Source of the DNA: Pseudomonas alcaligenes
GTDB taxonomy: Bacteria > Pseudomonadota > Gammaproteobacteria > Pseudomonadales > Pseudomonadaceae
Direction of reading: 5' to 3'
DNA length: 64,000 nucleotides
NCBI RefSeq assembly: GCF_014490745.1
Contig: NZ_LZEU01000001.1
Coordinates: 2,631,501 to 2,695,500, forward strand
The notes beneath the pieces are model-generated. The model was given only the letters and a program-made list of their open reading frames with translations, ran no database searches and was not told the DNA's origin. Positions 1 through 64,000 of the stretch are shown in pieces (the first letter of the stretch is position 1; each line of letters begins with the position of its first letter). A program made the position numbers and the translations under genes.

Positions 1-120
1 CATCTCGCCCATGCGATTCATCTGCAGCAGACTAAGGCTGCCCAGTGCAAGCGTGATCAACGTAAGTAGCGCAAAAGCCAACCCTGCCCGCCGACCGATG
101 TTCAGGTTCCTCAGGTTCAT
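1..120 (-). CDS. Methyl-accepting chemotaxis protein, N-terminal part (cut by window edge)
   Basis: Only the first 40 codons are in the window. They read MNLRNLNIGRRAGLAFALL and continue into a hydrophobic stretch ending near LGSLSLLQ, which is the usual cytoplasmic leader plus first transmembrane helix of Pseudomonas chemoreceptors. An AAGGAG ribosome site stands 9 bases before the ATG at 120. Ligand-binding, HAMP and signalling domains would lie left of the window, so the ligand and intactness cannot be judged. Confidence 0.7.
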   Translation of the reverse strand, partial: MNLRNLNIGRRAGLAFALLTLITLALGSLSLLQMNRMGEM

Positions 121-229
121 CTACTGCTCCTTATCTGCCCCACATTTCTCTTTGACATATACCAAAGAATTACTAACTGCTGACTTGAGCCAACAATAGG
201 TTTTCGAAATCCTCCCGCGGCCTGGGTTT

Positions 230-385
230 GCTATACAGCCCCCAAGACGCACTGCGGCTCATCGCGCATCAGATCCTGATGGTGTGGCCCGCCTTAAATA
301 GATCGGCGTACTTCAGCTGCGTTGAGGCTGCTGCGAGGGATGTAGAGCTCCTGTATTTCCCTAGCTTCAGGTGTCATCGTTGGAT
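230..385 (-). pseudogene. Decayed fragment of a second DUF1329 gene
   Basis: Read on the minus strand in shifting frames, this stretch gives ELYIPRSSLNA, QLKYADLFKAGH and DLMRDEPQC. These match IYIPYNSYRLDSPQLKYDQI, KAGHIN and DLTRYELHR in the intact DUF1329 protein that begins downstream. At DNA level the stretch around 300-320 and the matching stretch around 835-855 share most bases. At least two frameshifts and a stop make it non-functional. It looks like the remains of a tandem duplicate or of an older cluster. Confidence 0.6.
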
Positions 386-448
386 ACGGTGCAGGGGCAC
401 TGAGGTGGGCGGTCGGCACATCCTTGTGCCAGCCTGTTTGCCAGGATC

Positions 449-1816
449 TCAGCGTGTGCCGGCTTGGCGCAGGGCAGCCGGCGTGTAATCGCTGGCCGAG
501 GCACTGAAGCCGAACTCATAGGACTGCTTCTCCTCGTTCTTCATGCCCAGGGCAACATAGCGGCCGGCGATGAGGTCGTACAGAGTCTCCACGGCGTACC
601 AAGGCACCTGCTTGTCGTAGTAGTACTGCGAATGCGCTTCGGCGACCCGCCACAGAATGCCATGACCGTCGTAGTGATCGATCTCAGCGGCCTGCCAGGT
701 GTCCTCGTCGATAAAGAACTCGCGCTTGGCATAGATATGCCGTTCGCCGGGCTTCAGGGTTGCAGTCACATGCCAGACGCGGTGCAACTCGTAACGGGTC
801 AGATCCTGGTTGATGTGACCGGCCTTGATGATCTGGTCGTACTTCAACTGCGGCGAGTCCAGGCGGTAGCTATTGTAAGGGATATAGATTTCCTGCTTAC
901 CGTTCAGCTTCCAGTCGTAGCGATCCGGCGCGCCGTTGTACATGTCGTAGTTGTCGGAAGTGCGTAGACCGTCGGTGGCCATGGCTGGGCCGTCGTAGGA
1001 AACCTGCGGGGCTCGCCGCACGCGCCGCTGCCCGGAGTTGTAGAGCCAGGCCAGACGCGGCTCTTTCACCTGGTTGAGGGTTTCGTGCACCAGCAGCACG
1101 CTGCCGGCCAAGCGCGACGGTGCGGTTATCTGCTGCTTGAAGTAGAACAGCACGTTGCTCGGCTCATTCGGGTCGTAGTCCTTCAGCTGGTCGCGGAAGG
1201 TGAAATTATCCTGGAAGTACACCAGGCTGTAGGAGCCATTCTGCTGTGGGGCGGCCTGGGTCACCAGGCGCTGCACGCTGCCGCCACGGTAGCGGGTGAT
1301 CTGGTTCCAGATCGCTTCCAGACCATTATTCGGGATCGGGAAGGGGTTGGCGGTACGGAAGTTTTCCAGGCCGTTGCCACCCTCCACCAGCTTGGTGGCG
1401 GTGGCATTGGTCTTGGTCGCCTCGAGCACAGCAGCAGGCAGGCCGGCGCTGCGGTGGGTCGGGAAGACTGGCATCCGGTAGCTGTCCGGGTAGCGCTTGA
1501 ACATCGCCAGCTGGCCGGGGGTCAGCTTGTCCCGGTATTGCTCCACATTTTGCGCGGTGATGGTGAACAGTGGCTGCTCATTGGCGAAGGGATCGGACAG
1601 GAAGCCCTTGGCATCTATGGTGCCTGCGTTCTGCGGCAGACCGCCGGTCCACTCGGGAATGCTGCCGTCGGCGTTGCCGGCCCTCTCCGCGCCGACCGGG
1701 GTGAGCGTTGTACCAAGCTTGGCAGCGTCGTCAGGAGAAACGGCAGCCATTACACCAGTGGCTATCAGGGACAGCGCCAGGGCGCCAGTTTGCAGCAGTC
1801 TCTTTGTTGTTTTCAT
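449..1816 (-). CDS. DUF1329 family outer-membrane-associated protein
   Basis: A 455-residue protein with a Sec signal peptide (MKTTKRLLQTGALALSLIA, cleavage near GVMAA). The body carries the DUF1329 hallmarks: repeated tyrosine/tryptophan-rich strands such as EIYIPYNSYRL, RYELHRVWHV and ERHIYAKREFFIDEDTW. The family has a LolB/LppX-like fold and is nearly always encoded beside a DUF1302 protein. The two are thought to handle hydrophobic substrates at the outer membrane, often with an RND pump, but no reaction is proven. The ATG at 1816 is preferred over an upstream TTG because AGGAAC precedes it and it begins the signal peptide. The gene lies 31 bases after the DUF1302 gene, so one operon is likely. 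Confidence 0.85.
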   Translation of the reverse strand: MKTTKRLLQTGALALSLIATGVMAAVSPDDAAKLGTTLTPVGAERAGNADGSIPEWTGGLPQNAGTIDAKGFLSDPFANEQPLFTITAQNVEQYRDKLTPGQLAMFKRYPDSYRMPVFPTHRSAGLPAAVLEATKTNATATKLVEGGNGLENFRTANPFPIPNNGLEAIWNQITRYRGGSVQRLVTQAAPQQNGSYSLVYFQDNFTFRDQLKDYDPNEPSNVLFYFKQQITAPSRLAGSVLLVHETLNQVKEPRLAWLYNSGQRRVRRAPQVSYDGPAMATDGLRTSDNYDMYNGAPDRYDWKLNGKQEIYIPYNSYRLDSPQLKYDQIIKAGHINQDLTRYELHRVWHVTATLKPGERHIYAKREFFIDEDTWQAAEIDHYDGHGILWRVAEAHSQYYYDKQVPWYAVETLYDLIAGRYVALGMKNEEKQSYEFGFSASASDYTPAALRQAGTR

Positions 1817-1847
1817 GTGCAAGGTGTTCCTCAAAATGCCGGTCTGC

Positions 1848-3572
1848 TTAGAAGGTCACGCCGAAGCTGAGGGCGACGAAATCGCGGTCGGTGATGGTGT
1901 TGTAATGGCCACCAAAAAAGTCGGTGTAACTGAGGCTGGCGGTGTAGGCGTTCTGATAGTCGGCGTTGAGGCCGAGGCTGACGGCCTTGGAACCCTCGGT
2001 GAAGTTCGGGCCCTCGCCGTCGACGTCGTGTGACCAGGCCACGCTCGGTGACAGGTTGATCCCCGCGATCACGTTGGTGTAGTCCAGGCTGGCGCGTGCG
2101 CGGTAGCCCCAGGAGCTCTTGGTGTAGTAGCCGTGGCTGTTGCACTCGTCTGGCTGTTCGGGGTTGGCCAGCGAGCAGATCGCCGAGTTGCTGGTGGCGC
2201 CCAGGCCAAAGATCGGGTCGCGTCCATAGCGCAGCTTGCCGGCCGCGCCCTCGCTGATGCTGCCGATATAGTTGGCGCCGACCTCACCGATCAGGTTCAA
2301 ACGGCTGGCGCCCAGCACCTGGTCGAAGAAGCGCAATACGGTGACCTGCGCCTGGCTGACCTCCTCGCGGGTGTAGCCGGGAATATCTGCGCCTTGGCTA
2401 GGTTGCGCATGACCGCTTTCGAGCACCGGTGAGAACGGTAGGCCGAGCGAGGCAAAGACCAGATCGGGACTGTTGATCTGCAGCGGCTGGTTTGGCCGAT
2501 AGCTCAACTCCCCGGAAACGGCGTAGCTGGCGATATTGGTCTGGAAGCTCAGGCCGTAGAGGTGGATATCCTCTGGGTATTCGATGCGATACCCGCCGAG
2601 CGTGGCAGGGCTGTAGACGGTGCTGAACACAGGCAGCCGGCTGTGGATATTCATGGCGTAGAGGCCGAACTCGGTGTCATTCAGCTCTGGCACGAACCAG
2701 CGCAGCGCAGCGCCAAACTGGCCGCTGTCGCGCGCATCGCGATCACCCAGGCGTGGAACCACCAAGTAGGCCGGGGAGTTGCGATCAAAGTCGCTGCCGT
2801 TGATGGCCAGCCCGTTTGGGCACCCATCGGATACCGTGTCGGTAGTTGAGAAGAAGGTGCCGCAGTTGTCGATGACTGTCTGGTCCCACTCCAACTGGTA
2901 GAAGCCTTCGACGCTCAGCGAGTCGCTCAGCGTCTGCGACAGGTAGAGCATGTTGACCGGGATCAGCCCTTCCTTGATCTCCGCGCCGGGCCGGCGGAAG
3001 GCGGCCACGTCGACCGGGTTGATCGAGTTGATCGAGTTCTGGATAAAGGTGCTTTCGCCCCAGCTGACCACCTGCTTACCGAGGCGCACGCTGCCCGGCA
3101 GATCACCGATGGTGTAGTTGTGATAGGCGAAGGCATCGAGAATCTGCGCGCCGGAGGCCTGCGCCGCGGCCTTGCGGTCGTGATCGTCGATGTCGTAGAG
3201 CAGGCGGTGCTCATCCTTCAGTTCGAAGTCATACCAGTACTTGCCACGCACGAAGATGCCGCTGTCTCCGTACTTCAGCTCCAGGTCATGGATACCCTTG
3301 AAGATTTTCGAGAAGGTCTCACCCTGCTTGAAGTTCAGGCGACCGTCGTCGGCGGTTCGCGTGGAGGCCCGCCCGCCGTTGGCCACGGCGACAAAGTCAG
3401 AGTCTGGCCCGCGTACCGACCAGCTCGCGCCGATCGAGAGCGCCGAGTCGAACTGACCTTCGATTTCCCCGATGTTGAAAGTAATGGCCTGTGCTGGTGC
3501 AGCGATACCAAGCGCAATGGCCAGAGTGAGTACCTTGGGCTGGAAGCTCCCGGACCGTATTGTTGTTGTCAT
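1848..3572 (-). CDS. DUF1302 family outer-membrane protein
   Basis: A 574-residue protein with a signal peptide ending APAQA-ITFNIG. After it comes a beta-barrel-like sequence: GQFDSALSIGASW near the mature N-terminus, regularly spaced aromatic strands, and a terminal strand ending VALSFGVTF with C-terminal phenylalanine, as in outer-membrane proteins. DUF1302 partners DUF1329 in many Pseudomonas catabolic clusters for steroids, terpenes and other hydrophobics. A passage or export role is inferred. GGAGA stands 7 bases before the ATG at 3572; the upstream in-frame start adds residues before the signal peptide and is rejected. Confidence 0.85.
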   Translation of the reverse strand: MTTTIRSGSFQPKVLTLAIALGIAAPAQAITFNIGEIEGQFDSALSIGASWSVRGPDSDFVAVANGGRASTRTADDGRLNFKQGETFSKIFKGIHDLELKYGDSGIFVRGKYWYDFELKDEHRLLYDIDDHDRKAAAQASGAQILDAFAYHNYTIGDLPGSVRLGKQVVSWGESTFIQNSINSINPVDVAAFRRPGAEIKEGLIPVNMLYLSQTLSDSLSVEGFYQLEWDQTVIDNCGTFFSTTDTVSDGCPNGLAINGSDFDRNSPAYLVVPRLGDRDARDSGQFGAALRWFVPELNDTEFGLYAMNIHSRLPVFSTVYSPATLGGYRIEYPEDIHLYGLSFQTNIASYAVSGELSYRPNQPLQINSPDLVFASLGLPFSPVLESGHAQPSQGADIPGYTREEVSQAQVTVLRFFDQVLGASRLNLIGEVGANYIGSISEGAAGKLRYGRDPIFGLGATSNSAICSLANPEQPDECNSHGYYTKSSWGYRARASLDYTNVIAGINLSPSVAWSHDVDGEGPNFTEGSKAVSLGLNADYQNAYTASLSYTDFFGGHYNTITDRDFVALSFGVTF

Positions 3573-4019
3573 GCGGCTCTCCGTATGTGGGGCTGGTGGA
3601 ACTGCCCGCAACCGTACGCGCCCTGCATGCGAAATCGAAACAGACGAAAGTTTTAATTAAGACCAGCACATAAGTGTGATTGGCACTGGTGTAGTGGTTT
3701 CAAGCCTGTGCATACGGCTAGTGAATGAAGAGTGATAAATCAGAGACTGGTTGGGGACTGCAGTTAATGCCATGGGGCAGTCCCCCCAAGGGGCCGCCAG
3801 ACAGCTTCCGCATCCACTATGACTATAAGGTTCGCCCCGATGAGGTTAGGGCACGCTGGAAGCAGGGCTTTCGCTAGCTCAACAGGTTGGCTGGGGCGCC
3901 GCGAGCAGGCGATGCGTTATGCCAGGAACAAGCTGGAGGTCGCACCAACGGATCCTCGACAGGCAACTATCCGGCGCCAGCTGGAACTGATGTGTATCGA
4001 GGGACGTGCGGCCCCTCCG
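3573..4019. promoter_or_regulatory. Intergenic region upstream of the DUF1302-DUF1329 operon, with a hairpin
   Basis: This gap of about 450 bases must hold the promoter for the minus-strand DUF1302 gene. A perfect 9-base inverted repeat, GGGGACTGC at 3753-3761 and GCAGTCCCC at 3777-3785, could be an operator or an attenuating hairpin; no T-run follows it. A 78-codon plus-strand reading frame at 3819-4055 has no recognisable domain and overlaps the end of the neighbouring regulator, so it is not called. Confidence 0.4.
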
Positions 4020-5078
4020 TTATCCGCACGGGATGCGCAAGCGGCGACTGCGTAGCAGGCATGGCTGGCTATTTGGGAAATGTCGTTTTTGCCACTCGAG
4101 GGGGCTGATTTCAAACCAGCGATTGAATGCCCGACAAAATGTGCTGAGGTCGGAATATCCGAGCAGCCCCGCTATCTGCGCCACGCTAATCGAAGAGTCT
4201 TCGAGGTAACTGCGAACCATCTCTTGGCGGGTTTCATCCAGTAGCTCCCGGAAGGACATGCCTGTTTGTTCCAGACGCCGCTGCAACGTGCGTGGACTGA
4301 GGGTCATATAGTCGGCGACTTTCTCAATAGTAACGCGGCCACTGGGCAGCAGATTCCGTAGCAATTGCTTGACGTAGCTGGGCATCTCATCAGTCGACAA
4401 TCGCTCCATACTTCCGATGTGTTCGGCGATCAATTGGTGCAGCGTTTCATCGGCGGAACTTAGCGGCAACGAAAGCACGGACGAATCGAACACCAGGCAG
4501 GGACAGGCTGCGGCGAAACTCGGTAGAAAACCAAGCGCCTGTCGGTAGGAGGTCTCATCACCAAGCGGAAAATGTCGGAGCAGCGCCGCGCTGGGCAGCC
4601 AGCCACTGCCCACCAAAGTGCGCATCAACTGCACGCCTACGCCGCAGGCCAATTCTTCGGCCTGACACAATCCAGGCATGTCCCGCTCACTGACGTGGTA
4701 GCTGAGCACGGCCAAGTCACCTTCGACCTTAATCCCAACCTCCGCGGCGCCGCTGCATATCGAGAAGTTCGAACTCAATTCGGTGAGCGCATCACCGACA
4801 GTCTTGGCATTGCGGATCAAATAGAAGAGGTGGCCGAAGGCTTTCCCCCCCTGAGACAGCCCATACTCTAAACCGAACAAAGGGTTGCCCGATTGCCACT
4901 CGCACAATTTCAGCAATGCGCAGAACCGGCGATAGGAAACGATGCCTTCCTGACGCCTTAGGACTTCTGCGGGAAGAGATGCACGCCGGAGCATTTCCGC
5001 CGGATTAAGACCCTGGCGAATGGCGAACTCCTCGAAGCCGGAAAGGCTTAGTGCGCGAACGAAAGGATTTGCAGCCAT
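4020..5078 (-). CDS. AraC family regulator, OruR/ArgR-like
   Basis: A 352-residue regulator. Residues about 15-200 match the arabinose-binding-like sensor domain typical of the OruR-type AraC group (FEEFAIRQGLNPAEML, ... FGLEYGLSQGGKAFGHL). The C-terminus holds two helix-turn-helix units: VTIEKVADYMTLSPRTLQRR and ISVAQIAGLLGYSDLSTFCR. A paralogue follows on the same strand. Both face the plus-strand dioxygenase-ALDH genes, so they are likely activators of one or both catabolic operons; the inducer is unknown. ATG at 5078 was chosen by comparison with the paralogue; an in-frame TTG at 5135 is the alternative. Confidence 0.85.
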   Translation of the reverse strand: MAANPFVRALSLSGFEEFAIRQGLNPAEMLRRASLPAEVLRRQEGIVSYRRFCALLKLCEWQSGNPLFGLEYGLSQGGKAFGHLFYLIRNAKTVGDALTELSSNFSICSGAAEVGIKVEGDLAVLSYHVSERDMPGLCQAEELACGVGVQLMRTLVGSGWLPSAALLRHFPLGDETSYRQALGFLPSFAAACPCLVFDSSVLSLPLSSADETLHQLIAEHIGSMERLSTDEMPSYVKQLLRNLLPSGRVTIEKVADYMTLSPRTLQRRLEQTGMSFRELLDETRQEMVRSYLEDSSISVAQIAGLLGYSDLSTFCRAFNRWFEISPLEWQKRHFPNSQPCLLRSRRLRIPCG

Positions 5079-5224
5079 CTTATGGGTACTTATTAATTGC
5101 TGGGTGATCACGTCGAGCTGGCGGCGATCCAGCAACGAAGATCATCGTTTGCTATGCGCTGAACCAAGTCAAACGCCGAGTGGAAACGCAGTGGGCTGCC
5201 ACCGCCCGAGGTGGGCATAGTGAG

Positions 5225-6229
5225 CTAATGTGTTTGCGCTTGCAGATAGCGCTGTTTCCATTTTCTCGGGCTGACGCCGTTCCAACGAGAGAAGGCTCGG
5301 GAGAAAGCACTCAGATCGGAATAACCCAGCAGCCCTGAAAGCTGTGTCAGGCTAATGGACGAGTCGCAGATGTAGCGTGTGGCCATCGATTGCCGCGTCT
5401 TGTCCAGCAGTGCCTGGAAGCAAGTGTCCTCTGCCATGAGGTAGCGCTGCAGGGTACGAGGGCTGATCTTCAGGTACTCGGCGACCTGCTCGATGGTGAC
5501 ATGGCCATTGGGAAGCCTGTCACGCAGCAGCTTCTGTACGTAGAACGGCAGTTCGCGCAGCGTAATTTGGGTTAGATCATCGATATGGTGTTGCACCAAC
5601 TGTTGGAGCCTTTCGTCTGCAGCGCTCAGGGGGGTGTCCAGCAACGAACTATCGAAGACCCATGCATTCAATGGGCTGTCAAAGCGAGGAGTAACCCCCA
5701 GCAAACGCCTGTATGCGCTGGGCTCTACTACAGCTGGGTAACGCACCAACAATGCCTTCGGCCTCCAGGGACGCCCCAGTAGGCCTTGCATAAGGTGAGC
5801 CCCCACACCCATCGCCAGCTCTACGTCCTGGCGTACCGAGGCCGCATCTCCATCAGTTACATCGTAAGAGAGCAGTGCGCTCTCGCCCTGTCGTTCGAGA
5901 TGAACCTCTGCGCCTCTGCTGTGGGCATGAAGGTTTTCTGTAAGCGCCTTTAGTGCTTCACCAAACGTCCGTGCGCTCTGGATCAAGTACAACAGGTTGC
6001 CCAAAACCTGCGAGCCTTGGTGCAGCCCAAGCTGCAACCCGAACAGCTGATTTGCCGAACGCTTTGCGCACAGCTCCAGTAAGGCGTTGAACTTCGCATA
6101 ATCGATTACGTCGTCCAGGGCATCGCCAGGGATCCCGATTTCAGCCAGAACAGCATGCGGATCGAGCCCTTGGCTGGTAGCAAACGCATCGAATCCCAGC
6201 AGGGCTGTGCCACGGACAATGGAAGTCAT
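5225..6229 (-). CDS. AraC family regulator, OruR/ArgR-like (second copy)
   Basis: A 334-residue paralogue of the preceding regulator with the same layout: sensor domain starting MTSIVRGTALLGFDAFATSQ, then HTH units VTIEQVAEYLKISPRTLQRY and ISLTQLSGLLGYSDLSAFSR. The two proteins are clearly related but diverged along their length, which suggests an old duplication with different ligands or targets. Start set at ATG 6229, where the conserved domain begins; an upstream in-frame extension looks non-conserved. It is divergent from the cupin dioxygenase gene, the usual place for a local activator. Confidence 0.85.
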   Translation of the reverse strand: MTSIVRGTALLGFDAFATSQGLDPHAVLAEIGIPGDALDDVIDYAKFNALLELCAKRSANQLFGLQLGLHQGSQVLGNLLYLIQSARTFGEALKALTENLHAHSRGAEVHLERQGESALLSYDVTDGDAASVRQDVELAMGVGAHLMQGLLGRPWRPKALLVRYPAVVEPSAYRRLLGVTPRFDSPLNAWVFDSSLLDTPLSAADERLQQLVQHHIDDLTQITLRELPFYVQKLLRDRLPNGHVTIEQVAEYLKISPRTLQRYLMAEDTCFQALLDKTRQSMATRYICDSSISLTQLSGLLGYSDLSAFSRAFSRWNGVSPRKWKQRYLQAQTH

Positions 6230-6739
6230 ATCGAGTACCAATAGGTTACGTGGCCAAGCCAGTAGATCCGGTCTTTGGCTGCCCCTGCAGTAACAGGACA
6301 GTCCTTCAGATCCCGATGAAAGGCGAACTCTCTCGGTATCTGCTACCAAACGATCCTACACCCAGGTTTCGAACTCTTGGTAGGTGATCGAGGCTGGCTC
6401 GTTAAATGTGCGTGAAGGAGGTACGCACATCGGCGCCTACAGCTGAAAACGGCTATCGAAAGTTTGGCCACGCCTTCAGTCGTTTCTGACCAACCTGTGC
6501 ATCCCCTACCCAAGCGCTCCGTGCCCAAGATCCAAGGCTGTTCCCGCGGGCGCAAAATCGGACGATTGACCGTCTTCTGGGGCTGAAGCGGGGGCAGCTG
6601 TGTTGTTCGCTGCCCTCTTTCTGGTTGGCAAGAAATGCACATAGTATGGCGCGAAATGACAAATTTTCCGATTTCGCACTCAATAGAATCCAGGTCGTCC
6701 ACCAGTTTGAAAATTACAAAAACAAAGCGGAGACCTGAG
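6230..6739. promoter_or_regulatory. Divergent promoter region between AraC regulator and dioxygenase operon
   Basis: This 510-base stretch has no credible gene. Upstream of the dioxygenase start lies a perfect inverted repeat, GCGAAAT at 6651-6657 and ATTTCGC at 6671-6677, around an AT-rich centre, a plausible operator or binding site. GGAG lies 8 bases before the ATG at 6740. Confidence 0.45.
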
Positions 6740-7273
6740 ATGACTGATGTGAAGCCTGAAGTTATGCAACTGCTCGAAGCCATGCAAGCGAACGGCGTGG
6801 TGTCACGCGAGCATGACCGTGAAGCCATTTTGATCCATGAAGACGACTTACCGTGGATCATCCTGCCTGATGGCTCCGGTATCCAGTTGCTGCAAGTAGA
6901 CCTGAATCAGAACCTGTGGGTTGTGCGTAACCGGCTCAAACCCGGCTTCAGCGTCGACACGCACTATCACACCGGTCCGGTGTTCGCCGTTACTCACTCC
7001 GGCGAGTGGTTCTATAAGGAATATCCGGACAAGATCAACAAAGCCGGCTCCTTCCTCTACGAGCCAGCCCATTCGATCCACACCTTGGTCGTTTCCGATG
7101 ATGCCAAGGAAGACGCTGTCATCTGGTTCGCCATTTTTGGCAGCAACGTCAACATCAATGAAAAAGGCGATGTCATCAGCATCCTCGACGCTCGGACGGT
7201 GTTGACCCTGTATCGCACGCTGTGCGCCGCCGAGGGCAAGAGCTGCGACAAGGTCATCGTGTTCGGCGAGTGA
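6740..7273 (+). CDS. Cupin, 2,4'-dihydroxyacetophenone dioxygenase family
   Basis: A 177-residue single cupin, the length of the 2,4'-dihydroxyacetophenone dioxygenase (DAD) family, which uses non-haem iron to cleave an aromatic hydroxyketone into 4-hydroxybenzoate and formate. Metal ligands are visible in the first cupin motif THYHTGPVFAVTHSGEWFY and the second FLYEPAHSIHTL. The true start is the ATG behind GGAG; the longer upstream frame is not conserved. It opens a plus-strand run with an epimerase, SDR and aldehyde dehydrogenase. The actual substrate here may be another ketone, as family members are seldom tested. Confidence 0.75.
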   Translation: MTDVKPEVMQLLEAMQANGVVSREHDREAILIHEDDLPWIILPDGSGIQLLQVDLNQNLWVVRNRLKPGFSVDTHYHTGPVFAVTHSGEWFYKEYPDKINKAGSFLYEPAHSIHTLVVSDDAKEDAVIWFAIFGSNVNINEKGDVISILDARTVLTLYRTLCAAEGKSCDKVIVFGE

Positions 7274-7283
7274 GGGCAGTCCC

Positions 7284-8282
7284 ATGAGTCGACTGACTTC
7301 CGCATTCGTTACCGGTGCCGGTGGCTTCATCGGGCGCCATCTGGTGCGCCAACTGCTGGCCGAAAATATCGAGGTGGTTGCCCTGTTGATGCCGGGCGAG
7401 CCGGCGCCTGCCGAATGGCAGTCGCAGGTTCGCACCGTGGTCGGCGACGTGCGCCAGCTCCTGGCGGTCGGCGACGCCGTCGGCCAGGTGGACGCGGTAT
7501 TCCATCTGGCTGCGGTGGTCAGCGACTGGGGCGCCCAGCAGACCCACGTCGATATCACCGTGCATGGCACCGAGCAGGCCATCGAGTTGGCCCTGAAGTG
7601 GAATGCCCATTTCGTGGTAACCACCAGCATCTGTGCCTATGCCAGCGCACTGGCCAAAGGGCAGTTGGATGAGGATAGCCGGCTGGGCAAGCCGGCATCG
7701 GCCTATGAGTTCTGCAAGCAGGAGCAGGAGCGCGTCACCCATGCGGGCGTGGCTCGTGGCCTGAAGGCTACGATCGTACGCCCGGCCAACGTCTTTGGCG
7801 TCGGCAGTGCGCCTTGGGTCAATACCCTGGTCGACCTGATGCGTCAGGAAAAGCCCTGCCGGTTCGGCAGCGGTGACTGGGATGCCGGCCTGGTGCATGT
7901 GCGCAACCTGGTGGCCCTGCTGATCGCCGCCGCCCGTTCGGATTACACCCGGGGTGATGTGTTCATCGCCGCCGACGGCCTTGGTGTGACCTGGAAGACG
8001 TACATAGATCGCCTGGCCGAGGCCGCGGACGTTCCGCCGGCGAAGAGCGTACCCAACCTGCTGGCACGGATCCTGGCCCCTGTACTTGAGTGGGTGGGGC
8101 ATGCGCGCAGACAGCGGGAACGCCCGCTGATCACCCGTCAATCGTTCCGCCTGATGGGCGGTTCGAACGCCTTCACCGGCGACAAGGCGCGCCGCCTGCT
8201 CGGTTACAAGCCTGTCTATAGCTTCGAACAGGCCATGCAGGAGTTGGCCACGCACTTCGCACAAAGCTCTGCCAAACGCTGA
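7284..8282 (+). CDS. NAD-dependent epimerase/dehydratase (3-beta-HSD-like)
   Basis: A 332-residue extended short-chain dehydrogenase. The Rossmann motif TGAGGFIGRHL is at the N-terminus, DAVFHLAAVVS follows, and the catalytic YxxxK appears as YEFCK. RPANVFGVGSAPWVN is typical of the 3-beta-hydroxysteroid dehydrogenase/isomerase and dihydroflavonol reductase branch. It starts 10 bases after the dioxygenase stop, so it is probably co-transcribed. A role in oxidising a ring or side-chain alcohol is inferred from context. Confidence 0.8.
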   Translation: MSRLTSAFVTGAGGFIGRHLVRQLLAENIEVVALLMPGEPAPAEWQSQVRTVVGDVRQLLAVGDAVGQVDAVFHLAAVVSDWGAQQTHVDITVHGTEQAIELALKWNAHFVVTTSICAYASALAKGQLDEDSRLGKPASAYEFCKQEQERVTHAGVARGLKATIVRPANVFGVGSAPWVNTLVDLMRQEKPCRFGSGDWDAGLVHVRNLVALLIAAARSDYTRGDVFIAADGLGVTWKTYIDRLAEAADVPPAKSVPNLLARILAPVLEWVGHARRQRERPLITRQSFRLMGGSNAFTGDKARRLLGYKPVYSFEQAMQELATHFAQSSAKR

Positions 8283-8325
8283 AACGCCCTCATCAACATG
8301 GCTCTCCGGGCGTGGTCTACGCCGC

Positions 8326-8400
8326 GGGTGGTGACAGTGGTATCGGGTTAAATATCGGCAGAGCGTTGATCTGTGAAGGCACCAGTGCCGCGATACCGGA
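8326..8400 (+). pseudogene. Truncated duplicate of the SDR N-terminus
   Basis: This stretch encodes AGGDSGIGLNIGRALICEG, closely matching SGGGSGIGLSIVRALISEG at the start of the downstream SDR, and DNA identity between the copies is high over about 70 bases. It is in frame with the real gene but has no start or ribosome site of its own, while the intact SDR has AAGGA just before its ATG. It is best seen as the leftover of a partial tandem duplication rather than as a leader domain. Confidence 0.6.
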
Positions 8401-8428
8401 CAACCAACAACACGTATTAAGGACTCTT

Positions 8429-9262
8429 ATGACAAGCTGGCGAAATGGGGCCCCTAAGGTGGCCTTCGTGTCGGGTGGTGGCAGTGGCATCGGGTTAAGT
8501 ATCGTAAGAGCGTTGATCAGCGAAGGCGCCAGTATCGCGATATTCGACCTGAATATTGACGAAGTATTGCTTTGTGAACTGAGAAGCAGGTGCTCAAGGC
8601 GCGAGCAGCGAGTCGAACCCTACGTTGTCGATATCACCAATCCGCTGGCAGTTGACAGCGCTATGGACAGTGCAGTCAAGACCCTGGGACGGCCGGATTT
8701 CGCCTTCAACTCGGCAGGTATCTTGCGCACCGGTGTCTTTACAGAATTACCTTATGAGACCTTCGAACTGGTCATACGCATCAACCTACTCGGCAGCCGC
8801 AATTTCGCCTCCGCAGCCCTGAAACAAATGGAAGCCGGTGGCCACCTGGCCCTCGTGTCTTCGCTGTCCGGATTTGTCGGATCGTACTCACAAGCGGCTT
8901 ACGCGGCCTCCAAATTCGGAGTGGTTGGTCTGGCCGAAGTGCTTCGGGTGGAGCAGAAGCTTCAGGGGATCGATGTGTCTGTCGTTTGCCCTGGTGAAAT
9001 TGAAACGCCGCTGCTTGCCTACGAGCGCCGGCACGGCAGCCCGATAACGGAGTCGATGAACGCGTTCGCAGGCGTCATGCCGGTAGATTTAGCGGTTGCC
9101 GGTATCCTTGATGGCTTGAAAGCACGCCAGTGGATCATCACGCCTGGATTTAAGGCAAAGCTCACCCGAGCCATGTCTCGGAAAGCCACATCGCTATTCC
9201 ACTGGCTCATCGACCAGCGGCTGGCGAAAACAGTTGCCGCCCACCAAGAAAAAAGAGCCTAG
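8429..9262 (+). CDS. Short-chain dehydrogenase/reductase
   Basis: A 277-residue classical SDR. Cofactor motif GGGSGIG near residue 14, NSAG in place of NNAG, catalytic serine in VSSLSG and YAASK as YxxxK. CPGEIETPL marks the substrate loop. It is likely to oxidise an alcohol with NAD(P) in the same pathway as the adjacent epimerase and aldehyde dehydrogenase. The ATG at 8429 has AAGGA 6 bases before it. The upstream in-frame extension holds a duplicated piece of its own N-terminus. Confidence 0.82.
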   Translation: MTSWRNGAPKVAFVSGGGSGIGLSIVRALISEGASIAIFDLNIDEVLLCELRSRCSRREQRVEPYVVDITNPLAVDSAMDSAVKTLGRPDFAFNSAGILRTGVFTELPYETFELVIRINLLGSRNFASAALKQMEAGGHLALVSSLSGFVGSYSQAAYAASKFGVVGLAEVLRVEQKLQGIDVSVVCPGEIETPLLAYERRHGSPITESMNAFAGVMPVDLAVAGILDGLKARQWIITPGFKAKLTRAMSRKATSLFHWLIDQRLAKTVAAHQEKRA

Positions 9263-9417
9263 CTGTCTCGGGGAGACTCAGCACAAAGCTCGCGGCTGTC
9301 GTCATTCGACAGCCCGTCTTGATGGGGTGGCCTGCGAGCAATTGCACGGGACGAACCCTACGGCATGCAGGTCATGCCTGACACCAAATAACAAGCATGA
9401 ACTCAGGAGAGTTACAG

Positions 9418-10869
9418 ATGACCTCTTGCCCCTCGTCCCCCACAAACATCAACAGTGACAAGCCAGCTGATTGCCAAAGCCTGTTTCTTCTGCAGCAGGC
9501 CGCTCATCGAAACCAGCTCAACCCCACGCTGGAACAAAGACGCGACGACCTGCGTACGCTGCATCGCATGCTGGTCGAAAACTCCGAGGCTCTGGTCGAA
9601 GCGGTGAACCAGGACTATGGCTGCCGCAGCAAGTTCGAGACCCGCATGACCGAGATGTTGACCTGCCAGGACGGCATTCTCGATGCGATCAACGCGCTAA
9701 AGAAGTGGATGAAACCCCGCAAGCGTCACCTCGACATGGGCCAGTTTCCGTTAGCCAAGGCTTGGACATTCCCGCAGCCGGTAGGTGTGGTGGGCATCGT
9801 CGTACCCTGGAATTTCCCTATTGCCATGGCCATTGCGCCGCTGACCGGGGCTTTCGCGGCGGGTAACCGCTCAATGATCCGCATGTCGCTGAACTCCAGC
9901 CACTTGGCGCGGCTGTTCAAGGAAATTTCCCCTAAATACTTTCCGCTCGACAAGCTAGCTTTTTTCACGGCAGACGATTGCGGCGGCAATACTTTCACTT
10001 CGCTGCCCTTCGATCACATTTTCTTCACCGGCTCACCAGAGACCGGTAAGTTGGTAATGGCCAATGCTGCAGCAAACCTGACCCCTGTGACACTGGAGCT
10101 TGGTGGTAAGTCGCCTTGCGTGGTCGCACCCGATTACCCGATTCGCAAGGCGGTAGAGCGCATTCTCTGGGCCAAAATGCTCAACGCTGGACAAATCTGC
10201 ACCACCGTCGACTATCTGTTTCTGCCGGAAGGTAAAGTCGACGAGTTTATCCGCGAGGCTCGCACAGTACTCAATCAGCGAGTTCCCAACATAAACAATG
10301 GCGACTACTCGGCGATCATTGATCAGTCGTCCTATTTGCGTCTGCAAGGCGTGCTGGCTGATGCACTGAATAAAGGTGCCAAAGTAATTGATCTGTACAG
10401 CGGGCCGCAGCCTGATGCAGAGCGGCGCATCATGCCTACTTGCCTGGTGCTTAACATCAATGACGACATGCATATCATGCAGCGCGAAATTTTCGGTCCG
10501 CTGCTGCCAATCCTCACCTACAAGACCCGCGAGGAGGTAGTGCAGTATGTCGGTGATCATCCGAGGCCGCTGGCGTTCTATCTCTATAGCGACGACCGCG
10601 CCCTACGCGACTACTACCTGCACAACACCATCTCGGGCGGTGTCGGCATCAATGAAGCGGTAGCTCACGTTGGTGTACACGATCTGCCCTTCGGTGGGAC
10701 AGGCAATAGCGGCATGGGTCACTACCATGGCTACGAGGGGTTCCTCACATTCTCCAAATTGCGTCCAGTTTTCCAGCAGGGACCGATACGCGGCATAGAC
10801 ATGCTGCAACCACCTTATGCAGGTTGGCCCAACAGAATTCTCAACCTCATGCTGCGGCTCAAGAGCTGA
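9418..10869 (+). CDS. Coniferyl-aldehyde-dehydrogenase-type ALDH
   Basis: A 483-residue aldehyde dehydrogenase oxidising an aldehyde to an acid with NAD. Seen are the oxyanion Asn segment VVPWNFPIAM, the FFTGSPETGKLV cofactor loop, the general base in LELGGKSP and the catalytic cysteine in NAGQICTTVDY. Length and the unusual GQICTTVDY match the CalB (coniferyl aldehyde dehydrogenase) branch, which also accepts long-chain aldehydes. AGGAG precedes the ATG at 9418. It is the last gene of the plus-strand catabolic run; the gap of 155 bases after the SDR may hold its own promoter. Confidence 0.85.
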   Translation: MTSCPSSPTNINSDKPADCQSLFLLQQAAHRNQLNPTLEQRRDDLRTLHRMLVENSEALVEAVNQDYGCRSKFETRMTEMLTCQDGILDAINALKKWMKPRKRHLDMGQFPLAKAWTFPQPVGVVGIVVPWNFPIAMAIAPLTGAFAAGNRSMIRMSLNSSHLARLFKEISPKYFPLDKLAFFTADDCGGNTFTSLPFDHIFFTGSPETGKLVMANAAANLTPVTLELGGKSPCVVAPDYPIRKAVERILWAKMLNAGQICTTVDYLFLPEGKVDEFIREARTVLNQRVPNINNGDYSAIIDQSSYLRLQGVLADALNKGAKVIDLYSGPQPDAERRIMPTCLVLNINDDMHIMQREIFGPLLPILTYKTREEVVQYVGDHPRPLAFYLYSDDRALRDYYLHNTISGGVGINEAVAHVGVHDLPFGGTGNSGMGHYHGYEGFLTFSKLRPVFQQGPIRGIDMLQPPYAGWPNRILNLMLRLKS

Positions 10870-11489
10870 CACAGATCTGAAACTGTTCGCTCGTAGCATC
10901 GTGCCTGCAGTAAGGCCTAATGCTCTCGGATAAAGAGTTCAAGCAGTTCTGCAGTCTTCTTCATGGGTTGGTCATTATCAGCATGAGCGATGCTAAAAAT
11001 CCGCTGGTCAGCAGCCGCTTGGCCAAACGCATCCACCAACACAGTCCGCGTAGCTACGACGCGTGTTTCCATCTGCTGATGCGCGAGCAACACGGAGCTG
11101 CAGGTTGCATAGGCCGCCGGGAATGCCCACCAGAACGAGGGTAGCCCACGCCTTCGTTTGGGGCATTTCGGTTCTATCCTGGTGCAAGTTATGACCGCCT
11201 GGTCAGCCCCGACAAGAGGATTACCAATACACCGGAGGGGCCTGTTACACGACCAGAGGTATCTCCAGGTAATCTGCTCATGACACATATCCGCACCCAA
11301 GTTTTTTGGCTCGTGCTTTGCAGAGATGCTGAACAAAGCAGTCAACGCTGACTGCACTCTCACGACAAAGGCGCCGTGTAGTCCCCGTTTAACGGAGGGC
11401 CACAGGCGCCTTTTTTATTCTCGGACCAAAACGGCTTCACAACTAATTGGGTTGCTTTCAACAGCGCCCTACGGGCTCCAGATACAAGG
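10870..11489. other. Non-coding or decayed stretch after the ALDH gene
   Basis: No convincing gene. A minus-strand frame at 10917-11363 ends MKKTAELLELFIREH; its first half looks shifted relative to a possible ATG near 11165, so it may be a decayed gene that I cannot name. TGACCGCCTGGTCA near 11190 is a short palindrome. A strong hairpin with a T-run lies at the right end and is listed separately. Confidence 0.3.
11367..11416 (+). terminator. Rho-independent terminator
   Basis: AAAGGCGCC (11367-11375) pairs perfectly with GGCGCCTTT (11405-11413), an inner GTCCCCGTT/ACGGAGGG stem extends it, and a run of T follows. Reading is plus strand. It separates the catabolic block from the signalling gene downstream. 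Confidence 0.65.
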
Positions 11490-11690
11490 ATGACGAACAA
11501 AACCATTCGGCGTGTTTGTCCATACTGCAGCGTAGGCTGTGGGGCTTCATGAAGGTTGCCGACAATCGAGCCATCAAGGTTTCCGGAGGCAAAACTGACC
11601 CCACGGACTTCGGCTGGATCGTGACGAATGGAGAACGCATGCCCACGCCACGGGCGTGGCCACGACGCCTTCACCGACTTGGAGACGAGC
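11490..11690 (+). pseudogene. N-terminal remnant of a molybdopterin oxidoreductase (nitrate reductase/formate dehydrogenase type)
   Basis: From the ATG at 11490 the frame reads MTNKTIRRVCPYCSVGCG, the 4Fe-4S motif that opens assimilatory nitrate reductases and formate dehydrogenases, then stops. Shifted frame from 11549 continues with KVADNRAIKVSGGKTDP and DFGWIVTNG, matching the family's V..V.GD..HP.N.G.LC.KG; the last cysteine is replaced by valine. The rest of the enzyme is absent, as the PAS gene starts at 11691. It is a broken relic. Confidence 0.6.
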
Positions 11691-14582
11691 ATGAATGAGG
11701 ATCTTCCCTCCCCCGTCCAGTTGAGTGGCATAGTCCCCGCCGGGCCTGCCACAGACAGCGCTTGGCTCTACCGCGACGCGTTCGAGAACAGCACAGATTG
11801 CCTGGCCTTGTACGACCTTTGCGAAGATGGCCGCCTGCGTTTCGCTGAAGCCAACCCGGCCTGGGCATGGCTGCTAGGACGGCCTAGAAACGAGCTGCTC
11901 GGCCGTAGTCTGGAGGAGCTACTACCGACGGAAATCGCCAGAAAGATAACCGCCGACGGCCACTCTTGCGTCGCTACTGAAGCCCCGGTCAACGGTGAGG
12001 GCAAGTTTAACCTGCCCATTGGTCGTCGCCATTTCCTGCATAGCCTGATACCCCTGCACAACTCTGCCGGAAGCACCAAGCGCTTCCTCCATATCGTCCG
12101 CGACATTACCGCGAGTAAGCGCTACGAGCTGCAGCTGCATAGCGACAAGCAGGCATTCCGTACGTTGGCGGAACACACCCCGGACACCATCGTGCGCTAC
12201 GACCGCAACTGCCTGCGGATTTATGCCAATCCTGCATTCGCGCGTTTGGCCGGCCTACCCGTGGCGGCTTTACTCGGTAAGAAACCCAGTCACTACTCCA
12301 ACCACCCCGAACTACGTGCCTATGAGGCTACGCTGCTGGGGGTAGTGCATAGCGGCCAGGCCCGCGAGCACATACTGACCTGGCAGAACCCCAGCGGTCG
12401 ACTGTACATCAGCCACATCCACTTCGTGCCAGAGCGCACTGCCGACGGAGAGGTGGCCACTGTGCTCGCGGTGGGCCGCGACATCACCGAACAGCGTCAG
12501 TCCAAAGAAGCACTCCAGATCAGGGAGCAGGAGTTCCGCACTCTGGTGGAAAATTCGCCGGACGTCATCATCCGCTTCAATCACGAAGGCCAGCGCATCT
12601 ACTGCAATCCCGCCTATGAGAGGTTGTTCGACATTCAGCCCCATGAGGTCATTGGCACGACTATGCCGCAAAGAAGCCATCTGTCGAAGAAGTTGGCTGA
12701 CCGCGTCCATGAGGAGGTCCTGGATATCCTGCGCAAAGGCATACCAACCACCATCGAAATCAGCTGGACGAAAGCCAACGGCGAGGAAGTCTCTCAGCAT
12801 GTGCGCGGGGTTCCCGAATTCGATCAGCACGGCCAGGCCATCGGTGTGTTGGCCATCGCCCGCGACATTTCTGGTCTGAAGACAGCCGAACGGCGCCTGG
12901 AAGAGGCAGAGGCAATGGCCCATCTTGGCCATTTGCGAATGGACTTCCGGCTCAACAAGCTGACCCTCTCGGCTGAGTTCTGTCGGCTGTTCGGCAAACC
13001 CCGTAGCTGGTCGCCGCGGCTGGAAGAAGTCATCTCCATACTCGCACCCGAAGAGCGCAGCCAGATTATCGAACGAACCAGGTGGGCCTACGCCAACCGC
13101 ATCGAGGAGCTGGAGCTGGATTACTGCATCGACAGCGGCCAGCGCCGGTTACACCTGCATTCCTATCTTCACATCGAATACAGCGAGGACGGCACCCCCC
13201 TGCAACTGCTAGGAACCGCCCAGGACGTCAGCGAACTTAGGGTCTACCAACAACGACTGCACTCTTTGGCATTCTACGACACGCTCACCGGGCTGCCCAA
13301 TCGCGAGCTGTTCAATGACCGCCTGCATCAGGCGCTCGCCCAAGCTGATCGCCACGGCGGCCAACTCGCCGTGATGATTCTCGACCTCGACAACTTTAAG
13401 ATGGTAAACGACACCCTCGGCCACAGTGCCGGAGACGAACTGCTGCGGGAAACCGCCAAGCGCCTGCAAAGCTCTGTGCGCAACAGCGATACGGTCGCCC
13501 GCCTTGGTGGCGACGAGTTCGCCTTGATCCTCTCCGGGCCAGCGAGCGATGCCGACCTCGGCGAGATCAGCTGCAAGCTGCTCCAGGCGATTAGTGGAGC
13601 CTACTGGATCAAGGGCCGCGAACTCTTCGTGTCTGGAAGTATCGGCATAGCCCGCTATCCAAGCGACGGCGAGAACATCACCGAGCTGCAGCAATATGCC
13701 GACTCGGCCATGTACCACGCCAAGGAGCAAGGGCGGAATAACTTCCAGTTCTATTTGCCACAGTTCACCCAACAGACCACCGATCGCCTGGCACTGACCG
13801 CCAGCCTGCGTCATGCACAGCACAACGGCGAGCTGGAGCTGTACTACCAACCGCAGATCGACCTCTCAAACGGACGGCTGATCGGCGCCGAGGCACTGCT
13901 GCGCTGGAACCACCCGCAGCAAGGACTGGTGACTCCTGACAGATTCATCCCAATCGCTGAGGAAACCGGACTGATTATCGGCATCGGCGAGTGGGTTCTT
14001 CACAGCGCCTGCCGCAGTGCTGCAGCGTGGAACCGCGATGCTCAGGACACGCTGAAGGTCGCCGTCAACCTCTCGCCGCGGCAGTTCAAAATGAACGATC
14101 TGCCCGCTTCGCTCCGCACCATCCTGCAAGCCACCGGCTGCGCGCCGGACTGGTTGGAGCTTGAGATCACCGAAGGGCTGCTGCTGGACAACAGCATCAC
14201 CGTGCGTGAGAGCCTAGAACAGCTGCGTGCTATGGGGCTCTCCATCGCCATCGATGATTTCGGCACTGGCTATTCGGCTCTCGGTTATCTGAAGCGCTTT
14301 CCAGTGGAAACCCTGAAGATCGACCGCTCCTTTATTAGCGATATCGACCACAACTCCGACAGTGCCGAACTGGTCAAGGCGATCATATCCATGGCTCACA
14401 GCCTGCGCCTGAAACTGGTGGCCGAAGGAGTCGAAGAGTCATCCCAGGAGGTCATTCTGAAAAACTATGGTTGCCACAACGCACAGGGCTACCTGTATGG
14501 AAAGCCTATGCCGCAGAAGGCATTTGAGCATCTGTTGCTCACTAAAAGCATAGGCCGGGGATGTCTACCGGAGCAGGGATAG
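11691..14582 (+). CDS. PAS(x3-4)-GGDEF-EAL cyclic-di-GMP signalling protein
   Basis: A 963-residue protein. Three clear PAS domains (about 15-135, 145-265, 270-385), each followed by a PAC-like DITAS/DITEQ/DISGL segment, and a fourth PAS-fold region (about 390-510) precede GGDEF and EAL domains. The cyclase half has an intact GGDEF at about residue 606 and an inhibitory RNSD I-site five residues before it. The EAL half has EALLRW, DDFGTGYSAL and KIDRSF. Both activities could therefore be real. No transmembrane segment is seen, so it is a cytoplasmic sensor. The ATG at 11691 follows GGAG. It is convergent with the relaxase gene at only 6 bases. Confidence 0.9.
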   Translation: MNEDLPSPVQLSGIVPAGPATDSAWLYRDAFENSTDCLALYDLCEDGRLRFAEANPAWAWLLGRPRNELLGRSLEELLPTEIARKITADGHSCVATEAPVNGEGKFNLPIGRRHFLHSLIPLHNSAGSTKRFLHIVRDITASKRYELQLHSDKQAFRTLAEHTPDTIVRYDRNCLRIYANPAFARLAGLPVAALLGKKPSHYSNHPELRAYEATLLGVVHSGQAREHILTWQNPSGRLYISHIHFVPERTADGEVATVLAVGRDITEQRQSKEALQIREQEFRTLVENSPDVIIRFNHEGQRIYCNPAYERLFDIQPHEVIGTTMPQRSHLSKKLADRVHEEVLDILRKGIPTTIEISWTKANGEEVSQHVRGVPEFDQHGQAIGVLAIARDISGLKTAERRLEEAEAMAHLGHLRMDFRLNKLTLSAEFCRLFGKPRSWSPRLEEVISILAPEERSQIIERTRWAYANRIEELELDYCIDSGQRRLHLHSYLHIEYSEDGTPLQLLGTAQDVSELRVYQQRLHSLAFYDTLTGLPNRELFNDRLHQALAQADRHGGQLAVMILDLDNFKMVNDTLGHSAGDELLRETAKRLQSSVRNSDTVARLGGDEFALILSGPASDADLGEISCKLLQAISGAYWIKGRELFVSGSIGIARYPSDGENITELQQYADSAMYHAKEQGRNNFQFYLPQFTQQTTDRLALTASLRHAQHNGELELYYQPQIDLSNGRLIGAEALLRWNHPQQGLVTPDRFIPIAEETGLIIGIGEWVLHSACRSAAAWNRDAQDTLKVAVNLSPRQFKMNDLPASLRTILQATGCAPDWLELEITEGLLLDNSITVRESLEQLRAMGLSIAIDDFGTGYSALGYLKRFPVETLKIDRSFISDIDHNSDSAELVKAIISMAHSLRLKLVAEGVEESSQEVILKNYGCHNAQGYLYGKPMPQKAFEHLLLTKSIGRGCLPEQG

Positions 14583-14588
14583 TCCAAT

Positions 14589-16574
14589 CTAGACTCCGTT
14601 ACCTCGCAGCCGACTTATCTCCCAGGACACACCACTATTGTGCACGATCGCGGAAATCTGCTGCCCGAGGCGTTGTTCAATGATGGGCTTCCACGGCACT
14701 AGACTGAATCCCTTGCCATCGTCGAGCACAGCGTAGCGCCCGCTGGCGAGCGTGACGCTGCGCCGGTAGATGCCGGCCACGTGCTGCCCGTCTTCCACAG
14801 GCCGATGCTCCAACCCGGTTTCGACGGCGATGTCCTGAGCGGTCCGGGCCAGCTCCCGGCTACGCAGCGTCGCCAGTAGGTTGCGCGCCAGGATCACGCG
14901 TTGACCTTTCCTCTCGGCCAGCCCCTGCTCTACCAGGAAGTCGGCACGCTGTTGCATGGCCTGCCTCACCTCACCGCCAAATCCGAGGTCGCCCAGCCCC
15001 CTCCCTCTCCCTCTCCCACCACCGATTAGTTGCTGGTCGAGCCAAGTAGCACCGATCACGCGGACCTGGCGCTCAATCGGAAAGTGCGACTTCAGCTCCA
15101 CCACCGTGCTGCCCAGGCGCTGCGAATCGTACTGGCGACCACGCTCGGGCAAGTCCTCGGGCACTTTCCATAGTCCTTCAGCCACACGCTCCACGATCCT
15201 GGCCCGGCGCAGAGCCTCCAGCCGTCGAACATGGGCCGCAACGACTTCCTGCGGATCGCGGTCGCTCTTCTGTCCTTGGGCGATTGCGAGGTGGTGGTCG
15301 ACGCGGTAAATCCCATCGCTTGCCAGCGCGACGATGGCACGGTCGGCCGCGCGTATCTCGGCCGAGCCGCGCACCTCCACCACCGATCCTGCGGGGTAGT
15401 TCGCCAGCTCGGCGCGGGCAGTAAGCGCAACGTAGTGAGCCTTGCCATCGACCCCATCGATGACCAGATAAGCCCGGTCACGTAGCTCGTCGGCCATCCC
15501 CTTGGCGGCCACCCGGCCGATAACAGCGCGCCCCTCCTCCCCCGGCTCGAACACAGCCAAATCTCGCGGCTGGCCGCTCATGGCACGCTGCATGGTGCGG
15601 ATGATGTCGCCCCTCTCGCCCAGCGCACGCAAGGCCTTCTCCGCATCGTCCTGAACGGTCCAGATTCCGGGCCTAACTTCGTCGGCCAAGCCCATACGCT
15701 GCAAGCGCTGCAGGCGGCCGATCAGCAACAGGCGCTGGCGCTGCAGCCGCGACTCGTTGAAGCGTTCGATCTGCAGCACCCCATTACCATCGACTTCGCG
15801 TCGCAATGTACGATCCAGGCTCGTCCAGCGCTCCTGTTCTACCTCGCTCCGCAGCGCCTGCTGGATCTCCAGTTCGGTGCGCGGCCCTAACCATTCGGTG
15901 GCGATTTCGGCAGCCCGGTTGCGGAAGCCATGGGCGATGTAGTCACCGGCGATGATGAGATCCTTACCGGTGTCGTCGCGCCCGCGCACGACGAGGTGGG
16001 TGTGCGGGTTATCGGTGTTCCAGTGATCCACCGCCACCCAGTCCAGGCGCGTGCCCAGGTCGGCCTCCATGCGCCCCATCAACTGCCGAGTGAAGGTGCG
16101 CAGGTCATCCAGTTCGGCGCCGTCCTCCGGCGCGACGATGAAGCGGAAATGATGTCGATCGTCGGCGCAACGTTCTTTGAAGGCAACGAGGTCGGCTTCG
16201 TCCGTCTGCGGCCCGTAGGCTTGGCCCGGTTGGCCATCGCGACCGGCACCGTCGCGTTCGATGTAGCGCAGGTGCTTGGCCAGCGATTGCGGACTGGCCT
16301 GGCGCTGGTTAACCAGCAGAGTCTTGATGGTCACTCGCCGCGAAAACGGCGTGAGCGAAGAGCCCGCGAAGCGCGCCGCCGTGTGCCCTCGCCCCAGCCG
16401 CGAGCCGGGTCGTTGGCCGGTATGCTGCCCATTGCTGCCAAACAGCGCCGGACGACGCACAGCCGATTTTCCACCCGCCTTGCCGACCTGTTTGAGCACC
16501 TTGGAAACGAAACCCTTGTCGCGATTCTTTGGCGCGCTGGGGCGCACGCGGAAGTCGTCACGCTCATCGGTCAT
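14589..16574 (-). CDS. Relaxase/mobilisation nuclease, DUF3363 (TraR/VirD2-like)
   Basis: A 661-residue conjugative relaxase that would nick oriT and lead the strand into the recipient. Early part basic (KNRDKGFVSKVLKQVGK), then the relaxase core with the metal motif HWNTDNPHTHLVVRG, then the long C-terminal DUF3363 region ending WEISRLRGNGV. This matches the relaxase of the Tn4371 ICE family. GAGGAG precedes the ATG at 16574. It is the last backbone gene on this strand; traG and the trb genes that often follow are not found to its left within the window. Confidence 0.85.
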   Translation of the reverse strand: MTDERDDFRVRPSAPKNRDKGFVSKVLKQVGKAGGKSAVRRPALFGSNGQHTGQRPGSRLGRGHTAARFAGSSLTPFSRRVTIKTLLVNQRQASPQSLAKHLRYIERDGAGRDGQPGQAYGPQTDEADLVAFKERCADDRHHFRFIVAPEDGAELDDLRTFTRQLMGRMEADLGTRLDWVAVDHWNTDNPHTHLVVRGRDDTGKDLIIAGDYIAHGFRNRAAEIATEWLGPRTELEIQQALRSEVEQERWTSLDRTLRREVDGNGVLQIERFNESRLQRQRLLLIGRLQRLQRMGLADEVRPGIWTVQDDAEKALRALGERGDIIRTMQRAMSGQPRDLAVFEPGEEGRAVIGRVAAKGMADELRDRAYLVIDGVDGKAHYVALTARAELANYPAGSVVEVRGSAEIRAADRAIVALASDGIYRVDHHLAIAQGQKSDRDPQEVVAAHVRRLEALRRARIVERVAEGLWKVPEDLPERGRQYDSQRLGSTVVELKSHFPIERQVRVIGATWLDQQLIGGGRGRGRGLGDLGFGGEVRQAMQQRADFLVEQGLAERKGQRVILARNLLATLRSRELARTAQDIAVETGLEHRPVEDGQHVAGIYRRSVTLASGRYAVLDDGKGFSLVPWKPIIEQRLGQQISAIVHNSGVSWEISRLRGNGV

Positions 16575-16998
16575 GACTGTCTCCTCAGGAAGCCTGGGCG
16601 CAGCCTGGCGTACAAAGCACGCGGGCATGCCAGGCTCGGCGCGCGTTGCACACAGTACACGGCACGGCGACGAAGCCGCGCCGTGCCGCTCCTCCCCCAC
16701 GTGCAGACTGGCTTTATGGGCGAGCAGGTGCCGCCCCCTTTTGTCTTGCCTTCCGCTTTTGTCTGTCGATTGCGCTCCAGGTCTCGACGGCCCGGCGGTG
16801 CGGCGCTACTCACAGGCCGCCCACCGGGGGATGCGATAATGACCATCAGCCGCGCGCGTTCGTAGCACGACACCAGCACGTTGGAAGGCTGCGCCAGAGG
16901 GGGCACGCCTACATCCACACTGCAGGTACAACGCCGCGACGACAGCCCACAGAACGGCACGCCAGAGAGCGTGACGACGTGCAGCGAGTCGGCGCCCA
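16575..16998. other. Relaxase-traF intergenic region, possible oriT
   Basis: This 424-base gap has no credible gene. It holds a perfect 9-base inverted repeat, GGCACGGCG at 16661-16669 and CGCCGTGCC at 16679-16687. Transfer origins of related elements lie near the relaxase gene and contain such repeats, so oriT could be here; no nick-site consensus was recognised. Confidence 0.3.
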
Positions 16999-17562
16999 TC
17001 ACTGGCTTGCCTCCAGCCAGAGTGGATACGCAACGCCGAGCACGGCAGATGCGCCAACCGGCCCGAAATAGCGGCTGTCGAACGAAGCCTGATTGGTCGT
17101 ACTCAACAGGAACAGCTCACCTGGACGGAGTCGGCGGCAGCCCGACCAAGCCCGCAATGGTCGACCCAGTTGATCGGTACGCAACACGGCGGCCACAGGC
17201 ACGCCGTCGATGCGCACGATCCGGTCAACGACGCACACCTCCTGCGGTGTCACCGCGCCCACACGTTTGAGCAGCGGAATGTGCATTGGCAGGTAGCCGC
17301 GCTGCTCAGCAAACGCGGCGACGACGCCCGGCAGCCTGATCAGCACGATGCGGCCATCCTGCGTCGGGTCGGTTCTCAGTCCTGGCGGATCGACGCGATA
17401 CCAGCCAAGCGGGACGCTGTCCGACGCGTTGTAGACGACGCGAATATCAGGTGGCACGAAAGACGCCCAGGCGAGCGCAGCAAGGCCGCAGGCGCAAAGC
17501 GTCGCCAACACGAGACGGGCGCGCAGTTGCGAACGAGGATGCAGGGCTGTGTAGAGAGTCAC
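16999..17562 (-). CDS. traF: TraF-type S26 signal peptidase, conjugation
   Basis: A 187-residue inner-membrane serine protease. It has a membrane helix near residues 15-35 (ARLVLATLCACGLAALAW), the catalytic serine in SVPLGWYRV and the catalytic lysine in IPLLKRVGAV. TraF of RP4 matures pilin by cutting and cyclising it; this is the same family. The GTG at 17562 overlaps the stop of the upstream gene by four bases (GTGA), so I prefer it to the TTG at 17586. Confidence 0.85.
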   Translation of the reverse strand: MTLYTALHPRSQLRARLVLATLCACGLAALAWASFVPPDIRVVYNASDSVPLGWYRVDPPGLRTDPTQDGRIVLIRLPGVVAAFAEQRGYLPMHIPLLKRVGAVTPQEVCVVDRIVRIDGVPVAAVLRTDQLGRPLRAWSGCRRLRPGELFLLSTTNQASFDSRYFGPVGASAVLGVAYPLWLEASQ

Positions 17563-18092
17563 GGCAGCGCCCTCCTCGTCAGCCAAGCCGCGTGCTGCTC
17601 GAACGTGTACGTAGGCAGCGGCAGGTGCGCGGCAAGCCGGTTGTTCAGCGTGCGCCAGTACGCGGGCGATACATCGGCCGGCGCGATGCCGAGCACCTCG
17701 ATGGTGTCGATTTGCGCCAGCACGGCGCGCACGGCAAGTTCACCCTCAGCGTGCAACAACAGAAGCGCACCAGGCTGCACGCCAGGAATGCGCTGTGCCG
17801 CATCCAGCGGTGTGCTGGCCTGCATCACCATCAGTTGCCAACGGATCGTGCCGTAGTCGTTGGCCTGCCAGCGGATGCGGCATAAGACAGCCCCCGGCAG
17901 GAACACCGCGACACGTCGCCAATGGTCCAGCCGTGTGATGCGCGCCGGCTCGCCAAAGCGCAGGTAGAGCTTGATGCGCTGCTCCACGTAGGCGAGCGAC
18001 ACGCGGGTCAGCAGCGCAGCGTCGGCCTGCCCGGCGAGCACTGCAAACGGTGGCAGATGTGCAGGCATGGACACCGATGGCTGGACGTTCAT
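17559..18092 (-). CDS. DUF2840 protein of ICE backbone
   Basis: A 177-residue protein of the DUF2840 family, which sits between parA and traF in Tn4371-type elements. No catalytic motif is seen; regions such as RIKLYLRFGEPARITRLDHW and IRWQANDYGTIRWQL are typical of the family. Function is unknown. It overlaps both neighbours by four bases, so it belongs to one translationally coupled operon with ParA, the RHH protein and TraF. GGAG precedes ATG 18092. Confidence 0.8.
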   Translation of the reverse strand: MNVQPSVSMPAHLPPFAVLAGQADAALLTRVSLAYVEQRIKLYLRFGEPARITRLDHWRRVAVFLPGAVLCRIRWQANDYGTIRWQLMVMQASTPLDAAQRIPGVQPGALLLLHAEGELAVRAVLAQIDTIEVLGIAPADVSPAYWRTLNNRLAAHLPLPTYTFEQHAAWLTRRALP

Positions 18093-18340
18093 GGCGACTT
18101 CTCCGGGAACTCGCGCTCCAGCAGTGCACGCAGCAGATCGGCGACCGTCACCCCCTGGGTGAACGCCGAGACCTTGATGCGGGCGCGCATGGCCGGTGTG
18201 ATGTCGAGGGTCAGACGCGCGGTGTAGAGATCGCCCTTCTGCAAATCTCCAGCATCGCCCTGGCGAACCCACGCCTCGGCATGCGGATTCGTCGGTGGGC
18301 GCACGCCGATGGCCGTACGCTGGCCACGCTCGCGGCTCAT
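18089..18340 (-). CDS. Small ribbon-helix-helix-like protein beside ParA
   Basis: An 83-residue protein with a C-terminal YTARLTLDITPAMRAR followed by two helices, the pattern of a ribbon-helix-helix DNA-binding domain. It is placed directly after parA with an ATGA overlap, so it is likely the small partner or autoregulator of the partition operon, though ParB-type function is also present elsewhere in this element. The N-terminal part is unstructured and basic. Confidence 0.7.
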   Translation of the reverse strand: MSRERGQRTAIGVRPPTNPHAEAWVRQGDAGDLQKGDLYTARLTLDITPAMRARIKVSAFTQGVTVADLLRALLEREFPEKSP

Positions 18341-18975
18341 GTCGTCCACCGCAGCAGCTCGTCTACCAGCGCGGCGATCTCACGCGCGGCGGCGCTGTCC
18401 GGTGCCGTCTCGCGAGCGAGCCGACCGGCAGCCACGCTGTCGGCAAAGACGATGCGTTGCCGCACCTCGGCGCACAGCGCCGGCAGCGGCTGCTCGGCCA
18501 GGGCCTGGCGCGCCTCGCGGCCGATAATGGTGGTACTGACACGCCGATTGATGACGAAGGCCGCCGCTAGCTGCGGACGGAATACCTGCGCCTCGCGGAT
18601 CAGCGCGACCATCTCGGCGCTGGCCCACAGGTCGTAGGGACTGGGCTGCACGGGGACAATCACGCGCTCGGCCGCCAGCAGCGCGGAGCGCGCCAGAGCG
18701 GCGATACGCGGTGGCCCGTCGATGATCACATGATCGGCGCGGCGGGCCAGCTCAGGCGCTTCCTGGTGCAGGGTTTCGCGGGCAAGGCCCACTGCACTGA
18801 ATAGCCTGGGCAAGCCCTGCTGGGCGCGCCGCTGCGTCCAGTCCAGCGATGAACCTTGCGGGTCGGCATCCAGCAGGATGACGTGCGCACCGCGCAGTGC
18901 GAGCTCACCCGCGATGTGGGTGGCGAGCGTGGTCTTGCCGACCCCGCCTTTCTGGTTGAGCAAGGCAATGATCAT
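18337..18975 (-). CDS. parA: ParA-type partition ATPase
   Basis: A 212-residue Walker-type ATPase starting [18 protein letters not shown] (deviant Walker A), with LLDADPQGSS and VIIDGPP as further nucleotide motifs. Its length fits the small ParA class of ICEs and plasmids that keeps the excised form in the cell. An upstream in-frame extension to 19032 lacks conservation and is rejected. Expression is probably tied to the repeat region upstream. Confidence 0.9.
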   Translation of the reverse strand: MIIALLNQKGGVGKTTLATHIAGELALRGAHVILLDADPQGSSLDWTQRRAQQGLPRLFSAVGLARETLHQEAPELARRADHVIIDGPPRIAALARSALLAAERVIVPVQPSPYDLWASAEMVALIREAQVFRPQLAAAFVINRRVSTTIIGREARQALAEQPLPALCAEVRQRIVFADSVAAGRLARETAPDSAAAREIAALVDELLRWTT

Positions 18976-19059
18976 GGCGCGACCCGCCCTGCTGGAAAGC
19001 CGATGAGGTCGTGCCGTTTCGAGGTTGTCCACCGAAACGGCTCGCCTCTACAAAAAGTT

Positions 19060-19200
19060 AAAGCTTTTAGGTTAGAGAAGTTAAGGGCGGCTGCAGCCCT
19101 TACTGTCTCTGGCCTGCAGAGGATTTCGTACGCCTGATGGCACGATAGGGACACGCCCGATAGCACGATACCCCGCACGCCTGATAGCACGAGTCCGTCC
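19060..19200. repeat. Iteron-like repeats between parA and repA (possible replication origin)
   Basis: Three 17-base direct repeats stand at 19131-19147 (CGCCTGATGGCACGATA), 19154-19170 (CGCCCGATAGCACGATA) and 19178-19194 (CGCCTGATAGCACGAGT), spaced 23-24 bases, about two helix turns. An AT-rich stretch with GTTAAAG, GTTAGAG and GTTAAGG lies just left. Placement right after the repA stop is that of a Rep-binding origin or of an operator for parA. Confidence 0.65.
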
Positions 19201-19207
19201 ACAGGTT

Positions 19208-20050
19208 TTACCTCAACAATCCCCGTGCCGTGGACGACACGGGCCGGAACGTCAGCAACTCCACGCTGGCCTCTGGAATGCGCTCGATGCCGAGCGCGTA
19301 GCCGGGCAGCGACTGCCGCGCCACCAAGGCGCGCAGGTCGCAGGCGAAGTCGCAGAACCTCGCCGTGCTGCCCGACTTGCGGTGCAGGTGCCGGAAGTCG
19401 AACTGCCAGCCGTCCGCCTGCTTGCCGCCATGCTTGCGCACCAGGCGGTACAACCAACGCTCTATGCCACCCGTGAGCCGGAAGTACGCCGGGTCGATGG
19501 TCAGCACCAGGGCGGCATCCAGCACGCCTGCGTAGAACCAGTCCGGCAGGATCAACTCGATGCCCAGCGGCGTGCCGCGGGCGTCGGCCAGTTCCTTCCA
19601 CTCGTTGACCCAGGAGAAACGATGCAGGCGCCGCCCGGTCGTCTCGCGAATCGACGTGGCTACCGTGGTCGACTGCAGGCGATCCAGGGCAGCCTTGAGG
19701 CGCTGGTAGTCTCGCAGCGATACCCCGCGCCCGATGAAGCGCAGGATCTCGTACGGCGTGGCACGCATCAGACGCGACGGATGCAAGCCCGCGTCGCGCG
19801 CCTCGACGATCTGGCTGGCCGCCCAGATCAGCACATCGGCATCCCAGATCGTGGCAATGCCATGTTCCTGTGTTCCTTCCACGCGCACCGTTACCCCAGC
19901 GGTGCGAAAGTCGATCGGCGTCGTGCGCCGTGACTTGGCCAACGAGAAGAAGGGATAGGCCATCAGGTCCTGGCTGTCGCGTGGCGCCATGTCGCCCGGC
20001 AAGGCGCGGAACAGATCGAGTTGCTCCCGTTCTGACGTAGGCCTGGACAT
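19208..20050 (-). CDS. repA: Replication initiator RepA-like protein
   Basis: A 280-residue plasmid-type replication initiator of the ICE backbone. Motifs such as MAYPFFSLAKSRRTTPIDF, IWDADVLIWAASQI and ALDRLQSTTVATSIR are those of the RepA family found in Tn4371-type elements and IncP-like plasmids. It would start replication of the excised circle. Iteron-like repeats lie directly after its stop codon. Confidence 0.85.
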   Translation of the reverse strand: MSRPTSEREQLDLFRALPGDMAPRDSQDLMAYPFFSLAKSRRTTPIDFRTAGVTVRVEGTQEHGIATIWDADVLIWAASQIVEARDAGLHPSRLMRATPYEILRFIGRGVSLRDYQRLKAALDRLQSTTVATSIRETTGRRLHRFSWVNEWKELADARGTPLGIELILPDWFYAGVLDAALVLTIDPAYFRLTGGIERWLYRLVRKHGGKQADGWQFDFRHLHRKSGSTARFCDFACDLRALVARQSLPGYALGIERIPEASVELLTFRPVSSTARGLLR

Positions 20051-20076
20051 GACATTGGCCCCCGGCGAGCCGCTGA

Positions 20077-20373
20077 CTAGCGCGCACGGCTGTCGGCCGA
20101 GTGCTGCTCGGCGTACTCGGGATCAGAGGTGGCCTCGAAGCTGTGTTGGTCAGCCCAGGTGTCGAGGTCGGCGACGGCGTACATGACGCGCCGGCCGAAC
20201 TTGCGAAAGCGCGGGCCGCCGCCGATCACCCGCTGCTTCTCCAGCGTGCGCGGCGACAGGCGCAGGTAGGCGGCGGCCTCGTCGTTGGTCAGGTAGCGCT
20301 GCGGCTGGACAGCGGCAGCGGGCTGCAGGGGCTTGGCGTGGGCGGCGGCAGGCCGCAGAGGAGCGGGTCGCAT
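20077..20373 (-). CDS. AlpA/excisionase-like helix-turn-helix protein
   Basis: A 98-residue protein with a MerR/AlpA-type winged helix: RYLTNDEAAAYLRLSPRTLE, then GGGPRFRKFGRRVMYAVADL. Such proteins act as excisionases or as activators of integrase and transfer genes. GGAGG stands nine bases before the ATG at 20373, which is therefore preferred over the ATG at 20388 (inside which GGAGG lies). It is 26 bases upstream of repA and probably in its operon. Confidence 0.8.
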   Translation of the reverse strand: MRPAPLRPAAAHAKPLQPAAAVQPQRYLTNDEAAAYLRLSPRTLEKQRVIGGGPRFRKFGRRVMYAVADLDTWADQHSFEATSDPEYAEQHSADSRAR

Positions 20374-20457
20374 GGGGTGAGCCTCCATCGTTCAGGACAG
20401 CCCGACCACACCAGCGCAGCCGGGTGGAGGCAGTCTCAGAAAGCCTGGGAGGCCTGC

Positions 20458-21255
20458 TCAGGGTCGTTTTGCGGACGGATCAGAACGACCCTTCCCCTCC
20501 CCGTCGAGCTGTGCCAGGCGCCGATAGCCGCCGAGCATCAGCGTCCGACCACGCCGCACCAGGCGGCGCACTCTAGAGCGCAGGCCACCATCGGCGTGCC
20601 AGCCACCAGTCGCCATGGCCTGGCCGAACAACCCCACAGCCACCTCGCGCAAGGATGCTCCAGCCAGCGTAGCGTCAAGCGCCTGGAGGGTATGCAGCTC
20701 AAGTAAGGCAGAAGAGCTCGGCCGACATCGAAACGCCGCGAGCGGGATCGCATCGGTGGAAACAGCAAGCTTGTCCAGCGCGACCGCGAGGGCGCAGTAA
20801 CGTGCACAGGGTTTCGCGCAGGCTCGGATGGCATGGACGTAGGCCATGCCATCCGACAGACCGGACGCAATGGTCAGCCGCAGGCAGCAGCCTGGCCAGC
20901 GCGTCGTCAGCAGCAAACGGCGACCGTCATGAACCAGACATTTCATCCCAGGAATGCGCCAGAAATCGAACACAACGGAGTCAGGCATGGGGTCGACATC
21001 GGGATAAAGCTGAATCAGCTCCAGAGGATCGGGGAACCAAACTGGATGCGCGTCGCGCGCGTCCAGGCCCGGGTCTTCCAGCAGACGCACCCCCCAGCGT
21101 TGAGCCGCCTCGGGTCGTCTGCGGCGATCCAACCAGTCGCGGCGGTACTCCGGGTTCCTGCGCAGGTACTCCCAAGCCAGGGCGAGATCATCCAGGTGCA
21201 GGACGTAGAGGTAGGCAGCGGCGGGATACCACTGCTCGGCGTCGCGATCAGCCAT
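20458..21255 (-). CDS. DUF2285 protein (ICE regulator type)
   Basis: A 265-residue protein. The N-terminal part (DAEQWYPAAAYLYVLHLDD, WEYLRRNPEYRRDW) matches the DUF6499-type domain, and the C-terminal part (RRLVRRGRTLMLGGYRRLAQ) the DUF2285 domain. Genes of this pair sit upstream of the AlpA-like gene in many proteobacterial ICEs and are thought to regulate element activation. No enzymatic motif is visible. Confidence 0.75.
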   Translation of the reverse strand: MADRDAEQWYPAAAYLYVLHLDDLALAWEYLRRNPEYRRDWLDRRRRPEAAQRWGVRLLEDPGLDARDAHPVWFPDPLELIQLYPDVDPMPDSVVFDFWRIPGMKCLVHDGRRLLLTTRWPGCCLRLTIASGLSDGMAYVHAIRACAKPCARYCALAVALDKLAVSTDAIPLAAFRCRPSSSALLELHTLQALDATLAGASLREVAVGLFGQAMATGGWHADGGLRSRVRRLVRRGRTLMLGGYRRLAQLDGEGKGRSDPSAKRP

Positions 21256-21587
21256 GAGGCAACCTCCCTTTGCACGGGGCTGTCGCCATCAGCTCGCAAC
21301 GTAGATCAAGGTCTGCTCCGCATCATGAGGAAAGATGCCAGTGACAGCATCAAGACCAATTGACTCCGACCCATTGCACGCATCGTCCGAATGCGACAGC
21401 GCCGCCACCCATCAATGGCGCGGCGTCAGGCTTATCCTGCAACCTTGAGCGGTAGCCATCATGACCAATTCGGTCTCGCTTACGCCGGCTGAGTGCAACA
21501 GTACGGATTGAGACCGGCTCGGTCAGAACTCGGATCAGGCTGATCACAGTGCACACCTGAACGACCTGTGCGAGGCGGTCGACTTGT
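21256..21587. other. Gap between DUF2285 and DUF2958 genes
   Basis: About 330 bases without a supported gene. Several short frames on both strands lack starts with ribosome sites or recognisable domains. A promoter for the downstream minus-strand DUF2285 gene is expected here. Confidence 0.4.
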
Positions 21588-21938
21588 TCAGTCCATGATC
21601 GAGCCATTGAGCTGCGCCAGCCGCGTGTACTCCGACAGCGTGCGCGCCGCCCGGAAATACAGATCGCGCATGATCGGGCGCTTGAGCGGCCCGACAATGG
21701 ACGCCAGCTCGGAGAGTTTCACGGTACCCAAGACGGGCATGCCGATGCCTATGTCGCACAGACCATAGGCCGTGTCCTCGTCCACCGGGTCGAGCGAGAC
21801 CAGCAGCCAGGTCGCATGTGCATCGGGGGTGAACAGGCGCACCACCGGCAACGGGTCGATGGTCTGATCAGCCGCCCGGGCGCGACCGTTCGCGAGCAAC
21901 TGCCCGTGCTCCGCCTCGGTGATGAGCAACTGGGGCAT
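21588..21938 (-). CDS. DUF2958 protein
   Basis: A 116-residue protein of the DUF2958 family: PVVRLFTPDAHATWLLVSLD, DEDTAYGLCDIGIGMPVLG and a terminal Q-L-N segment. The family is common on ICEs and plasmids of proteobacteria and has no known function. The start is the ATG at 21938 (MPQLLITEAEHGQ); the long upstream extension is not conserved. Confidence 0.8.
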   Translation of the reverse strand: MPQLLITEAEHGQLLANGRARAADQTIDPLPVVRLFTPDAHATWLLVSLDPVDEDTAYGLCDIGIGMPVLGTVKLSELASIVGPLKRPIMRDLYFRAARTLSEYTRLAQLNGSIMD

Positions 21939-22242
21939 GGTCACGCCTGCTCCGTGCTTAGAGGTACCGAGGTACCCATGCGTTTTTGCACAGATCCGCC
22001 AATCCGCTGATGTGTATTTGTGCCTTTCCCCAAAGGCACGAACACGCATGCCAACGAAACCGTAAAAGCGCCAAGGCGTGTAATCGGCATTACGCAAACC
22101 AGGAAAGACACGGAGGCACCTCCGCGGTTCTGATGAAATCCGCCAGTACGGGTTTCCGTAGAAGCACAAAAGCATCGGCAATCAAGCCAATGAGTTAAAC
22201 ATAACGTGGTTTTGATTCTCTCTCGCCCCGACGCTTCTGTCC
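21939..22242. promoter_or_regulatory. Divergent region between DUF2958 and XRE regulator
   Basis: Two palindromic features are seen. GGTACC-GA-GGTACC lies at 21963-21976. A perfect hairpin GTGCCTTT-CCCC-AAAGGCAC lies at 22020-22039. They may be operator sites for the adjacent XRE protein or a transcript end. The divergent promoters must be here. Confidence 0.4.
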
Positions 22243-22533
22243 ATGCAGAAGCGATCCGTCCAGCCCGGCCGCCCGGTCGGCTCCACCACCTTCGATGCCG
22301 AGCTGGCACAAGCTTTCGGTACGGCAGTGCGTGCACTGCGAACGGAGCGCGGCATCGCGCAGGAGTCGCTGGCGAACCTGGCCGGCATCGAGCGCTCGCA
22401 CATGGGCAAGGTCGAGCGCGGCGAGCACATGCCCACGCTGGCGATCATCTTCAAGATCGCCAGCGCGCTCGATTGCAGTACGGCGGCGCTGATGGCGGCG
22501 ACGGAAAGCCAGCTAGCAGCGTCTAGGGCATAG
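22243..22533 (+). CDS. XRE family transcriptional regulator
   Basis: A 96-residue Cro/CI-type helix-turn-helix protein: GTAVRALRTERGIAQESLAN, then IERSHMGKVERGEHMPTLA. It is the only clear plus-strand gene among the backbone genes and is divergent from DUF2958, the arrangement of a repressor of ICE functions. No sensor domain is present. Confidence 0.85.
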   Translation: MQKRSVQPGRPVGSTTFDAELAQAFGTAVRALRTERGIAQESLANLAGIERSHMGKVERGEHMPTLAIIFKIASALDCSTAALMAATESQLAASRA

Positions 22534-22545
22534 CCCTGCAACAGC

Positions 22546-22567
22546 GCCCCGCCGCAATGGGCGGGGC
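22546..22567. terminator. Hairpin between convergent XRE and DUF736 genes
   Basis: GCCCCGCC (22546-22553) pairs with GGCGGGGC (22560-22567) around a six-base loop. There is no long T-run, so termination is probable but not strong in either direction. Confidence 0.45.
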
Positions 22568-22581
22568 ATCGAGGTGGGCAG

Positions 22582-22893
22582 TCAGGCCACCGACTTGCTG
22601 CGCGACCAGATCAGGTTGTGCGCACCGTCCTCTTCCTCGATCAGCCGAGCGTAGATCGTCGCCGGGAACGAAGGATCGTCGAGGGTCACGGACAGGTAGG
22701 GCCGCTCGGCCTGGCTGACCTTCTTCCAGGCTGCACCGATGTCGTAGCCGCCGGCCGCCTGGATGCGATAGTCGGGGGCGTTCTCGCTGCTCCTGTCGTT
22801 GGGGACGAACTTGACCTTGACGTTAAGCGTCAGGGTGCGAACGGTGCCGGTGAAGCCGTCGTTCTGAGCGGTGAAGGTGCCGATGTTGGCCAT
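22582..22893 (-). CDS. DUF736 protein
   Basis: A 103-residue protein starting MANIGTFTAQNDGFTGTVRT, with DYRIQAAGGYDIGAAWKK and SVTLDDPSFPATIYARL, all hallmarks of DUF736. The family is restricted mostly to ICEs and plasmids of proteobacteria; no function is known. AAGGAG precedes the ATG at 22893. A long GC-rich leader upstream shares elements with leaders of the DUF932 and radC genes. Confidence 0.85.
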   Translation of the reverse strand: MANIGTFTAQNDGFTGTVRTLTLNVKVKFVPNDRSSENAPDYRIQAAGGYDIGAAWKKVSQAERPYLSVTLDDPSFPATIYARLIEEEDGAHNLIWSRSKSVA

Positions 22894-23339
22894 GATGATT
22901 CTCCTTGCGGGGTAACCAAGGTCGCGCCCATCGCGTCCTTGTTGTGATCCGGCAGGCGGAGGACGGGCTGGCCGCACCGCGCAGCGGCCGCAACAGCGTG
23001 GAGGACCGGGAGGCGCACAGAATTTGTGGGCGAGGAATTCGCGCAGCGGAGGGGAAATTGTTTGCGCCGGACGGTTGCGACCATAAAGCCCGAGGCGCAG
23101 CCGGGCCACCGCCAGGATTCACGACAAGCCAAGGACGCAACGGGCCGAACTCCCCCGGAAGGAGACAGGGCCAACTCGGTCTCCGCGTATGATGGTTTCA
23201 CCGGCCTGCACTCTGACGCGGGCAAGGCCAACCCCAACGATGGGCGAGAACGCCCTGCCGCGCCCTGCGGCAGCAGGCTTGAGGTGTGAACTGGAAGCAT
23301 CATGGCGTGGCCGTGCGGCATGGCCGTGGCCCGCCCTTC
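22894..23339 (-). promoter_or_regulatory. Long structured-looking leader upstream of DUF736 gene
   Basis: There is no gene in this GC-rich stretch. Around 23029-23048 the plus-strand string GGGCGAGGAATTCGCGCAGC resembles GGGGCGAGACTCGCGCAGCG upstream of DUF932. Such repeated leaders ahead of radC/DUF932-type genes recall the radC RNA motif, a conserved structure described for mobile-element genes; the match was made by eye. Confidence 0.4.
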
Positions 23340-23359
23340 GTGACTTGGAACAACAAGCC

Positions 23360-23416
23360 GTCAGCGTCGAGGAGGAGGACGGTGCGCACAACCTGTCGCA
23401 GCAAGCCTGGGCGTAG
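23360..23416 (+). pseudogene. 3'-end fragment of a second DUF736 gene, inverted
   Basis: The plus strand encodes VEEEDGAHNLSQQAWA and a stop. The intact DUF736 protein on the other strand ends IEEEDGAHNLIWSRSKSVA. The DNA matches nearly base for base over the EEDGAHNL codons, then has short deletions. It is an inverted, truncated duplicate of the DUF736 3' end, left by rearrangement inside the ICE. Confidence 0.65.
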
Positions 23417-23539
23417 CCCGCCCCTTGCGGCGGAGTACCATCGAAAGGCCCGCATCAGCGGGCACCGATGCCGTAGCGCGCCAGGTACTGGCGTGCTGCC
23501 CCCCCGAAGTTCAGGCCGCCAATCCTTTCGCGGCAAAAC

Positions 23540-23782
23540 ATGGCTGTCGTAGAATGCATCAGCCCCCTGCTCCATGAGACGCCTGTGAACCTCACTGACG
23601 CGACGATAGCGCTACTGCTCACGGCCAAGATTCATGGCACAGATGCAGCTGTGCACGCCACCGCCAAGCGTTGTTCGCAGCGCCTCTCCCGTAGCAAACG
23701 CGACCTCATGTTTACAGTCATGAACAGCCGTGAGCCGCTGAAACTCGTCGAGCACATCGCCCAGCACCTCGATCTGGATTAG
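23540..23782 (+). CDS. Small hypothetical protein (80 aa)
   Basis: The frame reads MAVVECISPLLHETP, then NLTDATIALLLTAKIHGTDA and ends EHIAQHLDLD. I do not recognise a family. Amphipathic helices and an acidic end give a protein-like composition, unlike most shadow frames here, and it fills a gap between ParB and the DUF736 leader. No strong ribosome site is seen. It may be real or may be chance. Confidence 0.35.
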   Translation: MAVVECISPLLHETPVNLTDATIALLLTAKIHGTDAAVHATAKRCSQRLSRSKRDLMFTVMNSREPLKLVEHIAQHLDLD

Positions 23783-23916
23783 CGCCCAGCCATCAAGCGA
23801 CGGATGGTCTGGAGCTGTTGTCAGCGGTTGGAGAAAACCGGGGGCGGCAGAAGGCGACCCTAGGCGATCCCCCAGCCAGCCAACGTATCTGCTTATCGAG
23901 GAAAACTCCCCCCACG

Positions 23917-23946
23917 AAAAAACGCCCCGGCATCCTTGCCGGGTGC
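23917..23946 (-). terminator. Terminator of the parB gene
   Basis: On the minus strand CCCGGCA-AGGA-TGCCGGG is followed by GCGTTTTTTCG. The hairpin starts about ten bases after the ParB stop codon and has a proper T-run. Confidence 0.75.
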
Positions 23947-23954
23947 TGAGTACA

Positions 23955-25988
23955 TCAAGCAGCCAGGGTATGACCAGGCACCGCCTCCTCGACATCTTTC
24001 AGCTCCAGCTCATCCGGTACAGCCTCGACTACCTCCAACTCGGCACCCTGCCCTGCCGTGAACACGGCCGGCATCCAGCCGGTGCCTTCAACCAGCCGTT
24101 CGGCTTCGCTGGCGATGTCGGTCTTCTTGAGCTTGGCCAACTGGTTGACGTGCTTCGGCGCGAACTCGCCCACAGCTTCCAGAATCGCCGCCTTGGCGAT
24201 GTGCTTGAAGTAGCCCTCGGCGGTCGGCTTCCACCATGCGGCCATGTCCAACCCCACGGCCTGTGCCAGCTCAGTTCCGGGCTGGTGCAGGGCAACACGG
24301 GGCGTGACCACATCAACAGTCACCGCCACACACACCGCGAGCAGCCGCACCAGCTCGTCCTGGTGCATCGCCAGCAGCGCGGCGAACAGCTCGCCGCTTT
24401 CCTGCGGCAGCTTCTCGCCCCAGGCCTGGCGCAGCTCATGCAGCGCCACGACGGCAGGCGACTCCGGCCAGTCCGGGGCCAGATCGTCGAGCCGATCCCG
24501 CACGGTCAGGCGTACACCAAGCGGCATGCCGTCACGGCTCGGCCCAGACTGCAGGACGGTTTTCACCATGCCATGCACCAGCGCCGCCAGCGCAACCTGC
24601 GGATGCCGGGCCACTTCGATCTGCAGCGCCGCCGTGCGATGGGCGCTCAAGCGTTGCGCCAACCGATCGGATAGGTTCGCAGTTTTGGGCGGCTGAGCGA
24701 CCTCGGCGGTAGAGTCGCTCACGCCTTCGCTGCCACCCTGCCCCTGGCGCAACCGCTCCAGGGTATGCAGCGCATTGGCCTCGGCCTCGCGCAGCAGCCC
24801 GCGATGGATCACGGCCTCACCGCTGCGGTCGGTAGTAACCACGGCGCCGGCCACGCTGAGTACTTCCGGGGCGTAGCCGTGCAAGGACTCACCCAGCGCA
24901 TGCAGCTCGGCGGCCATCTGCTCGCGCCGTCGCTCCAGAGCTGGCACCTTGTGTTCGTCGTCAGCGTCATAGGCCTCCTCCAGCTCGGCATCAACCTGTT
25001 CCAGCCGGGCCTGCAGCGAGGCGATGCGGCGCGCCTCTCGGGCAGACGGCTCTCGGCGAGTACGCGGCGCGCTCTGGAAGGCCTGCCGATCCGCATAGCT
25101 GAACTGCGGCACCGCCTCCACCCAAGCCCAGCCCTCGGCTCGCACGTTCTCGGCCAGCGCCTCCAGCTTGCTGCGCACCAATGTTTCCAACAGCGTGGCA
25201 TCGGTCAGGTAAGTGCCGCTGTCGTCGTCGGCGAACAGGTCGCGGCGGATGCCCCCACCCGCCGCCGTGTAGGTCTCCAGGCCGACGAAGCCCACCAGCG
25301 GATGACGCACATCGACTTCCCGTTCCGTCAGGCGCGCCCGCAACGCCGACGCGCCGCGCTGCCAGTCCGGCGCGCCATAGAATGCGACCTCCTGCGCGGC
25401 GTGGTCGTCGGTAATGGTCAGGGCCATCAACTGCTCCAGGGTGACGCTGCCGGCCCGGTAATCCGCCATCAGGCGCGGCGAGACGTTCGCCAGCCGCAAG
25501 CGGCGCTGCACCACCAGCGGGGTCACGCCGAAATCGGCGGCGATGTCCTCGACGGGGCGACCTTCCTTGACCAGTGCAGCAAAGGCCTCGAACTGGTCGG
25601 CCGGGTGCATCTGCTCGCGCAGCAAATTTTCCGCGAGACTGACGGTGCGAGCCGAAGCGTCAGACACCAGCAGGCATGGCACCTCGAAATCGGCGGCCAG
25701 GCGTTTCTTCTTCGCCAGCAGCTTCAAGGCGGTCAGGCGGCGGTCGCCGGCGACCACCTCGTAATGCTCGCCATCGACGGCGAGGATGACGACAAGGTTT
25801 TGCAGCAGGCCGATGCGGGAAATGCTCGCGGCCAGCTCGTCGATGGACAGGCGCGGTGTGGTGCGCGCATTGCGCTTGGAGCGGCGCGGCAGCAACTGCG
25901 CCAGCGACAGCAACAGCAGGTTCTTGGCCGGGTCGGCCACTGGCAGGGCGGGCACGCTGGCAGCTTCGGTGGGGATGATTGCGTTCAT
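23955..25988 (-). CDS. parB: Large ParB/RepB/Spo0J family protein
   Basis: A 677-residue DNA-binding partition protein. The ParB nuclease-like domain holds IDELAASISRIGLLQNLVV and the arginine-rich VVAGDRRLTALK; LAENLLREQMHPADQF and a KorB-like HTH (PVEDIAADFGVTPLVVQRRL) follow at residues about 130-175. The remaining 450 residues are an ICE-specific extension with a coiled coil rich in E and R near 320-370. This large size is typical of Tn4371-type elements and differs from chromosomal ParB. GGAG precedes the ATG at 25988. Confidence 0.88.
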   Translation of the reverse strand: MNAIIPTEAASVPALPVADPAKNLLLLSLAQLLPRRSKRNARTTPRLSIDELAASISRIGLLQNLVVILAVDGEHYEVVAGDRRLTALKLLAKKKRLAADFEVPCLLVSDASARTVSLAENLLREQMHPADQFEAFAALVKEGRPVEDIAADFGVTPLVVQRRLRLANVSPRLMADYRAGSVTLEQLMALTITDDHAAQEVAFYGAPDWQRGASALRARLTEREVDVRHPLVGFVGLETYTAAGGGIRRDLFADDDSGTYLTDATLLETLVRSKLEALAENVRAEGWAWVEAVPQFSYADRQAFQSAPRTRREPSAREARRIASLQARLEQVDAELEEAYDADDEHKVPALERRREQMAAELHALGESLHGYAPEVLSVAGAVVTTDRSGEAVIHRGLLREAEANALHTLERLRQGQGGSEGVSDSTAEVAQPPKTANLSDRLAQRLSAHRTAALQIEVARHPQVALAALVHGMVKTVLQSGPSRDGMPLGVRLTVRDRLDDLAPDWPESPAVVALHELRQAWGEKLPQESGELFAALLAMHQDELVRLLAVCVAVTVDVVTPRVALHQPGTELAQAVGLDMAAWWKPTAEGYFKHIAKAAILEAVGEFAPKHVNQLAKLKKTDIASEAERLVEGTGWMPAVFTAGQGAELEVVEAVPDELELKDVEEAVPGHTLAA

Positions 25989-26067
25989 GGTGGTAGCTCC
26001 ATTCAAGGGATAACGACTGCGGTTGAAATGGAGGGGCCGACTGCCTGACAGCCCCTCCGGGTGGGGT

Positions 26068-26898
26068 TCAGGCTTTCAGTTGGCGCAGCCCATCGGCCAG
26101 CAGCCATAGGGCGCGATTGAGGCGCAGGTCCTGGTCGATGCCCTGTACGGGACGAGTACGCTGGCGGCGTCCGCTACCGCCGCGCCCAACCAAACCGCCG
26201 CGAATGAGGTTTTCCTGGGTGCGGTTAAATACGCTCCACAGGTCGGCGCGGTTGTCGTCGGCACGGCGGGCGGTCAGCACCTGCGGTTCGGTGATCGGTG
26301 CCGGTTTGTCTGGGTCGTCGTATTTGAGGGCGAGCGCGGCACGGGCGAAAACTTCAGCCTCGCCACCGTCTAGGGTGACGGCGCGCATGGCCTCACGGGA
26401 CGACTGCGCTTGCTCGAAACCATGTAGCACCTCGTAGGCACCCTCTATCACCTGGGCGGCCACGTCGCCCTTGTGCGGCACACGCACGTCCGCCACGGTG
26501 TCGCCGCAAACCAGGCCGTTCTGGCAGACGAAGCGGAACATGCCGGCCAGCATCTGGTAGCTGCTGGTGCCATCGTGCGAGTTCAGCAGGATTATTTCGT
26601 TAGCTTCGCCTCGGGCGTCGATCTGGCTGGCGTGACGCAGGCGAATCATGTGTTTGGTGAAGTCGCGCCGGTCGTCCCGGCGCACCCGGGTCTGGCACAC
26701 CATGAAGGGCTCGAAACCTTCGCCGCGCAGCTCTTGCAGCACGGTCACGGTCGGAATGTAGCTGTAGCGTTCGGAGCGGCTTTCGTGCGGCGCCTCGGCA
26801 AAGATGGAAGGCACCACGGCGCGAATCTGCTCATCCGACAAAGGGGATGCCGAGCGCAGCACCGGGGAGTGGTTAGAGAAGCTGGAAGCTAGTTGCAT
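26068..26898 (-). CDS. DUF932 protein
   Basis: A 276-residue protein of the DUF932 (phage/plasmid-like TIGR03299-related) family. Seen are SERYSYIPTVTVLQELRGEG, FTKHMIRLRH, EIILLNSHDGTSSYQMLAG and FRFVCQNGLVCG, all family hallmarks. It is always close to radC or parB in ICEs of this type. A role in protecting or processing incoming DNA has been guessed but not shown. It precedes parB by about 80 bases. Confidence 0.85.
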   Translation of the reverse strand: MQLASSFSNHSPVLRSASPLSDEQIRAVVPSIFAEAPHESRSERYSYIPTVTVLQELRGEGFEPFMVCQTRVRRDDRRDFTKHMIRLRHASQIDARGEANEIILLNSHDGTSSYQMLAGMFRFVCQNGLVCGDTVADVRVPHKGDVAAQVIEGAYEVLHGFEQAQSSREAMRAVTLDGGEAEVFARAALALKYDDPDKPAPITEPQVLTARRADDNRADLWSVFNRTQENLIRGGLVGRGGSGRRQRTRPVQGIDQDLRLNRALWLLADGLRQLKA

Positions 26899-27416
26899 GG
26901 TCGTTCTCCTGACGAGGATTGCTGTTCAACCCCCACCGGATTCCTAGATTCGGAGCCCGCTTTCGGCTCTTCCGGTGGGGTCGGCACGAAGACCTGGGCT
27001 GGCCTCGTTGCCACCGTCTTTCCTGAGTTCATCGCCCGCGACGGTCAGGAGCGCGCGGCCGGGTGCCGTCAAGGAGGAAAGCGCCGGGAGGGTGCGGCCC
27101 GCAGGCGCAGCCGAGGACACGGCCCGGCGCGCCTTGATGGCACACGGCCGCGCGCTACAGTCGCGACAAGGTGATGAAGTCAGGGAAAGGCGGATCGACA
27201 GGCAATGGCCGCCGCATGGGCGACGACCCCACGCAAGCGCAGCGCGCAGGCCCGGAGCAGCCGGGCCGAAGGCATCAGCCGAGCACAGCGAGGGAACGAT
27301 GGAAACCAAAGGGGCGAGACTCGCGCAGCGTGGCTCGGTGCCTAGCACGACAGCGCGCCCGGCCGCAGGCCGGGGATGCCCAAACAGTAGGGACTCGCCC
27401 TCCTCGGCGGTGCAGC
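26899..27416 (-). promoter_or_regulatory. Long GC-rich leader upstream of DUF932 gene (radC-RNA-like)
   Basis: No supported gene over 518 bases. The block at 27241-27330 has AGCGCGCAGGCCCGGA, then GATGGAAACC and GGGGCGAGACTCGCGCAGCG (plus-strand letters). A closely similar block lies upstream of radC at 28151-28215. Long GC-rich reading frames across it are composition artefacts. Confidence 0.45.
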
Positions 27417-27438
27417 AAAAAGGGGGCCGTAGCCCCCT
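27417..27438 (-). terminator. Terminator of radC
   Basis: On the minus strand GGGGGC-TACG-GCCCCC is followed by five T. It sits five bases after the radC stop codon. Confidence 0.8.
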
Positions 27439-27442
27439 GCGG

Positions 27443-27952
27443 CTAGAGCAGCCCCTGCTCCGCAAATGATGTAGTCGCCTCACCGCCCACGATGATGTGG
27501 TCCAGCGTGCGCACCTCCACCAGCGCCAGGGCTTCCTTGAGGCGCTGGGTCAGCACCTTGTCCGCCTGGCTTGGCTCCGGATTTCCGCTCGGATGGTTGT
27601 GCGAAAAGATCACCGCTGCTGCGTTGACTCGCAATGCCTCTTTCACCACTTCGCGCGGATACACCGAAGCCTGGTCGATGGTGCCGCGGAACAACTCCAC
27701 GTACTCAAGCAGCCGATGCTGGCTATCGAGGAACAGCGCCGCGAACACTTCGTGCTCGAAACCGACCAGCTTGGTGCGCAGGAAGTCCTTGACCAACTCC
27801 GGCGCGGTGAACAACGCCCCGCGCTGGTATTTCTGGTCGATCGCCTGGCGCGCCACGCTCAGGATCTGATCCACAGACGCCGGCAGGTAGCGCCCCTGCG
27901 CGTCACGCACCAGCAGCATGGCATCGAACGAGGAAAAGGAAAGTTGCGACAT
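27443..27952 (-). CDS. radC: RadC-like JAB-domain protein
   Basis: A 169-residue JAB/MPN metalloprotease-fold protein. The zinc motif is VIFSHNHPSGNPEPSQAD, with the upstream glutamate in GFEHEVFAALFLD. Chromosomal RadC has an extra N-terminal HhH domain; this is the short mobile-element form, common next to DUF932 in ICEs. Despite its name no DNA repair role is proven. Its leader shares blocks with the DUF932 leader. Confidence 0.88.
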   Translation of the reverse strand: MSQLSFSSFDAMLLVRDAQGRYLPASVDQILSVARQAIDQKYQRGALFTAPELVKDFLRTKLVGFEHEVFAALFLDSQHRLLEYVELFRGTIDQASVYPREVVKEALRVNAAAVIFSHNHPSGNPEPSQADKVLTQRLKEALALVEVRTLDHIIVGGEATTSFAEQGLL

Positions 27953-28259
27953 GATCGTGCTCCGGTTGCTCGGGCGGAATTGCCCGGAACCGGCGCCAGC
28001 ACGGCGCAGCGCAGCTGTCAGGGGTCAACGACGGCCGCCAGGACGCCAGAGTGCACGCACGCGCAGCCCTTGACGGCGAGAACGCCGTGATACGGTGAAG
28101 GGAACAGCAAGACCGCCCCCACTCCACCCATGCCACGGATCGGCAAGCGGAGCGCGCAGGCCTGGAAAGGCCGGAGGCGTAGTGATGGAAACTCTTTGGG
28201 ACGAAACATCGCGGATGTGCAGCACAACAGCTCGGCCGTCTGATTCATGGCCAGGGTCG
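27953..28259 (-). promoter_or_regulatory. Leader upstream of radC with repeated blocks
   Basis: The stretch 28151-28215 has AGCGCGCAGGCCTGGA, GGCCGGAGGC, GTGATGGAAACTC and GGGACGAAACATCGCGG (plus-strand letters), aligned in the same order with the DUF932 leader at 27241-27330. It is a candidate for the radC RNA motif, a cis-regulatory structure reported in leaders of mobile-element genes. Confidence 0.45.
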
Positions 28260-28266
28260 CCTTGTT

Positions 28267-28349
28267 TGCGCAATTGCGTTGATCTGACCAGATAATTGCA
28301 TTGCCGTTGACCAATCGAATGCATCGTACTTGACCGGCAGAAACCGCCC
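28267..28349 (+). repeat. Left terminal inverted repeat of the cassette
   Basis: Starts TGCGCAATTGCGTTGATC and ends with ACCGGCAGAAACCGCCC. Inner units AATTGCGTTGATCTGACCA and AATTGCATTGCCGTTGACCA repeat each other. Its partner is at 31451-31553 in reverse complement. Confidence 0.7.
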
Positions 28350-28588
28350 AATAGCAGTCATCTGCTGCAGATCACCGAAAAGCAGTCGTAAAGGAATAGT
28401 CCAGCCTTCCTCATCACTGATAATTGTCTATACAGTCAGCCCGTAAACGCATGTGGTGTGACCTGTTCCCCGATTTCAGTACCACGCTGAACTTAGTAGA
28501 GTCTGTTTCCGAGCAGGAGACGATAGTGAAGAAGCATACTTCGTTGAGCTAATACCCACTTGTGGACGCCAGGGGGTATGCGTCTTAC

Positions 28589-30148
28589 TTACTGAGGGCG
28601 CATCAGAAGAGGGTTATTGCTGCGGGGCATTTGACAATCCAAGCTCCGTGAAACGTCAATAAACACACAGCAGGGGATATGTTGCCACGAGTAACCCGTC
28701 GATTTTACTCTTGGCGCGGTCGATGCCGCGCGGTGGTGTAGCGCACCCGGAAAGACCGGCAATACCGATGGCATGCTTGTGCTAGATACCCTGTTATCTG
28801 CAATTACCTTGTCATTCTTAGATCTATCAACGAAAGCAAAAGTGCTGATCGCAATAGCCGCTATCAGGAGTACCGCTCCCCCACCGATCACAGACCACTT
28901 GTAAATCCGCTCAGATTTACCCACGGGCTCGGTGACCATTGTTTTGTAGTCATCAGATGATAGAAATCGATACAGCTTCAATTGCCACTGCGTACGCAGA
29001 GATCGCTGCACCAAAATAAAGTGCCATCCGGAAAGCGCGATGAGCACCACGTACCCGAATGCGATGACCATGACGACCAGGATGATCCATGGGTTTAATG
29101 CCACACTCACGCGAGCGACGATCATCCCAAGCCCAACAGCAAGCGCAGAAGCAACTGCAGCTACCGTTTGCCGAGTGGCATCGGTCGCCTTACCAGTCTC
29201 CTCGGTGACAGCCTTGCGTAAGTCTCCCAACGACTTAAGGGTGTCTTTGGTTACCTCGGAAATGGACATTTGGTAAGCGATCTTAGCGCATTCAAATGCA
29301 GCTGCGATGTTGTCCCGAAAGTAGCTCACCACCTCTCCGTCTGAGCGTCCCGATCTGGCAATCTCAGTGGAAAGCAGTACATGCTTAATTTCCGCCTCCC
29401 TGGAGTTCTCATATACCCAAGAAGTCGGCTCATGCAGCAGATCGAAGTCACCCAGTCCAATGCTGTTGCGGCGCACAGGGTTATCCCCTAAGGCCTCTAG
29501 GGTGAGCTTAGGAGGCCCTTTGAAAATGAGTTTGAAATCTATGCTCTCGACTTCATTGGCAATGCACCTGCCCAATGCCTCATAGGCAAATTGCGCCCAC
29601 AGAATGTGAAAAGGCTCCGACTCATTGAGCTTATGATTTTCAACGAGCAGCCAGTGCTGAACATTGTCAGGCACGACTCGAACGTTCGAGGCTTCCTTGA
29701 CCAACAGCCGAGGTGCTTTCGTGGATGATGTGGCTATGATGATCAGATCATCGTCCCAGCCGCTCAGCGTGCGGGCTTTGCAATTAATGGGATGCGAAAG
29801 CCCCATCACCCGCCAACATGAAGCTGGGTGCCCTTGCCTTAGATGGTCGATCAGCCCGCACTCCGTGAGCAGATATAACGTATCGGCGTTTTTGCGTTCG
29901 CCGATGGGTTTGTCGAAAACAATTAGGTAGCCTTCGTCTCCCTCTTCGATCTCATCCGCATCGTATGCGTTAAATGCATGATCAAGTAGCTGATACCGAC
30001 ACCCAATCGCCTCAAGGGCCTTGATGACCTGCTCCGCGGTGCTCGATTTCAGCTCTGATACCGAGACAGTTGCATCACTCTCGCTGATTAGCGCTTGCCC
30101 AGTTTTCGCCAGGTCATTTAAGAGGTTGGCCAGGGGGAGTGGCGACAA
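28589..30148 (-). CDS. Unknown three-helix membrane protein (second gene of cassette operon)
   Basis: A 519-residue protein I do not recognise. Residues 1-320 look cytoplasmic and globular, with no known catalytic motif. An amphipathic helical stretch (SISEVTKDTLKSLGDLRKAV) leads into likely membrane helices at about 333-352, 355-378 (WIILVVMVIAFGYVVLIAL) and 416-438 (VIGGGAVLLIAAIAISTFAF), then a polar tail of about 80 residues. The preferred start is TTG at 30148, since AAGGAG lies 7 bases before it; this overlaps the upstream gene by 35 bases, suggesting translational coupling. A cytoplasmic sensor joined to a membrane effector is one reading; nothing proves it. Confidence 0.65.
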   Translation of the reverse strand: MSPLPLANLLNDLAKTGQALISESDATVSVSELKSSTAEQVIKALEAIGCRYQLLDHAFNAYDADEIEEGDEGYLIVFDKPIGERKNADTLYLLTECGLIDHLRQGHPASCWRVMGLSHPINCKARTLSGWDDDLIIIATSSTKAPRLLVKEASNVRVVPDNVQHWLLVENHKLNESEPFHILWAQFAYEALGRCIANEVESIDFKLIFKGPPKLTLEALGDNPVRRNSIGLGDFDLLHEPTSWVYENSREAEIKHVLLSTEIARSGRSDGEVVSYFRDNIAAAFECAKIAYQMSISEVTKDTLKSLGDLRKAVTEETGKATDATRQTVAAVASALAVGLGMIVARVSVALNPWIILVVMVIAFGYVVLIALSGWHFILVQRSLRTQWQLKLYRFLSSDDYKTMVTEPVGKSERIYKWSVIGGGAVLLIAAIAISTFAFVDRSKNDKVIADNRVSSTSMPSVLPVFPGALHHRAASTAPRVKSTGYSWQHIPCCVFIDVSRSLDCQMPRSNNPLLMRPQ

Positions 30149-31169
30149 GACTGTTCTCCTTGATTTGTTTGGTATCAATCACAATCTGTTTTCCCCCTCC
30201 AGGCTGATCCACTACACGAACATTCGGATTGTTGTCGATGTCTAGAAAGGTAATGGTGACGCCTTCTACTGTGACAAGCTTTCTCAACGAGGGCTGTCGG
30301 AGAACGGTGCGGTCAGGCTTAAATTCCAACTCGTGAAGCTTGCTGTCCTTGACACGCCGACGAGTTTCTCGCTCCAGATGCTTGCGGATCTTGTCATCCT
30401 GAGGATCGCCAGCGGCAAAAAGCACGGCTTCAACAATGGCATCCTCATTGACCTTCATCCTTCGACCAAGCGTTGCCTGAGCAGCCTTGAAAGCTTTAGG
30501 AACGTCTTCGCCAGGCAAGTCCGCCTTGCAGGCCTTCAACGCTCGCCGAAGGATTTCTCGCGCCTTCCTGCTCAGTTCCTCATTGGAAATAGCCCTATCC
30601 ACACCCAGGAACTTTGCAAAATAGTCGGCGAGATCAGGCGCTAGTTTCTTCCGATCTTTGGCAGACACTTCAGGCTCTGCCACGCCACCGACAACTCGAA
30701 CAAGAGCAGTCTTCTGGACAGCCTTGTTGTCATCGATGAGCGCCGTTACGATGCGCCGGAGGGCAGCTTCAGGCTTATCCCCATCCTGCTCTAGGGCCAT
30801 CCGGTAGTCGTATTTGATGAGACTGTAGATCTTCGTCTGAGAGTCACTCACCGATAGCTCGAACATACACAGGACGCCATCCGCACTACCACCTACGTGC
30901 TGCCCATTGAAGTTACGTGCCAGGCTTTGTGCTCCTCGCTCAAAAGTCTCCACCCCTGTAGCTATCGCTTCGATTTCCTTCCGAGTGGTAGAGGTTGTCT
31001 TGAAAGAAAAAATCGGGTCGGCCGCAGTCTCCAAAATTTTGGTAAGAAAAAACTCCGAGTGCTCCGGCTTCCGCTCAGGCATGGCATCGAATGCCTTCCC
31101 GCCGACTACGTGCAAAATCCATCGTTTGATTTTGACGGAGTCCTGCTCCTGATCCGTGAAAAAGCCCAT
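30114..31169 (-). CDS. NdpA-like (37-kDa nucleoid-associated-type) protein, first gene of cassette operon
   Basis: A 351-residue soluble protein. The N-terminus (VKIKRWILHVVGGKAFDAMP), the GGSADGVLCMFELSV strand, YSLIKYDYRMALE and LADYFAKFLGVD resemble the nucleoid-associated NdpA/YejK family (PF04245); the match is by eye and distant. Family members bind DNA. GGAGGG precedes the ATG at 31169. The gene shares an operon and a 35-base overlap with the membrane protein gene; both lie inside the inverted repeats. Together they look like a self-contained accessory system, possibly against phage. Confidence 0.5.
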   Translation of the reverse strand: MGFFTDQEQDSVKIKRWILHVVGGKAFDAMPERKPEHSEFFLTKILETAADPIFSFKTTSTTRKEIEAIATGVETFERGAQSLARNFNGQHVGGSADGVLCMFELSVSDSQTKIYSLIKYDYRMALEQDGDKPEAALRRIVTALIDDNKAVQKTALVRVVGGVAEPEVSAKDRKKLAPDLADYFAKFLGVDRAISNEELSRKAREILRRALKACKADLPGEDVPKAFKAAQATLGRRMKVNEDAIVEAVLFAAGDPQDDKIRKHLERETRRRVKDSKLHELEFKPDRTVLRQPSLRKLVTVEGVTITFLDIDNNPNVRVVDQPGGGKQIVIDTKQIKENSLVATPPGQPLK

Positions 31170-31450
31170 CGACCCTCCATATCTTCTGTTCAGCGTCAAG
31201 CGCAGACATTTCAGCCGGCAGCAACGGCGCGAGTATTAACGAGTGTTCAGACCGGAAATCTGTAGGTTTCTGGACTCCAGTGTAAGGACGACCCCTTACG
31301 CCAGATGGGCATAGAGGTTATGGAGATCACATTGGGGTGGCAAGTAGCCATTGCTCGAAATCCTGAGATGAGCCGCCCCGTGTTTCTAGACGCATCCAAC
31401 TGCCCTTTGGACTACCCCCGCGCCCGTAGACACACCCGGTCTATGCTTCT
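31170..31450. promoter_or_regulatory. Promoter region of the cassette operon
   Basis: A non-coding stretch between the NdpA-like start and the right inverted repeat. A 78-codon plus-strand frame from 31305 runs into the repeat and has no recognisable domain. The operon promoter should be here. Confidence 0.4.
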
Positions 31451-31553
31451 GGCCGGTTTCTGCCGGTCAAATTTGGAGGGGGCTGCTCAAGTAGGATGCG
31501 AACTGGTGGTCAACTGCAATGCAATTGGGTGGTCATGCTAATGCAATTTCGCA
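31451..31553 (-). repeat. Right terminal inverted repeat of the cassette
   Basis: Read inward on the minus strand it starts TGCGAAATTGCATTAGCATG and continues CAATTGCATTGCAGTTGACC, then has an extra TTGAGCAGCCCCCTCCAAAT before TTTGACCGGCAGAAACCGGC. On the plus strand a tandem pair GGTGGTCA...AATGCAATT is seen at 31505-31549. Confidence 0.7.
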
Positions 31554-31723
31554 CCTTGATCGCCGGAAGGGCCTAGACCTGCCCCAAACACGCGCCAGCG
31601 CTGCCCCTAGGCATGCCTGAGCGCTTCTTAGACTTCTTTTATGGGGAGTGACGGAGCACTGTTTTGCACCACGAATTTATCTAGGGCCTGGCGTGCTAGA
31701 TAAACCACGTTCGAGCCGCAAAT

Positions 31724-31757
31724 AAAAAAGCCGACCTTGCAGATGCAAGGACGGCTT
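31724..31757 (-). terminator. Terminator after the tRNA-Leu gene
   Basis: On the minus strand AAGCCGTCCTTGCA folds with TGCAAGGTCGGCTT (one mismatch), followed by TTTTTATTT. It lies a few bases past the encoded CCA end of tRNA-Leu. Confidence 0.8.
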
Positions 31758-31763
31758 CCAAAT

Positions 31764-32079
31764 TGGTGCCCGAGGCCGGACTCGAACCGGCACGCCTTTC
31801 GGCGGGGGATTTTCGTCCCACTTCGGCTTTCGCCGCCGCCCTGCAAATCGCAGAACGTTCGTGGGCTGGAGCACGCCTTCACCATAGCCTTGCGGCCGTA
31901 GGTGCCCGCCGTCTGCTCTCTACACCTTCCCAAGCAAGGCTTGGGCTTGGCTCGGCGTTGGCTCGGACACCGAAGCATCCAGGGCTTTCGCCGAATTTGA
32001 CGGGCTTCACTTCGGACGTTTCCCTCCGAAGGCTCAAATTGTTTAAGTCCCCTGTGTCTACCGATTTCACCACTCGGGC
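31764..32079 (-). tRNA. tRNA-Leu(UAA) interrupted by a group I intron
   Basis: Exon 1 (32079-32045) is GCCCGAGTGGTGAAATCGG continuing to GGGGACTT; exon 2 (31813-31764) starts AAAATCCCCC and ends CTCGGGCACCA. Acceptor arms GCCCGAG/CTCGGGC pair perfectly, and after removal of 231 bases the anticodon arm GGGGA-CUUAAAA-UCCCC is perfect, giving anticodon UAA. Long variable arm and T-arm (CCGGTTCGAGTCCGG) are present, and CCA is encoded. The joined tRNA is 85 bases. Splicing must work if this is the only intact UAA-reading gene. Confidence 0.9.
31814..32044 (-). ncRNA. Group I intron (IC3-like ribozyme) in the tRNA-Leu anticodon loop
   Basis: The 231-base insert ends in G and follows a U, as group I introns do. 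P1 can form from GGACUUAAA and UUUGAGCC with the conserved U-G pair at the splice site. P2 is CUUCGGA/UCCGAAG. GTCAAATTCGGCGAAA, CAACGCCGAGCCAAGC, GAAGGTGTAGAGA and TATGGTGAAGGC match the Azoarcus/Agrobacterium tRNA introns almost word for word. P7 is GAGCA/UGCUC where those have GACUA/UAGUC, a compensated change. The site, after U34 of the UAA anticodon, is that of cyanobacterial tRNA-Leu introns. No homing endonuclease is encoded. Confidence 0.9.
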
Positions 32080-32240
32080 GGAGTGCGCAACACACAAAAA
32101 CACATACAGCTACTTACTGGCGCCTAGCTGGCCCCTAGCCCGCCAAGACTAACTACGAAGTTACGTCCTGGCTACTCGCAACTTATTGCCACCGTTGACT
32201 TTTCAGCCCAACTGGACAAGCCAAAAATGCTTGACAAGTC

Positions 32241-32282
32241 AGATTTTAAGTCTCCTGCGTCTACCGATTTCGCCATTCGGGC
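32241..32282 (-). pseudogene. Orphan 5' half of a second tRNA-Leu(UAA)
   Basis: The minus strand reads GCCCGAATGGCGAAATCGG, TAGACGCAGGAGACTTAAAA and TCT, i.e. acceptor strand, D-arm and anticodon loop of a tRNA-Leu(UAA). After three bases of the 3' anticodon stem it runs into unrelated sequence; no T-arm or acceptor partner follows before the intact gene. It is broken at almost the same spot where the neighbour carries its intron. It lies where an ordinary tRNA-Leu would be expected beside tRNA-Cys. Confidence 0.8.
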
Positions 32283-32363
32283 GGTAGCGCTGTAACGCGA
32301 GGGCTGGACTATATACAGCCCCGAGTGCTCCGGCAAGGCACAGCAAATTCACTCGCCAGAAAG

Positions 32364-32399
32364 AAAAAGCCCCGTAGATCAGGGATCTACGGGGCTTTT
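32364..32399. terminator. Strong bidirectional terminator between tRNA-Cys and the tRNA-Leu remnant
   Basis: AAAAAGCCCCGTAGATC and GATCTACGGGGCTTTT form a 13-base perfect stem with A/T tails on both sides. It ends the Gly-Cys tRNA transcript and isolates the broken tRNA-Leu from it. Confidence 0.85.
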
Positions 32400-32405
32400 C
32401 TTGAA

Positions 32406-32479
32406 TGGAGGCTGAGGTCGGAATCGAACCGGCGTTCACGGATTTGCAATCCGGTGCATAACCACTCTGCAACTCAGCC
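32406..32479 (-). tRNA. tRNA-Cys(GCA)
   Basis: The minus strand starts GGCTGAGTTGCAGAGTGG, has anticodon loop GGATTGCAAATCC with anticodon GCA, T-arm GCCGGTTCGATTCCG, and ends CTCAGCCTCCA. Acceptor GGCTGAG/CTCAGCC is perfect, discriminator U as usual for Cys, CCA encoded. Confidence 0.95.
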
Positions 32480-32518
32480 TTTAAAACAAACGAGCCGCCT
32501 TGGCGACTCGTGTAAAAC

Positions 32519-32594
<76 letters not shown>

Positions 32595-32660
32595 GTCTTG
32601 GTGACGGGCGCCATTCTATAGCTTCACGTCGCCAGGTCAACCCTTTGATTCAAAAAAACT

Positions 32661-33221
32661 TTATTTCTTTTCCACGCTGCTGCTGAGATGCGGCCAGGCC
32701 GCCAGCAGGTACTGGATCATCGACCACAGAGTCAGCCCTGCCGCGACGATCAGCAGCACATAGCCCAGGCCTACCCAGATAGTCAGTTGCGGCGGATTGG
32801 CCAGCAGGATCACCAACGCCACCATCTGCGCGGTGGTCTTCCACTTGCCCAGATTGGACACCGCCACCTGGGCCCGCGCGCCCAGCTCGGCCATCCACTC
32901 GCGCAGCGCCGAAACGACGATCTCGCGGCCGATGATGATGGCGGCCGGCAGGGTCAGCCACAGGTTGGCGTGCTCTTCCACCAGCAGCACCAGAGCCACG
33001 GCCACCATCAGCTTGTCCGCCACCGGGTCGAGGAAGGCGCCGAACGGTGTGCTCTGCTCCCAGCGACGCGCCAGGTAACCGTCGAACCAGTCCGTCACCG
33101 CCGCCAGGGCAAACACTGCACTGGCCGCCAGGTAGCTCCAGGAGAAAGGCAGATAGAAGAACAGGATGAAGACGGGAATCAGGGCAACGCGCAGAACGGT
33201 GAGCAGATTTGGGATGTTCAT
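32661..33221 (-). CDS. pgsA: CDP-diacylglycerol-glycerol-3-phosphate 3-phosphatidyltransferase
   Basis: A 186-residue inner-membrane enzyme that makes phosphatidylglycerophosphate, committing CDP-diacylglycerol to acidic phospholipids. The CDP-alcohol phosphotransferase signature DGYLARR...[10 protein letters not shown] is at about residues 46-70, and four or so membrane helices are visible. It follows uvrC by about 33 bases and precedes the tRNA cluster, as in other Pseudomonas. Confidence 0.95.
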
Positions 33222-33254
33222 CGGGACTACTGGCCAACAAGGTGAGCCGGCATT

Positions 33255-35093
33255 CTACTCGCTGTGCAGGGCCGCATAAATCGACTCGGCGAGCTTTTTG
33301 CTGATCCCTGGTGCCTTGGCGATTTCATCGATGCTGGCACGACTGAGCTCCTGCAGCCCGCCAAAATGTTTGAGCAGCTCACGCCGGCGCTTGGGCCCGA
33401 TGCCCGCCACATCCTCCAGGCTGGAGGTGCGCCGCGCCTTGCCACGCCGGGCACGATGGCCGGTGATGGCGAAACGGTGGGCCTCATCGCGAATCTGCTG
33501 GATCAGGTGCAGCGCCGGCGAATCGCCCGGCAGGGTGAACTCGTGGTCGGCGTCGTTGAGGTAGAGCGTCTCCAACCCCGGCTTGCGCGTCACCCCCTTG
33601 GCCACGCCCAGCAGGATCAGCTCCGGCACGGCCAGTTCCTGCAGCACTTCGCGGGCCATCGCCAGCTGGCCCTTGCCGCCGTCCACCAGGAGGATGTCCG
33701 GCAGCTTGCCCTCGCCGTCCTTGAGCTTGCTGAAGCGCCGGGTCAGCGCCTGGTGCATGGCCGCGTAATCGTCGCCGGCCGTCACGCCTTCGATGTTGTA
33801 ACGGCGGTAGTCGGACTTCAGCGGGCCTTCGGGGCCGAACACCACGCAGGAAGCCACCGTCGCTTCGCCGCTGGAATGGCTGATGTCGTAGCACTCCAGG
33901 CGCTGCGGCGGCTCGTCGAGATCGAGGGCCTCGGCCAGCGCCTCGAAGCGTGCCGCCACATGCTGACGGTTGGCCAGGCGCGCACCCAGGGCCTGCTCGG
34001 CATTGGTCACCGCCAGCTGCTGCCAGCGTGCTCGGGTGCCGCGCACCCGATGACTGATGGTCAGCTCGCGCCCGCGCAGCTCGGCCAACGCCGTCGCCAG
34101 GGTCGGCAGATCCTCGTGCAACACGTTGACGATCAACTCGCCCGGCAGATCGCGCTCATGGCTGCTCAGGTAGTACTGGGCCAGGAAGGCCGCCAGCACC
34201 GCGCCCCCCTCTTCCTCGATGGCCACTTGCGGGAAGAAGTTCTTGCTGCCCAGCACCCGCCCGCCACGCACGCTGATCAGGTGCACGCAGGCGCCACCGG
34301 GGTTGACGATGGCCGCCACCACGTCCACATCGCCCGTACCACCCTCCATGCTCTGCTGATCCTGCACCCGGCGCAGCTGGCTGATCTGGTCGCGCAGCTC
34401 GGCCGCCCGCTCGAACTCCAGTGCCATGGCCGAACGCTCCATGGCGGCGGAAAGCTCATCGGTCAGCGCGCTGCTGCGCCCCTCGAGGAACATCACCGAG
34501 TGGCGCACGTCCTCGGCATACTCTTCCGGCGTGACCAGCCCCACGCACGGCCCCTTGCAGCGCTTGATCTGGTACTGCAGGCAGGGCCGGGTGCGGTTCT
34601 TGAAATAGCTGTCCTCGCACTGGCGCACCAGGAAGGTCTTCTGCAGCAGGTTAAGGCTCTCACGGATCGCCCCGGCACTCGGGTAGGGGCCGAAATAGCG
34701 CCCCTTCGCCGATTTCGCTCCGCGATGGATGCCCAGGCGCGGGTAGTCGCCATCGGACAGCAGTACGTAGGGGTAGGACTTATCGTCGCGCAGCAGGATG
34801 TTGTAGGGCGGCCGCCACTGCTTGATCAGCGTCTGTTCGAGCAGCAGCGCTTCGGTCTCGTTGGCGACGATGGTGGTTTCGATTTGCGCGATGCGCGCCA
34901 CCAGGGCGGCGGTCTTGGGCGCCAGGCCGGTCTTGCGGAAATAGCTGGCCAGGCGCTTCTTCAGGTTCGACGCCTTGCCGACGTAGAGCAGCTTGGCGTC
35001 GCCATCGAACATCCGGTAGACACCGGGACGGCCGCTGCAGGTAGCAAGGAAGGCACTCGGGTCGAACGGCGCGGCAGGGCTGGAAACGGTCAT
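33255..35093 (-). CDS. uvrC: Excinuclease ABC subunit C
   Basis: A 612-residue nuclease of nucleotide excision repair, making both incisions after UvrAB finds damage. GIY-YIG domain at about 15-100 ([18 protein letters not shown]), UVR motif near 205-240 ([19 protein letters not shown]), RNase-H-like nuclease domain about 380-540 ([33 protein letters not shown]) and two C-terminal HhH motifs ([19 protein letters not shown]). Full length. Confidence 0.97.
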
Positions 35094-35173
35094 CGGCGGC
35101 GACAGGGAATATGACTGGGGAGCTGCAGTTTACGTCCGCGACGCCCCCTGCCGCAGCCCTTTGCGCGGAGCAA

Positions 35174-35818
35174 TCAGCTGACGGCGTCGACCATGCCGTG
35201 GCGCACGGCCAGCAGGGCCAGCTCCACGTCACTGGTGATCGACAGCTTCTCGTAGATGCGATAGCGGTAGGTGTTGACCGTCTTCGGCGACAGGCACAGC
35301 TTGTCGGAGATGGTCTGCACCTTCTGGCAGTTGGCGATCATCAGGGCGATCTGGATCTCGCGCTCGGAGAGCAGATCGAAGGGCGAGCCACTGCTGTTGG
35401 GCTGGAAGGATTTCAGCGCCAGCTGCTGGGCAATGTGTGAACTGATGTAGCGCTGCCCAGCAAAGGCCATGCGGATGGCCTGTACCATTTCCTCCAGCGC
35501 CGCCCCCTTGGTCAGGTAGCCGGCCGCGCCAGCCTGCAGCAGGCGGGTGGGGAACAGGTCGTCCTCGCAGGCGGTAACGGCAATGACTTTCAGGTCGGGG
35601 TAGCTGCGCAGCAGCTTGCGGGTGGCCTCGAGGCCGCCGATACCAGGCATCTTGACGTCCATCAGGACGACGTCGGGCTTGAGCTCGCGCACCTTCTTCA
35701 GCGCTTCCTCGCCGGAATCCGCCTGCCCGATCACCTGCAGGCCGTCAATGTCGGCCAGCATGCGGGTAATACCTGTTCGAACCAGATCGTGGTCGTCGAC
35801 CACCAGCACCTTAATCAA
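35174..35818 (-). CDS. gacA: Response regulator GacA
   Basis: A 214-residue NarL/FixJ-type regulator, target of the GacS kinase and activator of the RsmY/RsmZ small RNAs that control secondary metabolism. Receiver domain with VVDDHDLVR and phospho-aspartate in VVLMDVKMPG, LuxR-type HTH at about 145-205 (LSEREIQIALMIANCQKVQT, LSPKTVNTYRYRIYEKL). The start at 35818 gives MIKVLVVDDHD. It lies 80 bases upstream of uvrC, the conserved gacA-uvrC pair. Confidence 0.97.
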   Translation of the reverse strand: MIKVLVVDDHDLVRTGITRMLADIDGLQVIGQADSGEEALKKVRELKPDVVLMDVKMPGIGGLEATRKLLRSYPDLKVIAVTACEDDLFPTRLLQAGAAGYLTKGAALEEMVQAIRMAFAGQRYISSHIAQQLALKSFQPNSSGSPFDLLSEREIQIALMIANCQKVQTISDKLCLSPKTVNTYRYRIYEKLSITSDVELALLAVRHGMVDAVS

Positions 35819-35976
35819 GCGACACCTCGCTGCATCAAATACGCCGCTTTTCGCGGTCTTTTGGGCATGCAGTCAATCTGTGGAAGCCTTCACGGATCTA
35901 GCTTGGCGCAAATCCGTCAAATAGCAAACGCCAGAAAACTGTGCTTGGCAATCACTTTGAAACTTAAGGGCAAAGA

Positions 35977-36066
35977 TGGCGGAGGCGGTGAGATTCGAAC
36001 TCACGGAAGAGTTTCCCCTTCGACGGTTTTCAAGACCGTTGCTTTAAACCACTCAGCCACACCTCC
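35977..36066 (-). tRNA. tRNA-Ser(UGA)
   Basis: The minus strand starts GGAGGTGTGGCTGAGTGG, has anticodon loop GGTCTTGAAAACC giving UGA, a long variable arm (CGAAGGGGAAACTCTTCCG), T-arm GTGAGTTCGAATCTCAC and encoded CCA with discriminator G. Confidence 0.95.
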
Positions 36067-36197
36067 GCATTTGCGGGCCGCCATACTACCCGAACGCAAC
36101 ACACTGTCAAACTCTCGGCGTTGGCAGTCAAGCACCCTCTGTTATGATCGGATCAGGCCTCAATCACGGACAATTCTGCCTTTACAGGAGTGACGCC

Positions 36198-36863
36198 ATG
36201 CACGAGCAAGATTACGCCCTCGCCCAGGCGCAGACCGACCAGCTGCAGGTCAGCAAGGTTCTGCGCAACACCTACAGCCTGCTAGCCCTGACCCTGCTGT
36301 TCAGCGGCGCGGTCGCCTTCGTGTCGCAGCAGCTGCATCTGCCCTACCCCGGCATCTTCACCCTGCTGCTGGGCGTCTACGGCCTGTTCTTCCTCACCGT
36401 GAAGCTGCGCAACTCGGCCTGGGGCCTGCTGTCGACCTTCGCCCTGACCGGCTTCTTGGGTTACACCCTGGGCCCGATCCTCAACCGTTACCTGGGCATG
36501 AGCAATGGTGCCGAGCTGATTGGCAGCGCATTCACCATGACCGCCTTCGTGTTCTTCGGCCTGTCCGCCTACGTGCTGATCACCCGCAAGGACATGAGCT
36601 TCCTCAGTGGTTTCCTGAAAGCCGGCTGCTTCGTGCTGCTGGGGGCCATGGTGGCCGGCTTCTTCTTCCAGATCAGCGGCCTGCAACTGGCAATCAGCGC
36701 CGGCTTCGTGCTGCTCTCCTCGGCCGCCATCCTGTACCAGACCAGCGACATCATCCATGGCGGTGAACGCAACTACATCATGGCCACCATCAGCCTCTAT
36801 ATATCGATCTACAACCTGTTCGTCAGCCTGCTGCAGATCTTCGGCGTCCTCGGCGACGACTGA
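36198..36863 (+). CDS. yccA: Bax-inhibitor-1-like membrane protein YccA
   Basis: A 221-residue inner-membrane protein with about seven hydrophobic helices and the BI-1/YccA hallmarks [34 protein letters not shown] and [16 protein letters not shown] [14 protein letters not shown]. In E. coli YccA is a substrate and inhibitor of the FtsH protease. AGGAG precedes ATG 36198. A terminator closes the gene. Confidence 0.93.
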
Positions 36864-36875
36864 TCCGACTGCTGC

Positions 36876-36903
36876 GAAAAAGCCCGCCTCGGCGGGCTTT
36901 TTC
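36876..36903 (+). terminator. Terminator of yccA
   Basis: AAAAAGCCCGCC-TC-GGCGGGCTTTTT, a perfect stem with A and T tails, 12 bases after the stop codon. Confidence 0.9.
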
Positions 36904-36971
36904 ATGCCTGCGGCGAGCATCTGCACCAGTCTGCCTTTATCATGGCGAGAGTATTGCCGCCCGGGTTCGCC

Positions 36972-37364
36972 ATGAAGTTCGCCATCGCCCTGTTCGCCCC
37001 TGCCCACGCCCCCTCCTCGCGCCGCGCCCTGCGCTTCGCCGAAGCAGTGCTGGCTGGCGGCCATGAAATCGTCCGCCTGTTCTTCTATCAGGACGGCGTG
37101 CACAGCGCCTCGGCCAATGTGGTCAGCGCCCAGGACGAACTCGACCTGCCCGAAGAATGGCGCGCTTTCGTCGCCGCTGAAAAACTCGATGCAGTGGTCT
37201 GCATCGCCGCCGCCCTGCGCCGTGGCGTGCTCAACCAGGAAGAAGCCCAGCGCTACAACAAGCCGGCGGCCAACCTCGACGCGCCTTGGGAGCTGTCCGG
37301 CCTGGGCCAGCTGCATGAAGCCGGCCAGCTGGCCGATCGCCTGATCTGCTTCGGAGGCTACTGA
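36972..37364 (+). CDS. tusD: Sulfur relay protein TusD
   Basis: A 130-residue DsrE-fold protein. In the TusBCD complex the TusD cysteine takes persulfide sulfur from TusA and passes it to TusE, for 2-thiolation of tRNA wobble uridine. The active cysteine is in AVVCIAAALRRGV. It opens a tightly packed tusDCBE operon; the partner enzyme MnmA is encoded 18 kb downstream in the same window. Confidence 0.95.
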   Translation: MKFAIALFAPAHAPSSRRALRFAEAVLAGGHEIVRLFFYQDGVHSASANVVSAQDELDLPEEWRAFVAAEKLDAVVCIAAALRRGVLNQEEAQRYNKPAANLDAPWELSGLGQLHEAGQLADRLICFGGY

Positions 37365-37365
37365 G

Positions 37366-37725
37366 ATGAACAAGTCGCTGCTGATCATCAGCCGCCAGGC
37401 ACCCTGGGCCGGCCCAAGCGCCCGCGAAGCCCTGGATATTGCCCTGGCCGGCGGCGCCTTCGACCTGCCGCTGGGCCTGCTGTTTCTCGACGACGGGGTC
37501 TTCCAACTGGTGCCCGGCCAGCAGCCCGGCGCCCTGCAACAGAAGGATCTGGGCGCCAACCTGCAGGCCCTGCCGCTGTTCGGCGTCGAGTCGCTGTACG
37601 CCTCCAGCCGCAGCCTCGGTGAGCGCGGCCTGGCCGAGCAGCCACTGGCGCTGCCGGTAGAGCGCCTGGACGACACCGAACTGACCCGCCTTATCGACCG
37701 CTACGACCAAGTGATCACCCTCTGA
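37366..37725 (+). CDS. tusC: Sulfur relay protein TusC
   Basis: A 119-residue DsrF-like subunit of TusBCD: SLLIISRQAPWAGPSAREAL, LLFLDDGVFQL and ESLYASSRSLGERGL. It starts one base after tusD ends and shares one base with tusB, so the three are translated in step. Confidence 0.95.
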   Translation: MNKSLLIISRQAPWAGPSAREALDIALAGGAFDLPLGLLFLDDGVFQLVPGQQPGALQQKDLGANLQALPLFGVESLYASSRSLGERGLAEQPLALPVERLDDTELTRLIDRYDQVITL

Positions 37726-38024
37726 TGGCCACCCTGCACCTGCTTTCCCATTCCCCGTTCAGCGACAGCCGCCTGGCCAGCTGCCTGCGCCTGCTCGGCC
37801 CGCAGGACGGCCTGCTGCTCAGCGGCGATGCGGTCTACGCCCTGCAACCCGGCTGCTCCCAGCTGCAAGCCCTGCAGCTGATGCCGGACAGCATCGCCCT
37901 GTTTGCCCTCGAAGAAGATCTGCAGGCGCGCAACCTGCCGCTGCCCGCCCGCGCCCAGGCCGTGGACTATCCGGCCTTCGTCGAACTGTGCGGCCGCTAC
38001 GCCAAGGTCAACAGCTGGTTATGA
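37725..38024 (+). CDS. tusB: Sulfur relay protein TusB
   Basis: A 99-residue DsrH-like subunit: MATLHLLSHSPFSDSRLASC, GLLLSGDAVYAL and the terminal LCGRYAKVNSWL, where the family ends in W. It completes the heterohexamer. The stop overlaps the tusE start as ATGA. Confidence 0.93.
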   Translation: MATLHLLSHSPFSDSRLASCLRLLGPQDGLLLSGDAVYALQPGCSQLQALQLMPDSIALFALEEDLQARNLPLPARAQAVDYPAFVELCGRYAKVNSWL

Positions 38025-38356
38025 GCAGCCTGCATATCGACGGGCGCAGCATCGCCCTGGACAAGGACGGCTACCTGCAGGAGCTGGCCGACTGGTCGCC
38101 GGCCGCCGCCGAAGCCCTGGCCGCCGCCGAGGAGCTGCAGCTGTCGGCCGAACACTGGGAAATCCTCACCCTGCTGCGCGCCTTCTACAGCGAATTTCAG
38201 CTATCCCCGGCCACCCGCCCGCTGATCAAGTACGTGGCGCTCAAGCTCGGCCCGGAGAAAGGCAACAGCCTGCACCTCAATCGCCTGTTCAAAGGAACTC
38301 CCGCCAAGCTGGCCGCCAAGCTGGCCGGCCTGCCGAAACCGACCAACTGCCTCTGA
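38021..38356 (+). CDS. tusE: Sulfur carrier protein TusE (DsrC-like)
   Basis: A 111-residue DsrC/TusE protein that accepts sulfur from TusD and hands it to MnmA. Family features LDKDGYLQELADWSPAAAEA and HWEILTLLRAFYSEFQLSPA, and the essential penultimate-type cysteine in PKPTNCL. The ATG at 38021 overlaps the tusB stop; an upstream in-frame start is not needed. Confidence 0.95.
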   Translation: MSSLHIDGRSIALDKDGYLQELADWSPAAAEALAAAEELQLSAEHWEILTLLRAFYSEFQLSPATRPLIKYVALKLGPEKGNSLHLNRLFKGTPAKLAAKLAGLPKPTNCL

Positions 38357-38366
38357 AATTGCGCCC

Positions 38367-39347
38367 ATGAATCTCATCGCCCCACCGGAACACCCCTTCG
38401 CCCAGTTCGTGCGCATCCTCGGCAAAGGCAAGCGCGGCGCCCGTAGCATGAGCCGCGAAGAGGCCCGCGAGGCCATGGGCCTGCTGCTCGACGGCAAGGT
38501 TGAAGACACCCAGCTCGGCGCCTTCCTCATGCTGCTGCGGCACAAGGAAGAAAGCGCCGAGGAGCTGGCCGGCTTCACCGAGGCCCTGCGCGAGCGCCTG
38601 GCGGCACCCGCGATCGCTGTCGACCTGGACTGGCCCAGCTATGCCGGCAAGAAGCGCCACCTGCCCTGGTTCCTCCTGGCCGTTAAGGCCCTGGCGGCCA
38701 GCGGCCTGCGTATTCACCTGCACGGCGGCGGCGCGCATACCGCCGGGCGCCTGTTCAGCGAGCAGTTGCTGGAGACGCTGGAAATTCCGCTGTGCCGCTC
38801 CTGGGAACAGGTCGCCGCAGCCCTCGACCAGCAGCGCCTGGCCTTCACCCCGCTGGGCGCCTGGGCACCGCAGCTGCAGCGGATGATCGACCTGCGCAAC
38901 ACCCTCGGCCTGCGCTCGCCGATCCACTCGCTGGCACGCATCCTCAACCCGCTCGGCGCGCGCTGCGTGATGCAGAGCATCTTCCACCCTGGCTACCAGG
39001 CCGTGCACCGCGAAGCCAGCCAGCTGCTTGGCGATACGGCCATCGTGATCAAGGGCGAAGGCGGCGAGATCGAAGTCAACCCGGATGGTCAGTGCCACCT
39101 GTACGGCACCGCCGGCGGCGAGAACTGGGATGAGGAATGGCCGGCGCAGTCCGCCCTGCGCCACGTCAAGCCGGAACAGCTCGACCCGACACACCTGCTG
39201 GCCTTCTGGAAAGGTGAAGTCGAGGACGCCTACGGCCGCCTGGCCGTGCTCAGCACCATCGCCCTCGGCCTGCGCGCCCTTGGCGAGTCACGCGAAAACG
39301 CCCTGGCCCGCGCCGAAACGCTCTGGAATGCGCGCTCAGTCAGCTGA
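38367..39347 (+). CDS. ybiB: YbiB/TrpD2-like glycosyl transferase family protein
   Basis: A 326-residue protein homologous to anthranilate phosphoribosyltransferase but lacking its function. Seen are [20 protein letters not shown], the [19 protein letters not shown] segment and [20 protein letters not shown]. In E. coli YbiB binds nucleic acid. It follows tusE by 10 bases and its end overlaps the convergent cysG by 12 bases. Confidence 0.88.
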
Positions 39348-40727
39348 CTGAGCGCCTTCGAACCAGGCCAGCTTCTCCCGCAGCTGCACCACCTCACCGA
39401 CTATCACCAAGGTCGGTGCATGCACCTCGTGCTCGGCAACCAGCTGCGGCAGATCGGCCAGAGTGCCGGTGAACACCCGCTGATTCTGCGTGGTGCCCTG
39501 CTGCACCAAGGCCGCCGGCGTGCTCGCCGCCCGACCATGGGCAATCAGCTGCTCGCAGATCTGCGGCAGGCCGACCAGGCCCATGTAGAACACCAGGGTC
39601 TGGCCCGGCGCGCTGAGCTCCTGCCAAGGCAGGTTGCTACTGCCATCCTTGAGATGACCGGTGACAAAGCGCACCGACTGGGCGTGATCGCGATGGGTCA
39701 GCGGAATCCCGGCATAGGCCGCGCAGCCGGAGGCTGCCGTGATGCCCGGCACCACCTGGAACGGGATGCCATTGACGGCCAGCTCCTCGATCTCCTCACC
39801 GCCGCGGCCAAATATGAACGGATCGCCGCCCTTCAGGCGCAGTACGCGCTTGCCGGACTTGGCCAGCTCGACCAGGCGCTGGTTGATCTGCTCCTGCGGC
39901 AGCGCATGGTCGGCGCGCTGCTTGCCGACATAGATGCGCTCGGCGTCACGACGGCACAGCTCGATAATGGCCGGAGCCACCAGGCGGTCGTACAACACCA
40001 CGTCGGCCTGCTGCATCAGGCGCAGGGCACGGAAGGTCAGCAAGTCAGGATCGCCAGGGCCGGCACCGACCAGGTAGACCTCGCCCAGGGCACGCGGCGC
40101 GCTACCGGCAATCTTCGCTTCGAGCAGGCGCTCGCCCTCGCCCAGCTTGCCGGCGAACACGCTCTCGGCAATCTGGCCCTGGAACACGTCCTCCCAGAAC
40201 ACCCGGCGTTGCTGCACATCGGGGAACAGCCCACGTACCTGGGCACGAAACTTCTTCGCCAACCCGGCCAGCTGGCCGTAGGTAGCGGGAATCCAGGTCT
40301 CGATCTTGGCGCGGATCAGTCGCGCCAGCACCGGCGCGTCGCCGCCGCTGGTGACGGCGACGATCAGCGGCGAGCGATCGACGATGGCCGGGAAGATCAC
40401 ACTGCACAGCTTGGGCGCGTCCACCACGTTGACCGGCACGCCACGCGCCTGGGCATCGGCCGAGGCCCGCTCGCGCACGCCTTCGTCGTCGCAGGCCACG
40501 ATCGCCAGCGCCACGCCCTGCAGATCCTCGGCCTGGTAGTCACGCAGGCGCAGCTCGCCGCCCGCGCCGACCAGCTCGCGCAGCTCGGCACAGACCTCTG
40601 TCGCCACCACCCGCAGGCTGGCGCCGGCATCGGCCAGCAGGCGCGCCTTGCGCAGGGCCATCTCGCCGCCGCCGACCAGCAGTACCGGACGATCCTGCAG
40701 CTTGTGGAACAGGGGAAGGAAATCCAT
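39336..40727 (-). CDS. cysG: Siroheme synthase CysG
   Basis: A 463-residue trifunctional enzyme turning uroporphyrinogen III into siroheme for sulfite and nitrite reductases. N-terminal half (1-205): NAD site [17 protein letters not shown], dehydrogenase/ferrochelatase. C-terminal half (215-455): SUMT methylase with [36 protein letters not shown] and [20 protein letters not shown]. Full length. It follows serS by 77 bases on the same strand. Confidence 0.96.
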
Positions 40728-40804
40728 GGCGCACGCTCTCGATCAGGGAAAACAAAACGGGGCGGCTCTGGCCACCCCGTCGTGTGCAACGTTAAGGCAG
40801 AGCC

Positions 40805-42208
<1,404 letters not shown>

Positions 42209-42264
42209 TTATCGGCATAAGCCTTTTTCCTTGGGCGACTCCAATCAGCCGCCCAGGAAATAGC

Positions 42265-42645
42265 GTGTTCAAAGCCATTCTTGCCATCAGCCTGGGCTCT
42301 GCCTGCGGCGCATTGCTGCGCTGGACACTGGGCCTCAAGCTGAACAGTCTGTTCCCCGCCATCCCACCCGGCACCCTACTGGCCAACCTGATCGGCGGCT
42401 ACATCATCGGCGTGGCGGTAGCCTATTTCGCCAGCGCGCCCAATCTGTCGCCGGAGTGGCGCCTGCTGATCATCACCGGATTCTGCGGCGGCCTGACCAC
42501 CTTCTCGACCTTCTCCGCGGAAATCCTCAGCCTGCTCCAGCAGGGCCGCCTGGCCATCGCCATGGGCGCCATTTGCCTGCATGTCAGCGGTTCGCTGCTG
42601 ATGACCTTCGCCGGCCTGCTCAGCTGGCAGTGGCTGGCGCGCTGA
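42265..42645 (+). CDS. crcB: Fluoride channel CrcB/Fluc
   Basis: A 126-residue four-helix membrane protein that exports fluoride as a dual-topology dimer. Key segments [24 protein letters not shown] and [16 protein letters not shown] are intact. The start is GTG at 42265 behind AGGAAA; the long frame upstream lacks conservation. It is on the opposite strand to serS and rarA on either side. No fluoride riboswitch was recognised before it. Confidence 0.93.
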
Positions 42646-42664
42646 GGGAGCAGCCAGCTCGCGA

Positions 42665-43987
42665 CTAGCGTCGACGCTGACGCGGGCTGTGTCGATCCAG
42701 CTCGGCCAGACGCTCGAGCTTCTCGCGGATCTTCAGCTCCAGGCCGCGCGGTACCGGCTGGTAGTACTGGCGCGGCTCGAGCTGTTCGGGGAAGTAGTCC
42801 TCGCCGGCGGCATAGGCCTCCGGTTCGTCATGGGCATAGCGGTATTCCTCGCCGTAGCCCAGCTCCTTCATCAGCTTGGTCGGCGCGTTGCGCAGGTGCA
42901 GCGGCACCTCCAGCGAACCGTGCTCGGCGGCATCGCGCATGGCCGCCTTGAAGCCCATGTACACCGCATTGCTCTTCGGCGCACAGGCGAGATAGACGAT
43001 GGCCTGGGCCACCGCCAGCTCGCCCTCGGGACTGCCCAGACGCTCCTGCACATCCCAGGCATTCAGGCACAGGGTCAGGGCGCGCGGGTCGGCGTTGCCG
43101 ATGTCCTCGCTGGCCATGCGCACCACACGCCGCGCCAGGTACAGCGGATCGCAGCCGCCGTCGAGCATGCGCGCGTACCAGTACAGGGCAGCGTCCGGAT
43201 TGGAGCCGCGCACCGACTTGTGCAGCGCGGAAATCTGGTCGTAGAAGGCCTCGCCGCCCTTGTCGAAGCGCCGCCGGCTGTCGCCCAGCAAGTTCTGCAG
43301 CAGCTCGACACCCAGCTCGCCGCCATCCTCGGCCAGGTCGGCGGCGTTCTCCAGCAGGTTGAGCAGGCGCCGGCCATCGCCATCGGCGGCAGCCAGAAGG
43401 ATCTGGAAGCTTTCTTCCGGCAGGCTCAGGTTGCGCTTGCCGAGGCCCTTGTCCTCGCCCAGGGCGCGCGCCACCAGCTTGCGCATGGCCGCTTCGTCCA
43501 GGCTCTTCAGCACATAGACGCGGGCCCGCGACAGCAGTGCGTTGTTCAATTCGAACGAGGGGTTCTCGGTGGTGGCGCCGATAAAGATCAGCGTGCCGTC
43601 TTCCACATAGGGCAGGAAGGCATCCTGCTGGCTCTTGTTGAAGCGGTGCACTTCATCGACGAACAGGATGGTGCGACGACCATACTGGGCGGCCTGCTGC
43701 TTGGCCATGTCGACAGCCTGGCGGATTTCCTTGACCCCGGAGAGCACGGCGGAAATCGTCTCGAAGTGGGCATCGGAAACCTGCGCCAGCAACTTGGCCA
43801 GGGTGGTCTTGCCAACGCCTGGCGGCCCCCAGAACACCATGGAGTGCAGGGCGCCCTGCTCCAGCGCCTCACGCAGCGGTTTGCCGGGCCCCAGCACATG
43901 CTCCTGGCCGACGTACTCGTCCAGGCTGGTAGCACGCAGGCGCGCGGCCAGGGGCTGGGCGACGGGGGCGGAGCGGAACAGATCCAT
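42665..43987 (-). CDS. rarA: Replication-associated recombination ATPase RarA
   Basis: A 440-residue AAA+ ATPase related to clamp loaders, acting at stalled forks. Walker A is [17 protein letters not shown], Walker [13 protein letters not shown], sensor [20 protein letters not shown]-terminal tetramerisation region includes [20 protein letters not shown]. It starts 20 bases after lolA ends and is likely in its operon. Confidence 0.96.
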
Positions 43988-44006
43988 GGCGGCCGGCGGC
44001 AGGCCC

Positions 44007-44639
44007 TCAGTTGGTTTCGGAGATCACATCGGCACCTTCCGGCACCTGGAAGTCGAACAGCCCGGCATCCAGCTTCTCGTTCATCTTCACGCTGAGGAAC
44101 AGGATGTTGGTGCGCTGGCCGACGGCATCGATCAGCTGCATGTCGTTGATCACGCCGCGACGGAAGGACAGACGCAGGTTATCGAACAGGCTGTCCTTGG
44201 ACTTGGGCTTGAGCATGAAGTCGACCACTTCACCGGCCTCCTTGTAGCTGATCTCGAAGTTCTCGCTGATCTTCGACACATCACCGGACAGCAGCAGCGC
44301 CGGGGTGTGGGTCAGGCGCTGGTCGAGAGTCTGGATGGTCACCTGCATCAGATCCGGGTCGTACAGCCAGACCTTCTGACCATTGGACACCAGCAGCTGC
44401 TCTTGCGGTGCATCGGTGTGCCAGCGGAACAGGCCCGGGCGTTTGAGCGCCAGCTGACCGGCGGTTTCCTGCAGCTGGGTGCCGGTACCATCAAGAGTCA
44501 GCTGGGAGAAGCGCCCGCTCATGGTCTGCGCCTGGTCGAGCAGCGCACTCAGGCGCTTGACCGCCGCGGCATCGTCAGCCAGGGCGGGAATGGTCGTGCA
44601 GGCCAGAGCGGCGAGCAGCAGCATGCGAATTAGGCGCAT
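44007..44639 (-). CDS. lolA: Outer-membrane lipoprotein carrier LolA
   Basis: A 210-residue periplasmic chaperone that takes lipoproteins from LolCDE to LolB. Signal peptide [21 protein letters not shown]. Mature part shows [40 protein letters not shown] and [16 protein letters not shown] [15 protein letters not shown]. It follows ftsK by 16 bases. Confidence 0.95.
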
Positions 44640-44655
44640 GGAAATCCTCTTTTCA

Positions 44656-47088
44656 TCAATCTCGGGACGGCCCCGGTGCTATGACCTCGCGCGAGCCGTT
44701 GGTGTTCATTGGGGTGACCACGCCAGCCATTTCCATGGCTTCGATCATGCGCGCGGCGCGGTTGTAGCCAATCTTCAGCTTGCGCTGCACGGCGGAAATC
44801 GAGGCGCGGCGGCTTTCCAGAACGAAGTTGACGGCTTCGTCGTACAGCGGATCTTCCTCGCTACCCTCGCCACCTTCACCGCCACCGCTACCGCCCTCGA
44901 AGCCGCTGCCGGCCTCTTCGACGCCAGCCAGGATGTCTTCGATGTAGTCCGGCGCGCCACGCTGCTTCCAGGCCTCGACCACGCGGTGTACCTCGTCGTC
45001 GGAAACGAAGGCGCCGTGCACGCGAATTGGCAGGCCGGTGCCGGGCGGCAGGTAGAGCATGTCACCGTGACCCAGCAGCTGTTCGGCGCCGCCCTGGTCG
45101 AGGATAGTGCGCGAGTCGATCTTGCTGGAAACCTGGAAGGCCATGCGGGTCGGGATGTTGGCCTTGATCAGGCCGGTGATCACATCCACCGACGGGCGCT
45201 GGGTAGCGAGGATCAGGTGGATACCGGCGGCACGGGCCTTCTGCGCGATACGCGCGATCAGCTCTTCGACCTTCTTGCCGACGATCATCATCATGTCGGC
45301 GAATTCGTCGACCACCACCACTATGGTGGGCAGGGTTTTCAGCAGCGGCGCCTCGTCTTCCATCGACTGGCGCTTGTACAGCGGGTCGGACAGCGGCGTG
45401 CCGGCTTCCTCGGCATCCTTGACCTTGCGGTTGAAGCCGGCCAGGTTGCGCACGCCCATGGCCGCCATCAGCTTGTAGCGACGCTCCATCTCGGCCACCG
45501 ACCAGCGCAGGGCGTTGGCGGCCTCCTTCATGTCGGTCACCACCGGGCACAGCAGGTGCGGGATGCCTTCGTAGATCGACAGTTCGAGCATCTTCGGGTC
45601 GATCATGATCATCCGCGCGTCTTCCGGCCCGGACTTGAACAGGATCGACAGGATCATGGCATTGACGCCAACCGATTTACCGGAGCCGGTGGTACCGGCC
45701 ACCAGCAGGTGCGGCATCTTGGCCAGGTCGGTTATCACCGGCTTGCCGCCGATATCGTGACCCAGGGCCAAAGTGACTGGCGACTTGGCGTCGTCGTACT
45801 CGTTGGACGACAGCACCTCGGAGAAACGCACGATCTGCCGGTCTTCGTTGGGAATCTCAATACCCACGGTGGTCTTGCCGGGAATCACCTCAACCACCCG
45901 CACGCTGATCACTGCCAGCGAGCGCGCCAGATCCTTGGCCAGGTTGGAGATGCGGCTGACCTTCACACCCACGCCCGGCTGGATCTCGAAACGGGTGATA
46001 ACCGGGCCCGGGTGCACGGACTCCACCACCACCTCGACGCCGAACTCCTTGAGCTTGATCTCCAGCAGGCGCGACATGGCCTCCAGGGACTCGGGCGAGA
46101 AGCTCTTCTGCTTCTTCTCCGCCACGTCGAGGATCGAGATCGGCGGCAGAGTGCCGGCGACAGCGGCGCCATCCTCGAACAGCGAAACCTGCTTCTCCTT
46201 GAGCACCCGCTTGCTCGGCTCGGCGGCCTTGGGCGGTGGAGGCGGCGCGATGACCGGCGCAACGCGGGTCTCGCGCTCGACCATGTGCTTGGCAAGGGTT
46301 TCCTCGCGCTCGATCAGGCGCTCCTTGACCTTGGCCTGCTCGCGACGATCCGGCACCACCGGGGCAGCGACCTCGGCAACACGCTCGTCCACCTCGCGCA
46401 GCTGAGCCACCAGTTGCTTGCGCTGCAGGCGCGACTCCCACCAGCGGGTGATCAGGCTATGCACCAGTTCGATCAGGTCGAGGGTGATCTTGCCGGTGAC
46501 ATCCATCACCTTGAACCAGGACAGGTCGGCAAATACGGTCAGGCCGAACAGGAACAGCGCCAGGAACAGCAAGGTGCTGCCCTGCACGTTGAGCACATTG
46601 ACGGCCAGCTGACCCAGGCTCTCGCCCAAGGCACCGCCGGCCGACGCCGGCATGCCCGATGGCGAGTGAAAATGGATATAGGCCAGCCCGGCACCGGCCA
46701 GCACCAGGAAAACCAGGCCGATCAGGCGCCAGGAAAACAGCCAGCCGCTCCACTGCCAGGGCTGGTGACGATTGCGGAACACCTGCCAGGTCTTGATCGC
46801 CAGCAGCAGCGGGAACACATAGGCGAAATAGCCCAGCACCATGAACAGCACATCGGCAAACCAGGCCCCGGCGCGCCCGGCGGCGTTCTGCACCTGCTCG
46901 ACATTGCTGGTATGGGTCCAGCCCGGATCGACCGGATCGTAGGTCAGCAGCGCCATCCACAGGTAAAGGCAAAGCGCACCCAGGGCGATCAGCGCACCCT
47001 CCTTGAGGCGGTAGTGCAGCTGCTGACGCCAGAGCGGGGCCTGGACGGTAGAGGTGGAGTTCTTCAAAACGCTGTCATTCCTGCGCAC
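44656..47088 (-). CDS. ftsK: DNA translocase FtsK
   Basis: An 810-residue septal DNA pump. Four N-terminal membrane helices within residues 25-190, a rather short linker (about 190-330), then the motor with Walker [16 protein letters not shown] and Walker [14 protein letters not shown], and the gamma winged helix at the C-terminus ([20 protein letters not shown]) that reads KOPS and activates XerCD. The start is taken as GTG 47088; the exact N-terminus is uncertain by several residues. Confidence 0.95.
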
Positions 47089-47224
47089 TTATCTCTGCGC
47101 ACTGGGCGCGACCAACCATCGATGGATTCGGAAAGCCGGATCATTGTACGGATTTACAGGTTCCGTGCCATGCCGGGAGCGCTGCCCGCGGCGCGTTTTG
47201 CCGGCCCCTCCCGCTTCGGTGTAG

Positions 47225-48250
<1,026 letters not shown>

Positions 48251-48295
48251 GTCGCCCGCAGGCGGGTGCTCTGCATCCGCCCTGCCCTCCCCCAC

Positions 48296-48976
48296 ATGCT
48301 GACCTGGCTACAGCGCGACTCGCTGGAATTCCCGCCACTCAACAAGGCCCTGCACGAGCCCAATGGCCTGCTGGCGGCCGGTGGCGACCTGCGCGCCGAG
48401 CGCCTGATCGCCGCCTATCGGCATGGCTGCTTCCCCTGGTTCGCCGAAGGCCAACCCCTGCTCTGGTGGTCGCCCGACCCACGTACCGTGCTGTTCCCGG
48501 ACGAATTCCATCTGTCGCGCAGCCTGGCCAAGCTGATCCGTCAAAACCGCTTTGAGGTCAGCTTCGACCGCGACTTCGCCGCCGTCATCCAGGCCTGCGC
48601 CGCCCCGCGCCAGTATGCCGACGGCACCTGGATCACCCAGGCCATGCAGGACGCCTACCTGCAACTGCACCGCCAGGGCATCGCCCACTCGGTCGAAGTC
48701 TGGGAAAACGGTCAGCTGGTTGGCGGCCTGTACGGCCTGGCCATGGGCCAGCTGTTCTTCGGCGAGTCCATGTTCAGCCGCCGCGACAACGCCTCCAAGG
48801 TCGGCTTCGCCACCCTGGTCGGCAAACTGCGCGACTGGGGGTTCGCGCTGATCGATTGCCAGATGCACACCCAGCACCTGCAGAGCTTCGGCGCCCGCGC
48901 CATTGCCCGCCAAGAGTTCGCCAACTACCTGCAGCGCCACCTGGATCAGCCCAGCAATGCCAACTGGCTTGCCTAG
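48296..48976 (+). CDS. aat: Leucyl/phenylalanyl-tRNA-protein transferase
   Basis: A 226-residue GNAT-fold enzyme that adds Leu or Phe to N-terminal Lys or Arg, marking proteins for ClpS-ClpAP. Motifs [49 protein letters not shown] and [15 protein letters not shown] are intact. ATG 48296 chosen as the conserved N-terminus MLTWL. All N-degron genes (aat, bpt, clpS, clpA) lie within 4.5 kb here. Confidence 0.95.
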
Positions 48977-49030
48977 GCGAGTCCCGCACACTGGCTTACA
49001 CTTACTCAAGGGTTTTCCCGAGGGTTGACC

Positions 49031-49738
49031 ATGACCGAGCTGGCTCGCCTCAAGTTCTACGCCACCCAGCCACACCCCTGCAGCTATCTGCCCGAGGAAC
49101 AGGCCACCACGCTGTTCCTCGACCCCAGCCAGCCCATGGATGTGCAGGTCTACGCCGAGCTGTCGGAAATGGGCTTTCGGCGCAGCGGCGATCATCTCTA
49201 TCGCCCGCACTGCCAGCGCTGCACCGCCTGCGTGCCGGCGCGCATCCCCGCCGATCAGTTCATCCCCAGTCGCCAGCAGAAGCGCATCCTTAAACGCAAC
49301 GCGCAGATCCAGGTGAAGGCCGTACGCCCTGCCTTCAACGAGGAGTACTACGACCTGTACGTGCGCTACATCGAGCAGCGCCACGCCGATGGCGACATGT
49401 ACCCGCCGAGCCGCGATCAGTTCAGCACCTTCCTGGTTCGCGACCTGCCCTTTGCCCGCTTCTACGAGTTCCGCCTGGATGGCCGCCTGCTGGCCGTGGC
49501 GGTTACCGACCTGCTGCCCAACGGTTTGTCGGCGGTCTATACCTTTTATGACCCCAGCGAAGAACGCCGCAGCCTGGGTCGTTTCGCCATCCTCTGGCAA
49601 ATCGGCGAAGCCGCCCGCCTGGGCCTGCAAGCCGTCTATCTCGGCTACTGGATCAAGAACTGCCGCAAGATGAGCTACAAGACCCAGTACCGCCCCATCG
49701 AGCTGTTCGTCAACCAACGCTGGGTCGCCCTCACCTGA
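49031..49738 (+). CDS. bpt: Aspartate/glutamate leucyltransferase Bpt
   Basis: A 235-residue transferase that adds leucine to N-terminal Asp or Glu, an N-degron arm related to eukaryotic ATE1. Hallmarks [39 protein letters not shown] and [23 protein letters not shown] 49031; a TTG two codons earlier is less likely. Confidence 0.94.
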
Positions 49739-49837
49739 ACCCTTGGCGGGAACTGGCGTTTTCGGGCACAATGCACGCCGCTTTTGCCTGGGGCCAGTTG
49801 CGCCGGGCCATTCATTGGATACCGAGGGCTTTACTGC

Positions 49838-50056
49838 ATGTCGAAAGAAGACAGCTTCGAAATGGAAGGCACTGTCGTCGACACCCTGCCCAACACCATG
49901 TTCCGCGTGGAGTTGGAAAACGGGCACGTCGTTACCGCGCATATCTCCGGAAAGATGCGCAAGAACTACATCCGCATTCTGACTGGCGACAAGGTTCGCG
50001 TCGAACTGACGCCCTATGACCTGAGCAAAGGCCGCATCACCTACCGCGCCCGCTAA
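49838..50056 (+). CDS. infA: Translation initiation factor IF-1
   Basis: A 72-residue S1-fold protein: [20 protein letters not shown], then [35 protein letters not shown]. It blocks the ribosomal A site during initiation. ATG 49838 is the standard start. Confidence 0.98.
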
Positions 50057-50070
50057 GCCCAGTCAAAACA

Positions 50071-50099
50071 AAAACGCCCGGCATCGCCGGGCGTTTTTG
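50071..50099 (+). terminator. Terminator between infA and clpA (convergent)
   Basis: AAAACGCCCGGC-ATC-GCCGGGCGTTTTT, perfect stem with A and T tails, usable from both sides. Confidence 0.9.
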
Positions 50100-50115
50100 C
50101 TTGCCTGCCTGTTAC

Positions 50116-52386
50116 TCAGGCCGGCTCTGCCGTGGTTTCGAACTCGAAGCGCAGCTCGCCGCCGACCAGGTCGACATGCACCACGCCACCATGCTCGGCC
50201 AACTCGCCGAACAGGATCTCCTCGGCCAGCGGCCGCTTGATCTTGTCCTGGATCAGTCGCGCCATCGGCCGTGCGCCCATCGCCACGTCGTAGCCCTTCT
50301 CGGCCAACCAACCGCGCGCGGTATCGCTTACCTCCAGCTGCACGTGCTTGTCCTCCAGCTGCGCCTGCAGCTCGATGAGGAACTTGTCGACGATGCTCTT
50401 GATCACTTCGTGGCTCAGGCGGCCGAACTGGATGATGGTATCCAGGCGGTTGCGGAACTCCGGCGTAAAGCTCTTCTTGATCACTTCCATGGCATCGGAC
50501 GAGTGATCCTGATGGGTAAAGCCGATCGACGCCCGCGCCGCGGTTTCCGCCCCGGCATTGGTGGTCATGATCAGGATCACGTTGCGGAAGTCCGCCTTGC
50601 GCCCGTTATTGTCGGTCAGGGTGCCGTGATCCATGACCTGCAGCAGCAGGTTGAAGACCTCCGGATGCGCCTTCTCGATCTCATCGAGTAGCAGCACACA
50701 GTGCGGCTGCTTGGTGATGGCCTCGGTCAGCAGGCCACCCTGGTCGAAACCGACATAGCCGGGCGGCGCACCGATCAGGCGCGACACGGTATGCCGCTCC
50801 ATGTACTCGGACATGTCGAAGCGCACCAGCTCGATCCCCATGGCCTTGGCCAGCTGACGAGCGGCCTCGGTCTTGCCCACCCCGGTCGGGCCGGCGAACA
50901 GGAAGGAACCCACCGGCTTGTCCGGCGCCTTGAGCCCGGCACGCGACAGCTTGATGGCGGTGGACAGCGAATCGATTGCCGCATCCTGACCGAACACAGT
51001 CAGCTTGAGATCGCGCTCCAGGTTGCGTAGCAGCTCCTTGTCGGAACTGGTGACGTGTTTCGGGGGAATCCGCGCGATCTTGGCGACAATGTCCTCGACC
51101 TGTGCCACCTCAATGCGCTTGGCTCGGCGCTCTTCCGGCTGCAGACGCTGGTAGGCGCCCGCCTCGTCGATCACGTCGATGGCCTTGTCCGGCATATGCC
51201 GGTCATTGATGTAGCGCGCAGCCAGCTCGGCCGCGGCACGCAGCGCCTCGTCGCTGTACTCGATATGGTGATGCTGCTCGAAGCGCGCCTTGAGCCCGCG
51301 CAGAATGCCGACGGTGTCCTCCACCGACGGCTCGCTGACGTCGACCTTCTGGAAGCGCCGTGCCAGAGCCCGATCCTTCTCGAAGATGCCGCGGAACTCC
51401 TGGAAGGTGGTGGAACCGATGCAACGGATCTCACCCGACGACAACAGCGGCTTGAGCAGGTTGGAGGCATCCATCACCCCGCCCGAGGCCGCTCCCGCAC
51501 CGATGATGGTGTGGATCTCGTCGATGAACAGAATCGCGTGCGGGCGCTTGCGCAGCTCGTTGAGCAGCGCCTTGAAGCGCTTCTCGAAGTCACCACGGTA
51601 TTTGGTACCCGCCAGCAGCGCACCAAGATCCAGCGAATAGACCACGCTGTCGGACAGCAGATCGGGCACCTGACCATCAACGATGCGCTTGGCCAGACCT
51701 TCGGCAATGGCGGTCTTGCCAACGCCAGCCTCGCCAACCAGCAGCGGATTGTTCTTGCGCCGCCGGGCAAGGATCTGCGCCACGCGCTCCACCTCGCTCT
51801 CGCGACCGACCAGCGGATCGATGCGACCCTGACGGGACAGCTCATTCAGGTTGCTGGCGTAGGCATCCAGCGGATTGCCGGTAGCAGCAGCCTCGCCCCC
51901 CTCGTCATCCTGCATTTCCTGCTCGTGCTCGGCATGATCCGCATGGCCCGGCACCTTGGAGATGCCATGGGCGATGTAATTGACCACGTCGATGCGCGCC
52001 ACGCTCTGCTGCTTGAGCAGGAACACGGCCTGGCTTTCCTGCTCGCTGAAGATCGCCACCAGCACGTTGGCGCCGGTCACTTCGCGCTTGCCGGAGCTCT
52101 GCACGTGGAACACGGCACGCTGCAGCACACGCTGGAAACCCAGGGTCGGCTGGGTTTCACGGTCTTCGTCATGCTGCGGAATCAGCGGCGTGGTGGAATC
52201 AATGAACTCCTGCAGGTCATGCCGGAGCTTGTCCAGATTGGCGCCACAGGCGCGCAGAACGGTGGCTGCAGCCTCGTTATCCAGCAAGGCAAGGAGCAGG
52301 TGCTCGACCGTCATGAATTCATGGCGCTTGGCACGAGCCTCCTTGAAGGCAAGATTGAGGGTGACTTCCAGCTCTCGATTCAACAT
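50116..52386 (-). CDS. clpA: ATP-dependent Clp protease ATP-binding subunit ClpA
   Basis: A 756-residue Hsp100 unfoldase feeding ClpP. N-domain 1-145 ([20 protein letters not shown]), D1 Walker [19 protein letters not shown] and Walker [16 protein letters not shown]2 Walker [19 protein letters not shown] and [20 protein letters not shown]. The start is ATG 52386 ([11 protein letters not shown]). It lies 29 bases after clpS on the same strand. Confidence 0.97.
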
Positions 52387-52415
52387 AGCTTCACCTCTTA
52401 CCCAAGCGGCCGGTA

Positions 52416-52778
52416 TCAACCGTCCTTCTCTATCTCACAGAGTAGCGGATGCTGGCTTTCCCTGGCGTACTGGTTGACCTGCATGGCCTTGGTTTCGGCG
52501 ATATCGCGGGTGAACACCCCACAGATCGCCTTGCCCTCGGTATGCACGGTCAACATGATCTTGGTCGCCAGCTCGCGATTGTGGTTGAAGAACAGCTCCA
52601 ACACCTCAACGACGAAGTCCATCGGCGTGTAGTCGTCGTTGAACAACAGCACCTTGTACATCGGTGGCGCCTGTAACGACGGCTTGGCCTCTTGAACGGC
52701 CAGGTCGGAGGCATCGTCCTCTCGCGTAGCGGGGCGATCCTGATTGAATGTTAGTCGAATCTGACTGCTTGCATGCAT
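52416..52778 (-). CDS. clpS: ClpS adaptor
   Basis: A 120-residue N-recognin handing N-degron proteins to ClpA. Core motifs [20 protein letters not shown] and the substrate pocket region [20 protein letters not shown]. The N-terminal tail is longer than in E. coli. Divergent from cspD. Confidence 0.95.
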
Positions 52779-53009
52779 GCTGAAATGAGATGTGTCGTGA
52801 CCGGGCGAACATTGATCCTAGACGGAGTTTGACAGGCTTCTCAGCCATCCGCCGGACTACCTTGACTAACGGCAAAACGGTGTTACAAACAGTGAATACC
52901 CGTCTCGGGTATCGGGGTTCCGCGCCCGCGCCCAGTCTGGTCGAAGTCACGCGCGGAGCTGAAGTGGATGATACTCCAGTGATGGAGTCCTTTGCAGAGG
53001 GATGTCAGC

Positions 53010-53273
53010 ATGCTTAGCGGTAAGGTCAAGTGGTTCAACAACGCCAAGGGCTACGGGTTCATCGTTGCCGATGGCCGAGATGAGGACCTGTTCGCCCACT
53101 ACTCGGCTATCCAGATGGACGGCTACAAGACTCTCAAGGCCGGCCAAGCGGTCAACTTCGATATTCTGCAAGGCCCAAAGGGTCTGCACGCCGTGAATAT
53201 CAGCCCGATCCTGGCAACCAGTGAATCCCCGGCAGCCACCAGCGCGCCGCAAAGCACTCCGGTAGAAGCCTGA
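53010..53273 (+). CDS. cspD: Cold-shock-domain protein CspD
   Basis: An 87-residue single-strand nucleic acid binder, related to the stationary-phase replication inhibitor CspD. RNP1 is KGYGFIV and RNP2 DLFAHYSAI; a short S/T/P-rich tail follows. The gene sits 230 bases divergent from clpS, the common clpS-cspD pair. Confidence 0.93.
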   Translation: MLSGKVKWFNNAKGYGFIVADGRDEDLFAHYSAIQMDGYKTLKAGQAVNFDILQGPKGLHAVNISPILATSESPAATSAPQSTPVEA

Positions 53274-53288
53274 TTCAGAGCCCAGAAT

Positions 53289-53319
53289 GAAAAAGGCCGG
53301 TCACTGACCGGCCTTTTTC
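53289..53319. terminator. Bidirectional terminator between cspD and icd
   Basis: AAAAAGGCCGGTCA-C-TGACCGGCCTTTTT between convergent genes, perfect stem with both tails. Confidence 0.9.
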
Positions 53320-53334
53320 GTTACAGCAGGTTAC

Positions 53335-54591
53335 TTACATGTGGGCGATGGTGGCGTCGCCGAACTCGGAGCAGGACAGCAGAGTGGCACCGTCCATCAG
53401 ACGCTCGAAGTCATAGGTCACGGTCTTGGCGGAAATCGCGCCATTGGTGCCCTTGATGATCAGGTCTGCAGCCTCGAGCCAGCCCATGTGACGCAGCATC
53501 ATCTCGGCCGAGAGGATGACCGAACCCGGGTTGACCTTGTCCTGACCGGCGTACTTCGGCGCAGTGCCGTGAGTCGCTTCGAACATGGCAACGGTGTCGG
53601 ACAGGTTGGCACCCGGCGCGATACCGATACCACCCACTTCGGCCGCCAGGGCGTCGGACAGGTAGTCACCGTTCAGGTTCAGGGTGGCAATCACGTCGTA
53701 CTCGGCCGGACGCAGCAGGATCTGTTGCAGCATGGCGTCAGCGATGGCGTCCTTGACCACGACCTTCTTGCCGGTTTTCGGGTTGGTGAACTGCATCCAC
53801 GGGCCGCCGTCCAGCAGCTCGGCGCCGAACTCGTCACGCGCAACTTCATAGCCCCAATCTTTGAAGGCACCTTCGGTGAACTTCATGATGTTGCCTTTGT
53901 GCACGATGGTCAGCGACTCGCGGTCGTTGTCAACGATGTACTGCAGGGCCTTGCGCACCAGGCGCTTGGTGCCCTCTTTGGAGACCGGCTTGACGCCGAT
54001 GCCGCAGTCCTGGTCGAAACGGATCTTGGTGACGCCCATTTCTTCCTTCAGGAACTTGATGACCTTGGTCGCTTCCGGCGAACCGGCCTTCCACTCGATA
54101 CCGGCATAAATGTCTTCGGAGTTTTCGCGGAAAATGGTCATGTCGACATCACCCGGCTTCTTCACCGGGCTCGGCACGCCTTCGAACCAGCGCACCGGGC
54201 GCAGGCAGACGTACAGGTCGAGCTCCTGGCGCAGGGCCACGTTCAGCGAACGGATGCCACCACCGACCGGAGTGGTCAGCGGGCCTTTGATCGAAACGAC
54301 GTAGTCACGTACGGCTTCCAAGGTTTCCTTCGGCAGCCAGGTGTCCTGGTCGTAGACCTGGGTGGCTTTCTCACCGGCGTAGACTTCCATCCACGAAATT
54401 TTGCGCTTGCCGCCGTAGGCTTTCTCAACAGCCGCATCCACGACTTTGATCATTACCGGACTGATATCGACACCAATGCCATCACCCTCGATGAAGGGGA
54501 TGATCGGGTTGTTCGGCACGTTCAAGGTCATGTCGGCGTTGACGGTAATTTTGTCACCGTTCGCAGGCACCTGGATCTTCTGGTATCCCAT
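53335..54591 (-). CDS. icd: Isocitrate dehydrogenase, NADP-dependent (dimeric)
   Basis: A 418-residue TCA enzyme competing with isocitrate lyase for isocitrate. Phosphorylation/substrate serine region [20 protein letters not shown], metal-binding [17 protein letters not shown] and NADP segment [15 protein letters not shown]. Start ATG 54591 ([10 protein letters not shown]). In P. aeruginosa the monomeric isozyme gene idh is, from memory, next door; it is absent here, with a nudix gene directly divergent. Palindromes upstream may tie it to the same regulator as aceA. Confidence 0.96.
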
Positions 54592-54681
54592 GCTGGACTC
54601 CGTTGTTTTCGTGGTCTGACAGTCCGTCACGCGGATGGCGTGACGGAAGGAACTTTTGGTCTCGGAAAGGCGCTGCATTCT

Positions 54682-54696
54682 TGTAGTTTTTCTACA
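54682..54696. promoter_or_regulatory. Palindrome TGTAG-N5-CTACA upstream of icd (site 1)
   Basis: TGTAGTTTTTCTACA, a perfect five-base-arm palindrome about 90 bases before the icd start. The TGTAGT/ACTACA arms are those I recall for the carbon regulator RccR in Pseudomonas; assignment is inferred. Confidence 0.5.
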
Positions 54697-54775
54697 GAAA
54701 GTCACGCACTTTTCGACATTTCCTTACCGCAATGCGGCGGCGAGAGCAGCGCCAATGCTGCCTCGCAGAGCTTCC

Positions 54776-54790
54776 TGTAGTCAAACTACA
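54776..54790. promoter_or_regulatory. Palindrome TGTAG-N5-CTACA upstream of icd (site 2)
   Basis: TGTAGTCAAACTACA, same arms and spacing as site 1, 94 bases away (about nine helix turns). A third half-site ACTACA lies at 54798-54803. Two sites could support looping. Confidence 0.55.
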
Positions 54791-54915
54791 GAGAGCACTA
54801 CAAAACTCCACCGGAAGAACGACTTTATCCTAGCAGCTTGCCCCCGAAATGCGCTCGATCTGGTCGCAAGCGGTATCTGCCGCTAACATCCGCCGGCCAA
54901 TTTGCGGAGGCTTGT

Positions 54916-55362
54916 ATGCGCTTCACCCCCCACGTCACCGTCGCCACCGTGGTCGAAGATCAGGGGCGCTTCCTGCTGGTCGAGGAGCTGGCCGGCGGCC
55001 AGGCAGTATTTAACCAGCCTGCCGGCCACCTGGAAGCCGACGAAAGTCTGATCGACGCCGCCCTGCGCGAAACCCTCGAGGAAACCAGCTGGGAGGTCGA
55101 GCTGACCGCCGTGACCGGCATCTACCTCTATACCGCCCCCAGCAACGGCGTGACCTACCAGCGCGTGTGCTTTGCCGCCAAGCCGCTGCGCCACCTGCCG
55201 GACAGCCCGCTGGACGACGGCATCATCGGCCCGCGCTGGCTGACTCGCGCCGAACTGGCCAGCCAGCCCGAGCGCTGGCGCAGCGAACTGGTGCTGCGCT
55301 GCATCGACGACTACCTGGCCGGCGAGCGCTTCCCCCTGAGCCTGATCCGCAATCCGGCCTGA
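54916..55362 (+). CDS. nudJ: Nudix hydrolase, NudJ-like
   Basis: A 149-residue Nudix phosphatase. The Nudix box is GHLEADESLIDAALRETLEE followed by TSWEV, intact apart from the final G replaced. NudJ-type enzymes act on thiamine pyrophosphate precursors and nucleoside di/triphosphates. It lies 82 bases before mnmA and may be co-transcribed. Confidence 0.85.
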   Translation: MRFTPHVTVATVVEDQGRFLLVEELAGGQAVFNQPAGHLEADESLIDAALRETLEETSWEVELTAVTGIYLYTAPSNGVTYQRVCFAAKPLRHLPDSPLDDGIIGPRWLTRAELASQPERWRSELVLRCIDDYLAGERFPLSLIRNPA

Positions 55363-55443
55363 TCCACGCTCCGCGCTGATTCGCCGCCAGCGCCCGGTGC
55401 CTGATAGAATTCGCGTTTTATTGCAGTCACCCCACTGATTCCT

Positions 55444-56574
55444 ATGCCTGAAGCCCCAGTTGTTCCGCCCAAAGGACGCGTGATCGTCGGCATGTCCGGC
55501 GGCGTGGACTCCTCCGTTTCCGCCGTTCTGCTCCTCGAGCAGGGTTACCAGGTGGAAGGCCTGTTCATGAAGAACTGGGAAGAGGACGACGGCACCGAAT
55601 ACTGCACCGCCATGACCGACCTGGCCGATGCCCAGGCAGTCTGCGACCGCATCGGCATCAAACTGCACACCGCCAACTTCGCCGCGGAATACTGGGACAA
55701 CGTGTTCGAGCACTTCCTCGCCGAGTACAAGGCCGGGCGCACGCCGAACCCGGACATCCTGTGCAACCGCGAGATCAAGTTCAAAGCCTTCCTCGACTAC
55801 GCCCTGAGCCTGGGCGCCGACCTGATCGCCACCGGCCACTACGTGCGCCGCCGCGATGTCGACGGCCGCAGCGAACTGCTCAAGGGTCTCGACCCGAACA
55901 AGGATCAGAGCTACTTCCTGCACGCCGTCGGCGGCGAGCAGATCGGCCGCACCCTGTTCCCGGTCGGCGAACTGGAGAAGCCGCAGGTGCGCGCCATCGC
56001 CGAGAAGCACGGCCTGGCCACCGCCAAGAAGAAGGACTCGACTGGCATCTGCTTTATCGGCGAGCGCCGCTTCAGCGACTTCCTCAAGCAGTACCTGCCC
56101 GCCCAGCCCGGCAATATCGAAACCACCGAGGGCGAGGTGATCGGCCGCCACCACGGCCTGATGTATCACACCATCGGCCAGCGCCAGGGCCTGGGTATCG
56201 GCGGCCTCAAGGACGCCAGCGACGAACCCTGGTACGTACTGGCCAAGGACTTGAGCCGCAACGTGCTGCTGGTCGGCCAGGGCAACGAACACCCCTGGCT
56301 GTTCAGCCGCGCCCTGCTCGCCTCGGAAATCTACTGGGTCAACCCCGTCGACCTGAGCACCCCGCGCCAGCTCAGCGCCAAGGTGCGCTACCGTCAGGGC
56401 GATCAGGCCTGCACCCTGGAAAAAACCGCCAGCGGCTATCGCGCCGTGTTTGCCGAGCCGCAACGCGCCGTCACCCCCGGCCAGTCCGTGGTGTTCTACG
56501 ACGGTGAAATCTGCCTCGGCGGCGGCGTGATCGAAAGCGCCGAACCCTGGTTCGATGGGGCTGGCCTGGCATGA
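55444..56574 (+). CDS. mnmA: tRNA 2-thiouridylase MnmA
   Basis: A 376-residue enzyme that adenylates U34 of Lys, Glu and Gln tRNAs and adds sulfur delivered by TusE. PP-loop [15 protein letters not shown], nucleophile cysteine in [13 protein letters not shown], persulfide cysteine in [12 protein letters not shown]. Same pathway as tusDCBE 18 kb away. Confidence 0.97.
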
Positions 56575-57191
56575 GCAGCACCCGCGAACAACTGATTGCT
56601 CTGGCCGCGGTATTCCAGACCGCCAGCCTGGTCGACAAACTGGCCCGCACCGGCCAGGTCAGCGAAGCCGACACCGCCTGCCTGCTCGGCAGCCTGCTGG
56701 TACGCGACCCGCAGAGCACCCTGGAAGTCTACGGCGGTGACGACCTCAATCTGCGCGAAGGCTACAAGGCCCTGGCCAGCGCCCTCGAGCGCAACCCGGC
56801 GAGCCTGCAACGTGACCCGCTGCGCTACGCCCTGCTGCTGCTCGGCCTGGAGCGCCAGTTGGCCAAGCGCGACGACCTGCTGCAGGTGATCGGCAACCGC
56901 CTGGATCAGATCCAGCTGCAGGTCGGCCACTTCGGCCTGACCCACGACAACGTGGTGGCCGCCTGCGGCTCGCTGTACCAGGACACCATCAGCACCTTCC
57001 GCCAGCGCATCCAGGTGCAGGGCGACATGCGCTTCCTGCAGCAGGCCGCCGTCGCCTCCAAAGTGCGCGCCCTGCTTCTCACCGGCATCCGCTCGGCGCG
57101 CCTGTGGCGCCAGCTCGGCGGGCACCGCTGGCAGCTGGTGTTCAGCCGCGGCAAGTTGCTCAAAGAGCTCTACCCCCTGCTCCGCCCCTGA
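56571..57191 (+). CDS. hflD: Lysogenisation regulator HflD homologue
   Basis: A 206-residue helical, peripheral membrane protein. Segments [20 protein letters not shown] and [20 protein letters not shown] match HflD, which in E. coli affects lambda CII stability. Real cellular role is unclear. The start overlaps the mnmA stop (ATGA), the conserved mnmA-hflD-purB order. Confidence 0.93.
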
Positions 57192-57269
57192 ATCCCACAG
57201 CACACCATCACTGCACTGCCTCGAGCGCCTGTCGCCGAGGCGCGGCGGAGCCGGCGAATTCGTGTATGA

Positions 57270-58682
<1,413 letters not shown>

Positions 58683-58700
58683 CCGGCGCCTTCCAATTGC

Positions 58701-58730
58701 ACGCCCGGCTGTGCCGGGCGTTTTTATTTC
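58701..58730 (+). terminator. Terminator of purB
   Basis: CACGCCCGGC-TG-TGCCGGGCGTTTTTATTT, stem of about nine pairs with a T-run. Confidence 0.85.
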
Positions 58731-58742
58731 AAAGGCTCGCAC

Positions 58743-59909
58743 ATGACTACTGACGCACCCCTGCAACTCCTTGGCGGCATTTCAGCCCGTGAATTTCTGC
58801 GCGACTACTGGCAGAAGAAGCCCCTGCTGATCCGCCAGGCCATCCCCGACTTCGAAAGCCCGATCAGCCCGGACGAGCTGGCCGGCCTGGCCCTGGAAGA
58901 AGAAGTCGAGTCGCGCCTGGTCATCGAGCACGGCGCCCACCCTTGGGAGCTGCGCCGCGGCCCGTTCGCCGAAGACAGCTTCAGCGACCTGCCGGAGCGC
59001 GACTGGACCCTGCTGGTGCAGGCCGTCGACCAGTTCGTGCCGGAAGTCGCCGAACTGCTCAAGGAATTCAACTTCCTGCCCAACTGGCGCATCGACGACG
59101 TGATGATCAGCTTCGCCGCGCCCGGCGGCGGCGTCGGCCCGCACTACGACAACTACGACGTGTTTCTGCTCCAGGCCCACGGCCAGCGCCGCTGGCGCAT
59201 CGGCCAGATGTGCGACAGCGACAGCGCCCTGCTGAGCCATGCCGACCTGCGCATCCTCGCCGACTTCGAGCAGACCGAGGAATGGGTGCTGGAGCCCGGC
59301 GACATGCTCTACCTGCCGCCGCGCCTGGCCCACTTCGGCACCGCCGAGGATGACTGCATGACCTACTCGGTGGGCTTCCGCGCGCCCAGCGCCGCCGAAG
59401 TGCTGACCCACTTCACCGACTTCCTCGCCCAGTTCCTGCCGGACGAGGAGCGCTACAGCGACGCCGGCATGCAGCCCAGCGACGACCCGCACCAGATCCA
59501 GCGCGACGCCCTCGACCGCCTCAAGGCCCTGCTGGCCGAGCACATGGGCGACGAGCGCCTGCTGCTAACCTGGTTCGGCCAGTTCATGACCGAGCCGCGC
59601 TACCCGGAACTGGTTGCCGGCAGCGACATCAGCGAGGAAGAGTTCCAGAGCGCCCTCGACGACGGCGCCGTACTGGTACGCAACCCCAGCTCGCGCCTGG
59701 CCTGGAGCGAGATCGACCTCGGCCTGGTGCTGTTCGCCAGCGGCCAGAGCCGCCTGCTGCCAGGTCATCTGAAGGAACTGTTGAAGCTGGTCTGCGCTGC
59801 CGAGGCACTGCACGCGGAAAACCTCGGCCAATGGCTGGCCGACGAAGAGGGGCGTAAGCTGCTCTGTGAACTGGTCAAGCAAGGAAGTCTGGAGTTTGCT
59901 GATGAGTGA
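58743..59909 (+). CDS. roxA: Ribosomal protein uL16 arginine 3-hydroxylase (RoxA/YcfD)
   Basis: A 388-residue JmjC-type Fe(II)/2-oxoglutarate oxygenase that hydroxylates an arginine in ribosomal protein uL16. Metal triad from HYDNYDVF (HxD) and LAHFGTA; ISAREFLRDYWQKKPLLIRQ opens the cupin. C-terminal winged-helix part completes the family length. It overlaps the next gene by eight bases. Confidence 0.92.
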   Translation: MTTDAPLQLLGGISAREFLRDYWQKKPLLIRQAIPDFESPISPDELAGLALEEEVESRLVIEHGAHPWELRRGPFAEDSFSDLPERDWTLLVQAVDQFVPEVAELLKEFNFLPNWRIDDVMISFAAPGGGVGPHYDNYDVFLLQAHGQRRWRIGQMCDSDSALLSHADLRILADFEQTEEWVLEPGDMLYLPPRLAHFGTAEDDCMTYSVGFRAPSAAEVLTHFTDFLAQFLPDEERYSDAGMQPSDDPHQIQRDALDRLKALLAEHMGDERLLLTWFGQFMTEPRYPELVAGSDISEEEFQSALDDGAVLVRNPSSRLAWSEIDLGLVLFASGQSRLLPGHLKELLKLVCAAEALHAENLGQWLADEEGRKLLCELVKQGSLEFADE

Positions 59910-60327
59910 GATTCACGTCCGCCTGGCCCACTGGCAGAAGGACAATGCCGACCTGCGACGCATCCGCGAAGCGGTGTTCATCGCCGAACAGGCGGTGCCC
60001 GCCGAACTCGAATGGGATGACGAGGATATCGAGGCCGTGCACTTCCTCGCCTGCGAAGGCGACTACCCGATCGGCACCGCGCGCCTGCTGGCCGACGGCC
60101 AGATCGGCCGCGTCTCGGTGCTCAAGGACTGGCGCGGCCTCAAGGTTGGCGATGCACTGATGCACGCCGCCATCGCCGCCGCCGAGCAGCGCGGGCAGAA
60201 GGTGCAGAAGCTCAGCGCCCAGGTGCATGCCAGCGCCTTCTACGAGCGCCTGGGCTTCCACATCGAGGGCGGCGAATACCTGGAAGCAGGCATCCCCCAC
60301 GTACTGATGGTTCGCCACAGCAGCTAG
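59902..60327 (+). CDS. GNAT family acetyltransferase
   Basis: A 141-residue N-acetyltransferase: RRIREAVFIAEQAVPAELEW, IGRVSVLKDWRGLKVGDALM (acetyl-CoA loop) and QVHASAFYERLGFHIEGGEY. ElaA/YjcF-type in length. Substrate unknown. It overlaps roxA and is followed by a gene 8 bases on, so all four genes up to 61771 look like one operon. Confidence 0.88.
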   Translation: MSEIHVRLAHWQKDNADLRRIREAVFIAEQAVPAELEWDDEDIEAVHFLACEGDYPIGTARLLADGQIGRVSVLKDWRGLKVGDALMHAAIAAAEQRGQKVQKLSAQVHASAFYERLGFHIEGGEYLEAGIPHVLMVRHSS

Positions 60328-60335
60328 AGAGCAGC

Positions 60336-60965
60336 ATGAACGACGAAAGCGCCCCGCTGGACGAAAACGAAACCGAATTACCGGCCATCGATTTCCATTC
60401 ACCGGGGCGCTTTGCCGTGCACAATCCTGCCCTGCCGCCGAACGAATTCGCGCCGCGTGAGCCCGCCCCCTTCCAGCTGGCCAGCCACTCGCCACTCGAG
60501 CGCTTCGAGCTGCCCGAACAGGCCCAGGCCCACGCCTTGGCACTGCTGCAGCAGGCCCGGCACAGCCTGTGCCTGTACAGCACCGATCTGGAACCCTGGC
60601 TGTACAACCACAGCAGCGCGCAGGAGGCCTGCACCCGCCTGCTCCTGGCCAACCCGCGCAACCGCCTGCGCATCCTCCTGCGCGATGTCAGCCGCCCGGT
60701 CAAGCAGGGCCATCGCCTGCTCAACCTGGCACGCCGCCTGACCAGCAACCTGCAGATCCGCCGCATCAATCCGGATCTGCCCAGCGAGGAAGTCGCCTAC
60801 CTGCTGGCCGACGGCCACGGCCTGCTGCTGCGCCCGCAACCCGATCAGCATGCCGGCTACGCTCTGTACAACGACCCCGGCCGCGTCCGCCTGCGCCAGG
60901 CGCAGTTCGACCAGGCCTGGGACAACAGCCTTCTCGACCCCGATCTGCGGAGCTTCCTGCTATGA
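60336..60965 (+). CDS. DUF7931-type hypothetical protein
   Basis: A 209-residue protein with no signal peptide. Middle part HALALLQQARHSLCLYSTDL and NRLRILLRDVSRPVKQGHRL resembles a phospholipase-D-like fold without the HKD motif, as in the DUF7931 domain often found beside GNAT genes in Pseudomonas. Function unknown. Its stop overlaps the next start as ATGA. Confidence 0.7.
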   Translation: MNDESAPLDENETELPAIDFHSPGRFAVHNPALPPNEFAPREPAPFQLASHSPLERFELPEQAQAHALALLQQARHSLCLYSTDLEPWLYNHSSAQEACTRLLLANPRNRLRILLRDVSRPVKQGHRLLNLARRLTSNLQIRRINPDLPSEEVAYLLADGHGLLLRPQPDQHAGYALYNDPGRVRLRQAQFDQAWDNSLLDPDLRSFLL

Positions 60966-61771
60966 CCCTGCGCACCTGCCTGGCCACCCTGCTGCTGGCC
61001 CTGAGCCTGCCCTTGCAGGCTGCCACCGAGCTGATTCCCCTGGGTTATCGCACTGCCGACGAAGTGCTGCCCGTGGTGCAATCCGTCCTCGACGGCCAGG
61101 GCAAGGCCAGCGCCTACGGCAACCAGTTGGTGATCAATGCCGAGCCGGAGAAGATCGAGGAAATCCGCGGCCTGCTGAAGCAGCTGGATACCGTCCCGCG
61201 GCGCCTGCTGATCAGCGTCGATACCAGCGAAAACGGCTATCAGGACAGCAATGGCTACTCGGTCAACGGCAGCGCCAGCGCGGGCGATGTCGAGGTGATT
61301 GCCGGACGCGGTGAAATCCAGGGTCGCGACCAGGTGCGCATCATCCGCCGCTCCACCGACAGCCGCAGCGGTGGCACCCAGCAGATCCAGGCTACCGAAG
61401 GCTATCCGGCGCTGATCCAGGTCGGCCAGAGCGTGCCGCTGACCAACACCGGCGTCGGCCCCTACGGCCTGCCCTACCAGGAAACCCAGTACCGCAACGT
61501 CACCCAGGGCTTCTACGTCACCGCCAGCCTTACCGGCGACATCGTCCACGTCAGCATCAGCAGCAACAATGACCGGGTCAACCAGTCGCGCCCCGAAGTG
61601 ATCGACGTGCAAAGCACCGACACCCGCGTCAGCGGCCGCCTCGGTGAATGGATCCCGCTCGGCGGGGTCAGCGAACAGAGCCAGGGCGATGACCGCGACT
61701 TCCTGCGTCGCCGCACCACCCAAGGGCGCAACGACATGCACATGCGCATCAAGGTCGAAGCCCTGGACTGA
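60962..61771 (+). CDS. Secretin N-domain-like periplasmic protein
   Basis: A 269-residue protein with signal peptide MTLRTCLATLLLALSLPLQA. TELIPLGYRTADEVLPVVQS, NQLVINAEPEKIEEIRGLLK and LDTVPRRLLISVDT match the N1-type ring domain of type II secretins and PilQ, but the barrel-forming secretin domain is missing. Role unknown, perhaps an assembly or nodulation-type accessory. Probably co-transcribed with the upstream genes. Confidence 0.8.
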   Translation: MTLRTCLATLLLALSLPLQAATELIPLGYRTADEVLPVVQSVLDGQGKASAYGNQLVINAEPEKIEEIRGLLKQLDTVPRRLLISVDTSENGYQDSNGYSVNGSASAGDVEVIAGRGEIQGRDQVRIIRRSTDSRSGGTQQIQATEGYPALIQVGQSVPLTNTGVGPYGLPYQETQYRNVTQGFYVTASLTGDIVHVSISSNNDRVNQSRPEVIDVQSTDTRVSGRLGEWIPLGGVSEQSQGDDRDFLRRRTTQGRNDMHMRIKVEALD

Positions 61772-62249
61772 GCTGCACGCCTCTTGTCGGATTATGTAGT
61801 GGCATGCGCACACCACTACAAAATCGTTGACGAACCCTCCTTCGAGGCGCATCATGGCGCCGCTCCCGCTAGCCAGGGACTCTGCTGAAGGGTCTCCAGA
61901 TCGGCTCCGTACCACCATTCGGAACGATCCGTGTTTTAACAGCCCACAAGGCGTTTCGACGAGGTTGCGACTGGAACGAAAGTTGTCCTGAGGGACGGGG
62001 AAGCCTAAGCGTTATCAGCAAGACCGCCAGACCAGAGACTGCATCGCCCAACGGCATCCACGAGCCGGCAAGCCGCACTTCTGCTCTCCGGATTGCTTGT
62101 TTCGTCCTCTCCTCCCCTCTGCTCCACTCTCGTCCCGTCACTATTTCGACGTTCTGCCATGTGTCGCCCGCAACACTGCAAGCTTTTTGCACGTTGGTTT
62201 TGGGTGGGAAGTCGGTGCTCAACCAAACTCATACTTTGAAGGATTGACC
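61772..62249 (+). promoter_or_regulatory. Promoter region of aceA
   Basis: A 478-base stretch without a supported gene; overlapping frames lack family support. It contains a TGTAGTGG/CCACTACA palindrome listed separately, and AAGGA before the aceA ATG. The long leader is usual for this strongly regulated gene. Confidence 0.6.
61795..61820. promoter_or_regulatory. Palindrome TGTAGTGG-N10-CCACTACA upstream of aceA (RccR-like)
   Basis: Perfect eight-base arms. The TGTAGT/ACTACA halves equal those before icd but with wider spacing. RccR, a KDPG-responsive RpiR-type repressor, is reported to control aceA in Pseudomonas through such halves; this match is from memory. Confidence 0.55.
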
Positions 62250-63845
62250 ATGTCAGCTTATCAAAACGACATCAAAGCCGTTGCCGCTCTGAAAGAAGCC
62301 GCAGGCAGCAGCTGGAGCGCGATCAACCCCGAGTCCGTCGCTCGCATGCGCGCTCAGAACCGCTTCAAGACCGGTCTGGAAATCGCCCAGTACACCGCTG
62401 ACATCATGCGCAAAGACATGGCCGAGTACGACGCCGACTCGTCCGTCTACACCCAATCCCTGGGCTGCTGGCACGGCTTCATCGGTCAGCAGAAGCTGAT
62501 CTCGATCAAGAAGCACCTGAAGACCACCAACAAGCGCTACCTGTACCTGTCCGGCTGGATGGTTGCTGCTCTGCGCTCCGACTTCGGCCCGCTGCCGGAC
62601 CAGTCGATGCACGAAAAAACCGCCGTTTCCGGCCTGATCGAAGAGCTGTACACCTTCCTGCGCCAGGCCGACAGCCGCGAACTGGATCTGCTGTTCACCG
62701 CCATTGACGCCGCTCGCGCCGCCGGCGACAAGGCCAAAGAAGCCGAACTGCAGGCTCAGGTCGACAACTACGAAACTCACATCGTACCGATCATCGCCGA
62801 CATCGACGCTGGCTTCGGTAACCCGGAAGCCACCTACCTGCTGGCCAAGCGCATGATCGAAGCAGGCGCTTGCTGCATCCAGATCGAAAACCAGGTTTCC
62901 GACGAGAAGCAGTGCGGCCACCAAGACGGTAAAGTGACCGTTCCGCACGCTGACTTCCTGGCCAAGATCAACGCCGTTCGCTACGCATTCCTCGAGCTGG
63001 GCATCGACAACGGCGTGATCGTTGCTCGCACCGACTCCCTGGGTGCCGGCCTGACCAAGCAAATCGCCGTTACCGCCAAAGAAGGCGATCTGGGCGACCT
63101 GTACAACTCCTTCCTGGACTGCGAAGAAGTTGCTGCCTCCGACCTGGGCAACGGCGACGTCGTGATCAACCGCGGCGGCAAACTGCTGCGTCCGAAGCGC
63201 CTGCCGTCCAACCTGTTCCAGTTCCGCGCTGGCACCGGCGAAGACCGCTGCGTACTGGACTGCATCACCAGCCTGCAGAACGGCGCCGACATGCTGTGGA
63301 TCGAAACCGAGAAGCCGCACGTTGGCCAGATCAAGGGCATGGTTGACCGCATCCGCGAAGTCATCCCGAACGCCAAGCTGGTTTACAACAACAGCCCGTC
63401 CTTCAACTGGACCCTGAACTTCCGTCAGCAAGTGTTCGACGCTTTCGTAGCCGAAGGCAAAGACGTTTCCGCCTACGACCGCGCCAAGCTGATGAGCGTC
63501 GAGTACGACGAAACCGAACTGGCTCAGGTTGCCGACGAGAAGATCCGTACCTTCCAGCGCGACGGTTCGGCTCAGGCTGGCATCTTCCACCACCTGATCA
63601 CCCTGCCGACCTACCACACCGCCGCTCTGTCGACCGACAACCTGGCCAAAGGCTACTTCGCCGACCAGGGCATGCTGGCCTACGTGAAAGGCGTTCAGCG
63701 TCAGGAACTGCGTCAGGGTATCGCCTGCGTCAAGCACCAGAACATGGCTGGCTCCGACATCGGCGACAACCACAAAGAGTACTTCGCTGGCGAAGCTGCT
63801 CTGAAGGCAAGCGGTAAAGACAACACCATGAACCAGTTCCACTAA
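62250..63845 (+). CDS. aceA: Isocitrate lyase
   Basis: A 531-residue enzyme of the long Pseudomonas AceA type, splitting isocitrate to glyoxylate and succinate for growth on acetate and fats. Seen are SLGCWHGFIGQQKL, YLYLSGWMVAA, the catalytic loop SDEKQCGHQDGKV and the late YNNSPSFNWTLNF segment with essential residues. AAGGA precedes ATG 62250. It shares isocitrate with Icd. Confidence 0.96.
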   Translation: MSAYQNDIKAVAALKEAAGSSWSAINPESVARMRAQNRFKTGLEIAQYTADIMRKDMAEYDADSSVYTQSLGCWHGFIGQQKLISIKKHLKTTNKRYLYLSGWMVAALRSDFGPLPDQSMHEKTAVSGLIEELYTFLRQADSRELDLLFTAIDAARAAGDKAKEAELQAQVDNYETHIVPIIADIDAGFGNPEATYLLAKRMIEAGACCIQIENQVSDEKQCGHQDGKVTVPHADFLAKINAVRYAFLELGIDNGVIVARTDSLGAGLTKQIAVTAKEGDLGDLYNSFLDCEEVAASDLGNGDVVINRGGKLLRPKRLPSNLFQFRAGTGEDRCVLDCITSLQNGADMLWIETEKPHVGQIKGMVDRIREVIPNAKLVYNNSPSFNWTLNFRQQVFDAFVAEGKDVSAYDRAKLMSVEYDETELAQVADEKIRTFQRDGSAQAGIFHHLITLPTYHTAALSTDNLAKGYFADQGMLAYVKGVQRQELRQGIACVKHQNMAGSDIGDNHKEYFAGEAALKASGKDNTMNQFH

Positions 63846-63900
63846 TAGGAACCGGTTCGCTCAGCCAGGGCCCAGCCCGAGCCGAGCGTGTTGCCAGACG

Positions 63901-63930
63901 AACCCCAGCAGCGATGCTGGGGTTTTTCTT
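63901..63930 (+). terminator. Terminator of aceA
   Basis: AACCCCAGCA-GCGA-TGCTGGGGTTTTTC, perfect nine-to-ten-pair stem and T-run about 55 bases after the stop. The remaining bases to 64000 show no gene start. Confidence 0.88.
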
Positions 63931-64000
63931 TTCCATCCCTGCCCCGCCTCACAGCGCCAAATGCGCAACACAGAGCGCATCCCAGAGCATCCGCACGCGA

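Follow-up and report, generated by a model that had tools for sequence, protein, structure and literature searches.

A cassette of about 3.3 kb (28267-31553 in the window, by which we mean the whole 64,000-nucleotide stretch of Pseudomonas alcaligenes DNA that was analyzed) is very probably a non-autonomous cargo transposon of the IS21 type, a mobile insertion cassette in the older term. It seems to belong to a large family of IS21-type elements that carry cargo and for the most part lack a transposase. The evidence lies in the structure of its ends, in the recurrence of these ends around other groups of genes, in their link to one IstAB clade, in the target duplications and empty sites of its relatives, and in the absence of istAB from the cassette itself.

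The borders are inverted ends reading TGCG...CGCA. The outer arms (28267-28338 against 31482-31553) are 72 nt long and 74% complementary, and the inner ones (28330-28356 against 31444-31470) are 27 nt long and 89% complementary. Searching for AATTGCATTGCAGTTGACCA with up to three mismatches gave two sites in the window, one per cassette end, and none in 100 shuffles. Both ends were also recovered by an independent profile, built from only six ends of three other Pseudomonas plasmids with the window excluded, at E 5.2e-16 for the right end and 6.9e-14 for the left, while the next-best match in the window had E 2.2. A sequence-only reading had proposed a transposase-less cassette with terminal inverted repeats, and these arms and profile matches bear it out. 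The same reading had counted two AATTGC...TGACCA units per end; there are actually three tandem 23-bp units at each (Table 1). At least two repeated sites per end and TG...CA termini are found here, in the form of three 23-bp units and TGCG...CGCA. The conserved inner motif was present, with up to four mismatches and using a pattern itself derived from the window and two relatives, at 20 of the 44 ends of 22 elements; it never pointed outward, and the expectation from the element cores was 0.23. The G+C content is 52.1% in the cassette against 65.1% on the left (20-28.3 kb) and 62.4% on the right (31.6-36 kb). A small IS3-type fragment inside the cassette showed 85-88% identity to seven P. aeruginosa plasmid records, three of them with an IS3 transposase annotated under the match, and 90% to one further genome.

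Table 1. Features of the cassette and its immediate flanks, in window positions.
Feature	Position	Strand	Basis
Left flank half of putative target duplication, CCTTGTT	28260..28266		sequence
Left end: T and three tandem 23-bp units, start TGCG	28267..28336	+	inverted arms; profile E 6.9e-14
Left-end 23-bp units	28268-28290, 28291-28313, 28314-28336	+	unit alignment
Conserved inner motif GGCAGAAACCGCCCAATAGC, directly after left unit array	28336..28355	+	motif search
Fragment resembling DNA at IS3-family (ISPa32-type) elements, remnant within cassette	28457..28535		nucleotide matches
Cargo gene 2, 519-aa protein	28589..30148	-	homologue searches; longer start 30178 possible
Cargo gene 1, 351-aa putative NA37-type (NdpA/YejK-like) nucleoid-associated protein	30114..31169	-	homologues; longer start 31199 possible
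Conserved inner motif GGCAGAAACCGGCCAGAAGC, right end	31445..31464	-	no mismatch to motif pattern
Right end: three tandem 23-bp units and terminal base, reads TGCG... inward	31484..31553	-	profile E 5.2e-16
Right-end 23-bp units	31530-31552, 31507-31529, 31484-31506	-	unit alignment
Right flank half of putative target duplication, CCTTGAT	31554..31560		sequence

We compared these ends with the surroundings of istAB genes. In one IstA clade, whose entries have istB and an IstA 65-100% identical, the end array was located at 40 bp or less from the 3' end of istB in all 16 locus entries (15 places, L100 and L109 being one and the same, and some others may be single genomes appearing in two collections). 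The array was beside istB in none of the 22 loci with a distant IstA (36-42% identity), and mobilization by those clades was rejected on this ground. The inverted repeats next to the istAB of L115-L118, L120-L122 and L124-L127 are arrays of another unit, the distant-clade versions being TTCCACG...TGGCCA, ...CGGACA or ...TTGGACA with a 23-bp spacing by eye. In two distant loci, L145 and L147, a family end occurs at a distance of 5.5-6.1 kb, though the istAB there possesses its own inverted repeats. At E 1e-20 the IstA of the relatives matches that of IS5376 (PDB 8b4h and 8q4d), and three acidic positions, in our view the catalytic DDE, line up. Pfam assigns rve/Mu_transpos_C_2 and IstB_IS21 domains to the proteins of the relatives. 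Our comparisons support the IS21-type identity of the cassette's ends that had been suggested before.

Ends of this family were present in 241 of 398 Pseudomonas genomes and in none of 228 genomes sampled from the rest of the class, both surveys using the stricter filters of Infernal. Sixteen of the elements studied came from genomes, as convergent pairs of up to about 20 kb among the top matches listed in the genus survey, for which few candidates were scored in each genome. Four pairs of 22-24 kb were left out, and L106 was removed from the set of 22 elements because it repeats the chrA element of L090 at an identical site. Perfect target duplications of 5-6 bp were found in 15 of the 22, compared with 3 of 462 mis-paired controls; five had no duplication and two, the window cassette among them, a match only with a mismatch. 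For three relatives we found the empty site: the 13.6-kb element of pD4A-46 when compared with pCAR1 (6-bp duplication), and the L091 and L094 elements, each against three genomes (5-bp duplications). None was found for the pPniHBP1_1 element, the left flank of which matched its own record alone. In 12 single-contig genomes, chosen for having end matches, 107 ends gave 27 neighbouring convergent pairs within 30 kb (random expectation 1.57) and nine divergent ones, with 53 ends, about half, outside any neighbouring convergent pair. Only 3 of the 21 elements found by their ends had istAB, or 4 of 22 with L052, which entered the set via its IstA and hence was left out of the first count. The sequence-only reading had advised looking for the same ends around other gene pairs, and they do frame other gene sets, istAB with cargo included. 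These autonomous relatives (L043, L044, L052 and L100) have two extra conserved genes, of 346 and 87 aa. The largest element observed was 28 kb, while short ones without istAB, such as L094 (1.35 kb) and L088 (1.48 kb), also have perfect duplications. The cargo of other elements comprises restriction, MkoAB, TIR, chromate, arsenic and catabolic genes.

Within the cassette, tblastn detected neither istA nor istB, the best match anywhere in the window (E 3.8) being outside it, in agreement with the earlier claim that istAB is replaced by two unrelated genes. No trace of istA, istB or the 346-aa gene turned up in the window, nor in the 16 further loci without istAB that were examined with it. IstA and IstB, which an IS21 insertion sequence encodes, are encoded by the four autonomous relatives and not by the cassette. 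Some observations stand against the main reading. The 7-base repeat noted before is a putative duplication: CCTTGTT and CCTTGAT agree at six of seven positions, and 1 of 462 mis-paired control flanks agreed as well as this. It is imperfect and also atypical because the relatives show 5-6 bp. Empty sites, another check advised by the sequence-only reading, were found for three relatives but not for this cassette among 298 genomes, at two candidate stretches scored per genome, a shallow scoring by which one could be missed. The genome G093, with the same flanks, was rejected as an empty site; it carries a different 3-kb insert (an 888-aa ATPase-like gene) without these ends. A close-clade IstA is lacking in the cassette's own genome, where the best IstA is 37-38% identical with no such array nearby, and mobilization by that IstA was rejected for its lack of the array. 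To these must be added the five elements without duplication, the unpaired half of the 107 ends, and the distant IstA of L145 and L147 with a family end at some distance.

The ends would be arrays of 23-bp sites for one IstA clade of the IS21 family. An IstA/IstB pair provided by a second element in the host cell would bring both ends together and cut them, and the whole 3.3-kb unit would then be inserted with a short target duplication and its two cargo genes aboard. We infer that IstAB of the close clade works on these ends in trans and that such an event brought the window copy here. The neighbours of the cassette are RPA, ParB, DUF932 and RadC genes, consistent with the mobile-island setting proposed earlier; as it adjoins radC at the edge of an apparent integrated conjugative island, the island may carry it between cells. 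Since many other gene sets across Pseudomonas lie between such ends, a single rare enzyme probably mobilizes a large shared pool of accessory genes.

It is rather unlikely that a complete IS21-type cargo transposon lost istAB after its insertion and never moved in trans. The autonomous relatives do combine istAB with cargo, and the IS3-type fragment denotes some rearrangement in the cassette. However, the lost genes are untraceable both here and in the 16 other loci, elements without istAB are more numerous than its carriers, and the short L094 and L088 with their perfect duplications are simplest to understand if mobile as such. Two separate IS21-type insertions whose remnants flank the genes by chance are highly improbable and were not favoured: the imperfect flanking repeat and the common unpaired ends would fit, but both ends face inward, each with all three units and the inner motif, the G+C of the cassette is 10-13 points lower than that of its surroundings, CCTTG is common to both flanks and relatives have empty sites.

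Turning to the cargo, the two-gene operon read before is confirmed; its proteins are of 351 and 519 aa, and homologues of each are numerous. Gene 1 overlaps the start of gene 2, and the two tend to occur together, several matches of both searches being on contigs of equal length. Pfam NA37 (PF04245) was matched by 30 of the 51 aligned homologues of gene 1, not by the window member. The 519-aa protein begins with a globular part, continues in long helices that probably include a membrane stretch, and closes with a disordered C terminus; one homologue is named a transmembrane protein by its source, and by our reading, made by eye, this coiled-coil protein is probably a membrane protein. PADLOC has no model matching either window protein, and a known defense system was rejected for this reason; run on 43 members of the gene 2 alignment, it gave one match, PglX, at E 0.005. 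Foldseek found nothing in the PDB at E 0.001 or better for either protein model. When PDB sequences were searched with profiles, each protein had a single weak match (E 0.005 and E 0.93). Kiwa is a pair of a membrane protein and a DNA-binding protein, and the idea of a Kiwa-like pair was dropped on these results.

A two-gene anti-phage or anti-plasmid defense pair formed by the NA37 and coiled-coil proteins is a plausible, if tentative, role. Several sister elements carry defense-type genes: MkoA/MkoB in L101, a TIR protein matching PDC-S35 in L092, PDC-S29 with HNH and PDC-S02 in L091, type I restriction-modification in L093, and nSTAND3-Mrr with an ApeA-type HEPN in L044. The homologous pair in L031 is near AbiTii and PIN_8 genes, and the co-occurrence of the two genes points the same way. 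Against this, PADLOC and Foldseek gave the negative results above, and in L028 the neighbours of the pair are ordinary metabolic genes. It is less likely that the NA37 protein regulates expression or transfer of the host island, although the island genes beside the cassette would suit such a role. The analogy comes from the ICE PAPI-1, for which PMC8565334 describes that NdpA2 with TprA removes MvaT repression of the transfer genes. A transcriptional role leaves the probable membrane partner unexplained, and in L028 and L031 the pair sits among other kinds of genes.

The data could support, in what we regard as an evenly balanced case, a genus-wide Tn7-like lifestyle built on IS21. The driver would be a rare set of four genes (for IstA, IstB and the 346-aa and 87-aa proteins), and a much larger transposase-less pool (~0.7-28 kb) would share its 23-bp-unit ends, with defense, metal and catabolic operons shuttled in trans. 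In that case IS21-type systems would gain their first accessory or target-choosing factors in the 346-aa and 87-aa proteins, which would act perhaps at the conserved inner GGCAGAAA-type motif. The customary description of an IS21 element is an insertion sequence of two genes. If true, a class with the same kind of ends and whole operons, for the most part lacking a transposase of its own, would explain the movement of many accessory genes in Pseudomonas where the transposase is invisible. Scanning for the 23-bp array gives a precise handle that delimits cargo exactly, unknown two-gene systems included, so that systems like the window cargo become candidates for defense screens. Through the ends, the service in trans of a large pool by one rare IstAB becomes a testable question.

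Compared with the IS21 family (IS21, IS5376), the cassette is alike in its repeated end sites, TG...CA termini and IstA/IstB relatives at the same ends, and its relatives are alike in their short target duplications. Passages of PMC10122671 describe that IS21 needs two repeats per end, makes 5-bp duplications and has an IstA that works on a pair of left ends or a pair of right ends, and a passage of PMC3281130 gives duplications of 7 and 8 bp for IS21 members from Paracoccus. The cassette differs in carrying cargo instead of istAB, in the three units per end and in the inner motif, and the autonomous relatives in their 346-aa and 87-aa genes, cargo and sizes to 28 kb. Mobile insertion cassettes, reported from Bacillus cereus and, in the case of qnrS2, from Aeromonas (in sections of PMC3281130 and PMC4444841), likewise have IS ends and passenger genes instead of a transposase; the window cassette has exactly this make-up, with IS-type inverted ends, passenger genes and the transposase gene absent, whereas the Pseudomonas class reaches 28 kb and is spread genus-wide. 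The parts of the open-licence PMC literature searched report no IS21-type cargo transposons or IS21-based mobile insertion cassettes. IS21 elements also move other genes in composite segments, such as the 16.8-kb one between two ISPst3 copies in pJBCL41 (a passage of PMC6713103), but there two whole IS copies form the borders and here only ends do, so that the cassette is not a composite transposon. Like MITEs, which are short, non-autonomous and presumed to be moved in trans (passages of PMC3189936), the cassette lacks a transposase. Unlike MITEs, the Pseudomonas elements hold whole genes and operons and not ends alone. Tn7-like transposons have a DDE transposase with an AAA+ partner, multi-site ends and a cargo of accessory genes. 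Pfam finds no TnsB, TnsC or TniQ domain in the two window proteins; the system described here is similar to them in outline and differs in that the genes of the relatives are those of IstA and IstB.

The cassette is bounded by two inverted ends that match at 74% across 72 nt, and at 89% across a further 27-nt inner block. Counted from the termini, each consists of one T and three tandem 23-bp units (e.g. GCGAAATTGCATTAGCATGACCA and CCCAATTGCATTGCAGTTGACCA), one unit more than the sequence-only reading had seen, and beyond the array comes another conserved motif, GGCAGAAACCGGCCAGAAGC or a near variant of it. The 20-base unit core (up to 3 mismatches) appeared in exactly two places of the window, one per end, and in none of 100 shuffles. 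A profile made from six ends of three other plasmids, with the window excluded, matched both ends (E 5.2e-16 and 6.9e-14), the next match in the window being at E 2.2. The G+C content is 52.1% against 65.1% and 62.4% on the two sides, and no istA or istB was found within the cassette. Its left part (window 28457-28535) includes a fragment that shares 85-88% identity with plasmid DNA of P. aeruginosa, where an IS3 transposase is annotated under it in three of seven records (ISPa32-type in one).

The cassette and sister elements carrying the same family of ends (L-numbers are individual loci)
Feature	Window position	Strand	Size	Content and basis
Cassette	28267-31553		3287 bp	two inverted ends
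Gene 1	30114-31169	minus	351 aa	overlaps gene 2
Gene 2	28589-30148	minus	519 aa	overlaps gene 1
pD4A-46 (P. fluorescens)			13.6 kb	istA, istB, nSTAND3-Mrr gene, ApeA-type HEPN gene
ERDD5:01 plasmid (P. frederiksbergensis)			15.3 kb	istAB, type VI secretion RHS/VgrG/Hcp set
pPniHBP1_1 (P. nitroreducens)			28.3 kb	arsenic, cadmium, efflux genes; without istAB
L101				MkoA/MkoB, the Mokosh system (a)
L092				TIR protein matching PDC-S35 (a)
L091				PDC-S29 with HNH, and PDC-S02 (a)
L093				type I restriction-modification (a)
L089				HEPN/RES (a)
L096				caspase-domain protein (a)
L052 (P. viridiflava)				AAA_21/RecF-like gene, UvrD-type helicase, arsenic genes (a)
L106 (same element as L090)				chromate efflux with PadR (b)
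L107 (pF061_1)				agmatinase and catabolic set (b)
(a) assigned by Pfam, PADLOC and NCBIfam; (b) record annotation

That such ends should surround other gene sets was borne out in plasmid DNA, where three records (pD4A-46, the ERDD5:01 plasmid and pPniHBP1_1) have them without the two cargo genes. Searched with a model of eight ends, both window ends included, 241 of the 398 Pseudomonas genomes gave one or more matches with E up to 0.001; among 229 genomes drawn from the class, the cassette's own genome alone matched. The sister elements are a non-random sample, from which we claim no cargo enrichment. The cargo of L097, L099, L100 and L102 looks catabolic, judged from reading frames, and the proteins of L087, L094 and L095 had no Pfam match. 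The longest array seen, about seven tandem units, is at one end in L043 (48482-48650). Single family ends lie beside merR of the mercury-resistance operon of pQBR103 (L104, 22056-22133) and adjoining the hcfRABC genes of the IncP-1gamma plasmid QKH54 (L103, 19996-20119), the partner end not being found in stretches of 45 and 40 kb, respectively.

We have looked for the marks of transposition in 22 elements (16 further convergent end pairs, the three plasmid elements, the window, L107 and L052). A perfect target duplication of 5 or 6 bp was found in 15; in L095 and the window the flanks match with one mismatch (CCTTGTT and CCTTGAT in the latter), and the duplication was absent in five (L043, L087, L092, L096 and L107). 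When the left flank of one element was paired with the right flank of another, 3 of 462 pairs matched over at least 5 bp, and one of 462 equalled the six of seven found in the window. Empty sites, expected under the sequence-only reading, were present for three relatives, namely the pD4A-46 element (pCAR1, 6-bp overlap), L091 and L094 (three genomes each, 5-bp overlap), but for the cassette itself there was none among 298 genomes, each being scored at two candidate stretches. In 12 single-contig genomes, chosen for having matches, the 107 ends formed 27 convergent pairs of neighbours no more than 30 kb apart, versus 1.57 expected by random placement; nine neighbouring pairs were divergent and 53 ends fell outside any convergent pair. 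L087 and L096, from different genomes and both lacking the duplication, have one junction flank in common in opposite orientation (CTATCTGTTGTTAGAGCTGT), which we read as insertions that were nested or rearranged at a single site.

To the left of the cassette are RPA, DUF736, ParB_N, DUF932 and RadC genes, a usual core of conjugative islands. In another genome (G093, L027 3932-6598) the same flanks hold a different insert, an unrelated ATPase-like gene of 888 aa that lies between radC and the flank on the right, and therefore the insertion place may be a hot spot. By eye, pieces of a tRNA-Leu gene can be seen at window 31760-32090 on either side of some 230 bp and may mark an attachment site of the island; over the window, ARAGORN listed only tRNA-Cys, -Gly and -Ser.

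The IstA proteins of pD4A-46 and ERDD5:01 are 65% identical, with rve and Mu_transpos_C_2 domains and a partner matching IstB_IS21, and IstA aligns to the IS5376 transposase (PDB 8b4h and 8q4d, E about 1e-20). Among the matches listed for 298 genomes, IstA of at least 65% identity occurred in six (full-length in G037, G070 and G115, split over contigs in G136, a contig-end fragment in G143 and a 48-aa piece in G200), and a separate group at 36-43% was common. A unit array lies within 40 bp of the istB 3' end in all 16 close-clade entries that include istB (L100 and L109 being one place, and others possibly one genome in two collections), and in none of the 22 loci whose IstA is 36-42% identical. 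The array is therefore a feature of a single IstAB clade, and the ends have spread far beyond the enzyme: of 21 elements detected through their ends, 3 have istAB. In two of the distant loci (L145 and L147) a family end lies at a distance of 5.5-6.1 kb, but istAB there has inverted repeats of its own.

Beside istA, genes for proteins of 346 and 87 aa were each found in 15 of 18 close-clade loci searched; the three without them (L055, L056 and L105) contain only part of istA. Neither was present in 16 loci from the group at about 40% (L112-L127) or in 17 istAB-less loci. The 346-aa protein had no match in Pfam, nor had either in NCBIfam, and the 346-aa matches with an organism name were all Pseudomonas except one gammaproteobacterial MAG. 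The locus of the distant IstA/IstB pair in the own genome (37%/42%; L142-L143, C1 about 540000-544500) gave a 47% match to the 87-aa protein and a weak one to the 346-aa protein. After the pair comes a further reading frame, shared with G093 (L144), and the locus is possibly another kind of IS21-type element.

A pattern of GGCAGAAA type, drawn from the window and two relatives (up to 4 mismatches), occurred no farther than 200 bp from 20 of 44 ends, outward-pointing in none (0.23 expected from element cores). Sixteen of the 20 copies begin at 69, 89-91 or 114 bp, a spacing that keeps phase with the 23-bp unit. As a guess, a host factor or either of the two additional driver proteins might act there.

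As for the cargo, the product of gene 1 is probably an NA37-type protein: 30 of 51 aligned homologues reach PF04245, but the window's own protein does not. The model of the gene 2 protein shows a confidently predicted globular part together with long helices and a disordered tail, and we read a membrane stretch in it. Neither protein matched in PADLOC, or in Foldseek against PDB at E 0.001 or better. Homologous pairs lie near AbiTii and PIN_8 genes in one genome and among metabolic genes in another. We place a role in defence first, tentatively; regulation of the island, which NdpA2 is reported to exert on PAPI-1 (PMC8565334), seems less likely.

We suggest that IstA would bind two or more units per end, IstB would pick the target, and the unit would insert with a 5-6-bp duplication; for elements lacking istAB, the enzymes would be supplied by another element. 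According to PMC10122671, IstA of IS5376 requires two repeats, and in vitro it accepts a pair of left ends or a pair of right ends; this agrees with the close similarity of the ends here and with movement in trans. The same paper describes IS21 members as two-gene elements. Mobile insertion cassettes, a known class, combine insertion-sequence ends with passenger genes as found here, and our searches of open-licence PMC full texts yielded no report of IS21-based ones.
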